From Allopseudospirillum japonicum (GTDB lineage Bacteria > Pseudomonadota > Gammaproteobacteria > Pseudomonadales > Halomonadaceae): 64,000 nt of DNA. Where the stretch lies: positions 62,001 through 126,000 of the forward strand of contig NZ_FNYH01000008.1 in NCBI RefSeq assembly GCF_900108915.1. Direction: 5' to 3'. Positions within the stretch are counted from its first letter, which is position 1, and each line of letters opens with the position of its first letter. The position numbers and the translations under genes are program-made. Positions 1 to 64,000 of this stretch are shown piece after piece. The notes below the pieces were generated by a model. That model worked only from the letters and a program-made list of their open reading frames with translations. It ran no database searches and was not told where the DNA came from.

Positions 1-6
1 TTTAGA

Positions 7-294
7 ATGAGTGGTCGTGTGGAAGGGCTTACAGAGCGGGCAGAGAATAGTATCCAGGTTCTCAATCTGGGCGATACAGAAAAAAATAATAAGGCACTGA
101 TTGAGATGCGTAAGCAACTAATAGATAGCCTCATTTGGGAAAAATATGGAGATGATCCTGCCAATCTTGAATTGGAAGATGATAAGGAACTTTTAAACTT
201 GCTTATTGACGATCTATTAACGCCAGAAGAAGGGAAATTGGCGCCATTTGCACCCGTACTTGTGAATATTCTGAGAAAAAGAATGGCTGACTAA
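7..294 (+). CDS. unknown small acidic protein next to hsdR (possibly 5'-truncated)
   Basis: I do not recognise this protein. As drawn it has 95 residues, but the frame is open to the left edge of the window, so the ATG at 7 may be internal and the gene may be longer. The visible part is acidic and predicted helical, with a Glu/Asp/Leu-rich middle (about residues 50-75) and a basic C-terminus ending in RKRMAD. No membrane segment, zinc motif or nuclease motif is visible. It ends 43 bases before hsdR on the same strand, so it probably belongs to the restriction operon. It could be an accessory protein or the tail of a larger gene. Confidence 0.6.
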   Translation: MSGRVEGLTERAENSIQVLNLGDTEKNNKALIEMRKQLIDSLIWEKYGDDPANLELEDDKELLNLLIDDLLTPEEGKLAPFAPVLVNILRKRMAD

Positions 295-337
295 TCAGAT
301 TGCAGCTCAAGTATCAGGGATTGAAGAGAGATAAGGC

Positions 338-3300
338 ATGACACAATACACACCAAAATTTCAGGAAGAATACAGTGCCAAGTTACCTGCGCTGACGTTA
401 TTGACTAACCTAGGGTGGTCGTTTCTCTCGCCTGCACGCGCGTTAGCTGCCCGAGATGGTAAAACGGATGCTGTTGTATTACGCCAAGTGCTACGCACTG
501 AACTGCAAAAACGCACCTTTACCTTTGCGGGGAAGCGTTATCCCCTCTCTGAAAAAGCCATTGATAACTTGATTGCCGAGGTTTGCAGCCCCGCACTTAA
601 CGAAGGCTTGTTAACCGCGAATGAGCGCCTGTACAACCATTTGCTGTATGGCATTTCGGTCACTGAATTTGTGGATGGCAAAAAAGCCAGCCCGACGGTT
701 GCGCTGATTGATTGGCAGAACCCAGCCAATAACAGCTTTGTATTCACCGAAGAGTTTACCGTGACCCGTTCCAATGGCGTCGAGAGCAGACGCCCAGATA
801 TTGTCTGTTTTGTCAACGGTATTCCCCTCGTGGTCATGGAAGCTAAGCGCCCAGATGGCAACACAAAAAAAGGCCCAACGATTGATGAAGGCATTTCGCA
901 AAGCCTGCGTAATCAGCGCCCCGATGAGATTCCTCACCTGTTTGCTTACAGCCAGCTATTGCTATCGATCAATGGCAATGAGGGGCGCTATGGCACTTGT
1001 GGCACGCCCGCTAAGTTCTGGGCCGCTTGGCGTGAGGAAGATATCACCGATGCCGAGATGCACGCCATCAAAAACAAAAAGCTTTCAGAGGACGCCTTAG
1101 CCAACTTGTTCGCGCATCGACCGGTGCAAGACTTAGACTGGTATCAAAACCTGACGGCTGCCGGTGAGCTGGCGGTGACCGGTCAAGATCAATTACTGAT
1201 CAGCCTATTAAGCCCTGCCCGCCTGCTGGAAATGATGCGTTATTTTACCCTGTTTGATAAAAAGGTGGGCAAAATCGTCGCCCGCTATCAGCAGGTGTTC
1301 GGTATCAAACGATTGATTGAACGCATCAATACCCGCACCAGTACAGGCGGCCGTGAAGGCGGTGTGATCTGGCATACCACTGGGTCGGGTAAGTCATTCA
1401 CCATGGTGTTTTTAAGTAAGGCGTTGATTCTGCATGACAGCCTCAAGCAGTGTCGCATTGTGGTGGTGACGGATCGAGTGGATCTTGAGCGTCAGCTTAG
1501 CAAGACTTTTGCCTCAGGTGGTGAACTGGCAGACAAGAAAGATAAAGCTGCGGCTATGGCCACCTCGGGGAAACGCTTAGCGGAGCAGATTGGCAAGGGC
1601 ACGGAGCGGATTATCTTCTCGCTGATCCAGAAATTTAATACCGCGACAAAACTCCCAGAATGCATCAATACCAGCTCGGATATCATCGTACTGATCGATG
1701 AGGGGCACCGAAGCCAGGGCGGTGAAAACCATATCCGCATGAAACAGGCACTACCTAAAGCAGCCTTCGTTGCTTTTACGGGGACACCCCTCCTCAAAGA
1801 CGATAAAACCACTAATAAATTTGGCCCGATTGTCCATGCCTATACCATGCAGCGCGCGGTGGAAGATCGGGCGGTCACCCCCTTGCTGTACGAAGAGCGT
1901 ATTCCCGATCTGGAGGTGAACGAACGCGCCATCGACAGCTGGTTCGAGCGTATTACTGAAGGGCTTTCCGATGACCAGAAAGCCGACCTAAAGCGCAAGT
2001 TTGCCAAAAAAGGTCAAGTGTACAGTGCCGATGATCGTATTCGCCTGATCGCCTTGGATATTGCCAACCACTTTGTCAAAAATATCGACGAGGGCTTAAA
2101 AGGCCAACTCGCCTGCGATAGCAAAGCCGCCGCCATCAAATACAAAAAATATCTGGATGAGGCGGGCTTATTTGAATCCGCCGTGGTAATAAGCGCACCC
2201 GATAGCCGTGAAGGTAATACCAGTGTCGATGAAGCTGCTATACCTGAAGTGACCCAGTGGTGGAAAGAGCATGTGGGGAGTCAAGACGAACCAGTCTATA
2301 CCAAACACCTGATTGAACGTTTTGATAAAGATGACTCGCTTAAACTTCTGATCGTAGTAGATAAGCTGCTGACTGGCTTCGATGCGCCAAAGAATGCCGT
2401 GCTCTATATCGATAAGCCTTTGAAAGAGCACAATCTGATTCAGGCGATTGCGCGAGTGAACCGCCTGCATCCGAAGAAAAGATTTGGCTTACTGATCGAC
2501 TATCGCGGCATTCTGGCGGAACTGGATACGACCATCCAGAAGTATCAGGACTTGGCTTCCCGCACTCAGGGCGGGTATGACATCAAGGATATTGCTGGCC
2601 TCTACAACCAGATGAGTACCGAGTACAAGCGCCTACCACAGCTGTACAAGCAGTTATGGGCGATCTTTGATGGCGTTAAAAACAAAAACGATATTGAGCA
2701 GCTACGTCAGGTGCTGGTGCCCAAGATTGCAGACAGAGACGGAGAGCTGGTGGATGTGCATCTCAAGGTGCGTGAAGATTTCTACGAAGCGCTAACGGCT
2801 TTCGCCAGCTGCTTAAAGGTTGCATTGCAGTCTGCCACCTTCTTTGAGGACAAGAGCTTCAGTGACGATGACCGCCGCCACTACAAGGAAACCGTCAAAC
2901 ACTTCTCTAGCCTGCGCCAGTTGGTACAGCAGGACTCTGGCGAGAAGGTGGATTATGACGAGTACGCCGACCAGGTGAAGAAGCTGCTGGATAAGCATGT
3001 GGTGGGTGTCGAGGTGAAAGAGCCCGAAGGTGTGTATGAAGTGGGCAAGCTGGGGCAGCAGCAATCGCCGGAAGACTGGGGCGATGATCCCTCTCCTACA
3101 AAAATCCGCAACGAAACCGACATTATTAAAACCCGTGTCACCCGCATGATTGAGCAGGAATTACAGGATGATCCCTATGCTCAGGAAGCCTTTTCTAAAC
3201 TGCTGCGCCAAGCCATCGAAGAAGCGGAGAAGCTTTTCGACCATCCGTTAAAACAGTACCTGCTGTTCCGTGAGTTTGCAGACCAGGTACAAGAGCGCCG

Positions 3301-3631
3301 CTTGAACGAGATCCCAGACGTTTTTGCTGGTAATCATCATGCCCAAGCTTACTTTGGTGTGTTCAAAAAAGTGCTGCTTGAAGCCTTAGCTGTGCTTGAT
3401 CAGCAGGTGCAGGATAAGTGGGTGAAGTTAGCTTTTGAGATTGATCAGACAGTTGAAACCTCTGTTGCGGAGCACTCTATCAACCCGCAGAACATCGAAG
3501 CCGATATTCGCAAAAAGCTACTGCCGCGCATGTTTCAGGAGTGCAAAGCGATTGGTGGAGGTATGGGACAAGCAAAAAAGCTAGTTGAAATGATCGTACA
3601 GATTACTCGCGTTGGACTGAAAGGGGCATGA
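338..3631 (+). CDS. hsdR: type I restriction enzyme, HsdR (R) subunit
   Basis: This is the motor and nuclease subunit of a type I restriction-modification complex, which translocates DNA using ATP and cleaves it away from the recognition site. The 1097-residue length is normal. The N-terminal HsdR nuclease domain has a PD-(D/E)xK core with Asp154 and the E-A-K triad at 168-170. The helicase part shows a Walker A motif (TTGSGKS, about 345-351), a DEAD-like box (DEGHRSQ, about 453), a TGTP motif and a motif VI (QAIARVNR, about 702). The C-terminal 300 residues are helical, as expected for complex assembly. Partners hsdM and hsdS are not in the window and would lie to the left. A metallopeptidase follows after 7 bases. 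Confidence 0.96.
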   Translation: MTQYTPKFQEEYSAKLPALTLLTNLGWSFLSPARALAARDGKTDAVVLRQVLRTELQKRTFTFAGKRYPLSEKAIDNLIAEVCSPALNEGLLTANERLYNHLLYGISVTEFVDGKKASPTVALIDWQNPANNSFVFTEEFTVTRSNGVESRRPDIVCFVNGIPLVVMEAKRPDGNTKKGPTIDEGISQSLRNQRPDEIPHLFAYSQLLLSINGNEGRYGTCGTPAKFWAAWREEDITDAEMHAIKNKKLSEDALANLFAHRPVQDLDWYQNLTAAGELAVTGQDQLLISLLSPARLLEMMRYFTLFDKKVGKIVARYQQVFGIKRLIERINTRTSTGGREGGVIWHTTGSGKSFTMVFLSKALILHDSLKQCRIVVVTDRVDLERQLSKTFASGGELADKKDKAAAMATSGKRLAEQIGKGTERIIFSLIQKFNTATKLPECINTSSDIIVLIDEGHRSQGGENHIRMKQALPKAAFVAFTGTPLLKDDKTTNKFGPIVHAYTMQRAVEDRAVTPLLYEERIPDLEVNERAIDSWFERITEGLSDDQKADLKRKFAKKGQVYSADDRIRLIALDIANHFVKNIDEGLKGQLACDSKAAAIKYKKYLDEAGLFESAVVISAPDSREGNTSVDEAAIPEVTQWWKEHVGSQDEPVYTKHLIERFDKDDSLKLLIVVDKLLTGFDAPKNAVLYIDKPLKEHNLIQAIARVNRLHPKKRFGLLIDYRGILAELDTTIQKYQDLASRTQGGYDIKDIAGLYNQMSTEYKRLPQLYKQLWAIFDGVKNKNDIEQLRQVLVPKIADRDGELVDVHLKVREDFYEALTAFASCLKVALQSATFFEDKSFSDDDRRHYKETVKHFSSLRQLVQQDSGEKVDYDEYADQVKKLLDKHVVGVEVKEPEGVYEVGKLGQQQSPEDWGDDPSPTKIRNETDIIKTRVTRMIEQELQDDPYAQEAFSKLLRQAIEEAEKLFDHPLKQYLLFREFADQVQERRLNEIPDVFAGNHHAQAYFGVFKKVLLEALAVLDQQVQDKWVKLAFEIDQTVETSVAEHSINPQNIEADIRKKLLPRMFQECKAIGGGMGQAKKLVEMIVQITRVGLKGA

Positions 3632-3638
3632 TTTATCA

Positions 3639-4391
3639 ATGAGTGCCCTGATATATCTAGAAGGACGTGAGCTGAGTTTCTTCTACGGCGATGAACGGAT
3701 TGTCTTTTTGCGTTTAGACCGTCCCAAGGCAAGTGGTAAAGTACAAATTAAGGTCTATCCGGATTGTCGGGTCGTCGCATCGGCCCCAGAAGATGCTGAC
3801 AGTGAGACAGTTCTATCCGCTGTTAAAAAACGTGGGCGTTGGATATACGAGCAGCTTAGAGATTTCCGTAAACAGCTTGAATTCACCACACCTCGGCAGT
3901 ACATCAGCGGTGAAAGCCATTACTACCTAGGGAAGCAGTACCTGCTAAAAGTGATTGAAGCACCAAAGCAGATTCAAGGCGTGAAGCTGCTACGAGGCAA
4001 ACTGGAAGTATCAGTACGAACAAAGTCCACCGAAAAGGTGAAAGAGCTACTGACTGACTGGTACAAAGCACGGGCCAAGGAAACCTTCGCCAAGCGCCTC
4101 GATGCGATGTTGGAGCAAGCCCTTTGGGTAGAAGCGCGGCCACCGCTGCGCATCCTGACCATGCAAACCCAATGGGGCAGCTGCTCATCCAATGGCCGAA
4201 TTACCCTGAACCCTCACTTGGTTAAAGCGCCTCGTGAGTGCATTGATTACGTGATTTTGCATGAACTTTGCCACCTTGCCGAACATAACCATAGCAAACG
4301 TTTTTACCGGTTGATGAGCCAAGTCATGCCTCATTGGCAACAAACGAAAGTACGATTAGATGGGATGGCGGCTGTGATTCTCAACGCTTAA
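3639..4391 (+). CDS. YgjP-like (COG1451/DUF45) zinc metallopeptidase
   Basis: This 250-residue protein belongs to the YgjP/DUF45 zincin family, sometimes labelled M48 family. The zinc site is HELCH at 208-212, with a third His in the family-typical NHS motif at 218. The conserved QWGSCSS segment lies near 180. There is no signal peptide, so it should be cytoplasmic. It starts 7 bases after the hsdR stop, so the two are almost certainly cotranscribed and perhaps translationally coupled. YgjP-like peptidases are often annotated beside type I restriction genes, but their substrate is unknown. A role in controlling or processing the restriction complex is inference only. Confidence 0.88.
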   Translation: MSALIYLEGRELSFFYGDERIVFLRLDRPKASGKVQIKVYPDCRVVASAPEDADSETVLSAVKKRGRWIYEQLRDFRKQLEFTTPRQYISGESHYYLGKQYLLKVIEAPKQIQGVKLLRGKLEVSVRTKSTEKVKELLTDWYKARAKETFAKRLDAMLEQALWVEARPPLRILTMQTQWGSCSSNGRITLNPHLVKAPRECIDYVILHELCHLAEHNHSKRFYRLMSQVMPHWQQTKVRLDGMAAVILNA

Positions 4392-4443
4392 GGTCGAAGG
4401 GGTGAAATCGCAGGGAGAAAGCCAGCGTATGCCAAGGCGTTGA

Positions 4444-4474
4444 AATAAAAAACTCCCTGCAAATACAGGGAGTT
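4444..4474 (-). terminator. rho-independent terminator of the acyl-CoA dehydrogenase gene
   Basis: A perfect 9-bp stem (AACTCCCTG 4451-4459, CAGGGAGTT 4466-4474) encloses a 6-base loop. Read on the minus strand it is followed by a T-rich run. It sits 34 bases after the stop of the minus-strand dehydrogenase gene. The plus-strand side lacks a T run, so it mainly serves the minus strand. Confidence 0.8.
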
Positions 4475-4507
4475 GTGTAAGTTAAAGCATCAAAACTAGA
4501 TGCGGTT

Positions 4508-6301
4508 TTACTCAACGTAAAACTGGTCTTCATCCATCGCCATAAGCACATCAGCACCTGCACGTACTTGGGCTTCTAAGCTCAAGGTCCGTGGCAAAAT
4601 ACGTTTGAAGTAGTGCGCACCCACTTTTAGTTTCGCATCATAGAAACCAGAAGTATCCGCAGCCACTTGCGCTTGTGCAGCGGCCATCATGCGTAGCCAC
4701 AAATAGCCATAAGTGACGAGACCAAACAGGTTCAGATAGTCTACCGCAGCCGCGCCGAGTTCTTCAGGGTTAGCACCTGCTTGCTCAACTAACCAAGCAC
4801 TGAGGCTTTCTAAACGCTGGAGTTCGGCTTCGAGCTGGCTGACGTAAGCGGCGAGTTCAGGCGCATCACAAGCGGCCATAAACTGACGCACATCGCTTGC
4901 AAAGTGAGCTAAATAACCACACTTATTGGCAACAATCTTACGCCCTACCAAGTCCATCGCTTGGATGCCGTTGGTGCCTTCGTAGATTTGTGCGATACGT
5001 GCATCACGTACGTATTGTTCTGCACCCCACTCACGCACATAGCCTTGACCACCGTAGATTTGCTGGGCTTCTACACACACATCAAAGCCACGATCTGTGA
5101 GGAAGGCTTTAGCCACTGGGGTTAACAAGGCAACTAATTCTGCGGCTTGTTTGCGTTGCTCTTCATCAGGATGATATTTACTAATATCAAGCTGCATACC
5201 AACATAGGAAGCAAAAGCGCGTCCGCCTTCGTTAAAGGCTCGTACGTTCAATGCCATACGGCGTACATCAGGATGCACTAAGATAGGATCAGCAATTTTA
5301 TCTGGGCACTTAGCACCTTTAGGCGCACGCGCTTGCAGACGCTCTTTAGCAAAATCCATGGCGCTTTGATAAGCGACTTCACCCAAACCAAGACCTTGGA
5401 TACCAATCGACAAACGCTCATAGTTCATCATGGTAAACATGGCGGCAAGGCCACGGTTAGGTTCACCTACCATCCAACCTTTGGCACCGTCAAAGTTCAT
5501 CACACAAGTGGCAGAACCTTTGATCCCCATTTTATGTTCGATAGAGCCGCAATTGACATTATTGGCATCGCCACTGCTGCCATCTTCGTTAATCAAGAAC
5601 TTAGGTACGATAAACAAAGAAATACCACGGGTGCCCGCAGGGGCATCTGGCAATTTAGCCAATACGAGGTGAACGATGTTTTCGCACAGATCGTGATCAC
5701 CACCTGTGATAAAAATTTTGGTCCCTGAAATGGTATAAGAACCATCTTCGTTAGGTTCTGCTTTCGAACGCAAGATGCCCAAATCAGATCCTGAATGTGG
5801 CTCAGTTAAGCACATGGTGCCCAACCAACGGCCCTCATACATAGGGGGCAGGTATTGCTCTTTGATTTCATCGCTGGCGTGCGAATCGAGCAATAAAACC
5901 GCACCTGAGTTTAATGCAGGATATAAAGTAAAGGAGGCGTTGGCGGCGTAGAGCATTTCTTCGAACAAGACAGTCAGCATTTTAGGCATGCCTTGACCGC
6001 CGTATTCAGGATTACCACCTAAACCCAACCAGCCACTTTCTGCCAAGGTGTCATAAGCTGCTTTGAAGCCAGCGGGGGTGGTTACCTTGCCGTCATCAAA
6101 GGTACAGCCTTCTTCATCGCCACTACGGTTAAGCGGGAAAAGTTCATTTTCGGTGACTTTTGCCCCTTCTTCGAGAATTGCATCTACAAGATCAGGGGTG
6201 ACTTCTGACATCGCCGGCATGGATGCCCACAAACTACCGGCATCAAAGACTTCATTAAGTACGAAACGCATATCGCGAAGGGGCGCTTTGTACATGGCCA
6301 T
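4508..6301 (-). CDS. acyl-CoA dehydrogenase, large (DmdC-like) type
   Basis: This FAD-dependent acyl-CoA dehydrogenase should catalyse alpha,beta-dehydrogenation of an acyl-CoA in beta-oxidation or a related path. At 597 residues it is longer than the classical 380-residue enzymes and has the extra C-terminal domain of the DmdC-like group (methylmercaptopropionyl-CoA dehydrogenase and fatty acyl-CoA paralogues). Visible motifs are MCLTEPHSGSDLG in the middle domain and QIYGGQGYVREWG followed by YEGTNGIQ, whose Glu (about 441) is the usual catalytic base. Substrate cannot be assigned from the sequence; a medium- or long-chain acyl-CoA is most likely. It stands alone, divergent from an MFS gene, and ends at a clear terminator. 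Confidence 0.93.
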   Translation of the reverse strand: MAMYKAPLRDMRFVLNEVFDAGSLWASMPAMSEVTPDLVDAILEEGAKVTENELFPLNRSGDEEGCTFDDGKVTTPAGFKAAYDTLAESGWLGLGGNPEYGGQGMPKMLTVLFEEMLYAANASFTLYPALNSGAVLLLDSHASDEIKEQYLPPMYEGRWLGTMCLTEPHSGSDLGILRSKAEPNEDGSYTISGTKIFITGGDHDLCENIVHLVLAKLPDAPAGTRGISLFIVPKFLINEDGSSGDANNVNCGSIEHKMGIKGSATCVMNFDGAKGWMVGEPNRGLAAMFTMMNYERLSIGIQGLGLGEVAYQSAMDFAKERLQARAPKGAKCPDKIADPILVHPDVRRMALNVRAFNEGGRAFASYVGMQLDISKYHPDEEQRKQAAELVALLTPVAKAFLTDRGFDVCVEAQQIYGGQGYVREWGAEQYVRDARIAQIYEGTNGIQAMDLVGRKIVANKCGYLAHFASDVRQFMAACDAPELAAYVSQLEAELQRLESLSAWLVEQAGANPEELGAAAVDYLNLFGLVTYGYLWLRMMAAAQAQVAADTSGFYDAKLKVGAHYFKRILPRTLSLEAQVRAGADVLMAMDEDQFYVE

Positions 6302-6609
6302 AAGCTTATCCTCGAAGATTAAAGAGTCCTAGGGTAATCAATGCGGAACTAAACCGCGCGTTTTAGTCATCATAACTCGCACCCCAGATCATAGCTAGTG
6401 CTGAGCGTGACTTATGAGTTTTTTTAAAACACCTCTTGAGCCTAGTCAACTTTGGTAATAAATACAAATACTTAATCACAAACTTCATTGAAAGACTCGC
6501 GTTTGCAGAAGTTTACATTGTTCTGTGAGAATTTCCCTTAAAATATTAGACTAGACAGTCTAGTTCCAATCTAGACAACCTATTTTTTCGGAAACCTGAG
6601 TCCTTGTTT
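6302..6609. other. divergent intergenic region, acyl-CoA dehydrogenase / MFS exporter
   Basis: This 308-base region holds the promoters of both divergent genes. The right third is AT-rich and contains the palindrome described at 6551. I see no coding capacity and no RNA gene. Possible -10 and -35 hexamers for the MFS gene (TTGTTC at 6518, TAAAAT at 6539) have a poor 15-base spacing, so I do not call the promoter. Confidence 0.5.
6551..6576. promoter_or_regulatory. palindromic operator upstream of the MFS gene (TetR-type look)
   Basis: CTAGACAGTCTAG at 6551-6563 is a perfect 13-base inverted repeat around a central A. The half-site CTAGAC recurs at 6571-6576, exactly 20 bases (two helical turns) downstream. 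Short, perfect palindromes of this kind are typical of TetR-family operators in front of exporter genes. No TetR gene is in the window. The ATG of the exporter is 34 bases downstream, so binding would block transcription. Confidence 0.5.
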
Positions 6610-7812
6610 ATGTCCTCGCTAACTTCTGCGCCCTTGGGTGTCAATAATATCCGTAATTTACTTTTGATGCTGTCTGCATTGACTGCCTTGGCCCCTTTAG
6701 GGACAGATATTTACCTCCCTGCGGTTCCCAGCATGGCGAGCCGTTTAGGCGTCGTTATCCATGATATAGAAATTTCTATCAGCTTCTTTCTATTAGGGCT
6801 AAGCCTTGGGCAGTTGCTAGGTGGGCCTTTATCAGATCAATTCGGGCGTCGCAAACTGGTATTAACTGGCTTGGTTGTTTTTTCCTTAGCAACCTTGGCC
6901 ATTATTTTTACCACCTCTGTCTATTGGTTATGGGGGTTACGTTTTGTGCAAGCGCTAGGCGGTGGGCTGGCGATGGTCAATAGTTCTGCAATTATCCGTG
7001 ATATTAGCTCGGGTCAAGTAGGGGCAGCGAACCTTATTCGAGTGATGCAGGTGATGATGCTAGCGCCCTTGGTCGCACCTATGTTGGGGATGCTGATTTT
7101 GCACTTTAGTGATTGGAGTATGATTTTTGCTTTTCTATTTATATACAGCTTGGTATTAATTTACTTATTTTATTATTACTTACCAGAAACCAGTCCTCAA
7201 CAAGCCAATAAGAATTTATTTAAAAATTATTGGCTTGTGCTCCAAGAATCCCGTGTCTGGGGGTTTATGATTTCTGTTTGTGCTGCTTATGCAGGTTTAC
7301 TCACGTTTGTCACTGCCTCGCCGAGTATTTTTATGGAATACTTTGGTTTGTCAGAAACCTTGTATCCTTTTGTCTTTGGATTAAATGTCCTAACTATGAT
7401 CTTGATGAGCCGAGTCAATTTGCATTTGTTAAGCCGGTTCACTTCTAAAAAAATTATTAGTATTGGCCAGAGTATCCAAGTTGTAGCCGGTGCTTGTATG
7501 CTAGTTTATGTCTTGTTTGTCCCTGTAATTAATTTATGGCTATTGGTTCCTTTAACCATGTTATTTATGGGTAGTCACAGTTTTATTATTTCCAATAGTA
7601 TTGCTTGTACCACAGAATACTTCCCTAAACAGGCAGGGACAGCCACGGCGTTATTAGCCGCCTTAGGCTTTTTGTCTGGGGGGGTAGCTGGTGGTTTGGC
7701 AGGACACTTTGCAGATGGTACCCCTTTGCCTATGGTCACTGTGATGTTAGTGAGCTGTTTGCTAGGTGCTATGATACGTATTTATATGCGTAAAACATTG
7801 AAAGTGTGTTAA
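6610..7812 (+). CDS. MFS multidrug exporter, Bcr/CflA type
   Basis: This inner-membrane major facilitator protein (400 residues, 12 predicted membrane helices) resembles the Bcr/CflA drug-resistance group, which exports drugs such as bicyclomycin or small peptides with proton antiport. Helix 1 carries the group's APLGTDIYLPAVPSM segment, and the loop between helices 2 and 3 has motif A (GPLSDQFGRRK). I place the start at the ATG at 6610; a TTG two codons earlier is possible. A palindromic operator sits just upstream, suggesting drug-inducible derepression. The gene is alone and divergent from the acyl-CoA dehydrogenase. Its substrate cannot be read from the sequence. Confidence 0.9.
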   Translation: MSSLTSAPLGVNNIRNLLLMLSALTALAPLGTDIYLPAVPSMASRLGVVIHDIEISISFFLLGLSLGQLLGGPLSDQFGRRKLVLTGLVVFSLATLAIIFTTSVYWLWGLRFVQALGGGLAMVNSSAIIRDISSGQVGAANLIRVMQVMMLAPLVAPMLGMLILHFSDWSMIFAFLFIYSLVLIYLFYYYLPETSPQQANKNLFKNYWLVLQESRVWGFMISVCAAYAGLLTFVTASPSIFMEYFGLSETLYPFVFGLNVLTMILMSRVNLHLLSRFTSKKIISIGQSIQVVAGACMLVYVLFVPVINLWLLVPLTMLFMGSHSFIISNSIACTTEYFPKQAGTATALLAALGFLSGGVAGGLAGHFADGTPLPMVTVMLVSCLLGAMIRIYMRKTLKVC

Positions 7813-7865
7813 TCACTTTTTTTGATAAAAAACCTGACCAAAGCGGGGAAGTTCTACCTATATAG

Positions 7866-7902
7866 AAAAAGAGACTTAGTGAGGCAAAACCTGCTAAGTC
7901 TC
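7866..7902 (-). terminator. rho-independent terminator of the HD-GYP gene
   Basis: Arms GAGACTTAG (7871-7879) and CTAAGTCTC (7894-7902) form a perfect 9-bp stem with a 14-base loop. On the minus strand the stem runs into a T run (the A5 at 7866-7870). It lies 34 bases after the minus-strand HD-GYP stop codon. The convergent MFS gene ends 58 bases to its left. Confidence 0.75.
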
Positions 7903-7936
7903 CTACTCCAAATAAAAAGATAAGGGGAAAATAAGC

Positions 7937-10327
7937 TTAACTTGCTTGTGCTAGGTCTATTTTGGTGGCCTGTTGTTTAGATAAAAATGGTGTGATATCA
8001 CTAACATCATTTTGTTCAGGGTCTAAAAATTTAGCGGTATAGTCCTTATAAATACCACTGGTTAAAAATAAATCAAAAAGCTCAGCGTCAAAGTGCTGAT
8101 CATTGCGCATGTAAGCCATGATCTTAAGTGTTTCACTTAAAGTTTTCGCTTTTTTATAAGGGCGATCACTGGCAGTTAAAGCCTCAAAAACATCAGCAAT
8201 TGCCATAATACGCGCAGGGATAGAGAGTTGCTCTCTAGTTAGTTGGCGTGGATAGCCTGTTCCTACTAAGGTTTCATGGTGAGAACCTGCATATTCAGGG
8301 ACACGCTTTAAATTCTCAGTGAAAGGAATTTTTTCTAGCATTTTAATGGTAGCTACCATATGCCCTTTAATGATAAATCTATCTTCTTCGCTCAAGGTGC
8401 CCCTTTGAATACTTAAGTTGTAAAGTTCACCTTGATTACTTTCATATTTAGGCACAGGTAATTTAAAACCAAAGGCTTGATACTCCTGCATATTGATGGC
8501 TCTTTCTCTTGGAATAAGATGCTCAGGCTTGTCTGCTAATAACTTCTCCATAGCAGGGGTTTGAATTTCATCTTTATTGATTCGGGTGAGTTCATCTTCA
8601 CTTAACCCTAATAGAGGATCAAAATTTCTTTGCCATTCCCAAGTAGCAATGTCTTTAAGCTTTTCAATATCTTGTGGTGCCATAAATTCCCCACCAAGAT
8701 TAGCGTTTGCAACAAACTCAAAGGCTTGTGTTAACTCAGTAAAATGCTTTTCTAATCCTTGAGATAAGCTGGCTTGCTGATCAGGTGTTTTTACTAAAGC
8801 TTGGTAAAAGCTAATTTGTGCATCTCTATATAACACTTCAAAACGCATCCGTATTTCATGAATACGGTTATAAATCGTTTCTAATTTAGTCGATTTATCA
8901 ACAACATGTTCAGGTGTAATAATTTTCCCACAGTCATGCAGCCAAGCGGCCACTTTAAATTCACGCCACTCATCCTTATTTTTAAAACTAAAACTTGCTA
9001 GATTACCTTGGTTACAAGCACTTGCTGCAGCCGCTAGACGCATGGCTATTTCGGGAACACGCTCACAGTGGCCACCGGTATAATGGGATTTATCATCTAT
9101 TGCTTCTGCTAAAATCTTGACAAAAGAATCTATTAGTTCTTTTTGATCCTCTTCATATTTTTGAATTGAAGCAGACATTTCTAACATAGAATCAGATAAT
9201 CGGTTAAATTCATAAATTACTGTAGGTAAAGCCTTAACTTTTTCATATTCTTTGTTAGCAATAAAATGGGTCATATCTTCTAGTTGGTGTACAGGGTTGA
9301 TCACAAATCTTTTTAATGCCCAGTGGATAGGGAAATAAATCAAGGCAATCATCAAAAGTGAAAAAATAACTGTATCAATTAAAAATGACTCTATATTAGC
9401 AACTACATCTTTTTTGCTAATGACTGAGGCAAGATACCAAATCTGATCTGAGTTAGCTTCTATTTTAGAGACAAAAAATACGAATGGATTACCTTCTTGA
9501 TCAATCAACTCCCCATCAAAGTGATTCTGCAAGAAGTGTTGAGGAAGAAAGTTAATAAAATAGTCTGAAGTAACTGTTGTACTGGATTCTTTTAGAGAAG
9601 AGGCAATAATATCTTTTTGCTGGTTAAATATGATAAGATCACCCCCAAGCTCTTGGCTTTTTTGTATGAGCAATTCAGTAATTTTATCAAGTGTAAAGTC
9701 CACTGCAGCAACATTAATTTTTTTACCTTGCTGAGTATCAAAGTTGCCAAGCGCTAGGGTAATTCCTATCGATCCCGTTGAAGCAAATTGATACGGTTTT
9801 GACCAATATTGATGTGCTTCAAGGGTGACATTTTGGTACCAGTCGCGTGTGCGCGGATCATACTGGATTTTGGATACTTGGGTTTTAGCAGTAAAAAATT
9901 CAGTATTTTTATAATGCCAAGTATCTTTATTTTGCTCCCTTTGAATATAACGTACGGCTAACTCAGGCTCTCTGCGGGCTTGTAGAAAATTGCCATAAGC
10001 ATCTGCAGTAAAAATACTTGCAATACTGGTATCGGTCTTTAATTGCTCCCACATTAGCTTTAATAGAAACTCCTTATTAGTGTTAATATTTTCTTTCTGG
10101 TTGAATTGATTGATTAAGTTAAGTTGATTGATTGCATTATCAAAAGTTTCATCTAAAATGTGAGCAATATTAGCAGTGGTTTGCGCATTATTGTTTTTGA
10201 GTAATTGGTAGGCTTGTTCTAAACTCTTGTTGTAAAAGTTGTAGATAAGAAAAATGGAAAGAGCTAATGTTAAAATCCCAAAAAGGCTGAGTATACTAAA
10301 TACAAAAGTGTATTTCTTGTTCTTCAT
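7937..10327 (-). CDS. membrane HD-GYP phosphodiesterase with periplasmic Cache sensor
   Basis: This is a predicted c-di-GMP phosphodiesterase anchored in the inner membrane. I choose the ATG at 10327 (796 residues) because GGAGG precedes it by 8 bases; an in-frame ATG at 10411 has no such site and would add 28 residues before the first membrane helix. Order: helix about 5-27, dCache-like periplasmic domain to about 310, second helix, HAMP-like linker, catalytic domain. The HD pair is in HDCGK (464-468) and the GYP motif is HHETLVGTGYP (from 683). The gap between them is about 150 residues longer than in ordinary HD-GYP domains, and the usual Asp/Asn of HHExx(D/N)GxGYP is Val. Confidence 0.88.
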   Translation of the reverse strand: MKNKKYTFVFSILSLFGILTLALSIFLIYNFYNKSLEQAYQLLKNNNAQTTANIAHILDETFDNAINQLNLINQFNQKENINTNKEFLLKLMWEQLKTDTSIASIFTADAYGNFLQARREPELAVRYIQREQNKDTWHYKNTEFFTAKTQVSKIQYDPRTRDWYQNVTLEAHQYWSKPYQFASTGSIGITLALGNFDTQQGKKINVAAVDFTLDKITELLIQKSQELGGDLIIFNQQKDIIASSLKESSTTVTSDYFINFLPQHFLQNHFDGELIDQEGNPFVFFVSKIEANSDQIWYLASVISKKDVVANIESFLIDTVIFSLLMIALIYFPIHWALKRFVINPVHQLEDMTHFIANKEYEKVKALPTVIYEFNRLSDSMLEMSASIQKYEEDQKELIDSFVKILAEAIDDKSHYTGGHCERVPEIAMRLAAAASACNQGNLASFSFKNKDEWREFKVAAWLHDCGKIITPEHVVDKSTKLETIYNRIHEIRMRFEVLYRDAQISFYQALVKTPDQQASLSQGLEKHFTELTQAFEFVANANLGGEFMAPQDIEKLKDIATWEWQRNFDPLLGLSEDELTRINKDEIQTPAMEKLLADKPEHLIPRERAINMQEYQAFGFKLPVPKYESNQGELYNLSIQRGTLSEEDRFIIKGHMVATIKMLEKIPFTENLKRVPEYAGSHHETLVGTGYPRQLTREQLSIPARIMAIADVFEALTASDRPYKKAKTLSETLKIMAYMRNDQHFDAELFDLFLTSGIYKDYTAKFLDPEQNDVSDITPFLSKQQATKIDLAQAS

Positions 10328-10538
10328 TTTAAGCGCCTCCAAGCTTTTATAAAAAATAAGAAAGCACAAAAAGGAATGGACGAGCTCTTTATCTAAAATT
10401 TTTCGGTTCATTCCTGAATAAGTAAAATATTCGTACTTCCATATGATTTTGTTATGAGGCGGCTATCATGCCTTTAAAGTGTCTTTGGTACAAGCTTGCT
10501 CGCACTCATGCAAATAAAATGTCATCTGCAACCAGATT

Positions 10539-10567
10539 ATTTTTTGTACTTAAGTTGTACAAAAAAT
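10539..10567. promoter_or_regulatory. AT-rich inverted repeat upstream of HD-GYP gene
   Basis: ATTTTTTGTAC (10539-10549) and GTACAAAAAAT (10557-10567) are perfect 11-base inverted arms around a 7-base centre. Because the arms end in A and T runs, it could act as a terminator in either direction. Equally it could be a regulator site about 210 bases upstream of the HD-GYP start. The sequence alone does not decide. Confidence 0.45.
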
Positions 10568-10665
10568 GAGACGCTTAAGTAATATGCGAAATTTGTATCA
10601 GAATGGGCGGAAAATCCGCTGCATCATTTTTACGTGGGAGATCTTCGCCGACTCAGATGAAAGTC

Positions 10666-10687
10666 CCTCCCCCTGTTAAGGGAGAGG
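10666..10687. repeat. REP-like CCTCCCC stem-loop, copy 1
   Basis: A C-rich arm (CCTCCCCC) and a G-rich arm (GGGAGAGG) enclose TGTTAA. A closely related stem-loop recurs at 56401-56422. Both lie at the 3' end of genes. The pattern looks like a dispersed palindromic element of the REP kind; with two copies seen this is suggestive, not proven. Confidence 0.5.
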
Positions 10688-10698
10688 TTAAGCACGGG

Positions 10699-12012
10699 TT
10701 AAGGTGCGGGGGTATCCTGACTTGCACGCATAATAAAATGCTTAATTCTATGCGTAATCCACCAAACACCCACCAAGATAATAGGGACAGAAATTCCTGT
10801 AATTAACTCCTTATTGATAGGCAAACCTGCAGCATATCCAGCATCTAGGATAAGTTTAAATAAACTCACACCATAATAACTAATTGCAGCGATAGATAAA
10901 CCTTCAACCGTTTCTTGTAAGCGTAATTGTAACCGTGAGCGCCGATTCATTGAGGCTAACAAATGTTGATTTTGTGCTTCTATCGTTAAATCAACCCGAG
11001 TTCTTAATAAATCACTTGCGCGTTCAATGCGGCGGGCCAAATCTTCCAAGCCTTGGGTGACAGAAGTACAAGTATGATAAGCAGGAGTTAAACGGCGCTC
11101 AATAAAAGTACCTAGATGAATCCGCTGGCCAGTATTGGCTTCTCTTAATTCTTTTAAACGTTGTAACACTAAATGATAATACGCTTGGGTTGCACGAAAA
11201 CGTGAATTGGTTTCGCCGCGGTGCGCTTCGACTTGGGCGGCAAGCTGAGATAAAGATTGTAAGAGTTCGCGTTCTTGATCAAGGTTTTCTAAAATCGGGA
11301 TTTGTGCAATCATCTTGGCTAAATCCGCATCCATACGCGCAAGTTCTGGTGCTAATGTACGTGCTGGATTTAAACCTAATAAAGCCATTAAACGATAGGT
11401 TTCTAATTCTAAGACCCTTTGCACTAAACGCCCAGTTTGATTCGGGTTGAGCTTATCAATATATAATAAAATACGCTCAAAATTATCCCCTTGTAATCGA
11501 AAAGCACTCCATAAAGTGGCTTGGCCTTCCATCAGTTGTGCGCTAATTAAGCGTTGCCCTTCAAAGCAAATACTTAAATCTTGACGATCCCAAGGTTGAT
11601 TTTTGGCATGAACTTCTAATTTTAAAGCAACCACCATCTGCCCAGGGAGCTTGGCTAACCAAGCCGGAGCAAGAAAATCTAAGGGTGAATATTTAAAGGG
11701 GAGATGGGCTTGGGTGCTGGGTCGATAGAAAGTGTAAGTGACAAATTCTAGGTGCCTTTCCCAGCGCAATTCAAATTCAGCAAAACTTTGTTGATACGAG
11801 GTTGCGCCATCGGACGGTGGGTTAACGCCGTAATCTCGGCAGAGTTGTTGTAGGTGTTGCCATTCGGCGTCTTTTTCATCCGTAGTTAATAAAATCCCTA
11901 GATGTACCACTTGCATCGGGGCTTGCAATACAGGATAAGGACGCGCATGTAACTCTGCATACAAGCTATCCCTCAAAGGATGTTGACGCGGTAAGGTTTC
12001 AATCGATGACAT
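10699..12012 (-). CDS. DUF3422 family inner-membrane protein
   Basis: This 437-residue protein matches the DUF3422 family, whose function is unknown. The N-terminus carries the family-typical HPLRDSLYAELHARPYPVLQAP segment. The middle is soluble and mostly helical, with coiled-coil character around residues 240-330. Two hydrophobic segments near the C-terminus (about 375-395 and 405-425) should anchor it in the inner membrane, leaving most of it in the cytoplasm. The family is widespread in proteobacteria with no assigned reaction, so I give none. It appears to be a single-gene unit. Confidence 0.85.
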   Translation of the reverse strand: MSSIETLPRQHPLRDSLYAELHARPYPVLQAPMQVVHLGILLTTDEKDAEWQHLQQLCRDYGVNPPSDGATSYQQSFAEFELRWERHLEFVTYTFYRPSTQAHLPFKYSPLDFLAPAWLAKLPGQMVVALKLEVHAKNQPWDRQDLSICFEGQRLISAQLMEGQATLWSAFRLQGDNFERILLYIDKLNPNQTGRLVQRVLELETYRLMALLGLNPARTLAPELARMDADLAKMIAQIPILENLDQERELLQSLSQLAAQVEAHRGETNSRFRATQAYYHLVLQRLKELREANTGQRIHLGTFIERRLTPAYHTCTSVTQGLEDLARRIERASDLLRTRVDLTIEAQNQHLLASMNRRSRLQLRLQETVEGLSIAAISYYGVSLFKLILDAGYAAGLPINKELITGISVPIILVGVWWITHRIKHFIMRASQDTPAP

Positions 12013-12083
12013 CTAGCAAGTCCCTGTCAATACTCAAAATAATGCATAAGGTACTGTGAATATACCGAGAGTGCAATCCTAGA

Positions 12084-12113
12084 TAAAAAGCCCCTGTGAA
12101 AGACACAGGGGCT
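12084..12113 (-). terminator. terminator of the ybbA-ybbP operon
   Basis: AGCCCCTGTG (12089-12098) and CACAGGGGCT (12104-12113) form a perfect 10-bp stem with the loop AAAGA. On the minus strand it is followed by a TTTT run. It lies 5 bases beyond the stop codon of the permease gene. Confidence 0.85.
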
Positions 12114-12118
12114 AGGCA

Positions 12119-14632
12119 TTAATGGGAACTTAATATGCGTTTTGGTGGATAAGCTAACACTTTACGCACACTGGCTAAGCCACCTAGGAAGGTGAGTAAA
12201 GCGCCGGCAAGCGGCAATAACACCCATAATTCAAAATGTAGGCTCGGGGGAATTTTCAGTACAGAAACATATAACAGGGCAGCAACGCCCTCGGTCAGTA
12301 TGGCCGCTAAAATGCCAGATAAAGCCCCTAAAGTGACCAGCTCGCTGATTTCTTCACGCCATACCCAGGCACGGGAAGCCCCAAAGACCCGTAATATGGC
12401 GCCTTTGTGTTGGCGTCTGGGTTGAGAGGTCACTAAGGTGGCTTGTAACACCAAAATCCCAGCGAGTAACACCACCAGGAATAAGGCTTCTATCGCAAGT
12501 GTCGCTTGGCGGACAATGTCTCGTACTTGTGTCAGCAAAGCATCTACATTTAATAAGGTGATACTTGGAAACTGGTTGAGCAAAGCATTGACTTGAGCGC
12601 CTTGGTCCTGCGGTAGATAAAAACTGGTCATAAAAGAATGCGGATACTCTAACAAGACCTCCGGCGGAAAAATCACAAAAAAATTCGGTTGGAAGCTTTC
12701 CCAACGGACTTGGCGAATACTGGTGATTTGTCCGCTAATTTGCCGATCAGCGATCTTAAATGTCAGTGTTTCTCCTAAAGTAAGCCCTAGACGCTCTGCA
12801 AAACCAGATTCAATAGATAGCGGAATCTCACCATTTCTCAGTGTATTTGCTGTCCACCAGCGCCCAGAAACAATTTCGTTTAATGGGGGTAATTCAGCTT
12901 GCCAAGTCAGATTTAAAGCACGCTGTAAGGCATTATCTTCCTGACCTGAAGCGGGTACTTGGCTGGCTGGGTCTTGGCCATTAATGGCGACAATACGCCC
13001 GCGCACCAAAGGATATAACCCCGCATGTGGCCAACCCGCTTGATTTAAATACGCCTCGAAGCCTTGGCGCTCATAGGGTTGAATATTAATTGCAAACTGA
13101 TTGGGGGCCTCTGCTGGAAGTTGAGCTTGCCATTGGGTCAGCATATCCGTGCGCACTAACCAGACTAAGGCCATAATCACAAAAGTCAGACTAAAACCAA
13201 ACATTTGCGCCAAGGTTAAACTAGGATGGCGTACCAGTTGGCGGATACCTTGCTGCCAAGCGCCTTGCGAGCTGTTCGCTAAAAGCTTTTGTAAACCGGC
13301 AAGTAGGAGCTTACCGATGACAAGGACACTTAAAGTGGCTGCACCTAAACCTAGACCGGTAAATAAAGTCAGTTGTAAATCCTGAGTGAAGGCGAGCAGT
13401 AGGGCAAAAAAAGCTGCGCCCGTCAAAAGGTGTAAAGGAAAGTCTGCACGCTGGCTGGGAGGTTCTGTTGGTCGTAAAACGCGCCAAGGGGGGATTTGGC
13501 TTAAGCGCCATAGAGAAGGAAAGGCAGCGCCGAGCATTAATAATAAGGCGACTGTGGTGCCTAAAAAGACAGGCTGTAAACTGGCGCTAGGTAAGGCATC
13601 AAAGGGGAGCCAAGCAGTTAAGAAGTATAAGAGGATGTTTTGTGCCAACCAACCAAGCAAACTCCCTAAAATACTCGCGAATAAAACCAGCAATAATAGC
13701 TGGCTTAATAAGAGGGTAAGAATTTGCCTGCGTTGACTGCCTAAGCATCCTAATAAAGCAATACTCGCTTGTTGTCTTTGTGCATATCTACGCGCGGTAA
13801 GGACTACAGCAATCCCTGTCAGCAAGACCGCCATCAGGCTCACTAGGTGTAAATATCGGGTGGCTGTTTCTAAGGTGTTGCTGAGTGCAGGCCGGTCTTC
13901 TTGCAGATTCAAGACCCTGTGTTCACTTGCTAATTGGGGTTCTAATGCTTGCCACCAAGCACTGATAGCTTCTGGGGAGCCAGCAAATTGCATACGGTAA
14001 GTAATTCGGCTGCCTGTACGCACTAATTGGGTACTGGCAATATCTGCCGCCGCCAGCATGACTCTGGGATTAAAGCTATAAAAACCATTGCCACGGTCTG
14101 GCTCGCTTTCAATTAAGCCTGTGATGACAAAATGCCCTTGGCCAAGGTGTAAGGTATCACCTAATTGTAATTGTAAGGCTTGCAGCACGCCGAGATCGAC
14201 CCAAGCTTCGCCCGAAGTTGGCCCTTGCTGCACTGCTTGTAAGGTGTGCGGCTGTGCAAGGGTTTTGATTTCTAACGGTGCTAATAAAGGATAAGCGCCA
14301 TCTACCCCTTTAATGCTGACAAGACGAAATTGCCCAGCCTCACTAGCAGCCATGCTAGGAAATTCCGCGGTGCTTGCAGTTTTTACCCCATATTGCTGAG
14401 CTTGTTCAGCCCAATTGAAGGGTAAGGGTTCATTCGCGCGAATAATAAGATGGCCACCGGCCATTTGTGCCGCTTGCAGTTGCATTCCTTTATCGACACG
14501 CTCACTTAGAAAAGCAATCAAGGTGGTACTGGCAACGGCTAAGATCAGTGCCAACATCAAAAGGCGTAGCTCTTGACTGCGGCTTTGTCGCCCTAACCAA
14601 AGGACACTTAACTTTAAATCTTGTTTTAGCAT
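12119..14632 (-). CDS. ybbP: ABC transporter permease, YbbP type (FtsX fold)
   Basis: This 837-residue integral membrane protein is the large permease of a YbbA-YbbP exporter of the MacB/LolCE superfamily. It has an N-terminal helix followed by a large periplasmic domain, then two FtsX-like blocks with clusters of membrane helices, one about residues 250-480 and one at the C-terminus. I place the start at the ATG at 14632, which has GAGAGG 8-9 bases upstream and lies 13 bases after the ATPase gene stop; a longer frame to 14659 would overlap that gene. In E. coli the homologous complex neighbours tesA, as here, and is suspected to move hydrophobic compounds. The substrate is unproven. Confidence 0.9.
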   Translation of the reverse strand: MLKQDLKLSVLWLGRQSRSQELRLLMLALILAVASTTLIAFLSERVDKGMQLQAAQMAGGHLIIRANEPLPFNWAEQAQQYGVKTASTAEFPSMAASEAGQFRLVSIKGVDGAYPLLAPLEIKTLAQPHTLQAVQQGPTSGEAWVDLGVLQALQLQLGDTLHLGQGHFVITGLIESEPDRGNGFYSFNPRVMLAAADIASTQLVRTGSRITYRMQFAGSPEAISAWWQALEPQLASEHRVLNLQEDRPALSNTLETATRYLHLVSLMAVLLTGIAVVLTARRYAQRQQASIALLGCLGSQRRQILTLLLSQLLLLVLFASILGSLLGWLAQNILLYFLTAWLPFDALPSASLQPVFLGTTVALLLMLGAAFPSLWRLSQIPPWRVLRPTEPPSQRADFPLHLLTGAAFFALLLAFTQDLQLTLFTGLGLGAATLSVLVIGKLLLAGLQKLLANSSQGAWQQGIRQLVRHPSLTLAQMFGFSLTFVIMALVWLVRTDMLTQWQAQLPAEAPNQFAINIQPYERQGFEAYLNQAGWPHAGLYPLVRGRIVAINGQDPASQVPASGQEDNALQRALNLTWQAELPPLNEIVSGRWWTANTLRNGEIPLSIESGFAERLGLTLGETLTFKIADRQISGQITSIRQVRWESFQPNFFVIFPPEVLLEYPHSFMTSFYLPQDQGAQVNALLNQFPSITLLNVDALLTQVRDIVRQATLAIEALFLVVLLAGILVLQATLVTSQPRRQHKGAILRVFGASRAWVWREEISELVTLGALSGILAAILTEGVAALLYVSVLKIPPSLHFELWVLLPLAGALLTFLGGLASVRKVLAYPPKRILSSH

Positions 14633-14645
14633 CGGGGCAACCTCT

Positions 14646-15371
14646 CTATTCGGGCACAATACGCCCAGCTTCTAACTTGATTCTACGTTGGCATTCTTGG
14701 GCTAACTTGCTGTCATGGGTGACTAAAACCAAGGTGGTATGTGCTTCTTGATTGAGCTGAAAGAGTAAATCAATAATTTGCCGTCCTGTGGCGGCATCCA
14801 GGCTTCCCGTTGGCTCATCAGCAAAAAGAATTTGTGGATGCGTCACAAAAGCGCGTGCAATGGCCACCCTTTGTTGTTCACCACCAGAAAGTTGATGTGG
14901 TCGATGGTGCATACGGGCTTGTAAACCCACTTGAGCTAACCAATGTTGGGCAACTTCTTGCGCACCTGCTTGTCCACTGACTTCCAGCGGAAGCTGTACA
15001 TTCTCCAATGCGGTCAACTCTGGCAAAAGCTGAAAAGATTGAAAAACAAAGCTCATATAGTGTGCGCGCAGTTGAGCGCGTGTATCTTCATTTGCTTGGC
15101 TAAAAGCTTGTCCTGCAAGGCGAATTTCCCCTGCATCTGGGGTATCTAAACCTGCAAGTAAACCGAGTAAGGTCGATTTACCTGCGCCGGAAGCACCTAC
15201 TAACGCTAAAGTTTCTCCTTTGGCAACTTCTAAGGACACTTGCTCTAATAAACATAAAGGCTCAGCATCTGGGCTTAAACGAATAAAACGGCTGATATTT
15301 TCAGCGACTAATAAAGGTGAAGATGTGATTTCTGTAGCGTTTGGTACTGTGTCAGAGGCAGTCGATGACAT
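14646..15371 (-). CDS. ybbA: ABC transporter ATP-binding protein, YbbA type
   Basis: This 241-residue ATPase powers the YbbP permease encoded just downstream. It shows a Walker A motif (GASGAGKST), the signature [12 protein letters not shown] and a Walker B ([12 protein letters not shown]) with a following H-loop His (VTHD), all intact, as in the LolD/MacB group. The ATG at 15371 is preferred, with AAGGA about 9 bases upstream; a longer frame to 15482 would run into the divergent tesA gene and add a hydrophobic stretch foreign to the family. Only 63 bases separate it from tesA, so the two promoters are back to back, an arrangement conserved with E. coli. Confidence 0.92.
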
Positions 15372-15434
15372 AAGACCTATCCTTAATAAATTGAAGACCA
15401 GTGTATTGATGAAAAATAATTTGGGAAATCGAGT

Positions 15435-16124
15435 ATGCAAAAACCCATAGCAAAGCAGCGTAATCACCCTTGGTGGCGTCAATGGATCCTTTATTTTGGT
15501 CTCCCTCTGATGATTCTGGCTTACACCTACTCTTGTAGTGTTGCCTCGACGCCGGAATCCCTACCACAGGAGGGTAATATTTTAGTGTTGGGAGACAGCC
15601 TAAGTGCCGCTTATGGGATAGCACCTGAATCAGGTTGGGTCGCTTTATTGCAAACGCATTTACAAGAGTTTGGTTATGCACACCAGGTGGTCAATGCGAG
15701 CATCAGTGGTGAAACTACAGGTGGTGGACTTGTGCGTCTACCCGCATTGTTGCGACAGCACCGTCCTGTATTGGTTCTGGTGGAGCTGGGTGGGAATGAT
15801 GGCTTGCGTGGCTTACCACCGGTGGCTATTCGTAATAATTTGGCGCAGATTTTGCAGCTTACACAGGAAGCTGGGGCACAGGCCATGTTGTTAGGCATTT
15901 ATTTGCCGCCGAATTATGGTGAAATCTACACACAAAAGTTTGCAAATATTTACCCCGAGCTAGCCAATCAGTATGATGTACCTGTAATCCCTTTTATTTT
16001 GGCAGGGATTGCAGACCAACCTGAATCCGGCTTGATGCAAGAAGATGGGATCCATCCCACGCAGGACGCACAACCTAAGATTTTGGACAATATCTGGCCA
16101 CACCTACACATGTTGTTACCTTAG
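15435..16124 (+). CDS. tesA: TesA: GDSL-family thioesterase / lysophospholipase L1
   Basis: This 229-residue SGNH hydrolase matches TesA, a periplasmic acyl-CoA thioesterase, esterase and lysophospholipase. Block I is GDSLSAAYG with nucleophile Ser55, block II has SGETTGGG, block III is GGNDGLRG, and block V is DGIHPT near residue 205 with the catalytic Asp and His. The N-terminus has a basic start and a hydrophobic stretch (about 17-33). A Cys follows in TYSCS, but it is a poor lipobox, so ordinary signal peptidase cleavage near SVAS is as likely. It is divergent from ybbA, as in E. coli. Confidence 0.93.
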   Translation: MQKPIAKQRNHPWWRQWILYFGLPLMILAYTYSCSVASTPESLPQEGNILVLGDSLSAAYGIAPESGWVALLQTHLQEFGYAHQVVNASISGETTGGGLVRLPALLRQHRPVLVLVELGGNDGLRGLPPVAIRNNLAQILQLTQEAGAQAMLLGIYLPPNYGEIYTQKFANIYPELANQYDVPVIPFILAGIADQPESGLMQEDGIHPTQDAQPKILDNIWPHLHMLLP

Positions 16125-16322
16125 TAGTGGGGCAAAGAGTTGTTATTTTGTTTTTGCCATCTACAAGGACAGGATGCAAACCGCGAGGTTTCATGCTGCA
16201 AGATCAATAAGATGTCATCAAAAGAAGACAGACTTGTGTAGCATAAAAAAGCACTTTGCTTGCCTTAAGGACTCAAGTCAGTGGCCAGCCTGCTTAACGA
16301 CTCGCAATAATAAGGAAGAGTT

Positions 16323-17195
16323 ATGACTACAGAAACGCCCAACTTTGCTGAACTAACTGCTGAAGATCACGCCCAAAAGCAAGAAACGAACCAAGAGCCA
16401 GAACCGCAATTCCGCCAAAACCAGTTCCCTTACCAACGCAAAATGGGACGTCGTGAATACGAAGCCGAAAAGCAAAAGCTGCAAATTGAATTGCTCAAAA
16501 TGCAACGCTGGATGAAAGAAAAAGGCGAGCGTTTGGTGATTTTATTTGAAGGTCGTGATGCAGCCGGTAAAGGCGGTACCATCAAACGTTTTATGGAACA
16601 CCTCAATCCACGGGGTGCGCGCGTGGTGGCTTTGGAAAAGCCAAGCGAAAGCGAGCGCGGTCAATGGTATTTCCAGCGTTATATTCAAAACCTGCCCACC
16701 AGTGGTGAGATTGTTCTTTTCGACCGTTCTTGGTACAACCGCGCCGGCGTAGAACGTGTGATGGGATTTTGCTCACAAGAAGAATATGTGCAATTTTTGC
16801 ATCAAGCGCCTGTGCTTGAGCAAATGTTGGCAGAAAGTGGGTTACGCTTATTTAAGTTTTGGTTCTCTGTCTCGCGTGAAGAACAGTTCCGCCGTTTCCA
16901 AGGGCGTCGTGAAGACCCGTTGAAGCAATGGAAACTTTCCCCGATTGATATGGCGTCTTTAGATAAGTGGGATGATTACACTCAGGCAAAAGAAGCCATG
17001 TTCTTCCATACGCATAAGCCACAAACACCTTGGACTGTGATTAAGTCGGATGATAAAAAGCGTGCACGTTTAAATGCGATGCGAGTGATTTTATCAGCGA
17101 TTCCTTATGAAAATAAGGATATAGAAACTATTGGTGAGCCGGATCCTTTGATTGTGGCAACTGCAGGTGAAATTCTTAATAACCCAGATATCTAA
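16323..17195 (+). CDS. ppk2: polyphosphate kinase 2
   Basis: This 290-residue cytoplasmic enzyme belongs to the PPK2 family, which transfers phosphate between polyphosphate and nucleotides. Walker A is EGRDAAGKGG (76-85); the Walker B-like segment is VLFDRSWYNRAGVERVMGF with Asp134; the basic lid is FRRFQGRREDPLKQWKLSPID. The first 40 residues are Gln/Glu-rich and probably disordered. The single-domain form fits class I or III; which nucleotide it prefers cannot be decided here. The 198 bases upstream contain small imperfect repeats but no site I can name. A small unknown gene follows on the same strand. Confidence 0.94.
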   Translation: MTTETPNFAELTAEDHAQKQETNQEPEPQFRQNQFPYQRKMGRREYEAEKQKLQIELLKMQRWMKEKGERLVILFEGRDAAGKGGTIKRFMEHLNPRGARVVALEKPSESERGQWYFQRYIQNLPTSGEIVLFDRSWYNRAGVERVMGFCSQEEYVQFLHQAPVLEQMLAESGLRLFKFWFSVSREEQFRRFQGRREDPLKQWKLSPIDMASLDKWDDYTQAKEAMFFHTHKPQTPWTVIKSDDKKRARLNAMRVILSAIPYENKDIETIGEPDPLIVATAGEILNNPDI

Positions 17196-17362
17196 TAGAT
17201 CTACCTAGATCAAGGTGTTTGTGGTGAAGTGCTTTTATACTGAGTGTAAATGCCCGCTCGAAAGGCAAATGCCTATAGCAAGGAATCAACACAAGTGTCA
17301 GTTGCTAAGCAGGCGCTTGTGCTGTAGCTATCAACACAGTTATTGATTGCGAGGGATAAACG

Positions 17363-17587
17363 ATGAAAAGCTGTCATGCAGAACATGCGCATCATGTGGT
17401 AGAAACTTTCCGTAATAAAATTAGTGCAAGCGCAGATCAACATATAGGCGCAAAACATTTGGAAGAGCTTGAGTTGTTGATTGAATCAGCAATTTCTAGT
17501 GCAGTGATGAGCGCTTTAGAAGAGGCTGCGAAAAAAGCCGATACTTTAGCAGCAGATTTACGTAAATTTGAGCAACATCAAGCCTAA
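17363..17587 (+). CDS. unknown small His/Ala-rich helical protein
   Basis: I do not recognise this 74-residue protein. It starts with MKSCHAEHAHHVVE, which puts one Cys and four His within 11 residues, and continues as a long amphipathic helix rich in Ala, Glu and Leu. No membrane segment or signal peptide is visible. The start is supported by GAGGG 8 bases upstream, and the gene ends before a strong terminator at 17635, so it looks like a real expressed unit. The His/Cys-rich start could bind metal, but this is speculation. Confidence 0.7.
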   Translation: MKSCHAEHAHHVVETFRNKISASADQHIGAKHLEELELLIESAISSAVMSALEEAAKKADTLAADLRKFEQHQA

Positions 17588-17634
17588 CTTGCGGACATTT
17601 CTTGTATTGAACGCATAGGCCGATGATAAAAACT

Positions 17635-17677
17635 GGGCTATCCTTAGACATTTGTGGCTAGGGATAGTCCTTTTTTT
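17635..17677 (+). terminator. strong rho-independent terminator directly before the AraC gene
   Basis: GGGCTATCCTTAG (17635-17647) and CTAGGGATAGTCC (17658-17670) pair over 13 positions (two G-U pairs) with a 10-base loop, followed by seven T. It ends the small-protein gene. Only 11 bases separate it from the apparent AraC start, so it may also act as an attenuator of that gene. Confidence 0.9.
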
Positions 17678-17688
17678 GGGAAAGCCAT

Positions 17689-18582
17689 ATGTACGCCAAT
17701 CACTTATTCTGCAAGACTTCCTCTTCTTGCAAAAGCTCCTCCGCAGCCTCTTTATCCTTAGCGCCTACGCCGGCAAGTACTTTGACAGGTAGTTTCACAG
17801 GTACAAGTAGTTTCACGGGTGATCAACATACCCAAATGCTGAGCTTGCCGGAGCATGCCTTGCGCCATGATCACGCGTATCACCAGTTGGTGTTCGGCTT
17901 AGAAGGCAGTACAGAATTTGATTTAGCCGGTCATCGACGCCCTGTGACTTTAGGGGCTGGCTGTATTTTACCTGCCTCGACCGAGCATGTTTTTCAAGGG
18001 TGGGGACAAAATCATATTTTGGTGGTGAATCTCAGTACCCAGCAAGAAGCGGCGATGCTGGAAGCGGTCGAACGCTTATTTGCAAAAGCGCATTATTTTG
18101 ATTGTCCCCCAGATTTACTCTGGCTATTGCGTGCCCTAACGCGGCAAATTTCTGCTTATCCACAGGATACACGTTTGCATCAAGCTTGTGGTCATACCCT
18201 GATTTGTGCGTTAAATCAGCATTTGGGGATGCAACAAGCATGGATACGTACCGGAAAGCGCTTAAATCTAGCGCATATTGATGATTATATTGATGCACAT
18301 TTAGACCGCAGAATCCAAGTGAGTGAGCTGGCTGGGCTGATGTGTCTGAGTTTGAGTCAATTTCAATATCGTTTTCGTGAGCAAGTGGGAATACCTGCAC
18401 AAACCTATATCAATCAAAGACGTTTAACCCAAATCGCTCAAGTATTGACAAGCTGTGATCGTCCTTTAAGCCAGGTGGCGCATGAGTTTGGTTTTGCTCA
18501 TCAAAGTGCTTTGACGAAGGCCTTTAGTCAGTATTTTGGTATTTCACCAGCGCGCTATCGTACGCAATACACACGTCTGTGA
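17689..18582 (+). CDS. AraC-family transcriptional regulator with cupin-type sensor
   Basis: This 297-residue protein has a cupin-like N-terminal sensor (about 50-140, with HDHAYHQLVFGLEG) and the two helix-turn-helix motifs of AraC regulators in the last 100 residues (LAGLMCLSLSQFQYRFREQ and VAHEFGFAHQSALTKAFSQYFG). The first 45 residues are Ser/Thr-rich, contain a doubled SFTG unit and look disordered, unlike the family. A terminator ends 11 bases before the ATG, so the true start may be internal, for example the Met at residue 50. The fbpA iron gene follows on the same strand, suggesting but not proving it as a target. Confidence 0.88.
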   Translation: MYANHLFCKTSSSCKSSSAASLSLAPTPASTLTGSFTGTSSFTGDQHTQMLSLPEHALRHDHAYHQLVFGLEGSTEFDLAGHRRPVTLGAGCILPASTEHVFQGWGQNHILVVNLSTQQEAAMLEAVERLFAKAHYFDCPPDLLWLLRALTRQISAYPQDTRLHQACGHTLICALNQHLGMQQAWIRTGKRLNLAHIDDYIDAHLDRRIQVSELAGLMCLSLSQFQYRFREQVGIPAQTYINQRRLTQIAQVLTSCDRPLSQVAHEFGFAHQSALTKAFSQYFGISPARYRTQYTRL

Positions 18583-18667
18583 GTGAGCTTGTTGGTGGCT
18601 AGGTATGGGGCTGATCTGCTTTGCTTTAGTCTAATGTCGAGTGAAAACCAGTTGCATTTGCGCCTTA

Positions 18668-18685
18668 TTAATATTTAAATATTAA
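18668..18685. promoter_or_regulatory. 18-base AT palindrome upstream of fbpA
   Basis: TTAATATTTAAATATTAA is a perfect 18-base palindrome lying 71 bases before the fbpA start. The adjoining bases 18683-18697, read on the minus strand, contain AATGAGAACGCTTA, a partial match to a Fur box. It is a plausible operator for an iron-responsive or AraC-type regulator. No clear -35/-10 pair is obvious nearby. Confidence 0.45.
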
Positions 18686-18755
18686 GCGTTCTCATTTACT
18701 GTTTGGGTTGGGTATCAATCCTTGTTTTCGCTGACTTGATAGGATATAGACACTT

Positions 18756-19778
18756 ATGTTGAAGCCTTCGTTATTAGCCACCAGCTTGCTTGCAGCTTCT
18801 AGCCTTTTCAGCACGAGCTATGTGCTGGCACAAGATGAAGTCAATGTATATAGCTATCGCCAAGCTTTTTTAGTTGAACCCTTGTTTGCTGAATTTACCA
18901 AGCAAACAGGTGTGAAAGTGAATGTGGTGTTTGCTAAAGCAGGCTTGATTGAGCGTTTAGAGCAAGAAGGCAAACATACGCCGGCAGATTTATTATTGAC
19001 GACAGATATTGGCCACCTTGAAGAAGCCATGGAAAAAGGTGTGCTGCAGCCAGTGCAAGATGAGGTTTTAGAGGAACATATCCCTGCACATCTACGAGAT
19101 CCAGAAGGCCGTTGGTTTGCACTGACAACACGCGCTCGAGTAATTTATGCTTCGAAGGAACGTGTACCTGAAGGTGAAGTGCAAAGCTATGAAGATTTAG
19201 CTGATCCTAAATGGCAAGGTCGGATTTGTACACGTAAAGGTGATCACCCTTATAACATTGCCTTGATTGCTTCTATGATTGCGCATCATGGCGAAGAGGA
19301 TGCCAAGGCGTGGTTAAGTGCACTTAAATCTAATCTGGCACAAAAACCCCAAGGCAATGATAGAGCGCAAGTGAAAGCAATTAAAGAAGGGGTATGCGAT
19401 CTTGCCATTGGCAACAGTTACTACTACGGCAAAATGTTAGAAAACCCTGAGCAACAAGCTTGGGCACAAGCAGTGAACCTGGTGTATCCCAATCAGCAAG
19501 ATCGAGGGACCCACATGAATATCAGTGGTGTGGGCATGACACTAGGCGCACCTCATAAAGAAGCGGCCTTACAGTTGATGCGCTTTTTAAGTGATACAAA
19601 GGCGCAAGGCATGTATGCCGAAGTGAACTATGAAACACCTGTAAAAGCTGATGTGCCTGCTTCTGAATTAGTCGCTTCTTGGGGCGAATTTAAAGCCGAT
19701 ACTTTGCCATTACATGAAATTGCAGCACAACGTAAAGCAGCGGCACAATTAGTCAACAAAGTTGAGTTTAATCACTAA
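18756..19778 (+). CDS. fbpA: ferric-iron ABC transporter, periplasmic binding protein
   Basis: This 340-residue exported protein is the periplasmic Fe(III)-binding component of an FbpA/FutA-type uptake system. A signal peptide ends at SYVLA (about residue 25). The mature part starts with the family-typical NVYSYRQ and contains the tyrosine cluster GNSYYYGKM, which supplies the iron ligands in FbpA. The related thiamine or putrescine binding proteins lack this pattern. The permease gene follows after an intervening hairpin at 19817. An AT palindrome and a weak Fur-like sequence lie upstream, in keeping with iron control. Confidence 0.92.
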   Translation: MLKPSLLATSLLAASSLFSTSYVLAQDEVNVYSYRQAFLVEPLFAEFTKQTGVKVNVVFAKAGLIERLEQEGKHTPADLLLTTDIGHLEEAMEKGVLQPVQDEVLEEHIPAHLRDPEGRWFALTTRARVIYASKERVPEGEVQSYEDLADPKWQGRICTRKGDHPYNIALIASMIAHHGEEDAKAWLSALKSNLAQKPQGNDRAQVKAIKEGVCDLAIGNSYYYGKMLENPEQQAWAQAVNLVYPNQQDRGTHMNISGVGMTLGAPHKEAALQLMRFLSDTKAQGMYAEVNYETPVKADVPASELVASWGEFKADTLPLHEIAAQRKAAAQLVNKVEFNH

Positions 19779-19816
19779 AGTCTACAGGTAAGGCTTTTAT
19801 ACTCATCTCGACTTGT

Positions 19817-19846
19817 ACACCCAAGCTTGGCAACAGGCTTGGGTGT
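19817..19846 (+). promoter_or_regulatory. intra-operon hairpin between fbpA and fbpB
   Basis: ACACCCAAGC (19817-19826) and GCTTGGGTGT (19837-19846) form a perfect 10-bp stem with a 10-base loop. It lies 38 bases after the fbpA stop and 37 before the fbpB start. The following TTGTGT is not a full T run, so partial termination or protection of the 3' end of fbpA mRNA is likelier than full termination. Either would give more binding protein than permease. Confidence 0.65.
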
Positions 19847-19883
19847 TTGTGTCCAAGGGGAATCAGTTTTAACGGGAGGTGGA

Positions 19884-21566
19884 ATGGCACAGACGCTAGG
19901 GCTTAAAGCGTATTTTCGTTTAGGAATACAAGCCAAAATGCATATCCACTGGGGAGTGAGTGCTTGGGTCATCGCACTGCTGGTACTTTTACCCATCTTA
20001 GCGGTCTTTGGTTTAGCGCTATGGCCACAAGATGAAAATATTTGGCCGCACTTGTGGGAAACTGTTCTTGGACACTATATCAGTACAACCTTGATGCTGA
20101 TGCTCGGTGTTGGTTTGCTCAGTGCCTGCATTGGTGTAAGTACAGCTTGGCTAACGAGTCTGTATGAATTTCCAGGGCGTCGTATTTTTGAATGGGCGCT
20201 ATTACTGCCTTTTGCGATGCCAGCGTATGTCATAGCATATGTTTACACAGATTTATTAGAGTATGCAGGCAGTGTACAGACTTATTTGCGCACTGTGTTC
20301 GCTTGGCAATCGCCACATGATTATTGGTTTCCGCCAATTCGTAGTCTCGGTGGTGCAATTGCCATGCTCACTCTGGTGCTTTATCCCTATGTGTTTATGT
20401 TGGCACGTGCTGCTTTTTTAGAGCAATCGCCTAGCTTACGAGATGCGAGCCGCTTATTAGGCTGTTCTGCATGGGGAAGTTTTTGGCGTATTTCTTTACC
20501 GATTGCCCGTCCTGCAATTGCAGTAGGTTTGGCTTTGGTTTTAATGGAAACTTTAAACGATTTTGGCACAGTTGATTATTTTGCAGTGCGTACTCTGACC
20601 GCTGGCTTGTATGATGTCTGGCTGAATATGGGCAATCTATCAGGTGCAGCGCAAATTGCTGTAGTGATGCTGGTATTTGTACTGACCTTAATGGGACTAG
20701 AAAATTTTGCTCGGCGTAAGCAAAAAATGTTTTCCCGTCAGGATGGCTTTCGTGCAAGTGCACGCATTCCTTTACAAGGTAGCAAGGCAATGTGGGCCAG
20801 CCTTTTGTGTACCTTGCCACTGACCCTAGGGTTTTTAATTCCTTTTGCTTTGTTGGCACGCCATGCTTGGGTTTATTTTGATGTCTCTTGGACCCCCACC
20901 TTCTTTAGCCATGCATGGAATAGCTTTTATCTTTCTAGCTTGGCAGCGATTTTAGCTTTAGTGCTCGGCGTTTTGCTTGCGTATGGAAAACGTTTGGTAC
21001 CTCACCCTGCATTGCAAGTTGGCGTACGTTGTGCCGGCTTGGGCTATGCTATGCCAGGTGCGGTGTTAGCTGTGGGTGTGATGATTCCTTTTTCACGTTT
21101 CGATCATGCATTGGATGCTTGGATGCAAGCTAGCTTTGGTATTAGCACAGGTCTTGTATTAAGTGGCACGCTAGTTACGCTGATTTTTGCTTATTTAGTG
21201 CGTTTTCTTGCTGTAGCCATTGGGAGTTTGGATTCGAGTCTTGCGAAAGTAACACCGAGTATGGATATGGCAGCACGCTCTTTGGGTTGTCAACCGAAGG
21301 AAGTATTGTGGCGTGTCCACTTGCCTTTAATTCGTCCAGGCCTATTAACTGCAGGTTTGGTCGTTTTTGTTGACTGTATGAAAGAGCTACCCGCCACTTT
21401 AATTTTACGTCCTTTTGGATTCGATACTTTGGCAACCCATGTGTATCAATATGCTTCTGATGAACTGCTGGAAGAATCTGCACTGGCTGCTTTAGTGATT
21501 GTACTGGTGGGGATTTTACCGGTGATTTTAATTAGCCGTGCGATTGTAGGACAAAGACGTACTTAA
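19884..21566 (+). CDS. fbpB: ferric-iron ABC transporter, fused double permease
   Basis: This 560-residue inner-membrane protein is the permease of the iron uptake system. It contains two homologous halves of about six helices, each with an EAA-type loop for the ATPase (DASRLLGCSAWGSFWRISLP and MAARSLGCQPKEVLWRVHLP). The ATG at 19884 is chosen because GGGAGGTGG stands directly upstream; a TTG at 19827 would lie inside the intergenic hairpin. No ATPase gene follows: the next gene is convergent htpX. The ATPase must be encoded elsewhere or shared. Confidence 0.92.
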   Translation: MAQTLGLKAYFRLGIQAKMHIHWGVSAWVIALLVLLPILAVFGLALWPQDENIWPHLWETVLGHYISTTLMLMLGVGLLSACIGVSTAWLTSLYEFPGRRIFEWALLLPFAMPAYVIAYVYTDLLEYAGSVQTYLRTVFAWQSPHDYWFPPIRSLGGAIAMLTLVLYPYVFMLARAAFLEQSPSLRDASRLLGCSAWGSFWRISLPIARPAIAVGLALVLMETLNDFGTVDYFAVRTLTAGLYDVWLNMGNLSGAAQIAVVMLVFVLTLMGLENFARRKQKMFSRQDGFRASARIPLQGSKAMWASLLCTLPLTLGFLIPFALLARHAWVYFDVSWTPTFFSHAWNSFYLSSLAAILALVLGVLLAYGKRLVPHPALQVGVRCAGLGYAMPGAVLAVGVMIPFSRFDHALDAWMQASFGISTGLVLSGTLVTLIFAYLVRFLAVAIGSLDSSLAKVTPSMDMAARSLGCQPKEVLWRVHLPLIRPGLLTAGLVVFVDCMKELPATLILRPFGFDTLATHVYQYASDELLEESALAALVIVLVGILPVILISRAIVGQRRT

Positions 21567-21570
21567 AACA

Positions 21571-21594
21571 TCAGGGCGCCGCAAGACGCCCTGA
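21571..21594. terminator. bidirectional terminator between fbpB and htpX
   Basis: TCAGGGCG (21571-21578) and CGCCCTGA (21587-21594) form an 8-bp GC-rich stem between two convergent genes. On the minus strand it is followed by TGTTTT. It probably ends htpX and, less efficiently, fbpB. Confidence 0.7.
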
Positions 21595-21609
21595 GATCAA
21601 ATGAAGTTT

Positions 21610-22530
21610 TTACAGTGATGAACTGCGCAATGCTTGGATACGCTCTTCAATCGGTGGGTGGCTAGAAAATAAGATTTCGATCAAGCTACGCTGACTTGAA
21701 CCCTTATTAATACCGAAAGCGGTCATGGTTGCAGGCATTTGGTCTGCCATCTCATGTTCAGCTTGTAGGCGTTGCAAGGCACTGATCATCGCGGCTTTGC
21801 TGACAAGTTGCGCGCCTGCTTCATCTGCACGATATTCACGGCGGCGGCTAAACCACATAACGATCGTGGAAGCTAGAATACCAAGAATAATTTCCGCAAT
21901 TAAAGTGGTGACAAAAAAAGCAATGCTCGATGCGAAGCCTTCACCGCTTTCGCCTTCACCTTCTTCCTCATCACTAGAGAATAATTGGGAGACACCGTAA
22001 GCGATAATCCGTGCAAAGAACATCACAAAAGTATTTACCACGCCTTGGATCAAAGTCAAAGTGACCATATCGCCATTGGCAATGTGGCCGATTTCGTGGC
22101 CGATGACCGCACGCACTTCCTCCTCATTCATGTTTTCTAGCAGAGCACTAGAAACGGCAACCAAGGCGCTATTTTTGTTCCAGCCGGTTGCAAAGGCATT
22201 TGATTGATAAGAGGGGAAGATGCCAACTTCTGGCATACCAATGCCGGCTTTTTTAGATAAATCTGCAACGGTTTCCACTAACCATTGTTCTTGAGCATTG
22301 TTGGGTTGCTCAATAATTTCTGTGCCCGTGCTCCATTTGGCCATTGGCTTAGACATCAGCAGGGAAATCCCAGAGCCCAACATGCCAAAAACAAAACAGA
22401 AAATCAGTAAGTTTGTCAGGTCTAGGCCTGCACTACTGACATAGCCATCGACCCCTAACAGCGATAGGGTAATGCTAGCGACAAGAATGACCGCTAAGTT
22501 AGTGGCTATAAAGAGCAAAATACGCATCAT
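21610..22530 (-). CDS. htpX: HtpX membrane protease
   Basis: This 306-residue inner-membrane zinc metalloprotease of the M48B family takes part in quality control of membrane proteins together with FtsH. Two N-terminal helices precede the catalytic motif HEIGH (145-149), a further helical hairpin follows, and the third zinc ligand is expected in the YRADEAG segment. I choose the ATG at 22530 to match the usual MMRI start; a GTG two codons earlier is open too. An acidic loop [12 protein letters not shown] near 190-205 is longer than in E. coli. In other bacteria htpX responds to envelope stress through CpxR; no such box is evident here. Confidence 0.94.
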
Positions 22531-22557
22531 AGTCACAAGATCCTATAAAAGAGGATA

Positions 22558-22580
22558 AATAAAAACGCCCCTTTCGAGGC
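22558..22580 (-). terminator. terminator of alaA
   Basis: On the minus strand GCCTC, a GAAA tetraloop and GGGGC form a short stem (22567-22580) followed by GTTTTT. It lies 47 bases after the alaA stop codon and 28 bases before the htpX start, so it separates the two units. Confidence 0.65.
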
Positions 22581-22626
22581 AAATGCCAAAAGGCACTCAG
22601 CTTAGATAAAGAGGCGAGATAAAAGT

Positions 22627-23841
22627 TTACTGGCGATATTTGCTGAAAAAACGCGCTAGACGTGCAATCGCATCTTCTAATTGATCCACATAAGGCAAGG
22701 TGACCAAACGGAAATGGTCAGTATGTGGCCAATTAAAGGCAGTGCCTTGTACGATCAGCATTTTTTCTTGCAAAAGGAGGTCTAAGACCATTTTTTCATC
22801 GTCTTGAATATTAAAGACTTTAGGATCAAGACGCGGGAACATATATAAAGCGCCTTTGGGTTTGACGCAAGAAATTCCCGGAATTTGTGTGATTAATTCA
22901 TAAGCTCGGTCGCGTTGAGCAAGCAAACGTCCACCGGGGAGAATCAAATCTTGGATACTTTGATAGCCACCTAAGGCAGTTTGAACCGCATGTTGTGCAG
23001 GAACATTGGCACACAGACGCATGGAGGCCAACATATTCAATCCTTCAATAAAATCATGCGCATGATTTTTAGCACCAGATAAAATCAGCCACCCAGAACG
23101 GAAGCCGGCAACCCGATAACTTTTCGATAAGCCATTAAAGGTACAAAAAAGCAAATCATCTGCTAGGCTTGCGATCGAAGTATGTTCGGCATCTTCATAT
23201 AAAATTTTGTCGTAAATTTCATCAGCGAAAACGACTAATTGATGCTCGCGTGCAAGTTGAATAATCCCTTCGAGGATCTCTAACGGATACACTGCGCCGG
23301 TTGGATTGTTAGGATTAATTAAGACAATACCGCGCGTACGCTCGGTAATTTTGCGGCGCATATCCTCAAGATCTGGATACCAATCGCTCTGCTCATCACA
23401 AATATAATGCACGGCTTTACCGCCTGCTAGGCGAGTCGCTGCGGTCCATAAAGGATAATCTGGCGCAGGAATCAGGACTTCATCAGCATCATTTAATAAA
23501 GCCTGCATAGCCATGACGATCAGTTCACTGACACCATTGCCTAAAATAATATCTTCAACGCCTACACCGTCAATGCCTTTGGTTTGACATTCTTGCATTA
23601 CCGCCTTACGCGCCGAATAAAGCCCTTTAGAATCACTGTAGCCTTGCGCTTGGTGCAGGTTGCGCATCACATCTTGCAAGATTTCTTCAGGTGCTTCAAA
23701 ACCAAAAGGCGCTGGGTTGCCAATATTTAGCTTTAAAATACGGTGGCCTTCTTCCTCTAAGCGTTTGGCTTCTTGAAGCACAGGACCACGAATGTCATAG
23801 CAAACATTACTCAGTTTGTGCGATTTACGTACCGTGTACAT
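22627..23841 (-). CDS. alaA: alanine aminotransferase AlaA (PLP-dependent)
   Basis: This 404-residue fold-type I aminotransferase matches AlaA, which makes alanine from pyruvate and glutamate. Family motifs are MYTVRKSHKLSNVCYDIRGP at the N-terminus, NPNNPTGAVYP (Asn contacting PLP), FADEIYDKILY, and NGLSKSYRVAGFRSGW, whose Lys forms the Schiff base and whose Arg contacts the cofactor phosphate. Length is that of E. coli AlaA. The adjacency to htpX is shared with several gammaproteobacteria. It appears to be a single-gene unit with its own terminator. Confidence 0.93.
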   Translation of the reverse strand: MYTVRKSHKLSNVCYDIRGPVLQEAKRLEEEGHRILKLNIGNPAPFGFEAPEEILQDVMRNLHQAQGYSDSKGLYSARKAVMQECQTKGIDGVGVEDIILGNGVSELIVMAMQALLNDADEVLIPAPDYPLWTAATRLAGGKAVHYICDEQSDWYPDLEDMRRKITERTRGIVLINPNNPTGAVYPLEILEGIIQLAREHQLVVFADEIYDKILYEDAEHTSIASLADDLLFCTFNGLSKSYRVAGFRSGWLILSGAKNHAHDFIEGLNMLASMRLCANVPAQHAVQTALGGYQSIQDLILPGGRLLAQRDRAYELITQIPGISCVKPKGALYMFPRLDPKVFNIQDDEKMVLDLLLQEKMLIVQGTAFNWPHTDHFRLVTLPYVDQLEDAIARLARFFSKYRQ

Positions 23842-23943
23842 ATCCTGTCCTAAATAAATAGATCATCAGTCAACCTAGGATATTTCTAGGGGTCATCAGT
23901 TGGGCGGGGCATAGGCGAATGCAAGGGATGATCATAACGAGGG

Positions 23944-23980
23944 GCATCCATCCTGTACAGGATAAACTCAGGATGGATGC
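23944..23980. promoter_or_regulatory. 12-bp inverted repeat between GGDEF gene and alaA
   Basis: GCATCCATCCTG (23944-23955) and CAGGATGGATGC (23969-23980) are perfect arms around 13 bases. The loop itself starts with TACAGGAT, so ATCCTGTACAGGAT (23949-23962) is a second, overlapping 14-base palindrome. Both flanking genes run leftwards; on that strand no T run follows, so it is not an ordinary terminator. An alternative-folding leader or operator of alaA is possible. Confidence 0.5.
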
Positions 23981-24016
23981 AAAAAAGTGGCAAAAGTCGA
24001 GAAAAAAAGCACTAAA

Positions 24017-25201
24017 TTAAGTGCCTACAACACAATTTCGGCCTTTATTTTTTGCCTCATACAGGCGATTGTCTATGCGTTGCAAAGCACTTTCGATGGA
24101 CTCCTGTAAGTTGACTTCACCAACGCCTATGCTGGTAGTAAAGGGGACAGGCTCGTTATTAAGGTTAGAAACCCAGCATTGCTCGCAATGAACACGAATG
24201 CGTTCGGCGACTTGTACCGCATCTTCTTTAGGTGTCCCCGGAAGGACAACAACAAATTCCTCGCCACCATAACGTGCTACCACGTCTGTGGTACGTAATT
24301 CAGCGTGTAAAATTTTTGCGAAAGTTTTTAAGACTTGATCACCAATTAAATGTCCGTGTGTATCATTAATCCGTTTAAATCGATCTAAATCCATAATCAT
24401 AATAGAAATAGGAAGTGGCTTTTTGGCATTTTGGCTTTCTTTACTGAGTGTATGTAAGCGTTCCATTAAAACCCCACGGTTTAATAAGCCTGTGAGTGGA
24501 TCATGGGTTGCTTGTCGGTAAAGACGTAATAACATATGAAGTTGCGATTGATTTGCCCAAATCGCAATAATCATTAATACACTAATTTGCCATAAATCAT
24601 GAAATCCTACTGGGGTAAATAAATTACCTTGAAACCAGTCTGCTAAAATCATAATCGCAATCAGCGGAATACCTATGCTAATTGATTCCATCGAGGTAAG
24701 CGGGAATACACTTAAAAAAGCCATAAGCAAGAAGGGGATAAAGCTATAACCTATCAGTTGGCTTGCCTCTTGTTCTACTAATGCCATGATACCTAAGTAA
24801 AAGATCGCAGGGGATAACACTAAAAGTTTTAATGCGATCAGGGTTAACTTTAAGTTACCGCGGCTTTTATGGCTTAAATATAAAGTGCCAAGGAGTACGA
24901 GCGTTAATAATAAGCGCCCACCTACGACAATACTAATTTGCTCTTCTGGAAAAATAAGATAATCAATGGGAATCCATAAAGGTGCAAATAAAGTAAATAA
25001 GGTACATAGGATGATAATCCGCGAGCGAATATATTCACTACGGGCACTATTAAAGTCATGGGAATGATGCTGGTTCGTCAGGGTGTCAAATAAGTTCATC
25101 GAACGGATACGATGAAACATTCCTTGTGGGACACCTGCAAAAGGATAGCGGCGGCGCTCCGTCGCCTGCTTGGATTCAGATGCCTGCTCGGTATGCTGCA
25201 C
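24017..25201 (-). CDS. diguanylate cyclase with membrane N-terminus (GGDEF)
   Basis: This 394-residue protein should make c-di-GMP from two GTP. The C-terminal GGDEF domain has an intact active-site GGEEF (about 312-316). The inhibitory-site motif RTTD stands five residues before it, so product feedback is expected. The N-terminal 220 residues form about six membrane helices with no recognised periplasmic domain. The start is a GTG at 25201 with AGGAG 8 bases upstream. A perfect FNR/Anr box at 25280-25293, at class II distance from a TAGGAT -10-like hexamer, suggests expression when oxygen is low. A chemoreceptor gene lies directly upstream on the same strand. Confidence 0.93.
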   Translation of the reverse strand: MQHTEQASESKQATERRRYPFAGVPQGMFHRIRSMNLFDTLTNQHHSHDFNSARSEYIRSRIIILCTLFTLFAPLWIPIDYLIFPEEQISIVVGGRLLLTLVLLGTLYLSHKSRGNLKLTLIALKLLVLSPAIFYLGIMALVEQEASQLIGYSFIPFLLMAFLSVFPLTSMESISIGIPLIAIMILADWFQGNLFTPVGFHDLWQISVLMIIAIWANQSQLHMLLRLYRQATHDPLTGLLNRGVLMERLHTLSKESQNAKKPLPISIMIMDLDRFKRINDTHGHLIGDQVLKTFAKILHAELRTTDVVARYGGEEFVVVLPGTPKEDAVQVAERIRVHCEQCWVSNLNNEPVPFTTSIGVGEVNLQESIESALQRIDNRLYEAKNKGRNCVVGT

Positions 25202-25279
25202 GCCTTCATCTCCTGAAAAAACAAAAAAGCCAATACAGGCCTTGGGGGCTTGATCCTAGCATAGCATAAAGGCTATTTA

Positions 25280-25293
25280 TTGATGTAAATCAA
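25280..25293 (-). promoter_or_regulatory. FNR/Anr box in front of the diguanylate cyclase gene
   Basis: TTGATGTAAATCAA matches the FNR/Anr consensus TTGAT-N4-ATCAA at all ten defined positions. On the minus strand a TAGGAT hexamer lies at 25258-25253; a start near 25246 would put the box centre at about -40.5, the class II activator position. The gene start is a further 45 bases downstream. Confidence 0.75.
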
Positions 25294-25329
25294 GTTTTAG
25301 TAGTGGTAAAGAATGCAATTAGACATTTT

Positions 25330-26958
25330 CTACGGGAGATAACCGATACGAAAACCACCCCAATGACGTCCTTGAATATACACAGGGACAGATAAATCAT
25401 GCATGATTTCACCTGTATCCCTTTTGTAAGTTTGCAGCAATAAGGTATGGGTATGGCTACCACAGCGTTTGCCAGTTCTATCATCAAAAATACGCTTGCT
25501 GCGGCTGTATTTTAAATCTTGCTGATAATCTCCTGTAGGTGCACGGCTCACATGACGGTTATGTGTAGGCACATAACCTTTTTGATCGCATAAAATGGCA
25601 TAACTGACTTGGGTGAGTTGTTGCAAAATCGGTTCCTGAATTTCTGGTAACATACGATCAGTGAAAGCGTCATAACTTGTGTGGTATTTGGGGGGATCTG
25701 TATGCTCAATTTTTTGATACTGAGATTGAAATAAAGCTTCTAAGCTCAACTCACCTTGTGTAATGGCAGATTCAAAACGATGACTAATGGCTTTAGCCGC
25801 TGCTTGAGCTTGTTCAAAAATGATTTGGTGGCGCCCACTTAAATTTTGTTGTGCTAATACGGCACTAATTTTTTCTGCTTGTTGCATTAATTGACTGGCC
25901 TGATTGGCCAAAGAGTGCATATCTTGCGTTCCTTGCTGGGCTTCTTGCCGTAAGGATGTGCTGGCCTCTGCGATAGATTCTATATGTCCGTATGTATTGT
26001 GAATACCTTGGGCGATGGCTTGGATTTGTGATTCTACCGTATCAAAGTTGGTGTTCATGGCCGTTAAACGCTGGCTCACACTATCTATGGCTTGCGTTTG
26101 TTGTTGAATATCCTGCATTAAGGTTTGGATGTGAGTAATAACTTGATGCGTACTTTGCTGAATGTCTTGGACGAGATGTTCCACTTGACGAGTAGATTGA
26201 CTAGTACGTGAGGCTAACTGACGTACCTCATCTGCGACTACCGCAAATCCACGCCCATATTCACCAGCGCGTGCGGCTTCAATCGCAGCGTTTAATGCCA
26301 GTAGATTGGTTTGTTCGGCGATTTCTTCAATCACAGAGGTCACTTCTTGGATATTGCCTGAACGGGCACGTAATTCATCCACAACAGTCAGTAAACCTGC
26401 AGAATTTTGGCTTAATTGATGCATACTCGTGGTGACTTCTAATAATGCCGTATGCCCTTGATGGCTACTTTGGCGTGCTTGTTCAGCGATTTCTGTAACG
26501 CCTTGTGCACTATCAGAAATACCTGCAATAGCTTGGCTAATCGATTGCATGCTTGATACAAGAATCCCTGTACTGGTTTCCTGCTGCTTGAGCGATTTTT
26601 CTAATAAGTCTGCATGATGAGATACTTCGGCTGTCGCAATAGCTGTTTTATCAGCACTGTGATTCAACTGATAAGCCATGCGTTTAAGCTGTAAATAATC
26701 TTGCGCAATAGGGTAGGTGGCTAGGCTAGCTTCTCGATAGGCTTTAAGATGATCCTCACTTTTTTGTGCGTATACGTTTTGTAGGTGAATCCACTCAGAA
26801 GGTAATGCCACCAGCTTCCACATGGCCCCAAGTGTTATACCTGCTGCGCACAAGAAAGCGATCAAGCCAGCTGTGGGTGTTTCCATCATCCATAAGATCA
26901 GCAGCATCACAAGCTGAATGCTAACAGCCAACGCGAATAAAGAGGGACGCTTTAACAT
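25330..26958 (-). CDS. methyl-accepting chemotaxis protein with C-terminal sensor
   Basis: This 542-residue chemoreceptor has two N-terminal membrane helices (about 7-25 and 28-48) with almost no periplasmic loop, so it cannot sense with a classical periplasmic domain. The cytoplasmic signalling region is intact, with the conserved hairpin tip [37 protein letters not shown] split over about residues 210-250. After it comes an extra domain of about 150 residues with conserved [14 protein letters not shown] and [11 protein letters not shown] patterns, found at the C-terminus of some cytoplasmic-sensing receptors and Cache-like in appearance. Ligand unknown. It precedes the GGDEF gene on the same strand. 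Confidence 0.92.
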
Positions 26959-27084
26959 AAAAATCTCCCATAGAGGGCTATTTAAGGTCGATCAAGTGAC
27001 AGCTCAGCATCCTAGCTGGCCCTAAAGACTAAAGAGGCCTAGCATACCCTGTATTCGTTTGGTGAGGTCTTATACCTTGGTGGA

Positions 27085-27942
27085 TTAAGCACCTTGTGCA
27101 ATAGATAAATTTGAACTAGGGTGTTTACCTTCACTAAAACCAGTGCCTTGTGCGTGTTGAGGATCAAACCAAGCTAATTTGTGGGCTAGATGCACCACAT
27201 TTCCTACAATAATTAATGTGGGTGGACAGATAGGTTGGGGACGTGCCTCTACAGCAGCAACAATGGTCTCTAAGGTAGCGATCAGGGTTTGTTGTTGGCG
27301 AGTAGTGCCTTGTTCAATTAAAGCGATAGGCGTATTGGCGGGCAGGCCAGCATGAACTAACTCGCGACTGATATGAGGTAAAGCACCTAATCCCATATAA
27401 AAGACAAGCGTTTGTTTTTCTTGCGCAAGTTGCTGCCAAGGAAGGTTGCAATGCCCTTCTTTTAAGTGGCCGGTCACAAAACGCACGGATTGCGCATGAT
27501 CTCTATGGGTTAGAGGAATACCTGCATAGGTCGCACAGCCGCTAGCTGCAGTGACACCAGGAACCACCTCAAAGCTGATGCCCGCTTGCGCAAGGCGTTC
27601 TAATTCTTCACCGCCGCGACCAAAAATAAAAGAATCACCACCTTTTAAACGTACGACACGCAAACCTTGACGGGCAAACTTAACCAAAAACTCATTAATT
27701 TCTGCTTGTGGCACACTATGTTGGGAACGTGCTTTACCAACGTAGAATTTTTTTGCGTGTGCTGGAGCCTCTTGCAGCAATTCAGGTGCAACGAGGCGAT
27801 CATAGAGTACGATATCCGCTTGTTGCAGCAATTTAAGGCCTTTGACTGTGATCAGATCAGGATCACCAGGGCCTGCACCGATCAAATAAACCTTACCAGC
27901 TTGCGGGGAACTGGGAGAAAAAGTAAGCTTGGTAAAAGACAT
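27085..27942 (-). CDS. cobA: uroporphyrinogen-III C-methyltransferase (SUMT)
   Basis: This 285-residue enzyme methylates uroporphyrinogen III twice with S-adenosylmethionine to give precorrin-2, the branch point to sirohaem and cobalamin. Typical motifs are [18 protein letters not shown] at the N-terminus, the SAM-binding [13 protein letters not shown], and [20 protein letters not shown]. It is the stand-alone form, without the CysG oxidase/chelatase part. No other sirohaem gene is near, so the remaining steps are encoded elsewhere. A cob(I)yrinic acid adenosyltransferase gene is 28 kb away in this window. Confidence 0.94.
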
Positions 27943-28072
27943 GCGACACCTATTTAAATTTATGGAATATAAAATAAATTTTTTATGCCGCTTTTATATA
28001 TAAACTCTCTGTTTTTGGCTAACAATCCTTAGTTATATGAAAAAAAGTAATTTGTCTAACTCCCTTGTAGAA

Positions 28073-28104
28073 CAATAAAAAAACCGCCCTTGTGAGGCGG
28101 TTTT
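28073..28104. terminator. bidirectional terminator of aceA
   Basis: AAAACCGCC (28080-28088) and GGCGGTTTT (28096-28104) form a perfect 9-bp stem with a 7-base loop. A runs on the left and T on the right allow termination on both strands. It lies 42 bases after the aceA stop codon. Confidence 0.85.
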
Positions 28105-28146
28105 GTTACAAATCACAGCTTGGTGCACTGTGCTTATTCGTTGTGC

Positions 28147-29475
28147 TTAGTGGAACTGATCTTCTTCAGTAGAACCAGTCAAAGCAGTCACAGAAGAGGT
28201 GCCACCTTGAATCACTGTAGTCATATCGTCGAAGTAACCAGTACCCACTTCTTGTTGGTGAGCAACGAAAGTGTAACCCTTATCACGCGCAGCAAACTCA
28301 GGTTCTTGAACCATTTCAACATACGCTTTCATGTCTTCACGAGCATAGGCATGTGCAAGTTCGAACATGTTGTACCACATATTGTGGATACCGGCCAAAG
28401 TGATGAATTGGAACTTGTAACCCATGGCAGACAGTTCACGTTGGAACTTAGCAATTGTGCTGTCGTCTAGGTTCTTCTTCCAGTTGAAAGAAGGTGAGCA
28501 GTTGTAAGAAAGCAACTGATCTGGGTATTCTTTCTTGATAGCTTCGGCAAATTTCTTCGCTTCGTCTAGGCAAGGTGTTGCAGTTTCACACCAGAGCAAG
28601 TCAGCATAAGGCGCATAAGCGAGACCACGTGAAATCGCTTGGTCGATACCTGCATTAACACGGTAGAAACCTTCGGCAGTACGCTCACCAGTCACGAAAG
28701 GACGATCGTATTCGTCGCAGTCGCTAGTGAGAAGATCAGCGGCGTTAGCGTCAGTACGGGCCAATAAAATAGTTGGCGTGCCAGCAACGTCAGCTGCTAA
28801 ACGTGCAGCAACGAGCTTTTGTACAGCTTCTTGAGTAGGTACTAAAACTTTACCACCCATGTGACCACACTTCTTCACAGAAGCTAACTGGTCTTCGAAG
28901 TGAACGCCCGCAGCGCCGGCTTCGATCATGGATTTCATCAGTTCGTAAGCGTTCAAAACGCCACCGAAACCGGCTTCCGCATCAGCAACGATAGGCGCGA
29001 AGTAATCAATGTAACCTGCATCGCCAGGGTTGCTACCGGCTTTCCATTGGATTTGGTCAGCACGACGGAAAGAATTGTTGATACGCTTAACGACAGCAGG
29101 AACAGAGTCTACAGGATAGAGAGACTGATCTGGGTACATAGACATGTAGCTGTTGTTATCTGCAGCGACCTGCCAACCAGAAAGATAAATTGCTTGGATA
29201 CCAGCTTTTACTTGCTGTACAGCTTGACCACCAGTCAAGGCGCCCATCGCATTTACGAAGTCTTTTTCAGGACGGAATGCAGGCTTAGCACCTTCAGTCA
29301 CTAGGTTCCAGAGTTTCTCCGCACCACGCTTAGCGAGAGTGTGCTCAGGCTGTACAGAACCACGTAGACGTACAACATCTTCTGCTGTGTAAGTACGCTT
29401 AACGCCTTTCCAACGTGGATTCTCAGCCCAATCTTTCTCGATAGCAGCGATCTGTTCTGCGCGACTCAGTGCCAT
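28147..29475 (-). CDS. aceA: isocitrate lyase
   Basis: This 442-residue enzyme cleaves isocitrate to glyoxylate and succinate, the first step of the glyoxylate shunt. The signature [14 protein letters not shown] contains the catalytic Cys (about 200). Other conserved parts are WQVAADNN near 120 and [14 protein letters not shown]. Length is near that of E. coli AceA, so the start is secure. Malate synthase is not in the window. Its competitor for isocitrate, icd, lies 7 kb away. The 334-base upstream region contains repeats and a palindrome that could carry control. Confidence 0.96.
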
Positions 29476-29809
29476 GATAACAACCTCACATTTAGGTAAA
29501 GGTCTTGCAGCCTAAGCGACTGACAAGGAATAAAAACTCAATAAACTTCAAAAACACTTTAACTCGATACACAGATGGTGCCGCATCTGCATATCCAGTG
29601 CTGCAATGCAGCGTAAATTGCGTTTTTTGATACTGCGATGATTAAGCGCCGCTGTCAAATTAGTATTTGGTCTAAGCGACTTTGGACGCATAAGCTTAAC
29701 CAGTGAAAAAATTCAAACGGGTGTTAGCCCGTGATTGCGTGCTAACTATGCCCTAAAAGGTGAGGGTTTGGCAAATAAAAATTTCAACAAAATCAAGGTT
29801 GTAAATTAA
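29476..29809. promoter_or_regulatory. aceA upstream region with repeats and palindrome
   Basis: This 334-base region holds the aceA promoter. CTAAGCGACT occurs at 29512-29521 and again, in the same direction, at 29672-29681. GCTGCAATGCAGC (29600-29612) is a perfect 13-base palindrome between them. A hairpin at 29717-29732 lies at the far end and probably ends the upstream operon. I see no coding sequence. Confidence 0.45.
29707..29732 (-). terminator. probable terminator of the roxA operon
   Basis: ACGGG (29717-29721), TGTTAG and CCCGT (29728-29732) form a short hairpin. On the minus strand it is followed by TTGAATTTTTT. It lies 78 bases past the stop of the GNAT gene. The stem is short, so it may be weak. 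Confidence 0.45.
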
Positions 29810-30778
29810 CTACAAACCCGTTTTTTGTAGTTCTTTAATTTGCTGTGCGCGTTCCCAGTAGCTTTTAAACTCGGCGGCTTTCGCAAGTGCAAGACGTGAA
29901 CGCCCAATTTCTAAGGTCGCCTTATGCGCATCTGTATCTGCTAGGTACAAGACATGGGTGTCATCAACTAATAAATAAGCCTCACGTTGTGGGCGATAAC
30001 TTGGGTGGGTTTGTTGAATTTGCAATCCAGAAGACAAACGCTGTTGTAAGCGTACGAGTTTGTTGGTTCTTTGTGTTAAAGAGCGTGTTTGACTCACTAA
30101 AATCTGGATTTGATTATACTTATGTGCACGACATACACGAGTAAACTGGCTCATCACCTCATCGTCAAACCAAGCCAGATACAGTTCAGGCGCATAGATT
30201 TTAATTTTTTGCTTGGCAGCTTGGGTTAAAGCGTGCCAAGCAATTTGCATTTCTTGGCGCCCATGCACAATCCATTGCCCGCTGCGATCTTGTTCCAAGT
30301 AAGTTTGTAAGTAAGCTACCGAAATTTGCTCTGGTGCTTGTTGATCTTGAGCTGCGAGTGTCATCACCATATCTTGATGGGGGAGACCCGCATCGATATA
30401 GGTTTCACTAGCGATGCCAAAACCCAGTTGCTGATAAAAGCCTAAGCTTGTGGTTTGTGCGGCTAAAGTAATTTTTGGCCAGCCGCGTTGGCGGGCGCGT
30501 GCAACAATAAATTGCATTAGTTTGCGTCCTAAGCCATGTCCACGAACAGGCTTGAGCAAAGCAAGGCGTCCTAGCTTGCCCTCTTTGCTGATACGTGCGG
30601 TACCGACAGGCTTTTGATTGACCAGTAACAAATAGTGCTCACAGTGTGGGTCGAGCGCATCAAGCTCTAACTCAGGTGGTACTTTTTGTTCTTGGACAAA
30701 GACTTGGTGCCGAATAGCGGTACAGTACTTTTGATATTGTGACCAAGTCCCTGCGACTACTTTGACCTGCGCCATCAT
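29810..30778 (-). CDS. GNAT acetyltransferase fused to a PLD-like C-terminal domain
   Basis: This 322-residue protein has two parts. Residues 1-145 form a GNAT N-acetyltransferase domain like YjcF/ElaA, with the acetyl-CoA loop VRGHGLGRKLM and the end motif FYQQLGFGI. Residues 160-315 form a domain (DUF7931-like) predicted to have a phospholipase D-type fold, but without an obvious HKD motif. A homologous acetyltransferase beside roxA and purB is known in Pseudomonas. Substrate is unknown. It follows roxA after 12 bases, so the two are one transcript. Confidence 0.85.
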   Translation of the reverse strand: MMAQVKVVAGTWSQYQKYCTAIRHQVFVQEQKVPPELELDALDPHCEHYLLLVNQKPVGTARISKEGKLGRLALLKPVRGHGLGRKLMQFIVARARQRGWPKITLAAQTTSLGFYQQLGFGIASETYIDAGLPHQDMVMTLAAQDQQAPEQISVAYLQTYLEQDRSGQWIVHGRQEMQIAWHALTQAAKQKIKIYAPELYLAWFDDEVMSQFTRVCRAHKYNQIQILVSQTRSLTQRTNKLVRLQQRLSSGLQIQQTHPSYRPQREAYLLVDDTHVLYLADTDAHKATLEIGRSRLALAKAAEFKSYWERAQQIKELQKTGL

Positions 30779-30790
30779 GCCCCCCTAAGG

Positions 30791-31984
30791 TTAAAATTCG
30801 TCGGCTGCAAGGATACTACCTTGATTATACCAATCCCTCAGTAAGGCGATAGCCGCCGTGAGTGCTGAGTTATCTATCGGCAAATTCTCGATTTGCACCG
30901 GTGGACGGCTGATACTTTCGATCCAAGTTTGTAAGAACCTAGGATAAGCAAAGACGTGTCCATCCACAAAAATCTGTCCGTCAGTGGTTGAAGTCGGTGG
31001 CACCCAAGCAAGACGGCTCCCCTCTGCCAAAATAAAAGCGCCTCCTTGTTGTAAATATGCCTCTACATCCACAGTGGTTAGTGGTGTTTCTGCAGGGATC
31101 AGCTGATCAGCGTATTTGGTTTGGGTCATCGTCAGGCCAAACCAGGTGCGTAACGTCTGCTCATCTGAGTGTAAGGCTTGGGTTAATAAGGTACGCATTC
31201 TTGTGATGGCTTGATCATCTATTTGCGCTGGATGTTGTGGCAAGTTGAGATCTGGATCTGTATACCTGAGATCTTCACTGAGTTGGGGGGCGATATAGTC
31301 AATCCAACCAGATAGGCTTTCCTCTGCACTGGGCGCGCGAAAACCAACTGACCAAGTCATGCATTCATCATCTAAAGCAAGGCCATAATGTGCCAGTGCA
31401 GGGGGCAGATATAAAAGATCTCCTGGATGAAGCACCCAATCTTGGCCATCAACAGGCGTAAAATCTTGTAAAATTCGCAAAGGTGCATCGGCTAAAATGG
31501 GCGTAGTTTGACTACAAAACTCCCCAAGTTGCCAGCGTCTGCTACCTGCAGCTTGTAATAAAAATACGTCGTAATAATCAAGATGGGGGCCGACACTACC
31601 GCCTTGGACGGCGTAACTGATCATGATGTCGTCGAGACGCCAACGCGGGATAAAATCAAATGCGTCCAAAAGTGCGGCGACTTCAGGGACATAATGATCC
31701 ACGGCTTGGACTAATAACGTCCAATTTTTTGCAGGCAGTTGGGCAAAGGTGTGCTCGTCGAAAGGCCCGTGTTGTACTTGCCAATCTTGCTGAGCTTGTG
31801 TGCCCAAAACTAAGCGAGATTCCACCATCTTTTCCATTGCAAGGCCAGCGACTTCTTCTTTGCTCAGTGGGGATTGAAAATTTGCAATCGCTTGGCGGAT
31901 CAAAAGCGGCTTTTTCTGCCAATAATCGCGCAGAAAGGTTTCGCGACTCATATCCCCTAATAAGGCGGTAGTCAGAGGCAACAT
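30791..31984 (-). CDS. roxA: ribosomal protein arginine hydroxylase RoxA (YcfD), JmjC type
   Basis: This 397-residue Fe(II)/2-oxoglutarate oxygenase matches YcfD/RoxA, which in E. coli hydroxylates an arginine of ribosomal protein L16. The iron site begins with His134 and Asp136 in GPHLDYYDVF; the distal His is in LPPALAHYGL about 60 residues later. The substrate-binding and C-terminal winged-helix parts are present, giving normal length. The enzyme is oxygen dependent. It shares an operon with the GNAT gene and stands next to purB, as in Pseudomonas. Confidence 0.93.
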   Translation of the reverse strand: MLPLTTALLGDMSRETFLRDYWQKKPLLIRQAIANFQSPLSKEEVAGLAMEKMVESRLVLGTQAQQDWQVQHGPFDEHTFAQLPAKNWTLLVQAVDHYVPEVAALLDAFDFIPRWRLDDIMISYAVQGGSVGPHLDYYDVFLLQAAGSRRWQLGEFCSQTTPILADAPLRILQDFTPVDGQDWVLHPGDLLYLPPALAHYGLALDDECMTWSVGFRAPSAEESLSGWIDYIAPQLSEDLRYTDPDLNLPQHPAQIDDQAITRMRTLLTQALHSDEQTLRTWFGLTMTQTKYADQLIPAETPLTTVDVEAYLQQGGAFILAEGSRLAWVPPTSTTDGQIFVDGHVFAYPRFLQTWIESISRPPVQIENLPIDNSALTAAIALLRDWYNQGSILAADEF

Positions 31985-32005
31985 GATTATTTCCTATCAT
32001 TTTTA

Positions 32006-32048
32006 GAAAACAATGAAGGCTCCTAGCAAGTCACTAAGAGCCTTCATT
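32006..32048 (-). terminator. terminator of purB
   Basis: AATGAAGGCTC (32012-32022) and GAGCCTTCATT (32038-32048) form a perfect 11-bp stem with a 15-base loop. On the minus strand a moderate TTTT run follows. It lies 25 bases beyond the purB stop codon and just before the roxA start. Confidence 0.7.
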
Positions 32049-32073
32049 TCATCAAAATCTGCAAGCTAGTGGA

Positions 32074-33465
<1,392 letters not shown>

Positions 33466-33517
33466 CTAAGAAAAATCAAAAATCAAAGCCTAGCATGATA
33501 CCTAAAAAAGCCGAGAC

Positions 33518-34147
33518 TCAGAAGCCAAGTTGCTGCAAATCCTTGAGGATCTTTTTGCGCCCGAACAATAAACGCCAGCGTTTGCCGCCTGATTGACGCC
33601 ATAACATGGCCGAGCGTACACCTGCCAAAAGTAAGGCGCGTACCTTGTCAGCATTGATATTTTGCTTTAAAACTTCTGGCTCGCCTTGGACTTGAATACG
33701 AAAGCTTAAATGACTCAAAGTATCCTGATACAAGGTCGACAGGTTATGAATGACTTGGGGATCTGTGCTACCAAAATGCTGCACTTGATGTTTCATGTTC
33801 TCTAAACGTTGGCCAATGGCTTCCAACATTTGTGGTTGTTTCATCAGCTTATGTTGCAAGACCAAAATCGACATTGCATAACGCAGTACCGCAGGATGAG
33901 CGCGGGCATCACGTTGCATAAACTCTTTCAGTTGACGCGCACCGACTTGTAAGTGTTCAAGCTGGCCACCGTAGATATCTAAAGTACGTTCGGGGCTAGT
34001 GACAAGAATGCTTTCAATGCTGATAGCAAAAGGTGCTTGATCCAGCAAACCACGCGTAGCAAGTGAATGCACTTGCACTGCCGCTTGAAAAACACCAGCA
34101 AGTGCCAAAGTTTGGCGAACCTCGTAGGGATAATCTGAAAGACTCAT
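33518..34147 (-). CDS. hflD: HflD lysogenization regulator homologue
   Basis: This 209-residue helical protein matches HflD, a membrane-associated protein that in E. coli modulates the lambda CII decision and is linked to mnmA and purB. Family sequence SIESILVTSPERTLDIYGG is near residue 50. I place the start at the ATG at 34147 (MSLSDYPYEVRQTLALAG); the frame continues upstream to 34222 but that would overlap the end of mnmA and has no family support. The normal cellular role is not known. Confidence 0.93.
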   Translation of the reverse strand: MSLSDYPYEVRQTLALAGVFQAAVQVHSLATRGLLDQAPFAISIESILVTSPERTLDIYGGQLEHLQVGARQLKEFMQRDARAHPAVLRYAMSILVLQHKLMKQPQMLEAIGQRLENMKHQVQHFGSTDPQVIHNLSTLYQDTLSHLSFRIQVQGEPEVLKQNINADKVRALLLAGVRSAMLWRQSGGKRWRLLFGRKKILKDLQQLGF

Positions 34148-34182
34148 AAAGGCAGTTCTCTTTAATCTAAAACGGCAAGCCA

Positions 34183-35295
34183 TTAATTGAAGGTATGTTC
34201 GATCACTGCACCGCCTAGGCATAAATCATCTTGGTATAGAACAACAAATTGCCCAGGGGTCACAGCACGTTGTGCTTGTGCAAATTGGATGCGGTAGCGC
34301 CCTTCGTCTAACGGCTCGACGTGGCAAACTTGTTCTTGCTGGCGGTATCTTACCTTGGCTGTACACGTGAAAGTATCTGTGGCTGGTTTACGACTGATCC
34401 AATGGAACGCTTCTGTCACCAAGGCTTGGCTGTATAACAAGGGGTGTTCGCCTTGTACTGCGATTAACACATTGCGTTCGAGATCTTTACCAGCAACAAA
34501 CCAAGGCGCTTCGGGGTATTTGGCCAACCCCCCAATCCCTAAACCTTGGCGCTGACCTAGAGTGTAATACATCAGACCTTGATGCTGCCCAATCACATCC
34601 CCTTCAGGTGTTTGAATTTCTCCTGTTTGTGCAGGCAGGTAGCGTTTGAGGAAATCACGGAAACGGCGCTCACCAATAAAACAAATCCCAGTCGAGTCTT
34701 TTTTACGTGCGGTCACTAAGCCAAGTTCAGTAGCAATTTTGCGCACTTCTGGTTTCGTGAGTTCACCAAGCGGAAAAAGGCTTTTGGCCAGTGCCTCTGA
34801 GGTGACGGCATGTAAAAAATAACTTTGATCTTTTTGTGTATCTTTGCCCTTGTATAAAGCGGCGCGTTCGCCATCCCAGCCACGGCGTGCATAATGTCCA
34901 GTGGCAATAAAATCTGCGCCCAAAATTTGGGCATATTGCATAAAGACCTTAAATTTGATTTCACGGTTACATAAAATATCTGGGTTAGGGGTACGCCCTG
35001 CAGCATATTCAGCAAGGAAGTACTCAAACACATTATCCCAATACTCAGCAGCAAAGTTAGCGGTATGTAGATGAATGCCTAACTTGTCACACACTGCTTG
35101 TGCATCGGCCAAATCTGCTTTGGCGGTGCAATATTCGGTACCGTCGTCTTCTTCCCAGTTTTTCATAAATAAACCAGAGACTTGATACCCTTGCTGCTGG
35201 AGTAAATACGCAGTGACTGAGGAATCGACGCCGCCAGACATGCCGACGATCACGGAAGTTTGTGCTGGCGGGGGCGTAAGGGCCGTATCCTGCAT
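34183..35295 (-). CDS. mnmA: tRNA 2-thiouridylase MnmA
   Basis: This 370-residue enzyme puts sulphur on U34 of the tRNAs for Glu, Gln and Lys. The PP-loop is GMSGGVDSS near the N-terminus, and the two catalytic Cys are in [12 protein letters not shown] (about 106) and [12 protein letters not shown] (about 203). The GLGIGG loop is present. It heads the mnmA-hflD-purB order. The tRNA-Glu(TTC) genes at 44883-45344 encode one of its substrates. Confidence 0.96.
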
Positions 35296-35351
35296 GAGGG
35301 CTTATCCTGACTTGTAGAACATAAGTGAACAATAAAACGTGGATGCTGTGC

Positions 35352-35825
35352 TTAGGCAAGGCCACGGAAATCCTGGATGATTTCTAAGGGATAATGTCGG
35401 CCAGCAAGAAAATCACGACAGCAGGCCAGCACCATAGGTGAGCGTAAACGCCCTGCGCGCTCAGCGGCTTGAATCTCATCCCATGTCAGCCAATGTGCTG
35501 CAACAATGCCTGTATCTAGTTCGCGTTCAGGAAAGTGTTGCTCAGGCACGGCAATAAAGCAGTGTCTATGATAGATGATTTGCTGATCTTGAATCTGGGC
35601 TTGATTGACATACAAGCCTAAATATTGTGTTAAACGCACTTGCCAACCACTTTCTTCTAAGGTTTCGCGTTTGGCGCCTGTGAATAAACTTTCGTCGGCT
35701 TCTAAATGGCCAGCAGGTTGGTTGAGTTTGAGCTTACCTTGTACCCATTCTTCAATCAGTAAAAAGCGCTCTTGATCATAAACCAAAGTGGCAACGGTCG
35801 TATTGGGCTTCCAACGCATAGGCAA
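35352..35825 (-). CDS. nudJ: Nudix hydrolase, NudJ-like
   Basis: This 157-residue protein carries a complete Nudix box, GHLEADESLFTGAKRETLEESGW (about 38-60), with REtlEEsG intact. By length and position directly upstream of mnmA it corresponds to NudJ (YmfB) of E. coli, which hydrolyses thiamine pyrophosphate and nucleoside diphosphates or triphosphates. The start MRWKPNTTVATLV, two codons in, is the common one in the family; the ATG at 35825 is kept as drawn. The gap to mnmA is 56 bases. Confidence 0.88.
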   Translation of the reverse strand: MPMRWKPNTTVATLVYDQERFLLIEEWVQGKLKLNQPAGHLEADESLFTGAKRETLEESGWQVRLTQYLGLYVNQAQIQDQQIIYHRHCFIAVPEQHFPERELDTGIVAAHWLTWDEIQAAERAGRLRSPMVLACCRDFLAGRHYPLEIIQDFRGLA

Positions 35826-35862
35826 GAGTATCCTATTGTAGATAAATGAAAAATATTTGTCT

Positions 35863-36492
35863 CTACGACGATTTTTTGCGTGTTTGAGTTTTGGCTGTTG
35901 GGTTTTTTGTTGAGGGTTTACGCACGACGGAGGCGGTCGCGACCGGCATATGTACTTCTGTGGTGCGGTAGCGACCGACTTTGATAAAATCCAATGTCCA
36001 AGTCCCTATGGCATAACGCACAAGACGCAAGGTCGGAAAACCTACGGTAGCTGTCATGCGTCTTACTTGCCGATTGCGCCCTTCTAATAAAGTCAGTTCA
36101 ATCCAACTTGTACCTAAACCAGGGCGAGGCTGTACTGCTTCAGGGCGTTCAGGTAACCAAGCTGGTGCTTGAAAATGTGCGGCTTTCGCAGGTCGTGTCA
36201 TACCATCGTTAAGCTCGACACCTTTGCGCAGTTTTTCTAATGCTTCATCTGTGATTTGCCCTTCAACTTGTACCCAGTAGGTTTTGGGTAGCTTGTATTT
36301 AGGCTCAGTAATTCTTGCTTGTAAAGCGCCTTCATCAGTGAGCAAGAGCAAGCCTTCAGAATCATAATCAAGGCGACCTGCAGGATAAATATTGGGTACC
36401 TTAATATAATCTGCAAGGGTGGTACGTCCTTTATCGTCACTAAATTGTGAAAGAACTTGATAAGGTTTGTAAAAAAGGTACAGGGTGCTCAT
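35863..36492 (-). CDS. rluE: 23S rRNA pseudouridine synthase E (RluE)
   Basis: This enzyme of the RsuA/RluE group makes pseudouridine in 23S rRNA (position 2457 in E. coli). The catalytic Asp is in PAGRLDYDSEGLLLLTDEG, and the second conserved block is EGRNRQVRRMTA. I choose the ATG at 36492 (209 residues), which gives the family start MSTLYLFYKPYQVLSQF; a GTG seven codons earlier is possible. The C-terminus has a basic Lys/Thr/Arg tail after residue 185. In many relatives it stands divergent from icd exactly as here. Confidence 0.92.
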   Translation of the reverse strand: MSTLYLFYKPYQVLSQFSDDKGRTTLADYIKVPNIYPAGRLDYDSEGLLLLTDEGALQARITEPKYKLPKTYWVQVEGQITDEALEKLRKGVELNDGMTRPAKAAHFQAPAWLPERPEAVQPRPGLGTSWIELTLLEGRNRQVRRMTATVGFPTLRLVRYAIGTWTLDFIKVGRYRTTEVHMPVATASVVRKPSTKNPTAKTQTRKKSS

Positions 36493-36752
36493 AAGGCGTA
36501 TCCAAGTGTTCACGCGCGCTTAATCAACTAAAGCGCGAGGATATTGTCATTAAGTTGTGATTTTAACGGAAGTAGCTACCAGATGCTTGCAGTAAAGTGA
36601 CTTTTCCGTGCGGCTTTTTAGTGATCAAGATAAAAAAATTAACGGTTTTCTCTTTGCACTTGGCTTGCTCAAGTATCCAACTCCTTCTAATCTGTACAAG
36701 AAATAAGCAGCTAGCTCATGTTGCATAACAAGAAAAGTGAGGGAGTAAAACA

Positions 36753-38012
36753 ATGGAATTTCAACATATTTGTGTTCCTAGTACTGGCGAAAAAATCCAA
36801 GTACAAGAGGATTTTTCTCTCTTGGTTCCCGACCAACCGATTATTCCTTTTATTGAGGGAGACGGGATAGGTGTTGATGTGACGCCACCGATGCAAGCTG
36901 TAGTGGATGCTGCCGTGGCGAAAGCGTATGCAGGTCAACGTAAAATTGCTTGGATGCAGGTATATGCCGGTGAAAAAGCGACGCAAGTCTATGATAAGGA
37001 CACTTGGCTACCGCAAGAAACCCTTACTGCGATCAAAGATTATGTCGTGTCGATTAAAGGCCCTCTGACAACCCCTGTCGGTGGTGGGATTCGTTCCTTG
37101 AATGTCGCTTTGCGTCAAGAGCTAGATCTGTATGTCTGTCAGCGTCCTGTGCGTTGGTTTACTGGGGTACCTAGTCCGGTTAAAAATCCCGGTGATGTTG
37201 ATATGGTGATTTTCCGCGAAAACTCAGAAGATATTTATGCAGGAGTTGAATGGAAAGCGGGGACGCCTGAAGCCGATAAATTGATTAAGTTCCTCCGTGA
37301 AGAAATGGGTGTGAACAAGATTCGCTTCACCGAAGAGTGTGGTATTGGTATTAAGCCAGTTTCAGCCCAAGGTACCAAACGCTTGGTGCGTAAAGCGCTG
37401 CAATACGCAGTTGATAATGATCGCAGTTCAGTGACCTTGGTACACAAAGGCAACATTATGAAATTCACTGAAGGCGCTTTTAAAGATTGGGGTTATCAGG
37501 TAGCAGCGGAAGAATTTGGCGCTGAACTACTGGATGGCGGCCCTTGGATGCAATTTGCTAACCCTAATACAGGCAAACAAATTATTGTAAAAGATGTGAT
37601 TGCAGATGCCATGTTACAACAGATTTTGTTGCGTCCTGCAGAATATGATGTGATTGCGACTTTAAACCTCAATGGGGATTATTTATCCGATGCTTTGGCC
37701 GCAGAAGTCGGTGGTATAGGGATTGCCCCAGGTGCGAATCTCTCTGATTCTGTAGCCATGTTTGAGGCAACACATGGCACAGCACCTAAATATGCAGGTC
37801 AAGATAAAGTCAATCCTGGTTCGTTAATTCTATCGGCAGAAATGATGTTGCGTCATATGGGTTGGGTAGAAGCAGCGGACTTAATTATCCAAGGTATGGA
37901 AGGTGCAATTGCTGCAAAAACAGTGACTTATGATTTTGAACGCTTGATGGAGGGCGCTGAGCTCCTCTCGAGTTCTGAGTTTGGCGCCGCTGTGATTGCG
38001 CACATGGATTAA
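36753..38012 (+). CDS. icd: NADP-dependent isocitrate dehydrogenase
   Basis: This 419-residue TCA-cycle enzyme oxidatively decarboxylates isocitrate to 2-oxoglutarate. The substrate site includes [17 protein letters not shown] with the Ser that AceK phosphorylates in E. coli; the other motifs are [14 protein letters not shown] and [28 protein letters not shown], the latter with the NADP-type contacts. Length and sequence are of the E. coli type. GAGGGAG precedes the ATG. A strong terminator follows at 38042. aceA in this window encodes the competing enzyme. Confidence 0.97.
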
Positions 38013-38041
38013 ACTGCTTCGGTGTTGTTCGGTCTTATCAT

Positions 38042-38073
38042 CCCGTTCGTGTTGCTACATGAGCGGGTTTTTT
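38042..38073 (+). terminator. terminator of icd
   Basis: CCCGTTCGTG (38042-38051) and CATGAGCGGG (38058-38067) pair over 10 positions (two G-U) with a 6-base loop, followed by six T. It begins 29 bases after the icd stop codon. Confidence 0.88.
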
Positions 38074-38266
38074 GTTTGTTCTCGGGTGTGCTATCTTGCT
38101 GGAAGAAAGCATCAGTTTTGTATTACCAATACACTGAATTTTTTAAGCGAGCCTTCTGGGTTTAATATATATTTATTATCTATTTTTAATGATCATGCAT
38201 GATGAAACACCTTGGGCTTATCAGCCTCTAAGTTTACACTCAGCCTCATCTTTTGAGGTATACGCA

Positions 38267-38599
38267 ATGGCAACTTCTGATGAAGATGCGGCAGGGGATG
38301 CCCATGAGGATGTCAGCCTTGCGCCTGCGCGTCCTCAACTTAAACCACCGCGCATGTACCAAGTGGTGATGTTAAACGACGACTATACGCCTATGGATTT
38401 TGTCGTCGAGGTATTGATGGAATTTTTTAATATGGATCAAGAGCGTGCAACTGAAGTAATGCTTGCGGTTCACTTGCAAGGACGTGGTGTTTGTGGTGTT
38501 TTCACCCGGGATGTGGCCGAAACCAAGCAGATGCAGGTTAACCAGTATGCACAGCAATGTGAGCACCCCCTGCTTTGTGATATCGAAGCGGTGGACTAA
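38267..38599 (+). CDS. clpS: ClpS adaptor of the ClpAP protease
   Basis: This 110-residue adaptor hands N-degron substrates with Leu, Phe, Tyr or Trp ends to ClpA. The core is [24 protein letters not shown] with the N-degron pocket residues Asn and Asp, followed by [21 protein letters not shown] place the start at the ATG at 38267, with GAGG 8 bases upstream; the frame is open further back to 38189 but those residues are not family-like. clpA follows after 43 bases. The N-terminal tail that inserts into ClpA is acidic. Confidence 0.94.
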
Positions 38600-38642
38600 A
38601 CCCGAGCTCACTCCATAATTTGGCGGCCAAGAGGGTACTCCC

Positions 38643-40916
38643 ATGCTCAGCAAAGAACTTGAAAAAACCTTAAATTCGGCCTTCACCCTTGCGCATACGC
38701 AGCGCCATGAATTTATGACAGTCGAGCATTTGTTGCTCGCTTTGTTAGATGATGGCTCAGCGACAGAGGTTCTACGTGCCTGTGGTGCAGATATTGAGCA
38801 ACTGCGTACGGATCTACACGAGTTTATTCGTACGACAACACCGACTTTAGCAGATAGCCAAATTCAAGAAAGAGACACCCAACCAACACTGGGTTTCCAA
38901 CGTGTGCTCCAGCGTGCGGTGTTTCATGTGCAATCATCAGGGAAGTTAGAAGTCACAGGGGCCAATGTTTTGGTGGCGATTTTTGGTGAGCAAGAAAGCC
39001 AAGCAGTGTACTTTCTACGCCACCAAGGGCTTGCCCGTATTGATGTGGTGAATTTTATTTCCCATGGCATTTCTAAATTGGCAGGTCAGGAAACCGCCCC
39101 TGATCAAGAAGCGTTAGATGAAAATTTAAGTGAAAGCCCCCAAACTGGGCAGCAAGCATTACAGGCATATACTTCTAATCTAAACGAGCAAGCCCGTATT
39201 GGCCGCATTGATCCTCTGGTAGGGCGTGAAGCAGAAGTTGAGCGCGTGATCCAAATTTTGGCACGGCGGCGTAAAAATAACCCTCTACTTGTTGGTGAGG
39301 CAGGGGTGGGTAAAACTGCGATTGCAGAAGGCTTAGCCAAGCGCATTGTGGATCGGCAAGTACCTGAGGTGATCGCTTCAAGCATTGTATATTGTTTGGA
39401 TATGGGCGCTTTGCTGGCAGGTACTAAATATCGGGGGGATTTTGAGAAGCGCTTGAAAACCTTGCTTGCCGATCTGAAAAAGCAGCCCCACGCGATTTTA
39501 TTTATTGACGAGATTCATACCATTATCGGTGCAGGTGCCGCGTCTGGCGGTGTGATGGATGCTTCTAACCTGTTGAAACCTTTGTTATCTGGTGGGCAAA
39601 TTCGTTGTATCGGTTCTACGACATTTCAAGAATTTCGCGGTATTTTTGAAAAAGATCGCGCTTTGGCACGTCGTTTCCAGAAAGTGGATGTGTTAGAGCC
39701 TTCTGTCGAGGATACCATAGGGATTTTAAAAGGCTTGAAAAGCCGCTTCGAGCAGCATCATAAGTTAAATTATCAGGATGATGCTTTGGAAGCAGCAGCA
39801 CGTTTATCAGCGCGTTACATTAATGACAGACATCTGCCAGATAAAGCCATTGATGTGGTGGATGAAGCAGGCGCTTATGAGCAATTACAAACCGCAGAAA
39901 AGCGTAAAACTTGTATTGGAGTGGAAGAAATCGAAGCCATTGTGGCAAAAATTGCGCGCATTCCGCCAAAAAGTGTTTCTAGTTCAGATAAAGAATTGCT
40001 ACGTAAGCTAGACACCAACTTGAAAATGTTGGTCTTTGGTCAAGACGAGGCGATAGAGACGCTTGCAAATGCGATCAAGTTGTCGCGTGCAGGGCTGAAA
40101 GCACCAGAAAAACCCATAGGCTCTTTCTTATTTGCAGGCCCCACTGGGGTTGGTAAAACGGAAGTGACGCGGCAGCTAGCACGCCTATTGGGCATTGAGC
40201 TTGTGCGCTTTGATATGTCTGAGTATATGGAACGTCATACCGTATCACGCTTGATTGGTGCGCCTCCTGGCTATGTAGGCTATGACCAAGGCGGCTTGTT
40301 AACAGAAGCGATTACGAAAAATCCACATGCAGTGCTCTTGCTAGACGAAATTGAGAAAGCGCATCCTGATGTGTTCAATCTCTTACTGCAAGTCATGGAT
40401 CACGGCACACTCACAGATAACAATGGCCGCAAGGCAGATTTTCGCAACGTGATTTTGATTATGACCACAAATGCGGGGGCGGAGACCTTAAATCGGCGGT
40501 CGATTGGTTTCCAAACACAAGACCACTCCAGCGATGGTATGGAAGTTTTGCGTAAGCAATTCACTCCTGAGTTTCGTAACCGCTTAGACGCTATCATTCA
40601 GTTCCATGCTTTGGAACTACAGGTGGTGAAAAATGTCGTCGACAAATTCTTAGTTGAGTTACAAACCCAGCTTGAAGATAAACAAGTGACCTTGGAAGTG
40701 GATGAAGAAGCGCGCACTTGGCTAGCAGAACAAGGCTATGATAAAGACATGGGTGCCCGCCCTATGGCACGCTTGATTCAAGACAAATTGAAAAAGCCCC
40801 TCGCGGAGGCCATTTTATTTGGTGAGCTTGCACAAGGTGGTACCGTTTTTGTCAATCTAGAAAAAGAAACCCAAAGTTTAAAACTAGATTGGGAAGCGGT
40901 GACTACCCCTGCGTGA
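38643..40916 (+). CDS. clpA: ClpA, ATPase subunit of ClpAP protease
   Basis: This 757-residue AAA+ unfoldase feeds proteins to ClpP. It has the double Clp N-domain (1-140), a first ATPase with GEAGVGKTA (about 218) and DEIHTIIGAG, and a second with GPTGVGKTE (about 500) and LLDEIEKAHPDVFN. A ClpP-binding loop of the IGF type would lie in SIGFQTQDHSSDG (about 620-632), where IGF is seen. Length equals E. coli ClpA (758). It is cotranscribed with clpS. Confidence 0.97.
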   Translation: MLSKELEKTLNSAFTLAHTQRHEFMTVEHLLLALLDDGSATEVLRACGADIEQLRTDLHEFIRTTTPTLADSQIQERDTQPTLGFQRVLQRAVFHVQSSGKLEVTGANVLVAIFGEQESQAVYFLRHQGLARIDVVNFISHGISKLAGQETAPDQEALDENLSESPQTGQQALQAYTSNLNEQARIGRIDPLVGREAEVERVIQILARRRKNNPLLVGEAGVGKTAIAEGLAKRIVDRQVPEVIASSIVYCLDMGALLAGTKYRGDFEKRLKTLLADLKKQPHAILFIDEIHTIIGAGAASGGVMDASNLLKPLLSGGQIRCIGSTTFQEFRGIFEKDRALARRFQKVDVLEPSVEDTIGILKGLKSRFEQHHKLNYQDDALEAAARLSARYINDRHLPDKAIDVVDEAGAYEQLQTAEKRKTCIGVEEIEAIVAKIARIPPKSVSSSDKELLRKLDTNLKMLVFGQDEAIETLANAIKLSRAGLKAPEKPIGSFLFAGPTGVGKTEVTRQLARLLGIELVRFDMSEYMERHTVSRLIGAPPGYVGYDQGGLLTEAITKNPHAVLLLDEIEKAHPDVFNLLLQVMDHGTLTDNNGRKADFRNVILIMTTNAGAETLNRRSIGFQTQDHSSDGMEVLRKQFTPEFRNRLDAIIQFHALELQVVKNVVDKFLVELQTQLEDKQVTLEVDEEARTWLAEQGYDKDMGARPMARLIQDKLKKPLAEAILFGELAQGGTVFVNLEKETQSLKLDWEAVTTPA

Positions 40917-40940
40917 TCTTTGCATCAGTGAAAGAAGGGG

Positions 40941-40994
40941 GTTGGCAAGGTGAGGAATACATTATGTACGCAAAGGAGAATTCATCTTGCCAAC
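40941..40994. promoter_or_regulatory. inverted repeat between clpA and infA
   Basis: GTTGGCAAG (40941-40949) and CTTGCCAAC (40986-40994) are perfect 9-base arms around 36 bases, which themselves contain the palindrome TACATTATGTA. It lies between the convergent ends of clpA and infA. No T run follows, so it is not an ordinary terminator, though it may slow transcription from both sides. Confidence 0.4.
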
Positions 40995-41022
40995 ATCGAG
41001 GAAGCGGACTTAAGGGACGGGT

Positions 41023-41241
41023 TTAACGCGCACGATAGACAATGCGGCCTTTGCTTAAGTCGTAAGGTGTGAGTTCTACCTTCACCTTATCACCGGTTAA
41101 AATACGGATGTAATTTTTACGCATCTTGCCAGAAATATGAGCGGTCACTACGTGGCCGTTTTCCAATTCAACACGGAACATGGTATTTGGTAGGGTGTCA
41201 ATAATCACACCTTCCATTTCAATACTGTCTTCTTTAGCCAT
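41023..41241 (-). CDS. infA: translation initiation factor IF-1
   Basis: This 72-residue OB-fold protein binds the ribosomal A site during initiation. The start [11 protein letters not shown] and the end [10 protein letters not shown] are those of the family, and the full length is standard, so the ATG at 41241 is used and the upstream extension to 41286 is not. It lies convergent to clpA and downstream of bpt, the arrangement known from Pseudomonas and E. coli relatives. It probably has its own promoter in the 120 bases before it. Confidence 0.97.
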
Positions 41242-41361
41242 ACACTCGTTACCTTTAGGAGCTATCAACACAGAGCAGCTTCTCAAGCAAAAGTGAATGG
41301 AAGCTGCAAAAATCGCGCTATATTCTGCACCATCTGCGTTGAATAAGCAAAATAAGAAGCC

Positions 41362-42144
41362 TTAAAGTGTCCAAGAGGTATCCTCATCGAGATCACTTAA
41401 GGGGATGAATTCGTCCTGACGTACCCATTCATGAGGGCGACGCAAGACTTCAAGCGGGTAAAAACTGGACTTATACGCCATTTTACGACATTCAGCAATC
41501 CAATAACCTAAATACACATAAGACAAGCGCAGCTGGTGTGCATAAGCAAGTTGCCATAAGATAGCATAAGTTCCTAAGCTGCGGCGCTGGTATTTTGGAT
41601 CTGGATCATAAAAAGTATAGGTAGCGGATAAACCTTGATGAAGGTGATCGACCGCCGCGACCGCAAGGAGCTTCCCGTGTAAACGAAACTCGTACAAAAA
41701 AGCATAAGCTTTTTGTGTGACTAAAAAGCCTTGGTATTGAGATTCATCCGCTGGATACATATCACCATCTGGATGGCGTTGGTGAATGTACTTGGCGTAG
41801 AGTTGATAATGCTCATCGACAAAATGGGCTGGTTGGGGGATCACTTGCAAATCTTGGTTGCGGTTGTAAATTTTTCGTTGTTGTCGTGAGGGTGAAAAGG
41901 CTTCTACAGGAATCCGCGAGGATAAGCAAGCGCTACAATTTTCACAGTAAGGGCGATATAAGTTTTGTCCACTGCGTCTAAAGCCCAAATCCGACAGAAA
42001 ATCGTACAAAGATGAGGTGATTTCCTGTTTAGGATCAAGAAACAAGGTCGTCGCCTGACGATCCGCAAGATAGCTGCATTGATGAGCGTGCGTTTTATAA
42101 AAGCGCAGCCTAACAATATCTTCAATTGAGTTCGAGTGGCTCAC
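41362..42144 (-). CDS. bpt: aspartate/glutamate leucyltransferase (Bpt)
   Basis: This 260-residue tRNA-protein transferase adds Leu to proteins starting with Asp or Glu, making them ClpS substrates. Family features are the N-terminal Cys set CENCSAC and the segment RRSGQNLYRPYC, then HLHQGLSATYTFYDPD and YVYLGYWIAECRKMAYKSSF. The start is placed at the GTG at 42144, with AGGA 6 bases upstream; a TTG two codons earlier is also open. It overlaps the end of aat by 23 bases, so the two transferases are translationally linked. The target degradation genes clpS and clpA lie next door. Confidence 0.93.
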   Translation of the reverse strand: MSHSNSIEDIVRLRFYKTHAHQCSYLADRQATTLFLDPKQEITSSLYDFLSDLGFRRSGQNLYRPYCENCSACLSSRIPVEAFSPSRQQRKIYNRNQDLQVIPQPAHFVDEHYQLYAKYIHQRHPDGDMYPADESQYQGFLVTQKAYAFLYEFRLHGKLLAVAAVDHLHQGLSATYTFYDPDPKYQRRSLGTYAILWQLAYAHQLRLSYVYLGYWIAECRKMAYKSSFYPLEVLRRPHEWVRQDEFIPLSDLDEDTSWTL

Positions 42145-42817
42145 AGGCAATCCTATCTCGGGTATTCACCGCATTTTTAAGCTGTTGGCTAAATACTTGG
42201 CGTGGTACTAACCGAGCGCCCAAGCTGGCAAGATGTGCACTATACACTTGGCAATCAAGCAAAAGGCAGCCTTGGGCGGCCAAGTATTGCACTAGGTGCA
42301 CAAAAGCAACCTTAGAGGCATTGCTAGCGCGTGCAAACATGGATTCACCAAAAAAAGCCTGGCCGATAATGACACCATAGGCACCGCCAACTAAATTATC
42401 TTGTTGCCAAGCTTCTACCGAGAGTGCAGCACCCTGCTGGTGTAAGGCTTGATAAGCAGCTTGCATTTCTTGCGTGATCCAAGTCCCCGCTTGGCCTTGT
42501 CGAGGTATTTCGGCACAGGCAGAAATTACTTGAGCAAATGCATGATTCATGGTGATACGGAACTTGCGCTGGTGAAGTGTTTTTTTCAAGCTGCGGCTGA
42601 TATGGAGTTGCTCTGGGTATAATACCATGCGTGGATCAGGCGACCACCAAAGTAAAGGCTCTCCTTCAGAATACCAAGGGAAAATCCCACGTTGATAAGC
42701 GGCATAAAGACGCGCACAGCTTAAATCACCACCCCAAGCCAACAAACCATCGGGTGTTGCTTGGGTTAAAGGCGGGAATATTTCTGGATTATTACCTAAT
42801 TCAGGCAAATAGATCAT
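42122..42817 (-). CDS. aat: leucyl/phenylalanyl-tRNA-protein transferase
   Basis: This 231-residue enzyme adds Leu or Phe to proteins with N-terminal Lys or Arg. Conserved blocks are YQRGIFPWYSEGEPLLWWSPDPRMVL (about 40-65), the GGAYGVIIGQAFFGESMFAR segment, and LLDCQVYSAHLASLGA. It starts inside the end of the GTPase gene (4-base overlap at 42814-42817) and overlaps bpt, so these three genes form one operon. Together with bpt, clpS and clpA it completes the bacterial N-degron route. Confidence 0.95.
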   Translation of the reverse strand: MIYLPELGNNPEIFPPLTQATPDGLLAWGGDLSCARLYAAYQRGIFPWYSEGEPLLWWSPDPRMVLYPEQLHISRSLKKTLHQRKFRITMNHAFAQVISACAEIPRQGQAGTWITQEMQAAYQALHQQGAALSVEAWQQDNLVGGAYGVIIGQAFFGESMFARASNASKVAFVHLVQYLAAQGCLLLDCQVYSAHLASLGARLVPRQVFSQQLKNAVNTRDRIACEPLELN

Positions 42818-43719
42818 GGAATTTGCGTGTCTTCTGGCGTTTGCGAATGTTCTTGCTGCAAGCTGGCTGCTTGGTATTCGGCGAGTTCTTTTTCTATATC
42901 TGTAGGGGTTTCTAACGTCAGTTGCCCTAAATGGCCCGCGCGTAAATCATGCAGAAGAACTTCGGCGGCTTTGTGAAAGTCAATCTCGCCCCCTGCACGT
43001 AAACCCCCGCGGCGCTGCCCTATATGGGCTAGGGTATCTTCAGGAGATAACCTTTGCTCCAGCTTATAACGCTTTGCTAAAACTTGTGGATAATTTGTAT
43101 TGAGCCAAGCAGCAGTAAATAAACCCACGTCGTAATAATCCATTGCCGTATCACGAATAGCCCCTGTCGCAGCCAAACGATAGGCACAAGTTGGCGGATC
43201 CAGTTTAGGCCAGAGAACGCCTGGAGTATCAAATAAAGCTAAGCCTTGCTTGAGCATAATCTTTTGCTGGGCTTTCGTGACCGCAGGCTCATTACCTACT
43301 TTGGCAATACGTTTACCTGCTAAGGAATTAATTAAAGTGGATTTACCAACGTTAGGGATCCCCATAATCATCACACGTAGTGCTCGATCAGCACGGATAT
43401 GGCCAGCGAGCTGACGACATAAAGAAGCAATGGGTTTGAGTGTGTTGGCTTGTGGTGTGATGATAGGCAAAGCGCGGACTTGGCTGTCCTGCTGTAAATG
43501 TTGTACCCAGGTTTGAGTTAATTGTGAATCCGCTAAATCGGACTTAGACAAAAGCTTCAGTCTAGGTTTATTGCGGCAAATATTGGCAAGCATTGGATTT
43601 GCACTAGAATGAGGAATGCGCGCATCCAAAACTTCAATGACGACATCAATTTCAGGTAAGACTTTGCGAATTTCTCGCTGTGCCTTATGCATGTGTCCTG
43701 GGTACCAGCCTAACGCCAT
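42814..43719 (-). CDS. ribosome biogenesis GTPase, YlqF/RbgA type
   Basis: This 301-residue GTPase has the circularly permuted motif order of the YlqF/RbgA family: G4 (SKSDL, about 58) comes first, then G1 (GIPNVGKST, about 120) and G3 (DTPGVLWP). The start MALGWYPGHMHKAQREI is family-typical. In Bacillus the homologue acts in assembly of the large ribosomal subunit; here that is by homology. The C-terminus after 285 is polar and Gln/Glu-rich. It heads the operon with aat and bpt. Confidence 0.92.
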   Translation of the reverse strand: MALGWYPGHMHKAQREIRKVLPEIDVVIEVLDARIPHSSANPMLANICRNKPRLKLLSKSDLADSQLTQTWVQHLQQDSQVRALPIITPQANTLKPIASLCRQLAGHIRADRALRVMIMGIPNVGKSTLINSLAGKRIAKVGNEPAVTKAQQKIMLKQGLALFDTPGVLWPKLDPPTCAYRLAATGAIRDTAMDYYDVGLFTAAWLNTNYPQVLAKRYKLEQRLSPEDTLAHIGQRRGGLRAGGEIDFHKAAEVLLHDLRAGHLGQLTLETPTDIEKELAEYQAASLQQEHSQTPEDTQIP

Positions 43720-43770
43720 AATGGAAATATACCTTCTATTGAGATAAAAACCTGGTTAAAAACAAGTGCT

Positions 43771-44547
43771 TTAATCGTAGACTTGCTTTTTCTTCCAAGT
43801 ATCTTCTTCTTCTAACATCTTATCTAAGCCTTGGCTTAGCTGATTATTTTGATTTTTCGCATTTGCCTCTTGCATTGCAACTTCTTGCTCGAGGCGATCA
43901 ATACGCCGCTTACAATTTAAAATTGTATCATTGTACTCGCCAGCGGCGTTTTGTTTGTTCAATTCATTAATGATACGTTTATAATGAATGATAGCAACTC
44001 TCAGTTTCCCTGCATTTTGCGCCGTTTCAGCCGCATGGCTGTAAACTTCGAGGATAGACTTGGTAAACGCAGATTTAATCTGTTTAAGATAGGACTGTGC
44101 ACTGACTTGGGGAATTTTACGGTCTTGATATTGGCCAAGAATATATTTGTGCAAGTTTTTTAAGTTACGGCGCACGACATTCGCTGTTTGAATGTCTGTG
44201 ATAGGTTTGTTGTTGAGGTTTTTACCACTCTCAACAACAAGAGCATGTTCTTCAGCCGCATCCAGATTTTTTTGTGCGCGTGCGTCTTTGGGATCTAACT
44301 CAGATTGCTCGCGCAAAAAATCGACGACTTGGCGTGCAAGAAAAATACGAAAGTCGTGATCTAAATAATGGGGTGGGATTTCGTCAATCAAAAACTGCAA
44401 TTGGCGTGCGCGATCTCCTAATAAACGGACACGGCGAGCACGTTCAATGCGTTTTTGTTCTGCGCGTTGACGTGCGTAGACAAAAAAGATCATCCCAAGG
44501 GCGATAACGAGAGATCCGCCTAAGAGTGCTATGGTGGTAATCGTCAT
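43771..44547 (-). CDS. unknown membrane-anchored helical protein
   Basis: I do not recognise this 258-residue protein. One N-terminal membrane helix (about 5-25) is followed by a very basic stretch (RQRAEQKRIERARRVRLLGDRAR), so the bulk should be cytoplasmic. The rest is helical, with pairs of helices resembling a degenerate TPR around 140-215 (SHAAETAQNAGKLRVAIIHYKRIINELNKQ) and a coiled-coil end. It lies 51 bases upstream of the GTPase gene on the same strand. A scaffold role is conceivable but not shown. Confidence 0.75.
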   Translation of the reverse strand: MTITTIALLGGSLVIALGMIFFVYARQRAEQKRIERARRVRLLGDRARQLQFLIDEIPPHYLDHDFRIFLARQVVDFLREQSELDPKDARAQKNLDAAEEHALVVESGKNLNNKPITDIQTANVVRRNLKNLHKYILGQYQDRKIPQVSAQSYLKQIKSAFTKSILEVYSHAAETAQNAGKLRVAIIHYKRIINELNKQNAAGEYNDTILNCKRRIDRLEQEVAMQEANAKNQNNQLSQGLDKMLEEEDTWKKKQVYD

Positions 44548-44821
44548 TTATCTCTACCTTGTGTGCCTGTGAAGCTAACACCTGTAAAAACTTCAGGTAT
44601 CTGCAGGATACTTGCATAGATAGCTAGAGTGCAGCAGCCCCTAGAGCAAGGTAGGATGCTTACTTCGTGATAGTAGGAAACTATAGTAAAGCGCATCCTT
44701 TCAAGCTGTTGGTTGAGTGTGAGTATACTCTTGTGTCCCTATGAGATGCTACGCTTGCGGCAGCTTACTTAAAGGATATGCAGGAATTTTTACCATTTTG
44801 AAAAAAAATAAATAAATCATC
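44548..44821. other. intergenic region between unknown gene and tRNA cluster
   Basis: This region contains the upstream region of the minus-strand unknown gene and a long stem-loop at 44654-44698. A short palindrome GTATCTGCAGGATAC lies near 44598. The tRNA promoter starts at 44822. No coding sequence is supported. Confidence 0.5.
44654..44698. other. long interrupted stem-loop upstream of the tRNA cluster
   Basis: Three nested pairs are seen: GGATGC/GCATCC (44654-44659, 44693-44698), TTACT/AGTAA (44660-44664, 44085-type position 44885 excluded; right arm 44685-44689) and ATAGT/ACTAT (44670-44674, 44680-44684) with the loop AGGAA. No T run follows on either strand. Its role is unknown. Confidence 0.45.
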
Positions 44822-44850
44822 TTGACAGAATAAAACCCGCTATATATTAT
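44822..44850 (+). promoter_or_regulatory. sigma-70 promoter of the tRNA-Glu/Gly cluster
   Basis: TTGACA (44822-44827) is a perfect -35 hexamer, 17 bases before TATTAT (44845-44850). The following ACGCGCC is a GC-rich discriminator of the kind found at stringently controlled stable-RNA promoters. The first tRNA begins 32 bases downstream. Confidence 0.85.
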
Positions 44851-44882
44851 ACGCGCCACCTAAATGAGGTGCTTGCAACGAA

Positions 44883-44958
44883 GTCCCATTCGTCTAGTGG
44901 CCTAGGACACCGCCCTTTCACGGCGGTAACAGGGGTTCGAACCCCCTATGGGACGCCA
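44883..44958 (+). tRNA. tRNA-Glu (TTC), copy 1
   Basis: This is a 76-base tRNA with encoded CCA. The anticodon loop CTTTCAC gives TTC (Glu), the acceptor arms are GTCCCAT and ATGGGAC, and the T loop is GGTTCGAACCC. It is followed after one base by tRNA-Gly. All three copies appear identical. Confidence 0.97.
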
Positions 44959-44959
44959 A

Positions 44960-45035
<76 letters not shown>

Positions 45036-45090
45036 ATTTGCTTTTAGTAAAAAGCACGTTAGCAAGAAGATGTACGTAAAAATTTTATGT

Positions 45091-45166
45091 GTCCCATTCG
45101 TCTAGTGGCCTAGGACACCGCCCTTTCACGGCGGTAACAGGGGTTCGAACCCCCTATGGGACGCCA
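45091..45166 (+). tRNA. tRNA-Glu (TTC), copy 2
   Basis: Second identical copy of the Glu tRNA with anticodon TTC and encoded CCA. A 55-base spacer separates it from the first pair. Confidence 0.97.
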
Positions 45167-45168
45167 AA

Positions 45169-45244
<76 letters not shown>

Positions 45245-45268
45245 AAAATTATTGATACCCAAGCTTAT

Positions 45269-45344
45269 GTCCCATTCGTCTAGTGGCCTAGGACACCGCC
45301 CTTTCACGGCGGTAACAGGGGTTCGAACCCCCTATGGGACGCCA
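45269..45344 (+). tRNA. tRNA-Glu (TTC), copy 3
   Basis: Third identical copy of the Glu tRNA with anticodon TTC and encoded CCA. The spacer after the second pair is only 24 bases. Confidence 0.97.
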
Positions 45345-45345
45345 A

Positions 45346-45421
<76 letters not shown>

Positions 45422-45430
45422 GAATTATAG

Positions 45431-45460
45431 AAAAAGCAGCCCTTTTGTGGCTGCTTTTTT
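45431..45460 (+). terminator. terminator of the tRNA cluster
   Basis: AAAAAGCAGCC (45431-45441) and GGCTGCTTTTTT (45449-45460) form an 11-bp stem with the T run included. It ends the six-tRNA transcript and separates it from the ABC transporter gene. Confidence 0.92.
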
Positions 45461-45528
45461 GCGTTGGCTATTTTTTATATCAAGCATTTTTATTACCTCT
45501 TATCCACCAGCCCAATAGGAGAGCGAAT

Positions 45529-46479
45529 ATGTGCTCACAAGCCTTGGTGATTCGTCATTTAAGTAAAACCTATGCTAATGGTTTTCAAGCCTTACAGGGT
45601 ATTGATCTCACTGTGGAAGAAGGTGATTTTTTTGCCCTTTTAGGGCCAAATGGCGCCGGAAAATCAACTACTTTGGGGATTGTATCTTCTTTGATTAATA
45701 AGACAGAAGGGCAAATTGAAGTTTGTGGTATTGATATTGATAAAGATTTTGCGACAGCGAAGCGTCAATTAGGAGTTGTACCGCAAGAATTTAATTTTAA
45801 TCAATTTGAAAAAGTGCTTGATATTGTCGTGACACAAGGTGGTTTTTATGGGATGCCTTTAGCACAAGCAAGATCACGCGCAGAACATTATTTAAAAGCT
45901 CTGGGTTTGTGGGATAAAAGACATCAGGCATCACGTATGTTATCAGGAGGAATGAAACGGCGTTTAATGATAGCCCGTGCCTTAGTGCATCAACCTAAGT
46001 TATTGATTTTAGATGAACCTACTGCAGGTGTGGATATTGAGCTAAGACGCTCCATGTGGGATTTTATGCGTGAAATTAATGCACAAGGCACCACGATTAT
46101 TTTAACTACACATTATCTTGAAGAAGCAGAAAGTTTGTGCCGCAATATTGCGATTATTGATCAAGGAAAAATTATTAAAAACTCGAGTATGAAGTCTTTA
46201 TTGCAAGAATTGAATACAGAAACTTTTATCTTTGACACACGCACACCGCTGACAGCCGCGGTGAATCAACAAACAGAAGGTTATCAAGTACGTGTATTAG
46301 ATGATTCCTCACTAGAAGTCGATCTACGCAAAGGGTGCTACTTAAATCAAGTATTTCATTTTTTTGAATCTCAGGGGATTCAAGTTTCTAGTATGCGTAA
46401 TAAATCGAATCGATTAGAAGAACTTTTTGTTGAGCTAGTGCAGGCCAAAAACACACATCTAGAAACAAGTTCAGTATAA
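45529..46479 (+). CDS. yadG: ABC-2 type transporter ATP-binding protein, YadG-like
   Basis: This 316-residue ATPase has Walker A (GPNGAGKST), signature LSGGMKRRLMIARAL, Walker B (LLILDEPTAGVD) and the switch His in TTHYLEEAE. The start is the ATG at 45529 with AGGAGAG upstream; the frame is open back through the last tRNA, which is not coding. It closely resembles E. coli YadG, and with the next gene forms an ABC-2 exporter of unknown substrate. The C-terminal 90 residues form the usual regulatory extension. Confidence 0.93.
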   Translation: MCSQALVIRHLSKTYANGFQALQGIDLTVEEGDFFALLGPNGAGKSTTLGIVSSLINKTEGQIEVCGIDIDKDFATAKRQLGVVPQEFNFNQFEKVLDIVVTQGGFYGMPLAQARSRAEHYLKALGLWDKRHQASRMLSGGMKRRLMIARALVHQPKLLILDEPTAGVDIELRRSMWDFMREINAQGTTIILTTHYLEEAESLCRNIAIIDQGKIIKNSSMKSLLQELNTETFIFDTRTPLTAAVNQQTEGYQVRVLDDSSLEVDLRKGCYLNQVFHFFESQGIQVSSMRNKSNRLEELFVELVQAKNTHLETSSV

Positions 46480-46500
46480 AAATGACTATAGGATAGCAAA

Positions 46501-47274
46501 ATGCAATTTTCACAATATCGTATCGCTTTGCAGACTATTTTGATCAAAGAAATTCGGCGTTTTTTGCGAATCTGGGGACAAACCTTATTACCACCAGCCA
46601 TTACTATGGGACTATATTTTGTTATTTTTGGGAATCTCATTGGGACACGTATAGGGAGTATGGAAGGATTTACCTATATGCAGTTTATTGTGCCAGGCTT
46701 AATCATGATGTCTGTCATTACTAATAGTTATTCCAATGTGACTTCTTCTTTCTTTAGCACTAAATTTCAACGTTCGATTGAAGAAATGCTAGTCTCCCCA
46801 ATTCCTAATTGGGTGATTTTAGTTGGTTTTGTTTTAGGTGGCGTTGCACGCGGCCTTTGTGTTGGCTTTATTGTAACCTTGCTTTCTTTATTTTTTACTG
46901 ATCTTAGCTTGAATAACTTGTTTGTTACCTTGTTAGTTATTTTTATGACAGCTGTACTTTTTGCCTTAGGTGGTTTTATTAATGCCATGTTTGCCAAAAA
47001 GTTTGATGATATTGCAATTGTACCTACATTTATTTTGACGCCTTTAACATATTTAGGAGGTGTGTTTTATTCTATTAAATTACTCCCTGAATTTTGGCAA
47101 GGCGTCTCCTTGATTAATCCTATCTTGTATATGGTCAATACTTTCAGGTATGGTATTTTAGGTGTGTCAGATATTAATGTGGTAACAGCGCTCATTGTCG
47201 TCTTCTTATTTATTATTGCCCTATTTAGCTGGGCATTATGGCTGCTTAATCGTGGTTATGGCATTCGTAGTTAA
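46501..47274 (+). CDS. yadH: ABC-2 type transporter permease, YadH-like
   Basis: This 257-residue inner-membrane permease has six predicted helices and the ABC-2 signature region around LTPLTYLGGVFYSIKLLPEFWQ. Length and sequence match E. coli YadH (256). It follows the ATPase gene after 21 bases. The substrate is unknown, and polysaccharide or drug export are guesses from the superfamily. queF follows after 26 bases on the same strand. Confidence 0.93.
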   Translation: MQFSQYRIALQTILIKEIRRFLRIWGQTLLPPAITMGLYFVIFGNLIGTRIGSMEGFTYMQFIVPGLIMMSVITNSYSNVTSSFFSTKFQRSIEEMLVSPIPNWVILVGFVLGGVARGLCVGFIVTLLSLFFTDLSLNNLFVTLLVIFMTAVLFALGGFINAMFAKKFDDIAIVPTFILTPLTYLGGVFYSIKLLPEFWQGVSLINPILYMVNTFRYGILGVSDINVVTALIVVFLFIIALFSWALWLLNRGYGIRS

Positions 47275-47300
47275 ATTTCGATACGAGATAAGGGGTAAAT

Positions 47301-48146
47301 ATGCATCCAGCTGAGGCATCAAATTTAGGTAAGGCCAGTCCTTACCCAAAAAAATACGATTCTAAATGGCTTTATCCTATTGCACGCCATCTACAGCGCC
47401 AACATTTACAGACCGAGGGGGTTCCTTGTTATGGTGAAGATATGTGGACAGCGTATGAAGTTTCTTGGCTCGATATGAAGGCCAAACCACAAATTGCACT
47501 TGCGAGTATTCGCTTGCCTTTGCAAAGTCAAAATTTAATTGAATCCAAATCTTTAAAGCTATATTTGAACTCATTTAACCAAAGTCAATGGCCTAGTTTA
47601 GAAGCGGTGCAAGCACAAATAAGCCAGGACTTAACTCAAGTTGCCGGAATGCAAGTACAAGTGGATTTGTGGACTTGGCAGCAAGCAGAAATGTATTTGC
47701 AACCCAAACCAATACAAGGCATGTGTTTAGATGATTTAGAGTTGCAGGATGAAATTGCAAGCGCACCAGTCGATCAGCCAGATTTATTGGCTGATGTAGA
47801 AAAAGGTAAGAAACTAGTAAAGCCTGAATACTATTATTCACACTTGTTAAAATCTAATTGTCCAGTCACAGGCCAACCTGATTGGGCAACGTTATGGATT
47901 GAATACCAAGGGGCACCTTTAAACTTATCTGCTTTGTTAGCTTATATTTTAAGCTTTCGCCAACATCAAGATTTTCACGAGCATTGTGTAGAGCGCATTT
48001 ATTACACACTTTGGCATGTATGCCAACCAGAGAAGCTCAGTGTATATGCTCGTTATACACGGCGCGGTGGTTTAGACATCAATCCTTGGCGCACGTCAGA
48101 TGCAAAAGCAGCTCATGCACCTTTAATACGTACAATACGTCAATAA
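47301..48146 (+). CDS. queF: NADPH-dependent 7-cyano-7-deazaguanine reductase QueF (long form)
   Basis: This 281-residue enzyme reduces preQ0 to preQ1 in queuosine synthesis for tRNAs with GUN anticodons. It is the long, tandem T-fold form of gammaproteobacteria. The QueF motif ESKSLKLYLNSFNQ is near residue 82, the catalytic Cys is in SNCPVTGQPDW (about 190), and the end CVERIYYTLW...RYTRRGGLDINPWR is highly conserved. It may be transcribed together with yadGH. No preQ1 riboswitch is seen in the 26-base gap before it. Confidence 0.95.
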   Translation: MHPAEASNLGKASPYPKKYDSKWLYPIARHLQRQHLQTEGVPCYGEDMWTAYEVSWLDMKAKPQIALASIRLPLQSQNLIESKSLKLYLNSFNQSQWPSLEAVQAQISQDLTQVAGMQVQVDLWTWQQAEMYLQPKPIQGMCLDDLELQDEIASAPVDQPDLLADVEKGKKLVKPEYYYSHLLKSNCPVTGQPDWATLWIEYQGAPLNLSALLAYILSFRQHQDFHEHCVERIYYTLWHVCQPEKLSVYARYTRRGGLDINPWRTSDAKAAHAPLIRTIRQ

Positions 48147-48215
48147 AAAAATACGATATTTTTTGTGGTACTTGCCTCCGTCCAGTAAAGGAGGAGGCTA
48201 GGTTATAGAGAAATT

Positions 48216-49181
48216 TTATATTTTTTTCTGTGGATCTTCTTCTCCATCATTTAATAAATGTTCACCAAAATTAAAATCATCTAGTTCATCTAGACTAGAA
48301 TCTAATAAATCCATATCTTGCATTTCATCTGTATGATCAAACATGGATTCTTCGTAAGGAATTTCATCTTCTTCCTCAGAGGTTGCTTGAGTAGATTCAT
48401 CGGTAAATTCTGGCATATCAAAATCGTCTGTATCGGGCGCATCATCTTTTAATAATGCATGTATTTCATGATCTAAGTCTTCTTCCTGTATCTGTGGATC
48501 TAGCTCTGTACGTGATGCATGTAAAGGCGCACCCATATCTGGATCTAGTTGTTCGAATTCGTGGCTACTAAGACTAGGGGAGCTTGAACTCAAGATATCT
48601 TCATCTTCATCAAACAGGGCGTCAGTTGGCAGATCATCCATACTAATATCGAAATGCACGCCAAGCTCTTCGGTAAGGGCTTGGGTATTATCTTCTTCTA
48701 CAGGAAAATCTTCTTGTAAATCAGGAGCTTCTGGCAAGGTTTCTAGTTCTGCATCTGGGTCAACATCCAAATCGAAATCTTCCAATAAAGCCGCATCAGC
48801 AACCGCTGCCCCAGCAACCCCCAAGGCAGCAGCACCGGCCACTTTGGCACTTGTTGAAGATTTTAACTCTGAAGGTGCAGCCAGCTCACAGCCAAGGCGG
48901 CGTGCTAGTCGTTCTGCAAGATCACGTTGGGCAACATGGAGTTCTTGCGTTTCGGGATGCTTCACAGGCAAATGGTCAATCAGTTGTCCTAAACGTATTA
49001 ACAGGAGTTGAGCTTCTTCATCCTGTTGTGGCTCTATGCTGACCTTGCGAGCAACGGCATTCTTTAATTTTTGCAGGCGTTTTTTTAGCGTGCGTATATG
49101 GATGACAAGGAACACAAGGGTGCCCAGCAGGAGCACGATAAGCTCGACAATGCCGAGTAAGGCGAAAGTTGATAACTGCAT
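48216..49181 (-). CDS. unknown single-pass membrane protein with acidic tail
   Basis: I do not recognise this 321-residue protein. One N-terminal helix (about 6-28) is followed by a basic stretch (KKRLQKLKNAVARK), so the rest should face the cytoplasm. Residues 45-105 look helical. An Ala/Gly/Val-rich segment (about 112-130) is mildly hydrophobic. The remaining 190 residues are very acidic and low in complexity, rich in Asp, Glu, Ser and Leu, with few basic residues. The shape recalls ZipA or FimV tails, but no folded domain supports that. Confidence 0.75.
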   Translation of the reverse strand: MQLSTFALLGIVELIVLLLGTLVFLVIHIRTLKKRLQKLKNAVARKVSIEPQQDEEAQLLLIRLGQLIDHLPVKHPETQELHVAQRDLAERLARRLGCELAAPSELKSSTSAKVAGAAALGVAGAAVADAALLEDFDLDVDPDAELETLPEAPDLQEDFPVEEDNTQALTEELGVHFDISMDDLPTDALFDEDEDILSSSSPSLSSHEFEQLDPDMGAPLHASRTELDPQIQEEDLDHEIHALLKDDAPDTDDFDMPEFTDESTQATSEEEDEIPYEESMFDHTDEMQDMDLLDSSLDELDDFNFGEHLLNDGEEDPQKKI

Positions 49182-49311
49182 AATGGGCTTTCACTCCTGT
49201 AGCGATGGCCAACGTAAACCTTTAGGGCACAAGAAATGCTATCATTATCCGTCTTGTACTGCCTACTCTAGAAGAGGCGCTGCCAAGTCTTCACTATGAA
49301 GGATAAGATCT

Positions 49312-49872
49312 ATGCATGCTTTAGAACTGTTGTTGACGCGTAACTCTATGCCCCGTCTGGTAGCACCTGCGCCTGATGATAGCACGATGCAGCACCTGTA
49401 TCAGGCTGGATTGCGCGCTCCTGATCATGGATGCTTACGCCCTTGGCGGTTTATTGAATTTCAAGGGCAAGCTTTGCAGCAACTAGGTGAATATTTTGTA
49501 CAAGCACAACAGCAAGAACAAGCCCAAACCACGCCAGCACAGTTAGAAAAAACACGGCAAATGTGTACACGTGCGCCCATGCTCGTATTGGTGGTTGCTG
49601 TGTGCCAATCTCACCCTAAAGTGCCAGAAGTTGAACAACTCATGTCTGCGGCTTGTGCTGCACATGGTATTTTATTGGCAGCCCATGCACTGGGTTGGGG
49701 AGCGATGTGGCGTACAGGTTGGTTGACTTATTCACCGAGCTTACATCAATCTCTTAGTTTACAAGCACATGAAAAACTGGTCGGTTTCTTGTATTTAGGA
49801 ACACCTGCAGGCGCTTATAAACCACTGCCAGGGCATCAAATCACTGACTTTGTCACTAAAATTTCCGGATAA
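49312..49872 (+). CDS. nitroreductase family protein, YdjA-like
   Basis: This 186-residue FMN-dependent oxidoreductase has the compact form of E. coli YdjA. Typical segments are the RAPDHGCLRPWRFIEF FMN-binding block (residues 33-50), AHALGWGAMWRTGW and the end FLYLGTPAGAYKPLPG. Family members reduce nitroaromatics or quinones with NAD(P)H, but the natural substrate is unknown. A thioesterase gene follows after 8 bases, so the two are cotranscribed. Confidence 0.9.
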   Translation: MHALELLLTRNSMPRLVAPAPDDSTMQHLYQAGLRAPDHGCLRPWRFIEFQGQALQQLGEYFVQAQQQEQAQTTPAQLEKTRQMCTRAPMLVLVVAVCQSHPKVPEVEQLMSAACAAHGILLAAHALGWGAMWRTGWLTYSPSLHQSLSLQAHEKLVGFLYLGTPAGAYKPLPGHQITDFVTKISG

Positions 49873-49880
49873 GGCCACCT

Positions 49881-50336
49881 ATGTTATCGCAAGAATTTTT
49901 AGACGCATTTTTAGCAGACACCTGCCGCAAAATTCCTCTTGTACAACATTTAGGGATTCAAAGTTTGGATTTTAATGAACAAGCCTTGCAGATGAAACTG
50001 GCTTTGGCACCCTTAATTAATGATAAGGGTACAGGTTTTGGTGGTGGAATGAATGCTTTAGTAACTTTGGCCGGTTGGATGTGGGTTACTTTAACTTTGG
50101 AAGAGGCTGGGTTAGTGCGTCCTGTGGTGGTGAAGTCAAATCAAAGTGATTTTCTTGCACCAATTACGCAAGACTTTGAACTAATCTGTCGGCCTCAAAC
50201 AGGGTACACCGCCTCCAAGTTAATTGAACAAGTGAAGGCGGGGACAAAAGCAGGGATTAGTTTACGTGCTGATCTACAATGTGCACAAAAAACTGCCTTG
50301 ACTTATCAAGGGGACTATCGCGTATTAGCCACTTAA
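49881..50336 (+). CDS. hot-dog thioesterase, YiiD C-terminal type
   Basis: This 151-residue protein matches the thioesterase domain found at the C-terminus of E. coli YiiD, here as a single-domain protein. The family-typical LAPLINDKGTGFGGGMNALVTLAGWMW segment (about 43-70) and KSNQSDFLAPI follow the hot-dog fold. In Pseudomonas a related protein, FabY-adjacent or not, has been tied to acyl chain metabolism; I do not assign a substrate. Its stop overlaps by 4 bases the end of the convergent peroxidase gene. Confidence 0.8.
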   Translation: MLSQEFLDAFLADTCRKIPLVQHLGIQSLDFNEQALQMKLALAPLINDKGTGFGGGMNALVTLAGWMWVTLTLEEAGLVRPVVVKSNQSDFLAPITQDFELICRPQTGYTASKLIEQVKAGTKAGISLRADLQCAQKTALTYQGDYRVLAT

Positions 50337-50941
50337 TTTGACGTAGTCTGCGTTGTTGATGGCTCGAGTAAGTTTTCAATCGCACGGATAAAGCTAGCTT
50401 TATCAGGCGGTGTGGTAGCACCAAAGTGTTGTACAAAATGGCCTTGGGCATCAACAAGGTATTTGTTGAAGTTCCAGCGCGGACGCGGGGCGCCTTGCTC
50501 AAATAAAGTTTGAAAAACAGGATTCAGGTCACTACGGCGTACATGGGTTGGTTTGAACATGGAGAAGCTAACGCCAAAATTCAGCAAACAGACTTCGGCA
50601 ATTTTTTCCTCGCTTTGTGCTTCTTGAAAAAAATCATTAGAAGGAAAGCCTAAAACCACTAGTCCTTGAGGGCCATATTTTTGGTGCAAACTTTCTAACC
50701 CTTGAAACTGCTTAGTAAAGCCGCAATGGCTCGCTGTGTTGACGATCAAAAGCGGTTGACCAGCAAATTGGCACAGATCTAAGCTTTCTGAGCTATGCAA
50801 GCGTCCTTGGGTGGATTGCAGCATAAGGGGGCAAGATGTCGTCATAGGTTGTGCTCCTTTGATAGAGGATAGATCTTGAGCAAAAGCGACAGAGCAAGAA
50901 CATAGGTAAACCAGTATGAGCCAAGGGGAAGCTAACCGCAT
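50333..50941 (-). CDS. exported glutathione peroxidase family protein (Cys type)
   Basis: This 202-residue thiol peroxidase belongs to the glutathione peroxidase family. The peroxidatic Cys is in NTASHCGFT, the second block is LGFPSNDFFQEA where the usual Gln-containing FPCNQF is changed, and the third is RWNFNKYLVD with the conserved Trp and Asn. I choose the ATG at 50941, preceded by AGGTGAT, which gives a signal peptide ending near VAFA; the frame extends to 51013 without support. It is therefore likely periplasmic and may use thioredoxin-like reductants instead of glutathione. Confidence 0.88.
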   Translation of the reverse strand: MRLASPWLILVYLCSCSVAFAQDLSSIKGAQPMTTSCPLMLQSTQGRLHSSESLDLCQFAGQPLLIVNTASHCGFTKQFQGLESLHQKYGPQGLVVLGFPSNDFFQEAQSEEKIAEVCLLNFGVSFSMFKPTHVRRSDLNPVFQTLFEQGAPRPRWNFNKYLVDAQGHFVQHFGATTPPDKASFIRAIENLLEPSTTQTTSN

Positions 50942-51049
50942 AACATCACCTAATGATAAATAAAGTGGCTTAAGAGTATGATAGAGTGTATGATTTTTGT
51001 ATAGCTTTTGCATAAGAAATAAGCAAGCTAAGCAAAATAAAAATCAAAC

Positions 51050-51077
51050 TTGACTTGGCAAAAAAATAACGTATAAT
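51050..51077 (+). promoter_or_regulatory. sigma-70 promoter of tRNA-Ser
   Basis: TTGACT (51050-51055) and a perfect TATAAT (51072-51077) are 16 bases apart. The tRNA begins 17 bases downstream. Confidence 0.88.
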
Positions 51078-51093
51078 TTTGCCTCACTTGTAC

Positions 51094-51181
51094 GGAAGAG
51101 TGTCCGAGTGGTCGAAGGAGCACGCCTGGAAAGTGTGTATGTCGCAAGGCATCGAGGGTTCGAATCCCTCCTCTTCCGCCA
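51094..51181 (+). tRNA. tRNA-Ser (GGA)
   Basis: This is an 88-base class II tRNA with encoded CCA. The anticodon is GGA in CCTGGAAAG, the acceptor arms are GGAAGAG and CTCTTCC, and the long variable arm (TGTCGCAAGGCA region) is typical of tRNA-Ser. Confidence 0.97.
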
Positions 51182-51192
51182 GAATCAAAAAG

Positions 51193-51221
51193 AAAAGCCC
51201 TGATTAATCAGGGCTTTTTTT
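51193..51221. terminator. bidirectional terminator after tRNA-Ser
   Basis: AAAAGCCCTGA and TCAGGGCTTTT form an 11-bp stem around TTAA, with a T7 run on the right and A-rich bases on the left. It ends tRNA-Ser on the plus strand and the 118-residue gene on the minus strand. Confidence 0.92.
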
Positions 51222-51225
51222 ATGC

Positions 51226-51582
51226 CTAATGATAGACTTTAAATTGCATCTGGTAAGGATGATCTTCTGTACAGGGGCGCACTCGACTGTGAGCACTTGC
51301 CTTACCCTTAGGCCCTAAAGTGCCTATCGATAAGTATTTAGACCACAGCAAATTCTTGTGAATATCAAAAGCATAGAGTTTGACGCCGACAGCATCGCGT
51401 AAGGTGCGGCTCTCATTCTGGACTGTAATACTCAGGCGACAGCTATTATTGCCTGATGTGCGTCGAATCTCCAGATCGCTATAGCTAGTGTTGTGGTTTA
51501 ATTTACCATAACTTTTTACAGCTTGGCTGGTAGGGCTAATGATTAATAAGAAACTAGCTAATATAAAATGTTGTACGCGCAT
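51226..51582 (-). CDS. unknown small exported protein
   Basis: I do not recognise this 118-residue protein. An N-terminal signal peptide (MRVQHFILASFLLIISPTSQA) should send it to the periplasm. The mature part is beta-rich, with two Cys (about residues 48 and 104) that could form a disulphide. The pattern of short strands recalls small immunoglobulin-like periplasmic proteins, but no family is evident. It is a single-gene unit ending at the terminator shared with tRNA-Ser. Confidence 0.75.
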   Translation of the reverse strand: MRVQHFILASFLLIISPTSQAVKSYGKLNHNTSYSDLEIRRTSGNNSCRLSITVQNESRTLRDAVGVKLYAFDIHKNLLWSKYLSIGTLGPKGKASAHSRVRPCTEDHPYQMQFKVYH

Positions 51583-51668
51583 AAAATATCCCTATTGTGG
51601 CTTCCTTCCTTTGTGGTCCTGAGTTGATGATAGGCACTCTTCCTTGAGTGCTTGTGTTGCGAGTAAAT

Positions 51669-52268
51669 TTATAGCAGTTTTCTTAAAGTAAAGGCACCAC
51701 GGATATCACCTTCATTAAAGTTACGTGCTTGATCTTGCGGATATAACTCATCCAACTTCTGTAAGACAGCGGGCTGAATCTGGCTATCGGCACCATGGCA
51801 ACTTAAGCACATAGATTGCGTTGGAATGGCCTTCATATAGCGCAGGACTTGCTGACCTTCTTCCTCCACCACTTGACTGTATTCTAATTCAGCAATTGGG
51901 GTACCGGCCTGTTTTTGAGCTGCAAAATCTTGTAAGACTTGTTGTTCCCAAGCATCTGCGGCATTGTCTGGGTTGCGTACTTTTAAGCTAGTACGGGCAA
52001 TTTCGAATCCTTGTGCTTGGCTGACTTCTTGTGCAATGGGGGCGGCTTTCTCACTACAAACGCCGATGCCAGCAGGTAAACCACCTTCACCAATGGCCGC
52101 TTTTAAGGTGCTTTGTAACTCAGTAGCAAAAATTTTAATGCCGGTTTTCATCTCAGCGACTTGAGCGCTGGCATCTGGTGTTTGCGAACTTGTGGTCTCT
52201 TGCGCCCAACTGGCTTGGGTGAGTGTTAAAAGGGTAAAGCAGCAGGCAAATAAAGGATTTAGTTTCAC
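51669..52268 (-). CDS. DUF3365 (Tll0287-like) periplasmic haem protein
   Basis: This 199-residue protein belongs to the DUF3365/Tll0287-like family of single-haem sensor proteins. The start is a GTG at 52268 with AAGGAG 7 bases upstream; it yields a signal peptide ending at ASWA. The haem motif CLSCH lies about residue 155, and the family end RGAFTLRKLL is present. A longer frame to 52412 would overlap the neighbouring O-antigen ligase gene. Family members are suspected redox or gas sensors; a partner is not evident here. Confidence 0.87.
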   Translation of the reverse strand: MKLNPLFACCFTLLTLTQASWAQETTSSQTPDASAQVAEMKTGIKIFATELQSTLKAAIGEGGLPAGIGVCSEKAAPIAQEVSQAQGFEIARTSLKVRNPDNAADAWEQQVLQDFAAQKQAGTPIAELEYSQVVEEEGQQVLRYMKAIPTQSMCLSCHGADSQIQPAVLQKLDELYPQDQARNFNEGDIRGAFTLRKLL

Positions 52269-52353
52269 TGGGTGGCTCCTTATGATCAACATCAGCGCAG
52301 TAAAAATTGATAATCGTATGAATATTAGTTTTTTCTTATCTTGATGGCAACCT

Positions 52354-53604
52354 TCACGAGGCTGCAAGGTCTTGCTTGTGTCGTATTTGTTGCTCAAGTA
52401 ACGCCCACACACAAACGAGCATTAAAGGATACATAAGTGCGCCACTGTGATGTGCGAGTAGGGTTTGCGATAAACCAAAATCAATAAAAGTGATGGGAAT
52501 GAGGGATAAAGCTGTGGCCAGTGCACGCGTACTTGTACAAGAAGTATACAAATAAGGGAGTGCATAGAAAATAGGTAAGAGGTATAAAGCCAACAAAGTC
52601 AATAAACCAAACAGCCCGCGCTTGAGTGTGGCATCTAACAAGTCATTATGAACATGGTCAAAAGGTGCAATGACAGGGGTGACTTGTCCGGCAGTAATTA
52701 ACGCTTGCTTTTCCTGCATATAATCCGTTTCTCCCCAGCCTAACCAAGGGCGCTGCGGAATCAAGTCAATTGCCAGTTGCCACATTTCAAAACGTGCCCC
52801 GAGGGAGGTGTTCACTTCAGCTTGTTGATAAAGTTGAATATCTTGCCAAGCGGCATGAATGCGGGTCGCAACCCCAGTTTGCGGAATTGCATAGATAAGT
52901 AAGGGGACAATACAGGCAGAGGCAAGCAAAATAAATTTTAGCCGACAACTTAGCCAGGGAGCATAAGCCCGCCAAAGTACCCAAGCCACGAAAGGTAGGC
53001 CAATCCAGCCACCTCGGCTGCCAGAAAGTAAAGAGGCTAATAAACCAGCACTGCCTGCTAACAAGGCGAACATCAGCAAATAGGTGCGCTGACGCCCTTG
53101 GCCTTGTAGCACCAAGCCAACGCCTGCAAGGCTTAAGATCCCTAATAAAAGACTTAAGTCCCCAAACTGAATGACATGGGTAAAGCCTTCGGCTCTGGGC
53201 ATACCCAATCCCCATTTTTGCCAACTGGCGAGTAGGCCGGCAATCAGGGCACCGAACATCACCCCAAGCCACCAAAATAGAGGCGATAAACGGATACTTA
53301 ACAGAAACCAAAACACAGGCAAGGCAAGTAAAAAACGACTGGCACCATCTAGCTCCCTAAGCTCGGTCAAGGTGGGTAAAAAGCTCAACCAATAGGCAAG
53401 CAAAGCCAACATCAAAGCGTGTATTTGCCAAGACAGGCTACTTAAAGCGCGGCGCTGGCGCACTAGGGTGATACTTGCGCATAATAAAAGTACGGCAGCA
53501 ATGGAGTAACCCGAAGGCAAGGCAAGACACAAAGCGCCCAATAAAAAAACCGCAAGATTAGTATAGGTCTCCAACGAAGGCGTGAGGCCAAAAGGGATCT
53601 TCAC
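52354..53604 (-). CDS. O-antigen ligase / WaaL-like membrane protein
   Basis: This 416-residue inner-membrane protein has about 11-12 hydrophobic segments and the Wzy_C-type periplasmic region, with the sequence RFEMWQLAIDLIPQRPWLGWGETDYM followed by HVHNDLLDATLKRGLFGLL, whose His is the conserved residue of O-antigen ligases. It should join O-antigen to lipid A-core, or polymerise another surface glycan; the superfamily does not separate these safely. The UDP-sugar dehydrogenase gene lies 11 bases upstream on the same strand, which supports a role in surface polysaccharide. Confidence 0.88.
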   Translation of the reverse strand: MKIPFGLTPSLETYTNLAVFLLGALCLALPSGYSIAAVLLLCASITLVRQRRALSSLSWQIHALMLALLAYWLSFLPTLTELRELDGASRFLLALPVFWFLLSIRLSPLFWWLGVMFGALIAGLLASWQKWGLGMPRAEGFTHVIQFGDLSLLLGILSLAGVGLVLQGQGRQRTYLLMFALLAGSAGLLASLLSGSRGGWIGLPFVAWVLWRAYAPWLSCRLKFILLASACIVPLLIYAIPQTGVATRIHAAWQDIQLYQQAEVNTSLGARFEMWQLAIDLIPQRPWLGWGETDYMQEKQALITAGQVTPVIAPFDHVHNDLLDATLKRGLFGLLTLLALYLLPIFYALPYLYTSCTSTRALATALSLIPITFIDFGLSQTLLAHHSGALMYPLMLVCVWALLEQQIRHKQDLAAS

Positions 53605-53615
53605 AGCATCTCCTC

Positions 53616-54977
53616 TTACAAGATGGGCGCGAGCGAATCACCTCGGCCGATTGCATAATAACGTAAGCCAGCGGCTTGCATGGCAAGCGGATCATATAAA
53701 TTACGTCCATCAATGACCAATTTAGACGCAAGATGTTGCGCGAGCCAAGAAGCGGATACTTGACGAAATTCCTGCCACTCTGTGCAAATAAGTAAGGCAT
53801 CGGCTCCCATCAGAGTTTGCTGTATACTTGTGCATAAGTCCAAGTCTGGACGCGTGCCATAAATCCGTGCGCATTCTGCTTGGGCCTGTGGATCATAAAC
53901 TTGGACATGTGCGCCAGCTTGCCATAAAGCCTCTAAAAGCACACGGCTTGGTGCTTCGCGCATATCATCTGTCTCTGGTTTAAAGGCTAAACCCCAGACA
54001 GCCAAGGTACATCCTGCTAAAGATGTTCGTCCTTGCGTTTTTGCCAGTGCATCTTGCAGCTTCTCGAACATACGTTGCTTTTGTTGATGGTTGACTTGTT
54101 CTACCGCATCTAATAAATGTGCACGATACCCCACCTGTTCTGCCATGTGTGCTAAAGCTTGTACATCTTTAGGGAAACAGGAACCGCCATAACCACAACC
54201 TGCCTGAATAAAATGCGGGCCAATACGTGGGTCTGAGCCAATCCCAAGGCGTATTTGCTCAATATCCGCGCCCATGCGCTCAGCTAGATTGGCTATCTCA
54301 TTGATAAAACTAATTTTAGTGGCGAGCATGGCATTGGCAGCGTATTTGCTAAGTTCTGCCGCACGGACCTGCATAAAAATCAGTTTTTGTGGCTGATCTT
54401 GTAAGAAAGGTGCATAACATTGGCTCATCAGTTCGCGAACGCGTGCGCTTTCTGTACCGACGATAATGCGCGCACCTTGGGTAAAATCTGCTATGGCAGC
54501 CCCTTCTTTAAGAAATTCAGGATTCGAACACACATCAAAATCTAAGTTGACTTGGCGTTGACTGAGTGTTGCCTGAATGCAGGCTTGTACTTTCTCCGCA
54601 GTGCCTACAGGCACAGTCGATTTATTAATGATCAATTTGTAATCTTGCATGTGCTCGCCTAAAGTGCGTGCGACTGCCAATACATAATTTAAATCCGCGC
54701 TACCATCTTCATCTGCAGGCGTACCTACTGCAATAAATTGCAACAGACTCGCAGACACGCCCCAAGCAGCGTCTGTGGTAAAGTGCAAACGTCCGGCGGC
54801 AAGATTGCGCTGAACTAAGTCGGCCAAGCCAGGTTCATAAATCGGGATGTGCCCTTGTTGCAAGGCTTGAATTTTTGCAGCATCGACATCAATACAAATC
54901 ACCTCATGGCCTGCATCGGCCAAGCAGGTCCCTGTGACTAAGCCCACATAACCGGTGCCAAAAACACTAATACGCAT
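53616..54977 (-). CDS. ugd: UDP-glucose 6-dehydrogenase family enzyme
   Basis: This 453-residue NAD-dependent enzyme oxidises a nucleotide sugar to a uronic acid, most likely UDP-glucose to UDP-glucuronate. The Rossmann start is MRISVFGTGYVGLVTGTCLADAGHEV, the catalytic Cys lies in GYGGSCFPKDVQAL (about 260), and NPEFLKEGAAI is conserved. The ATG at 54977 has AGAGGA 6 bases upstream and starts exactly at the Rossmann strand; the frame runs back to 55019 without support. UDP-N-acetylmannosamine or GDP-mannose are less likely substrates. It is cotranscribed with the O-antigen ligase. Confidence 0.93.
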   Translation of the reverse strand: MRISVFGTGYVGLVTGTCLADAGHEVICIDVDAAKIQALQQGHIPIYEPGLADLVQRNLAAGRLHFTTDAAWGVSASLLQFIAVGTPADEDGSADLNYVLAVARTLGEHMQDYKLIINKSTVPVGTAEKVQACIQATLSQRQVNLDFDVCSNPEFLKEGAAIADFTQGARIIVGTESARVRELMSQCYAPFLQDQPQKLIFMQVRAAELSKYAANAMLATKISFINEIANLAERMGADIEQIRLGIGSDPRIGPHFIQAGCGYGGSCFPKDVQALAHMAEQVGYRAHLLDAVEQVNHQQKQRMFEKLQDALAKTQGRTSLAGCTLAVWGLAFKPETDDMREAPSRVLLEALWQAGAHVQVYDPQAQAECARIYGTRPDLDLCTSIQQTLMGADALLICTEWQEFRQVSASWLAQHLASKLVIDGRNLYDPLAMQAAGLRYYAIGRGDSLAPIL

Positions 54978-55037
54978 ATTGATCCTCTTGCCGCTATTGC
55001 CCTTTATTTTTTTATTCAAAACTCAGGGAGATTGTTC

Positions 55038-55787
55038 ATGTTGACTCAACCAAGGTTAAGCAAAAAATGGGTGTGGATACCCTTGTTGTTGACCAGCTTA
55101 AGTTTACCCGCGTGGGCGCAACCTGTACGCGAACTTTATGTGAGCGCAGATTCTGAAGTGGAAGTCCGTCCAGATCAACTCCAGATGCGTGCGGAAATCT
55201 TTGCTGAAGGCGCTGATCTTGCCGCAACCCGCGAGCAAGTGGAAGAGCGTATGCGTACTTTATTACAGGCATTGCAAAATTTGGGGATTGATGCCAATAA
55301 GATGCAAGCGGGGAGTATCCAAGTGGTGCCCAAAATGCATTGGCAAGACAAGCAGCCACCAAAACGTATTGGTAGCCGTGTAAGCCGTGAATTGCGTTTG
55401 CATCTAGAAGACTTAAGCCTTTACCCGCAAGTCTTAGAAGCGTTATTTGCCGCTAAGGTAGATCATCTTGGGCAAGTGAGCTTTAGCTATAGCAAGGCTG
55501 AGCAGTTGGAACAGCAAGCATTAACCCAAGCCTTACAGAAAGCACAGGCAAAAGCGCAACTGATGGCGCAAGCACTCAATGTGCGTTTGGGTGAGGTGAT
55601 GACAGTGCGCGAAAGCCGTGCGCCCCAGATGCAACCTGTAATGTATCGGATGGCTGCCCCTATGGCAGATATGGAAGCGGCTGGTGGCCGTCATAAGGCG
55701 CTTCCTCAATACGAAGCGGGGGAAATTAAAGTCAGTGCTGCAGTAGATCTGGTATTTCGTTTACAAGAGGTAAAAACCAGTGAGTGA
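55038..55787 (+). CDS. SIMPL domain (DUF541) periplasmic protein
   Basis: This 249-residue exported protein has a signal peptide ending at AWA and one SIMPL/DUF541 domain, starting with RELYVSADSEVEVRPDQLQMRAEI. Related E. coli YggE lowers oxidative stress, and BP26 of Brucella forms channel-like assemblies; function here is open. The ATG at 55038 with GGGAG upstream is preferred over a TTG two codons earlier. The Met-rich segment APQMQPVMYRMAAPMADMEA (about 200) is notable and could bind metal. The gene overlaps the next by 8 bases. Confidence 0.9.
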   Translation: MLTQPRLSKKWVWIPLLLTSLSLPAWAQPVRELYVSADSEVEVRPDQLQMRAEIFAEGADLAATREQVEERMRTLLQALQNLGIDANKMQAGSIQVVPKMHWQDKQPPKRIGSRVSRELRLHLEDLSLYPQVLEALFAAKVDHLGQVSFSYSKAEQLEQQALTQALQKAQAKAQLMAQALNVRLGEVMTVRESRAPQMQPVMYRMAAPMADMEAAGGRHKALPQYEAGEIKVSAAVDLVFRLQEVKTSE

Positions 55788-56382
55788 TGCGCGTGATCAG
55801 CGCCATAAACGCGCGATGCAAAAACGCAAGGCCTTGGTCGATGCCAAGGTAGCCGCTGCTACGGAAGATCGTGGTCAATTATTGATCTTAACCGGCAATG
55901 GTAAAGGTAAAACTACCTCCGCTTGGGGGAGTGTCGCCCGTGCTTTAGGGTATGATTATCCCGTAGGTGTTGTGCAGTTTATCAAAGGCACTTGGGAGTG
56001 TGGTGAACGCAACTTGCTGGCAACGCACACACTTTTAAGTGTGCATACGATGGGCACAGGTTTTACTTGGGAAACCCAAGATCGTGCGCTTGATCAAGCT
56101 GCATGTGATGCGGCTTGGGCAGTGGCAAAGACTTGGCTGTCAGATCCAAAGTATTATTTAGTAGTGCTCGATGAGCTAACTTACATGCTCAAGTTTGGAT
56201 ATCTTGCTATTGAAGAAGTCGAGCAAGCTTTAGTTGAGCGGCCGCGTGAGCAAAGTGTCATTATTACCGGACGCGCAGCCCATCGGCGCTTGTGTGAGCT
56301 GGCAGATACGGTGACTGAAATGCAAGCAGTACGCCATGCTTTTGATGCATGCATTCAAGCACGGCGCGGTTTAGATTGGTAA
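55780..56382 (+). CDS. cobO: cob(I)yrinic acid a,c-diamide adenosyltransferase
   Basis: This 200-residue enzyme adenosylates corrinoids to make coenzyme B12 and belongs to the CobO/BtuR (CobA of Salmonella) group. The P-loop is GNGKGKTTSAWG (about 38-49), and the conserved VQFIKGTWECGERN and LDELTYMLKFGYL blocks are present. The start is a GTG at 55780 within the end of the SIMPL gene, with AAGAGG upstream. No other cobalamin synthesis gene is close, so salvage is the likely role. Confidence 0.94.
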   Translation: MSDARDQRHKRAMQKRKALVDAKVAAATEDRGQLLILTGNGKGKTTSAWGSVARALGYDYPVGVVQFIKGTWECGERNLLATHTLLSVHTMGTGFTWETQDRALDQAACDAAWAVAKTWLSDPKYYLVVLDELTYMLKFGYLAIEEVEQALVERPREQSVIITGRAAHRRLCELADTVTEMQAVRHAFDACIQARRGLDW

Positions 56383-56400
56383 TTTCGATTAAAATATTGA

Positions 56401-56422
56401 CCTCCCCTTGTTGAAGGGGAGG
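56401..56422. repeat. REP-like CCTCCCC stem-loop, copy 2
   Basis: CCTCCCC (56401-56407) and GGGGAGG (56416-56422) form a perfect 7-bp stem with an 8-base loop TTGTTGAA. It resembles the element at 10666-10687, which has CCTCCCCC and TGTTAA. It lies between the convergent ends of cobO and cysE and may end transcription. Confidence 0.55.
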
Positions 56423-56452
56423 GTGTGATTGAGTGGACAAATAGGGGGTTTA

Positions 56453-57247
56453 CTAAGTAGACGAGCAAGGATCAACCGTTTCGCGAAAATCTTCGTCTTT
56501 AAGCGCAGGGACTTCCTTAACTGCATAGTTTTTATCTAGGCGATGTAATGCGTGGCACATACTGTTAAGGCGTTCATCCACTGCATGCATATGGTCGAGC
56601 ATGGCATGGATAGAACGTGCTACAGGATCAGGCATTTCTTCACTAATACCATAGGCATCAAAGCCAAACTTTTCCTGCATGGATTTACGCTTGTCTGGAT
56701 CAACGCTCAAATCTTCGCTCGGCATATCAGGTTCGGCACGTTTGACAATGCGTCCTGGAATACCAACAATGGTTGCACCTGCCGGTACTTCGCGAGTGAC
56801 AACTGCGTTAGAGCCAACTTTTGCACCTTGACCAACGGTAAAAGGCCCTAAGATTTTGGCACCAGCGCCGACAATCACCCCGTTTTCTAGGGTCGGGTGG
56901 CGTTTACCTTTATTCCAGCTAGTACCGCCTAAAGTGACGCCATGATACAAGGTAACATCATCACCAATCTCCGCCGTTTCCCCGATAACAACGCCCATAC
57001 CATGGTCAATAAAAAAGCGACGGCCAATTTTGGCTCCAGGGTGAATTTCAATGCCTGTCAGCCAGCGTGCTAGGGTAGATAGCCAGCGTGCAAACCATTT
57101 CCAGCCTTGTTGCCATAACCAATGGCTAACTCGATGAATCAGTAAGGCATGTAAACCTGGGTAAGTGGTGAGGACTTCAAATGTAGTGCGTGCAGCAGGA
57201 TCGCGAGCGAAAACGCTAGCAATATCTTCGCGTAGACGAGTAAACAT
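56453..57247 (-). CDS. cysE: serine O-acetyltransferase
   Basis: This 264-residue enzyme makes O-acetylserine for cysteine synthesis. It has the N-terminal helical domain and a left-handed beta-helix of hexapeptide repeats, with [38 protein letters not shown], which includes the active-site Asp-His pair and second His. The C-terminal tail that inhibits the enzyme and docks cysteine synthase differs from E. coli: after residue 175 it is longer and carries charged helices. It lies beside trmJ as in Pseudomonas. Confidence 0.95.
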
Positions 57248-57323
57248 GAGGCATCAACCTTTAAAATTCGGGTGCAGAAGATCTCTTCGCCTTATCTTGG
57301 CTGTGAGCTTAGAATATGGGGGC

Positions 57324-58109
57324 TTATTTTGCTTTTTCTGTGCGCAAGCGCGCACATTTTTGCGTCGCCGTTTGGATGCCACGAAGAATATTCACTTCGG
57401 TACAATCTGGGCGCGCACGCAAATAAAGACGCCTCAAGCGCGTCATCAGTTGGCGGGGCATTTGCGGGTCGTGAAACTCGATATCGATGAGGGTTTGCTC
57501 AAGGTGCGCAAAAAAACCTTCTAGGGCTTCGCCACTAGCAAGAGGAGCATCCCAAGATGTACCCCAAGGGTGAGCAAGATTGTCTTGATTGGTCTTTTCT
57601 ATACAGGCCATGCGGAGTTCATAAGCTAAGACTTGTACAGCAGCGGCAAGATTTAACGAGCTAAAATCGGCTTGTGTCGGGATATGTACATGCGCATGGC
57701 AGCAGCTGAGCTCTTCATTGGTTAACCCACGGTCCTCGCGGCCGAAAACAAGGGCAACTTGGGAGGTTTCTTGCTGCTGTAGGGTGTCTCTGACAGCCTG
57801 TGCCATTTGACGCGGATTAATCAGAGGCCAAGGTAAATGCCGTGAACGTGCACTAGTCCCTAGCACAAAGTGAGTGTCTGCTAAAGCGGTTTTGAGATCA
57901 GGGGCATGTAAAGCGTTTTGTAAAATATCATCTGCACCTGAAGCACGTTGGGTTGCTTCAATATCAGGAAAACGCTTAGGGTTGACTAAGGTTAAATGCT
58001 TTAACCCCATGTTTTTCATCGCGCGCGCAACCCCGCCGATATTGCCGGGATGACTCGTTTCTACTAGCACAATACGAACAGCATCAAGTTGCAGTTGAGG
58101 GCGAGACAT
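57324..58109 (-). CDS. trmJ: tRNA (cytidine/uridine-2'-O-)-methyltransferase TrmJ
   Basis: This 261-residue SPOUT methyltransferase modifies the ribose of position 32 in several tRNAs. The knot motifs are IVLVETSHPGNIGGVARAMKNMG (N-terminal), LVFGREDRGLTNEEL and HVHIPTQADFSSLNLAAAVQVLAYEL (C-terminal). It follows suhB across a 55-base gap that holds a perfect hairpin at 58130. The order suhB, trmJ, cysE is conserved in gammaproteobacteria. Confidence 0.95.
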   Translation of the reverse strand: MSRPQLQLDAVRIVLVETSHPGNIGGVARAMKNMGLKHLTLVNPKRFPDIEATQRASGADDILQNALHAPDLKTALADTHFVLGTSARSRHLPWPLINPRQMAQAVRDTLQQQETSQVALVFGREDRGLTNEELSCCHAHVHIPTQADFSSLNLAAAVQVLAYELRMACIEKTNQDNLAHPWGTSWDAPLASGEALEGFFAHLEQTLIDIEFHDPQMPRQLMTRLRRLYLRARPDCTEVNILRGIQTATQKCARLRTEKAK

Positions 58110-58129
58110 GCGCGCGTCTTCCTGTATCG

Positions 58130-58155
58130 AGCAACTTTAGATAGCCAAAGTTGCT
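58130..58155. promoter_or_regulatory. hairpin between suhB homologue and trmJ
   Basis: AGCAACTTT (58130-58138) and AAAGTTGCT (58147-58155) form a perfect 9-bp stem with an 8-base loop, 20 bases before the trmJ start. On the transcribed (minus) strand no T run follows, so it is not an ordinary terminator. A leader structure of trmJ is possible. Confidence 0.5.
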
Positions 58156-58164
58156 GGGAAAAAA

Positions 58165-58938
58165 TTACGCTTTTAAGCGTTGCACTAAGGATTTAAAGGC
58201 TTTTGGACTGGCAGCAATCAGTTGAGTTTCTACTTTAGGTGCACCTTGTAAATTACCTACAAGTGCGCCAGCTTCTTTTAATAATAAAGCGCCAGGTTCT
58301 AAATCTTCATCCTCAATTCCTAAAATACACACAGCATCCAGCTGACCACAGGCGACCGCTGCAATGTCAATCAAATTGCAGCCACTATTAATATGGGCAC
58401 CTAAGTCTGGGCCTAAGCCTTGTAATACGCGGATATATTCGCCTAGGTATTGGCTACGCCAGCTTGCATTGGGCAAAGGCAAAGCGATACGGGCTTGTTC
58501 TAACGTCCAATGCTGAGGAACACGACCACGCTTACCATTGGCTTGCATCCCATAACCACGGCTGGCTGTGTATTCATCCCCAGTAATCGGGTTGATCACA
58601 ACTGTGTGTTCCGCACGTCCTTGCTTTAATAGGGTGATACTTAAAGCACAAGTATTTAGACCGTGCGCGAAATTATCCATGCCATGCTCCGCGCATAAAC
58701 GCCATACAGGCGCTTCTGGTTTGCTCGCATGTTTCACAAAATGCCCTTGGATGCCATATTCTGGATAAGCACGTTGTAGCTGGCGTGCAATTAAGGTTTC
58801 GGCACGTTCACTAATACGCGTTAATACCTGTGCTAATGAAGCTTGATCATGGGTTGGATCTAAGCGTTCACGCATTTGCAGAAAAGGCTCTACGGCCTCG
58901 CGGGCAGCACGGAGCGCCAACTGGATAATAGGTTGCAT
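58165..58938 (-). CDS. suhB: SuhB homologue lacking the inositol monophosphatase active site
   Basis: This 257-residue protein is an inositol monophosphatase superfamily member in the suhB position beside trmJ. In E. coli SuhB acts in rRNA antitermination independently of its phosphatase activity. Alignment by eye places C82 and H85 where E. coli SuhB has the metal ligands Asp84 and Asp87 (W-x-x-D-P-x-D-G is here WRLCAEHG), and the usual upstream GEE is absent (YGIQGHFVKH). The second metal site keeps Asp212 in EDLEPG. The frame is otherwise intact, with no stop or shift, so it looks like a maintained pseudo-enzyme. Confidence 0.85.
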   Translation of the reverse strand: MQPIIQLALRAAREAVEPFLQMRERLDPTHDQASLAQVLTRISERAETLIARQLQRAYPEYGIQGHFVKHASKPEAPVWRLCAEHGMDNFAHGLNTCALSITLLKQGRAEHTVVINPITGDEYTASRGYGMQANGKRGRVPQHWTLEQARIALPLPNASWRSQYLGEYIRVLQGLGPDLGAHINSGCNLIDIAAVACGQLDAVCILGIEDEDLEPGALLLKEAGALVGNLQGAPKVETQLIAASPKAFKSLVQRLKA

Positions 58939-59055
58939 GGATGATTTCGCCTGCGTCAGGAATCAAGGATGTTAAAGAACAGTCAAGAGGGCACAATTAT
59001 AGCAAGGCTAAGGGGGAAAATATAGAGAGTCCTTAACGAGATGGTGCCCAAGCCC

Positions 59056-59844
59056 TCAAAGTAAAAAACGCAAGCCGACAGCGACAAGAAGGAGCGCAAA
59101 AATTTGCTTAAGACGTGTGCTTGGGAGCCTATGTGCTAAATGCGCACCCATGCGTGCAAAGGGGACACTCATCAGCACAATCCCAGCAAACGCAGGCCAG
59201 TAAACAAAGCCTGTCGCACCCGCAGGTAAAGCCTCTAACCCCCAGCCTGTGTATATGTTGACTAAGGCACCCACTATAGCAATGGGTAAACCACAGGCGG
59301 CAGATGTGGCCACAGCTTGATGCATAGGCGCATTACACCAAGTTAAAAAGGGTACGGATAAAGAGCCACCACCAATGCCAAAAATAGCAGAGGCCCAGCC
59401 AATCAGGCCGCCGACGCCTGTTAAGCCAGTTTGTTTGGGGATTTGTCTGCTTGGCTTAGGTTTAAGTCCTAGCCCCATTTGTAGGGCAACTATGAGAGCA
59501 AAAACCCCAATAATTTTTTGTAATGCCCACCCAGAAAGTAAGCTAGCGGTCATAACACCCAAAGCAGAGCCAAACACAATGCCTAAGGCTAAAGGCTGAA
59601 ACCAATCCCAACGAACCGCCCCTTTATCTTGGTGTGCTTTCACCGAGCTGAGCGAAGTGACTACAATGGTCGCCAAAGAAGTACCTACAGCAAGATGCGT
59701 GAGGATATTGACATCCATACCTTGGGCGGTAAAAGTAAAAACTAAGGTGGGTACAATAATTAAGCCACCGCCAATACCAAATAATCCGGCAAGTGTGCCG
59801 GCCGCTGCACCGAGAAATAAGTAAGTTGTTAATGTCATCAACAT
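59056..59844 (-). CDS. TauE/SafE family membrane protein
   Basis: This 262-residue inner-membrane protein has about eight helices and two repeated halves, each with the family motif GxxxGxGGG (AGLFGIGGGLIIVP at 18 and SAIFGIGGGSLSVPF at 150). The family exports sulphite, sulphoacetate or other small organic anions. The gene starts 3 bases after the stop of the sensor-kinase gene on the same strand, so they are cotranscribed and perhaps coupled. The exported compound cannot be told from the sequence. Confidence 0.9.
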   Translation of the reverse strand: MLMTLTTYLFLGAAAGTLAGLFGIGGGLIIVPTLVFTFTAQGMDVNILTHLAVGTSLATIVVTSLSSVKAHQDKGAVRWDWFQPLALGIVFGSALGVMTASLLSGWALQKIIGVFALIVALQMGLGLKPKPSRQIPKQTGLTGVGGLIGWASAIFGIGGGSLSVPFLTWCNAPMHQAVATSAACGLPIAIVGALVNIYTGWGLEALPAGATGFVYWPAFAGIVLMSVPFARMGAHLAHRLPSTRLKQIFALLLVAVGLRFLL

Positions 59845-59847
59845 AAA

Positions 59848-62800
59848 TTAGGGGTCCATAGAAGAGCAGGAAAGGGACTCAGTATGCAAATAAGCCAGCC
59901 ATTTGGCGACCATTTGCCGCAACTGCGTTGGACGATAAGGTTTCCCAAGATAATCATTCATGCCAGCAGCAAAAAAGGTATCCCTATCTTGTTCCAGTGC
60001 ATTGGCGGTTAACGCAATGATAGGAATACGGCGATTATGACCATGCAAGCTCGCGCGCCAACGTCGTGTCGTCTCAATTCCATCAATTTCGGGCATAAAA
60101 ATATCCATGAGTACCAGATCAAAATCCGTATGTTTGGCACAATGAAGTGCTTGGTAGCCATCATGCACTACGCTGACCTGATAACCAGATTTTTCCAAGA
60201 TTGCCCGAGCTAACATAGTGTTCACTGGACCATCATCCACCACTAAGATATGTGCATCCTGCACTTGAGTCTGGCTAGCCTCGATTGGTTGACAAGGCAA
60301 ACATACACTAAACACAGATCCTTGGCCGATCCGGCTTTTGACCTGAATATCCCCGCCCATTTGTTCGATTAAATGCTTACTTAACGTCAAACCAATACCA
60401 GCACCACCGTGTTCACGCCCGTATCCCATTTCTAATTGAGAGAAAGGTCGAAACAGATGATTAGTATCTAACGCATGAATCCCAACGCCTGTATCACTGA
60501 CAGCAAAACGCAACCATAATTGATTGTTATGGTTGGCTTTTGGATGAGCGGGACCTTCGATTAAATCAACGTTTAAATGTACATGGCCTTGGCGAGTAAA
60601 TTTAATTGCATTACTCATTAAATGGTTTAAAACTTGCTTTAATCGGTATTCATCTGCAAGCAGATATTGCGGAATGCGTGTATCTATATCTGCTTTAATT
60701 TGTAATGCTTTGGCTTGTGCTTGGCTTTCAAATTGAGCTAGTACATCCTGTACTAAAGATTCTGGCTGAAAAGGAATAGGCTTGATTGAGGTTGTGCCCT
60801 GCTCTAAATCAGAAAGTTGGCCGACATCTTCAATAATAGCAAGTAACTGATTAGAAGATTCCAAAATAGCATCAATAAAGCCTAGATGCTGCGCATTAAA
60901 GGGATGCTCTTGCGTTTCACCGGCTTCTTTAAGTAACTCGGCAAGTCCAATCACTGTATTTAAGGGCGCTCTGGCTTCATTACTGACTGCAGCAATAAAC
61001 CCTGATTTAATTTGTGATGCTTCACGTACGCGTTGTGAGTTAACACTTAAACGGGTTTGTTTTTCTACAATAGAGGACATATCTAAGCAAATACCTAAAA
61101 AAAGTGCAGCTTCTTGTGTCTTATCCTCTATTTGTGGCTGCATATGCAAGGGAACTAAATATAATAAAAAGTTCGTGCCTTGGCTTTGATCTCTTGTGAC
61201 TTGTAATAAACGGGTTTCTGGGTATAAGGGCAAGGCTTGCTGACGAAACAACTCATAGATTTTTTCTTTTGTTTTTGGCTGTTGAATCCCAAGCCCTAGA
61301 TGATTTTCCCAAGCGTGATTAAAATATAAAACCTCATGTGTTGATGTGATTAAAACACAAGGCTGATGGCTACGTTGAAACCAGAGCTCACAAAGACGTT
61401 GGCACCAAATATAAAACTCTTGTTGATGATATTCATTAAAGCAAACCCCTTGTGCAGAGCAAGCGCGGTTTAATACTTTTTGTAATTGAATAAACTCTTG
61501 TGTATTTGTTAGTGCTTCGATATCCAAGCTAAAAGGATTGGTTTTTATTTGCGGTAATTTTCCTTTATCATCGGGTGTGCTTTGATGATTTTTACTCAGT
61601 TTATTATGCGTGAGATAGAGAGAGGCCAGTGCTTCCGTAAATAAATAAGCTGTCCGTTTTGTTCTTTGCCACATTAAAATAATGAGAATCAGCCATAAGC
61701 TAATGCTGACACCTGCAACGGCTACGAGAATACGTTGATGCTCGTGGGATAAAGTATAAGTTTCTAAATACAAGGTTGGCTCAGGGACCACGAGCATAAA
61801 TTTCCAGTTTGTCTCCGTGACCGAAGCCCAGGCCACCACACTTGTCTGCTGCAAATCAACATGGAGCAACCCAGAGGGGTCTTGACGCATAGGTAAAGTT
61901 AAACTAGCAAAATCTGGACGCTGAAATAAATTGAAGGTTTCAGGTTTAAATTGATTGCCTAGCTGAGAGCTTGGCGTTTTAGGGTAGGTATGTTCGGTTA
62001 ACTCTTTAACTCCCCAATCTTGTTCTGCTTGTGGCGGCATCGCAAGGACCATACCTTCAGCATCAAGTAGCATGGCATAGGCACCGTCCCAAGGCAGCTC
62101 AATTTGTTGTAACTGGCTGACAAATGCCTGCACGGTAATATCCATACCCACAACAGCAGTTAGGGTATTGCCTAGATAAACAGGGGCTACATTGGAGAGC
62201 ATCCAGCCGCGCCCAGCAGGATCTAAGTAAACAGGCGTCCATACTGGAGTACGTCTTGGATTGTGTTCTTCATCTGCGCTGTAAAAAAAAGCGTGATCAC
62301 GTACATCTGTATGTGGAGGATATTGTTTAAGTACTTGAATAAAAGGGTAAATCACATGCTCAGTACGAGCTGTGTTAATATAAACTTGTTGAATAAGAGA
62401 TTCGGTGCGGTAGAGGTCAGTCATTAAGCTTTGTAAGCTCAACAAGCGTGCGGCAGTGAGGCGATCTTTTTGTGGATCTCTTGGATATAGAGCAGAAAAA
62501 AATAATGCCGCGCCACCATCGTTAAAAGCTTTATGTAACACACCCTCATCTGTAACTTGTAACTCCGCATCCGTTGGATTGGGTGCTGGATGAATTAAAG
62601 CGCGTTGTGTTTGACTTGCGAACAGCTGTCCACGACGCGCAATGGCATCGAGACGGATATTTAAGCCACGCGCTTGTTGCTGGACGAACTCTAATAGGTG
62701 CTTTTCTGTGCTAGCAATGAGCACCTGCTGGGAGGCACGTGCTTCCAGCAGGGTATAAGCAGCAAAGCCTATCCCGAAAATAATCGCAATAGCAAAAAGT

Positions 62801-62886
62801 GGCAACAAAACAAAGCGTTGCTGTAATTTCCACCACCACAGAGTTAAAGGTGGTGCGGATTGTTGATCTTCATCCATTAGGCTCAA
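59848..62886 (-). CDS. hybrid sensor histidine kinase with Cache-type sensor; H-box His replaced by Asn
   Basis: This 1012-residue membrane protein has a first helix (about 28-50), a dCache-like periplasmic sensor (about 60-380), a second helix (about 385-407), a PAS-like region, a HisKA-type dimerisation domain, an HATPase domain with NAIKF, DTGVGI and GGAGIGL boxes, and a receiver domain with the phospho-acceptor Asp in LVLMDIFMPEIDG. The expected H-box SHE-R-PLN reads SNEARAPLN, with Asn636 (codon AAT) instead of His. The rest of the machinery looks intact. It shares an operon with the TauE-like gene. Whether it still acts as kinase, phosphatase or only sensor cannot be seen. Confidence 0.9.
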   Translation of the reverse strand: MSLMDEDQQSAPPLTLWWWKLQQRFVLLPLFAIAIIFGIGFAAYTLLEARASQQVLIASTEKHLLEFVQQQARGLNIRLDAIARRGQLFASQTQRALIHPAPNPTDAELQVTDEGVLHKAFNDGGAALFFSALYPRDPQKDRLTAARLLSLQSLMTDLYRTESLIQQVYINTARTEHVIYPFIQVLKQYPPHTDVRDHAFFYSADEEHNPRRTPVWTPVYLDPAGRGWMLSNVAPVYLGNTLTAVVGMDITVQAFVSQLQQIELPWDGAYAMLLDAEGMVLAMPPQAEQDWGVKELTEHTYPKTPSSQLGNQFKPETFNLFQRPDFASLTLPMRQDPSGLLHVDLQQTSVVAWASVTETNWKFMLVVPEPTLYLETYTLSHEHQRILVAVAGVSISLWLILIILMWQRTKRTAYLFTEALASLYLTHNKLSKNHQSTPDDKGKLPQIKTNPFSLDIEALTNTQEFIQLQKVLNRACSAQGVCFNEYHQQEFYIWCQRLCELWFQRSHQPCVLITSTHEVLYFNHAWENHLGLGIQQPKTKEKIYELFRQQALPLYPETRLLQVTRDQSQGTNFLLYLVPLHMQPQIEDKTQEAALFLGICLDMSSIVEKQTRLSVNSQRVREASQIKSGFIAAVSNEARAPLNTVIGLAELLKEAGETQEHPFNAQHLGFIDAILESSNQLLAIIEDVGQLSDLEQGTTSIKPIPFQPESLVQDVLAQFESQAQAKALQIKADIDTRIPQYLLADEYRLKQVLNHLMSNAIKFTRQGHVHLNVDLIEGPAHPKANHNNQLWLRFAVSDTGVGIHALDTNHLFRPFSQLEMGYGREHGGAGIGLTLSKHLIEQMGGDIQVKSRIGQGSVFSVCLPCQPIEASQTQVQDAHILVVDDGPVNTMLARAILEKSGYQVSVVHDGYQALHCAKHTDFDLVLMDIFMPEIDGIETTRRWRASLHGHNRRIPIIALTANALEQDRDTFFAAGMNDYLGKPYRPTQLRQMVAKWLAYLHTESLSCSSMDP

Positions 62887-63037
62887 GTAACACCAAAATC
62901 CCTTGTTCTTGCCAATAGGCGGATTGCATTAACAATATCTAGTAAGTGTGCTTGGCACAGAACGCCTAGGCAACTTCCCTTACTAGCCTACCGCTGTAGG
63001 CAATAAAACGACGAATAAACGAGGAGTTGACCTCAAT

Positions 63038-63883
63038 ATGTGCCTAGCACTTTTAGCGTGGCAGGCTTCATCTGCCTATCCTCTTGTACTTGCAGCAAAC
63101 CGTGACGAAGTCTATCAGCGCCCAAGTGCCCAGCTGGCTCCTTGGCAGCAAGCAAGTAAGATGCCAGACTGGCCTCAACCTCTGTGTCCCTTATTTGGCG
63201 GCCGTGATTTACAAGCTCAGGGTGCTTGGCAGCTTGCAGATACCCAAGGCCGTTGGGGGATTTTAACCAACTATCGACATCCAGATGAACGCCTAAAGAC
63301 CTATGCAGTCTCACGAGGTCACATTCTACCCTTTTGGGTTGGTCAAGCGATAGAGGCAAGGGACTTTAATCAGTGGTTACAAAGACATGCCTCAGAATTT
63401 GCTGGATTTAATTTACTTTGGGGTGACCGCCAGCAGGCATTTTGGTTTAGCAATCGTGCGGCATCTACGCAAGTGCATCCTTTAGATCCAGGGGTGTATG
63501 TGCTTTCTAATGCCCTATTAGATACACCTTGGCCTAAAGTACAGCGTTTGCATACTCTCGCTTTGCCTTTGTTGGCAAAATTATTACTCAATCAAGCACC
63601 GAATCCAGCGGCTTGGTGGCAACTGTTAAACGACCGTCGTCGCCCTGCAGATCAGGCTTTGCCCGATACACAGGTGGGTTTAGTTTGGGAACGCCATCTT
63701 TCTAGTATCTTTGTCCATGCAGGGATGCCCTCCAATTTAGACGAAACAGTCACGACCTATGGAACTCGAGCTTCTAGTTTGTTTTGGCACACGCAAGCGC
63801 AAGGCTATTTTGCAGAGCGTACTTATGATGTCAATGCACAGATTGAAGCAGAAAAAATACTCGCTTGGCATTTGCGGGCGTGA
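63038..63883 (+). CDS. NRDE/TANGO2 family protein
   Basis: This 281-residue protein starts with MCLALLAWQ and the family motif ANRDE (about 19-23). The N-terminal Cys2 becomes the first residue after Met removal, which is also how NTN-type hydrolases start. The TANGO2 family has roles in haem or lipid handling in eukaryotes, but in bacteria its function is unsettled. GAGGAG stands 11 bases before the ATG. It is divergent from the large sensor kinase and ends before a short palindrome at 63894. Confidence 0.88.
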   Translation: MCLALLAWQASSAYPLVLAANRDEVYQRPSAQLAPWQQASKMPDWPQPLCPLFGGRDLQAQGAWQLADTQGRWGILTNYRHPDERLKTYAVSRGHILPFWVGQAIEARDFNQWLQRHASEFAGFNLLWGDRQQAFWFSNRAASTQVHPLDPGVYVLSNALLDTPWPKVQRLHTLALPLLAKLLLNQAPNPAAWWQLLNDRRRPADQALPDTQVGLVWERHLSSIFVHAGMPSNLDETVTTYGTRASSLFWHTQAQGYFAERTYDVNAQIEAEKILAWHLRA

Positions 63884-63893
63884 ATACCTACCC

Positions 63894-63911
63894 AGTTGTT
63901 CGTGAACAACT
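63894..63911. terminator. palindrome after the NRDE gene, possible terminator
   Basis: AGTTGTTC (63894-63901) and GAACAACT (63904-63911) are perfect 8-base arms around GT. A short A run follows on the plus strand and no T run, so termination is uncertain. Confidence 0.4.
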
Positions 63912-63936
63912 AAAAAGTGAATTGCTGCTAGCCAAG

Positions 63937-63993
63937 TGACTGCTTGCGACCTAAGCCATAGGAAAGCGTGCGTCATAGGACGGCGAGCAGTCA
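63937..63993. other. closed stem structure at the right edge
   Basis: TGACTGCTTGC (63937-63947) pairs with GCGAGCAGTCA (63983-63993) over 11 positions, one of them G-U. The enclosed 35 bases contain CCTA/TAGG and a repeated CATAGG. The window ends 7 bases later, so the element cannot be followed. It could be the start or end of a structured RNA gene, or a terminator of a gene outside. Confidence 0.35.
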
Positions 63994-64000
63994 AGGTTTC

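Follow-up and report, generated by a model that had tools for sequence, protein, structure and literature searches.

Architecture of a hybrid histidine kinase-like protein

The window analysed here, a stretch of 64,000 nucleotides from Allopseudospirillum japonicum, carries a hybrid histidine kinase-like gene on its minus strand (59848–62886). The gene encodes a protein of 1012 amino acids and starts with TTG at 62886 or ATG at 62877. On one side lies a TauE/SafE-family permease gene (59056–59844, minus strand), which is a neighbour via ancestral gene order, and on the other side lies a divergent TANGO2-family gene (63038–63883, plus strand), which serves as a synteny anchor; both were assigned by Pfam and by gene-order comparison.

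The encoded protein has the domain order dCache–PAS–DHp–CA–REC, and all coordinates given below for its parts refer to the minus strand. Based on the sequence and predicted helices, the first membrane helix lies at about residues 24–50 (62737–62817) and the second at about residues 385–407 (61666–61734), both boundaries being approximate. Between them is an extracytoplasmic dCache-type sensor (about residues 60–372; 61771–62709), for which the Pfam dCache_1 match is weak in the query and strong in orthologues and which agrees with fold prediction. A PAS-like region (about residues 505–602; 61081–61374), indicated by secondary structure and by a Pfam PAS match in one orthologue, precedes the DHp (HisKA) domain (residues 604–696; 60799–61077), which consists of two long helices (604–657 and 665–696). 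The CA (HATPase_c) domain follows (residues 745–866; 60289–60654), and then the receiver (residues 880–993; 59908–60249), which bears the family signature VDDGPVN and was delimited by Pfam, motifs and alignment. The Pfam scores were 37.9 bits for HisKA (627–697), 81.5 bits for HATPase_c (745–866) and 92.6 bits for REC (880–993). An AlphaFold model (mean pLDDT 71) showed the same parts: two membrane helices with a Cache-like sensor between them, then a PAS-like region, the pair of DHp helices, the CA domain and the receiver.

The N, G1, F and G2 boxes of the CA domain were found by eye (NAIKF, DTGVGI, LFRPFSQ and GGAGIGLT), and the receiver contains a complete set of active-site residues (D884, D885, D928, T960 and K982), with Asp928 (60103–60105) as the predicted phosphorylation site according to the motif and the orthologue alignment. 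These motifs and the Pfam matches bear out the statement of an earlier first-pass annotation that the ATP-binding boxes and the receiver Asp seem intact. In searches with NCBIfam models, the whole protein was nearest to the TorS/BarA/LuxQ/ArcB group (best match TorS, 314 bits versus a cut-off of 676), and it reached none of the equivalog cut-offs of the named hybrid kinases (TorS, BarA, LuxQ, ArcB and others). The nearest solved structures for its DHp-CA part were ShkA, GacS and RetS, with DivL among the relatives.

Replacement of the phospho-acceptor histidine

The plus strand reads ATT at 60979–60981, giving the minus-strand codon AAT and placing Asn636 at the H-box position of the phospho-acceptor His in the alignment. 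The first-pass annotation had given this substitution with the exact residue number and coordinates. The H-box is VSNEARAPLNTVIG (VSNEARAPLN with the preceding Val), compared with the canonical HisKA box SHELRTPLN. A second replacement, overlooked in that annotation, affects the Thr at H+4, which is Ala640 here (60967–60969, by alignment); a Thr or Asn residue at this position is required for HisKA phosphatase activity (PMC3510030), and the corresponding E/DxxT/N motif is absent. In addition, H+2 is Ala, a residue shared with the nearest orthologues, and the acid at H+1 is intact. No nearby substitute His was found in the first DHp helix of the protein. As a control, we inspected the other HisKA matches of the same genome, and all 26 of 26 had His at the aligned position, leaving the Asn636 protein as the sole exception. 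Of the features of an active HisKA hybrid kinase, the protein has a CA domain with all four boxes and a C-terminal receiver with a complete active site, and it lacks the phospho-acceptor His.

A syntenic family largely without the histidine

We then searched for orthologues in the GTDB family of the window's organism (275 genomes). A contig scan with a single protein query gave three loci only, including one in Halomonas sp. LBP4 (L032), to which G101 is 100% identical and which thereby fixes the taxonomic position of the family. The relatives found in the family have the receiver in common and, in some genera, the sensor as well. Orthology was supported by synteny at 25 loci, and the receiver sequences of the orthologues formed one clade with a support of 99. 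The exact VDDGPVN pattern occurred in 14 of 18 sampled family genomes, and none of the other sampled genomes of the order had it in a true receiver. One match outside the family (G443, L141) was set aside as a chance match, there being no receiver in the reading frames with the motif; the plasmid matches, which represent only distantly related kinase and regulator genes, were rejected as orthologues as well. In several genera of the family (G015, G016, G007, G017 and G003, that is, g16, g17, g8, g18 and g4), the gene seems to be missing completely, through either loss or early branching.

The alignment of orthologues at residue 636 had been named beforehand as the comparison in which His would speak against the reading. 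Among the 92 orthologues, the H-site was occupied by Arg in 70, Gln in 8, Ser in 6 and Lys in 4, and by His, Asn, Ala and Gly in one each; the only His (G027, L042) belongs to a protein without a CA domain. The His is missing from 91 of 92 orthologues while the gene is kept at a conserved locus, as is expected of a pseudo histidine kinase. The acid at H+1 was kept in 89 of the 92, whereas H+4 was Thr in one and Asn in one. The receiver was strictly conserved: its three Asp residues were kept in 92/92, the Thr in 91 (Ser in the other) and the Lys in 91 (Arg in the other). Fewest changes favour Arg as the ancestral H-site residue with a later Arg-to-His change in G027, but several separate losses of His are possible. 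The conservation of the locus across this Halomonas-containing GTDB family, in orthologues that lack the His, also agrees with the earlier view that the gene is not decaying.

The 25 orthologous loci share one place, in which HAD–RppH–PtsP–TANGO2 lie on one side of the kinase gene, with TANGO2 divergent from it, and TauE, Lgt, ThyA and FolA lie on the other side. TauE adjoins the kinase gene in 19 of these loci and is absent there in 6. Other families of the order have this cluster but not the kinase gene, with TANGO2 and TauE often as direct neighbours, indicating that the kinase gene was inserted there during the history of this family and that TauE is an inherited neighbour. The two genes are thus neither always kept together nor absent apart, and the gene-order comparison speaks against the TauE-like exporter as a coupled output, which the first-pass annotation had put forward as a candidate. 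In the window's genome, Lgt–ThyA–FolA and PtsP are located elsewhere, and TANGO2, the kinase gene and TauE have remained neighbours; the RppH-PtsP-TANGO2-kinase-TauE-Lgt-ThyA-FolA cluster is split into at least three places in this genome (59056–63883 versus L162 and L172).

Several other features of these loci were observed. A large L,D-transpeptidase-like gene lies between PtsP and TANGO2 in some genera (L043:6653-8575), and another such gene (L041:12481-15162) appears internally duplicated. Most members of genus g5 have a very different thymidylate synthase (31–34% identity) at the usual thyA place (L041, L107–L110); the outgroup locus L144 has a ThyA of a type similar to that of g5, and the g5 case looks like a gene replacement. 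Furthermore, another kinase of the window's genome (L034; G000:C14:45069-47558) has a canonical SHELRTPL box and a dCache sensor related to that of the pseudokinase (34% identity across the sensor). Relatives of this kinase occur in g7, g20 and g23 as well as in another family (G056), and it is possibly a sister of the pseudokinase family.

Graded erosion of the kinase core

Among the members examined, only the window's protein has a CA domain with all motifs, which makes it the least reduced member seen. In g23, g3 and g7, the CA stretch is present but has lost its ATP-binding residues. In g5 and most Halomonas-type members, about 65–95 residues separate the H-site from the receiver, versus about 225–250, and the CA domain is gone. 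Overall, most orthologues have the CA domain deleted and the DHp domain down to one helix, with the receiver kept; in NCBIfam searches, the best matches of the reduced orthologues were to the receiver part of ArcB- and BarA-type proteins.

A species tree was built from Lgt, FolA, PtsP and RppH, with ThyA left out as it occurs in two kinds. In this tree, g5 lies outside, the window's genome groups with g23/g3 (91/88) and the Halomonas clade stands beside them. Since g5 and the Halomonas clade are separate branches, the CA domain was lost at least twice. Within g3, the dN/dS ratio was low for both the degenerate kinase core and the receiver, about 0.05–0.15 in the pairs that allowed an estimate of dS, a rough value because dS is high and partly saturated; from this ratio, the degenerate g3 kinase core appears to be still evolving under constraint.

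These patterns allow a tentative historical reading, which we rate at somewhat below even odds: in the salt-loving Halomonas group, a hybrid kinase may have become, in steps, a phospho-receiver that is anchored in the membrane and supplied by other kinases, losing first the His and later, on two or more separate branches, the ATPase domain, with the receiver unchanged. The window's protein would then be a preserved early stage, in which the ATP-binding domain has its own job without the His.

A probable sensor pseudokinase with a working receiver

At the sequence level, the phospho-acceptor His and the phosphatase Thr are missing, the receiver and the locus are conserved, and the kinase core has been lost family-wide. 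The best reading is a pseudokinase whose conserved receiver gets its phosphate from a partner (an HPt or a second kinase), or one that regulates another kinase by binding, as do RetS and DivL. Between these, we favour a sensor pseudokinase, with a probability of roughly 0.58, namely a hybrid histidine kinase that lacks autokinase capacity and retains its receiver as a working phospho-module, with Asp928 phosphorylated in trans. Rewiring has probably made the gene product dependent on a different protein for its signal. According to this model, autokinase capacity would have been lost and the receiver retained; Asp928 would receive phosphate from an HPt domain or another kinase; the dCache sensor and the remaining DHp helix may tune this phosphate exchange; and the protein would act as a membrane-bound phosphorelay branch or a phosphate sink. 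The strict receiver conservation in the 92 orthologues fits the earlier suggestion that the receiver may be phosphorylated by a partner, and the loss of the His together with the conserved locus supports a maintained protein that would do without the usual autophosphorylation route.

With regard to possible partners, the receiver resembles those of ArcB, BarA and TorS in the NCBIfam models, and receivers of this type pass phosphate to and from HPt domains. Several HPt proteins are encoded in the genome, and no phosphotransfer partner linked by gene order was found. One candidate, a free-standing HPt at G000:C18, was rejected, being actually the N-terminal piece of a frameshift-split cheA. This cheA (L176, G000:C18, about 128.3–131.6 kb) seemingly consists of two pieces in different frames, an ORF of 111 aa that bears the HPt and, after it, a remainder of 498 aa, and the frameshift is either real or an assembly error. 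Two limits apply to the favoured model: the reactivity of the receiver is not readable from its residues alone, and the intact CA domain of the window's copy, which a receiver-only role does not explain, is the main unexplained feature.

The strongest competing explanation is that the protein regulates a kinase by binding, in the manner of RetS and DivL. Here, the pseudo-DHp and CA domains would heterodimerise with, or dock onto, a kinase such as a BarA/GacS homologue and alter its activity, the receiver being secondary or acting on the partner's phosphate. The intact CA domain of the window's copy and the structural relatives of its DHp-CA part (ShkA, GacS and RetS, with DivL among them) point in this direction, as does the BarA-like tripartite kinase of the same genome, which has an intact His and an HPt domain and is 35% identical over DHp-CA. 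However, in most orthologues the CA domain is gone and the DHp domain is one helix, while the receiver stays, which places the conserved function more in the receiver than in the kinase core. We regard regulation by binding as the less likely of the two models; it and the receiver model may both be true.

Alternatively, in a mixed dimer with another kinase, the CA domain of the window's copy could phosphorylate the partner's His. None of the ATP-binding boxes is missing, and complementation in mixed dimers is known for other His-to-Asn kinase mutants; however, there is no evident partner and, as the orthologues have no working CA domain, such a trait would be limited to this genus, so this explanation is improbable. 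Even less probable is the first-pass proposal of a phosphatase for another response regulator. His-to-Asn kinases can retain phosphatase activity, but the residue needed for it is Ala640 in this protein and is Thr or Asn in only two of the 92 orthologues, which weakens the proposal. Finally, a sequencing error or a recently broken gene, suggested by AAT being one base from CAT, can practically be dismissed in view of the full 1012-aa frame, the lack of His at this site in orthologues from the conserved locus, and the two further changes in the H-box (H+2 and H+4), which a single base error is insufficient to explain.

Significance and relation to known systems

Searches of a literature library yielded no study of this pseudokinase family. 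What is known of pseudo histidine kinases comes mostly from isolated cases, whereas here one syntenic gene occurs in most genomes of a family. Its members form a graded series, from an intact-looking core without the His through degenerate cores to the removal of the ATPase domain, with the same conserved receiver throughout. These natural variants provide an ordered set for asking what a receiver does without its own kinase and which kinase parts are dispensable. Moreover, the domain-based annotation "hybrid sensor histidine kinase" would predict the wrong activity for most of the family.

Among known systems, RcsD of the enteric Rcs phosphorelay is a degenerate kinase-like membrane protein that keeps one phospho-module, and it gave a weak model match over the kinase region of the pseudokinase; the difference is that RcsD kept an HPt domain and the present family kept a receiver. 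RetS of Pseudomonas aeruginosa, a hybrid kinase, belongs to the GacS network and acts through heterodimers (PMC12189002). The kinase region of RetS ranks with the top fold matches of the pseudokinase. In contrast to the pseudokinase, RetS keeps its His, and its sensor is different.

In DivL of Caulobacter, the His is replaced throughout the orthologues, by Tyr or by Ala (Magnetospirillum), and the protein has no kinase or phosphatase activity (PMC4211667). DivL is a structural relative that shares the HisKA-type DHp and CA domains and the loss of the His across orthologues, but it is described as having PAS domains and DHp-CA and no receiver, whereas in the present family no part is as conserved as the receiver and the CA domain has disappeared from most orthologues. 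Residues essential for His kinase activity are also missing from the subfamily 2 ethylene receptors, of which ETR2 and EIN4 have kept a receiver (PMC1781942), as has the pseudokinase; however, these plant receptors act through CTR1 and have an unrelated sensor. The ChrS pseudokinase was experimentally selected (PMC9491836). CCNA_03265 (CC3162) of Caulobacter is a hybrid kinase without the conserved His in which the receiver Asp is kept, and for which HPt phosphorylation or heterodimer formation has been proposed (PMC11481889). It resembles the pseudokinase in both respects, but it is a single protein, in which a nearby His may take over, and not a family that spans a lineage. Pseudo histidine kinases are a known kind, and what is new here is a lineage-wide syntenic series in which the receiver is fixed and the kinase core is eroding.
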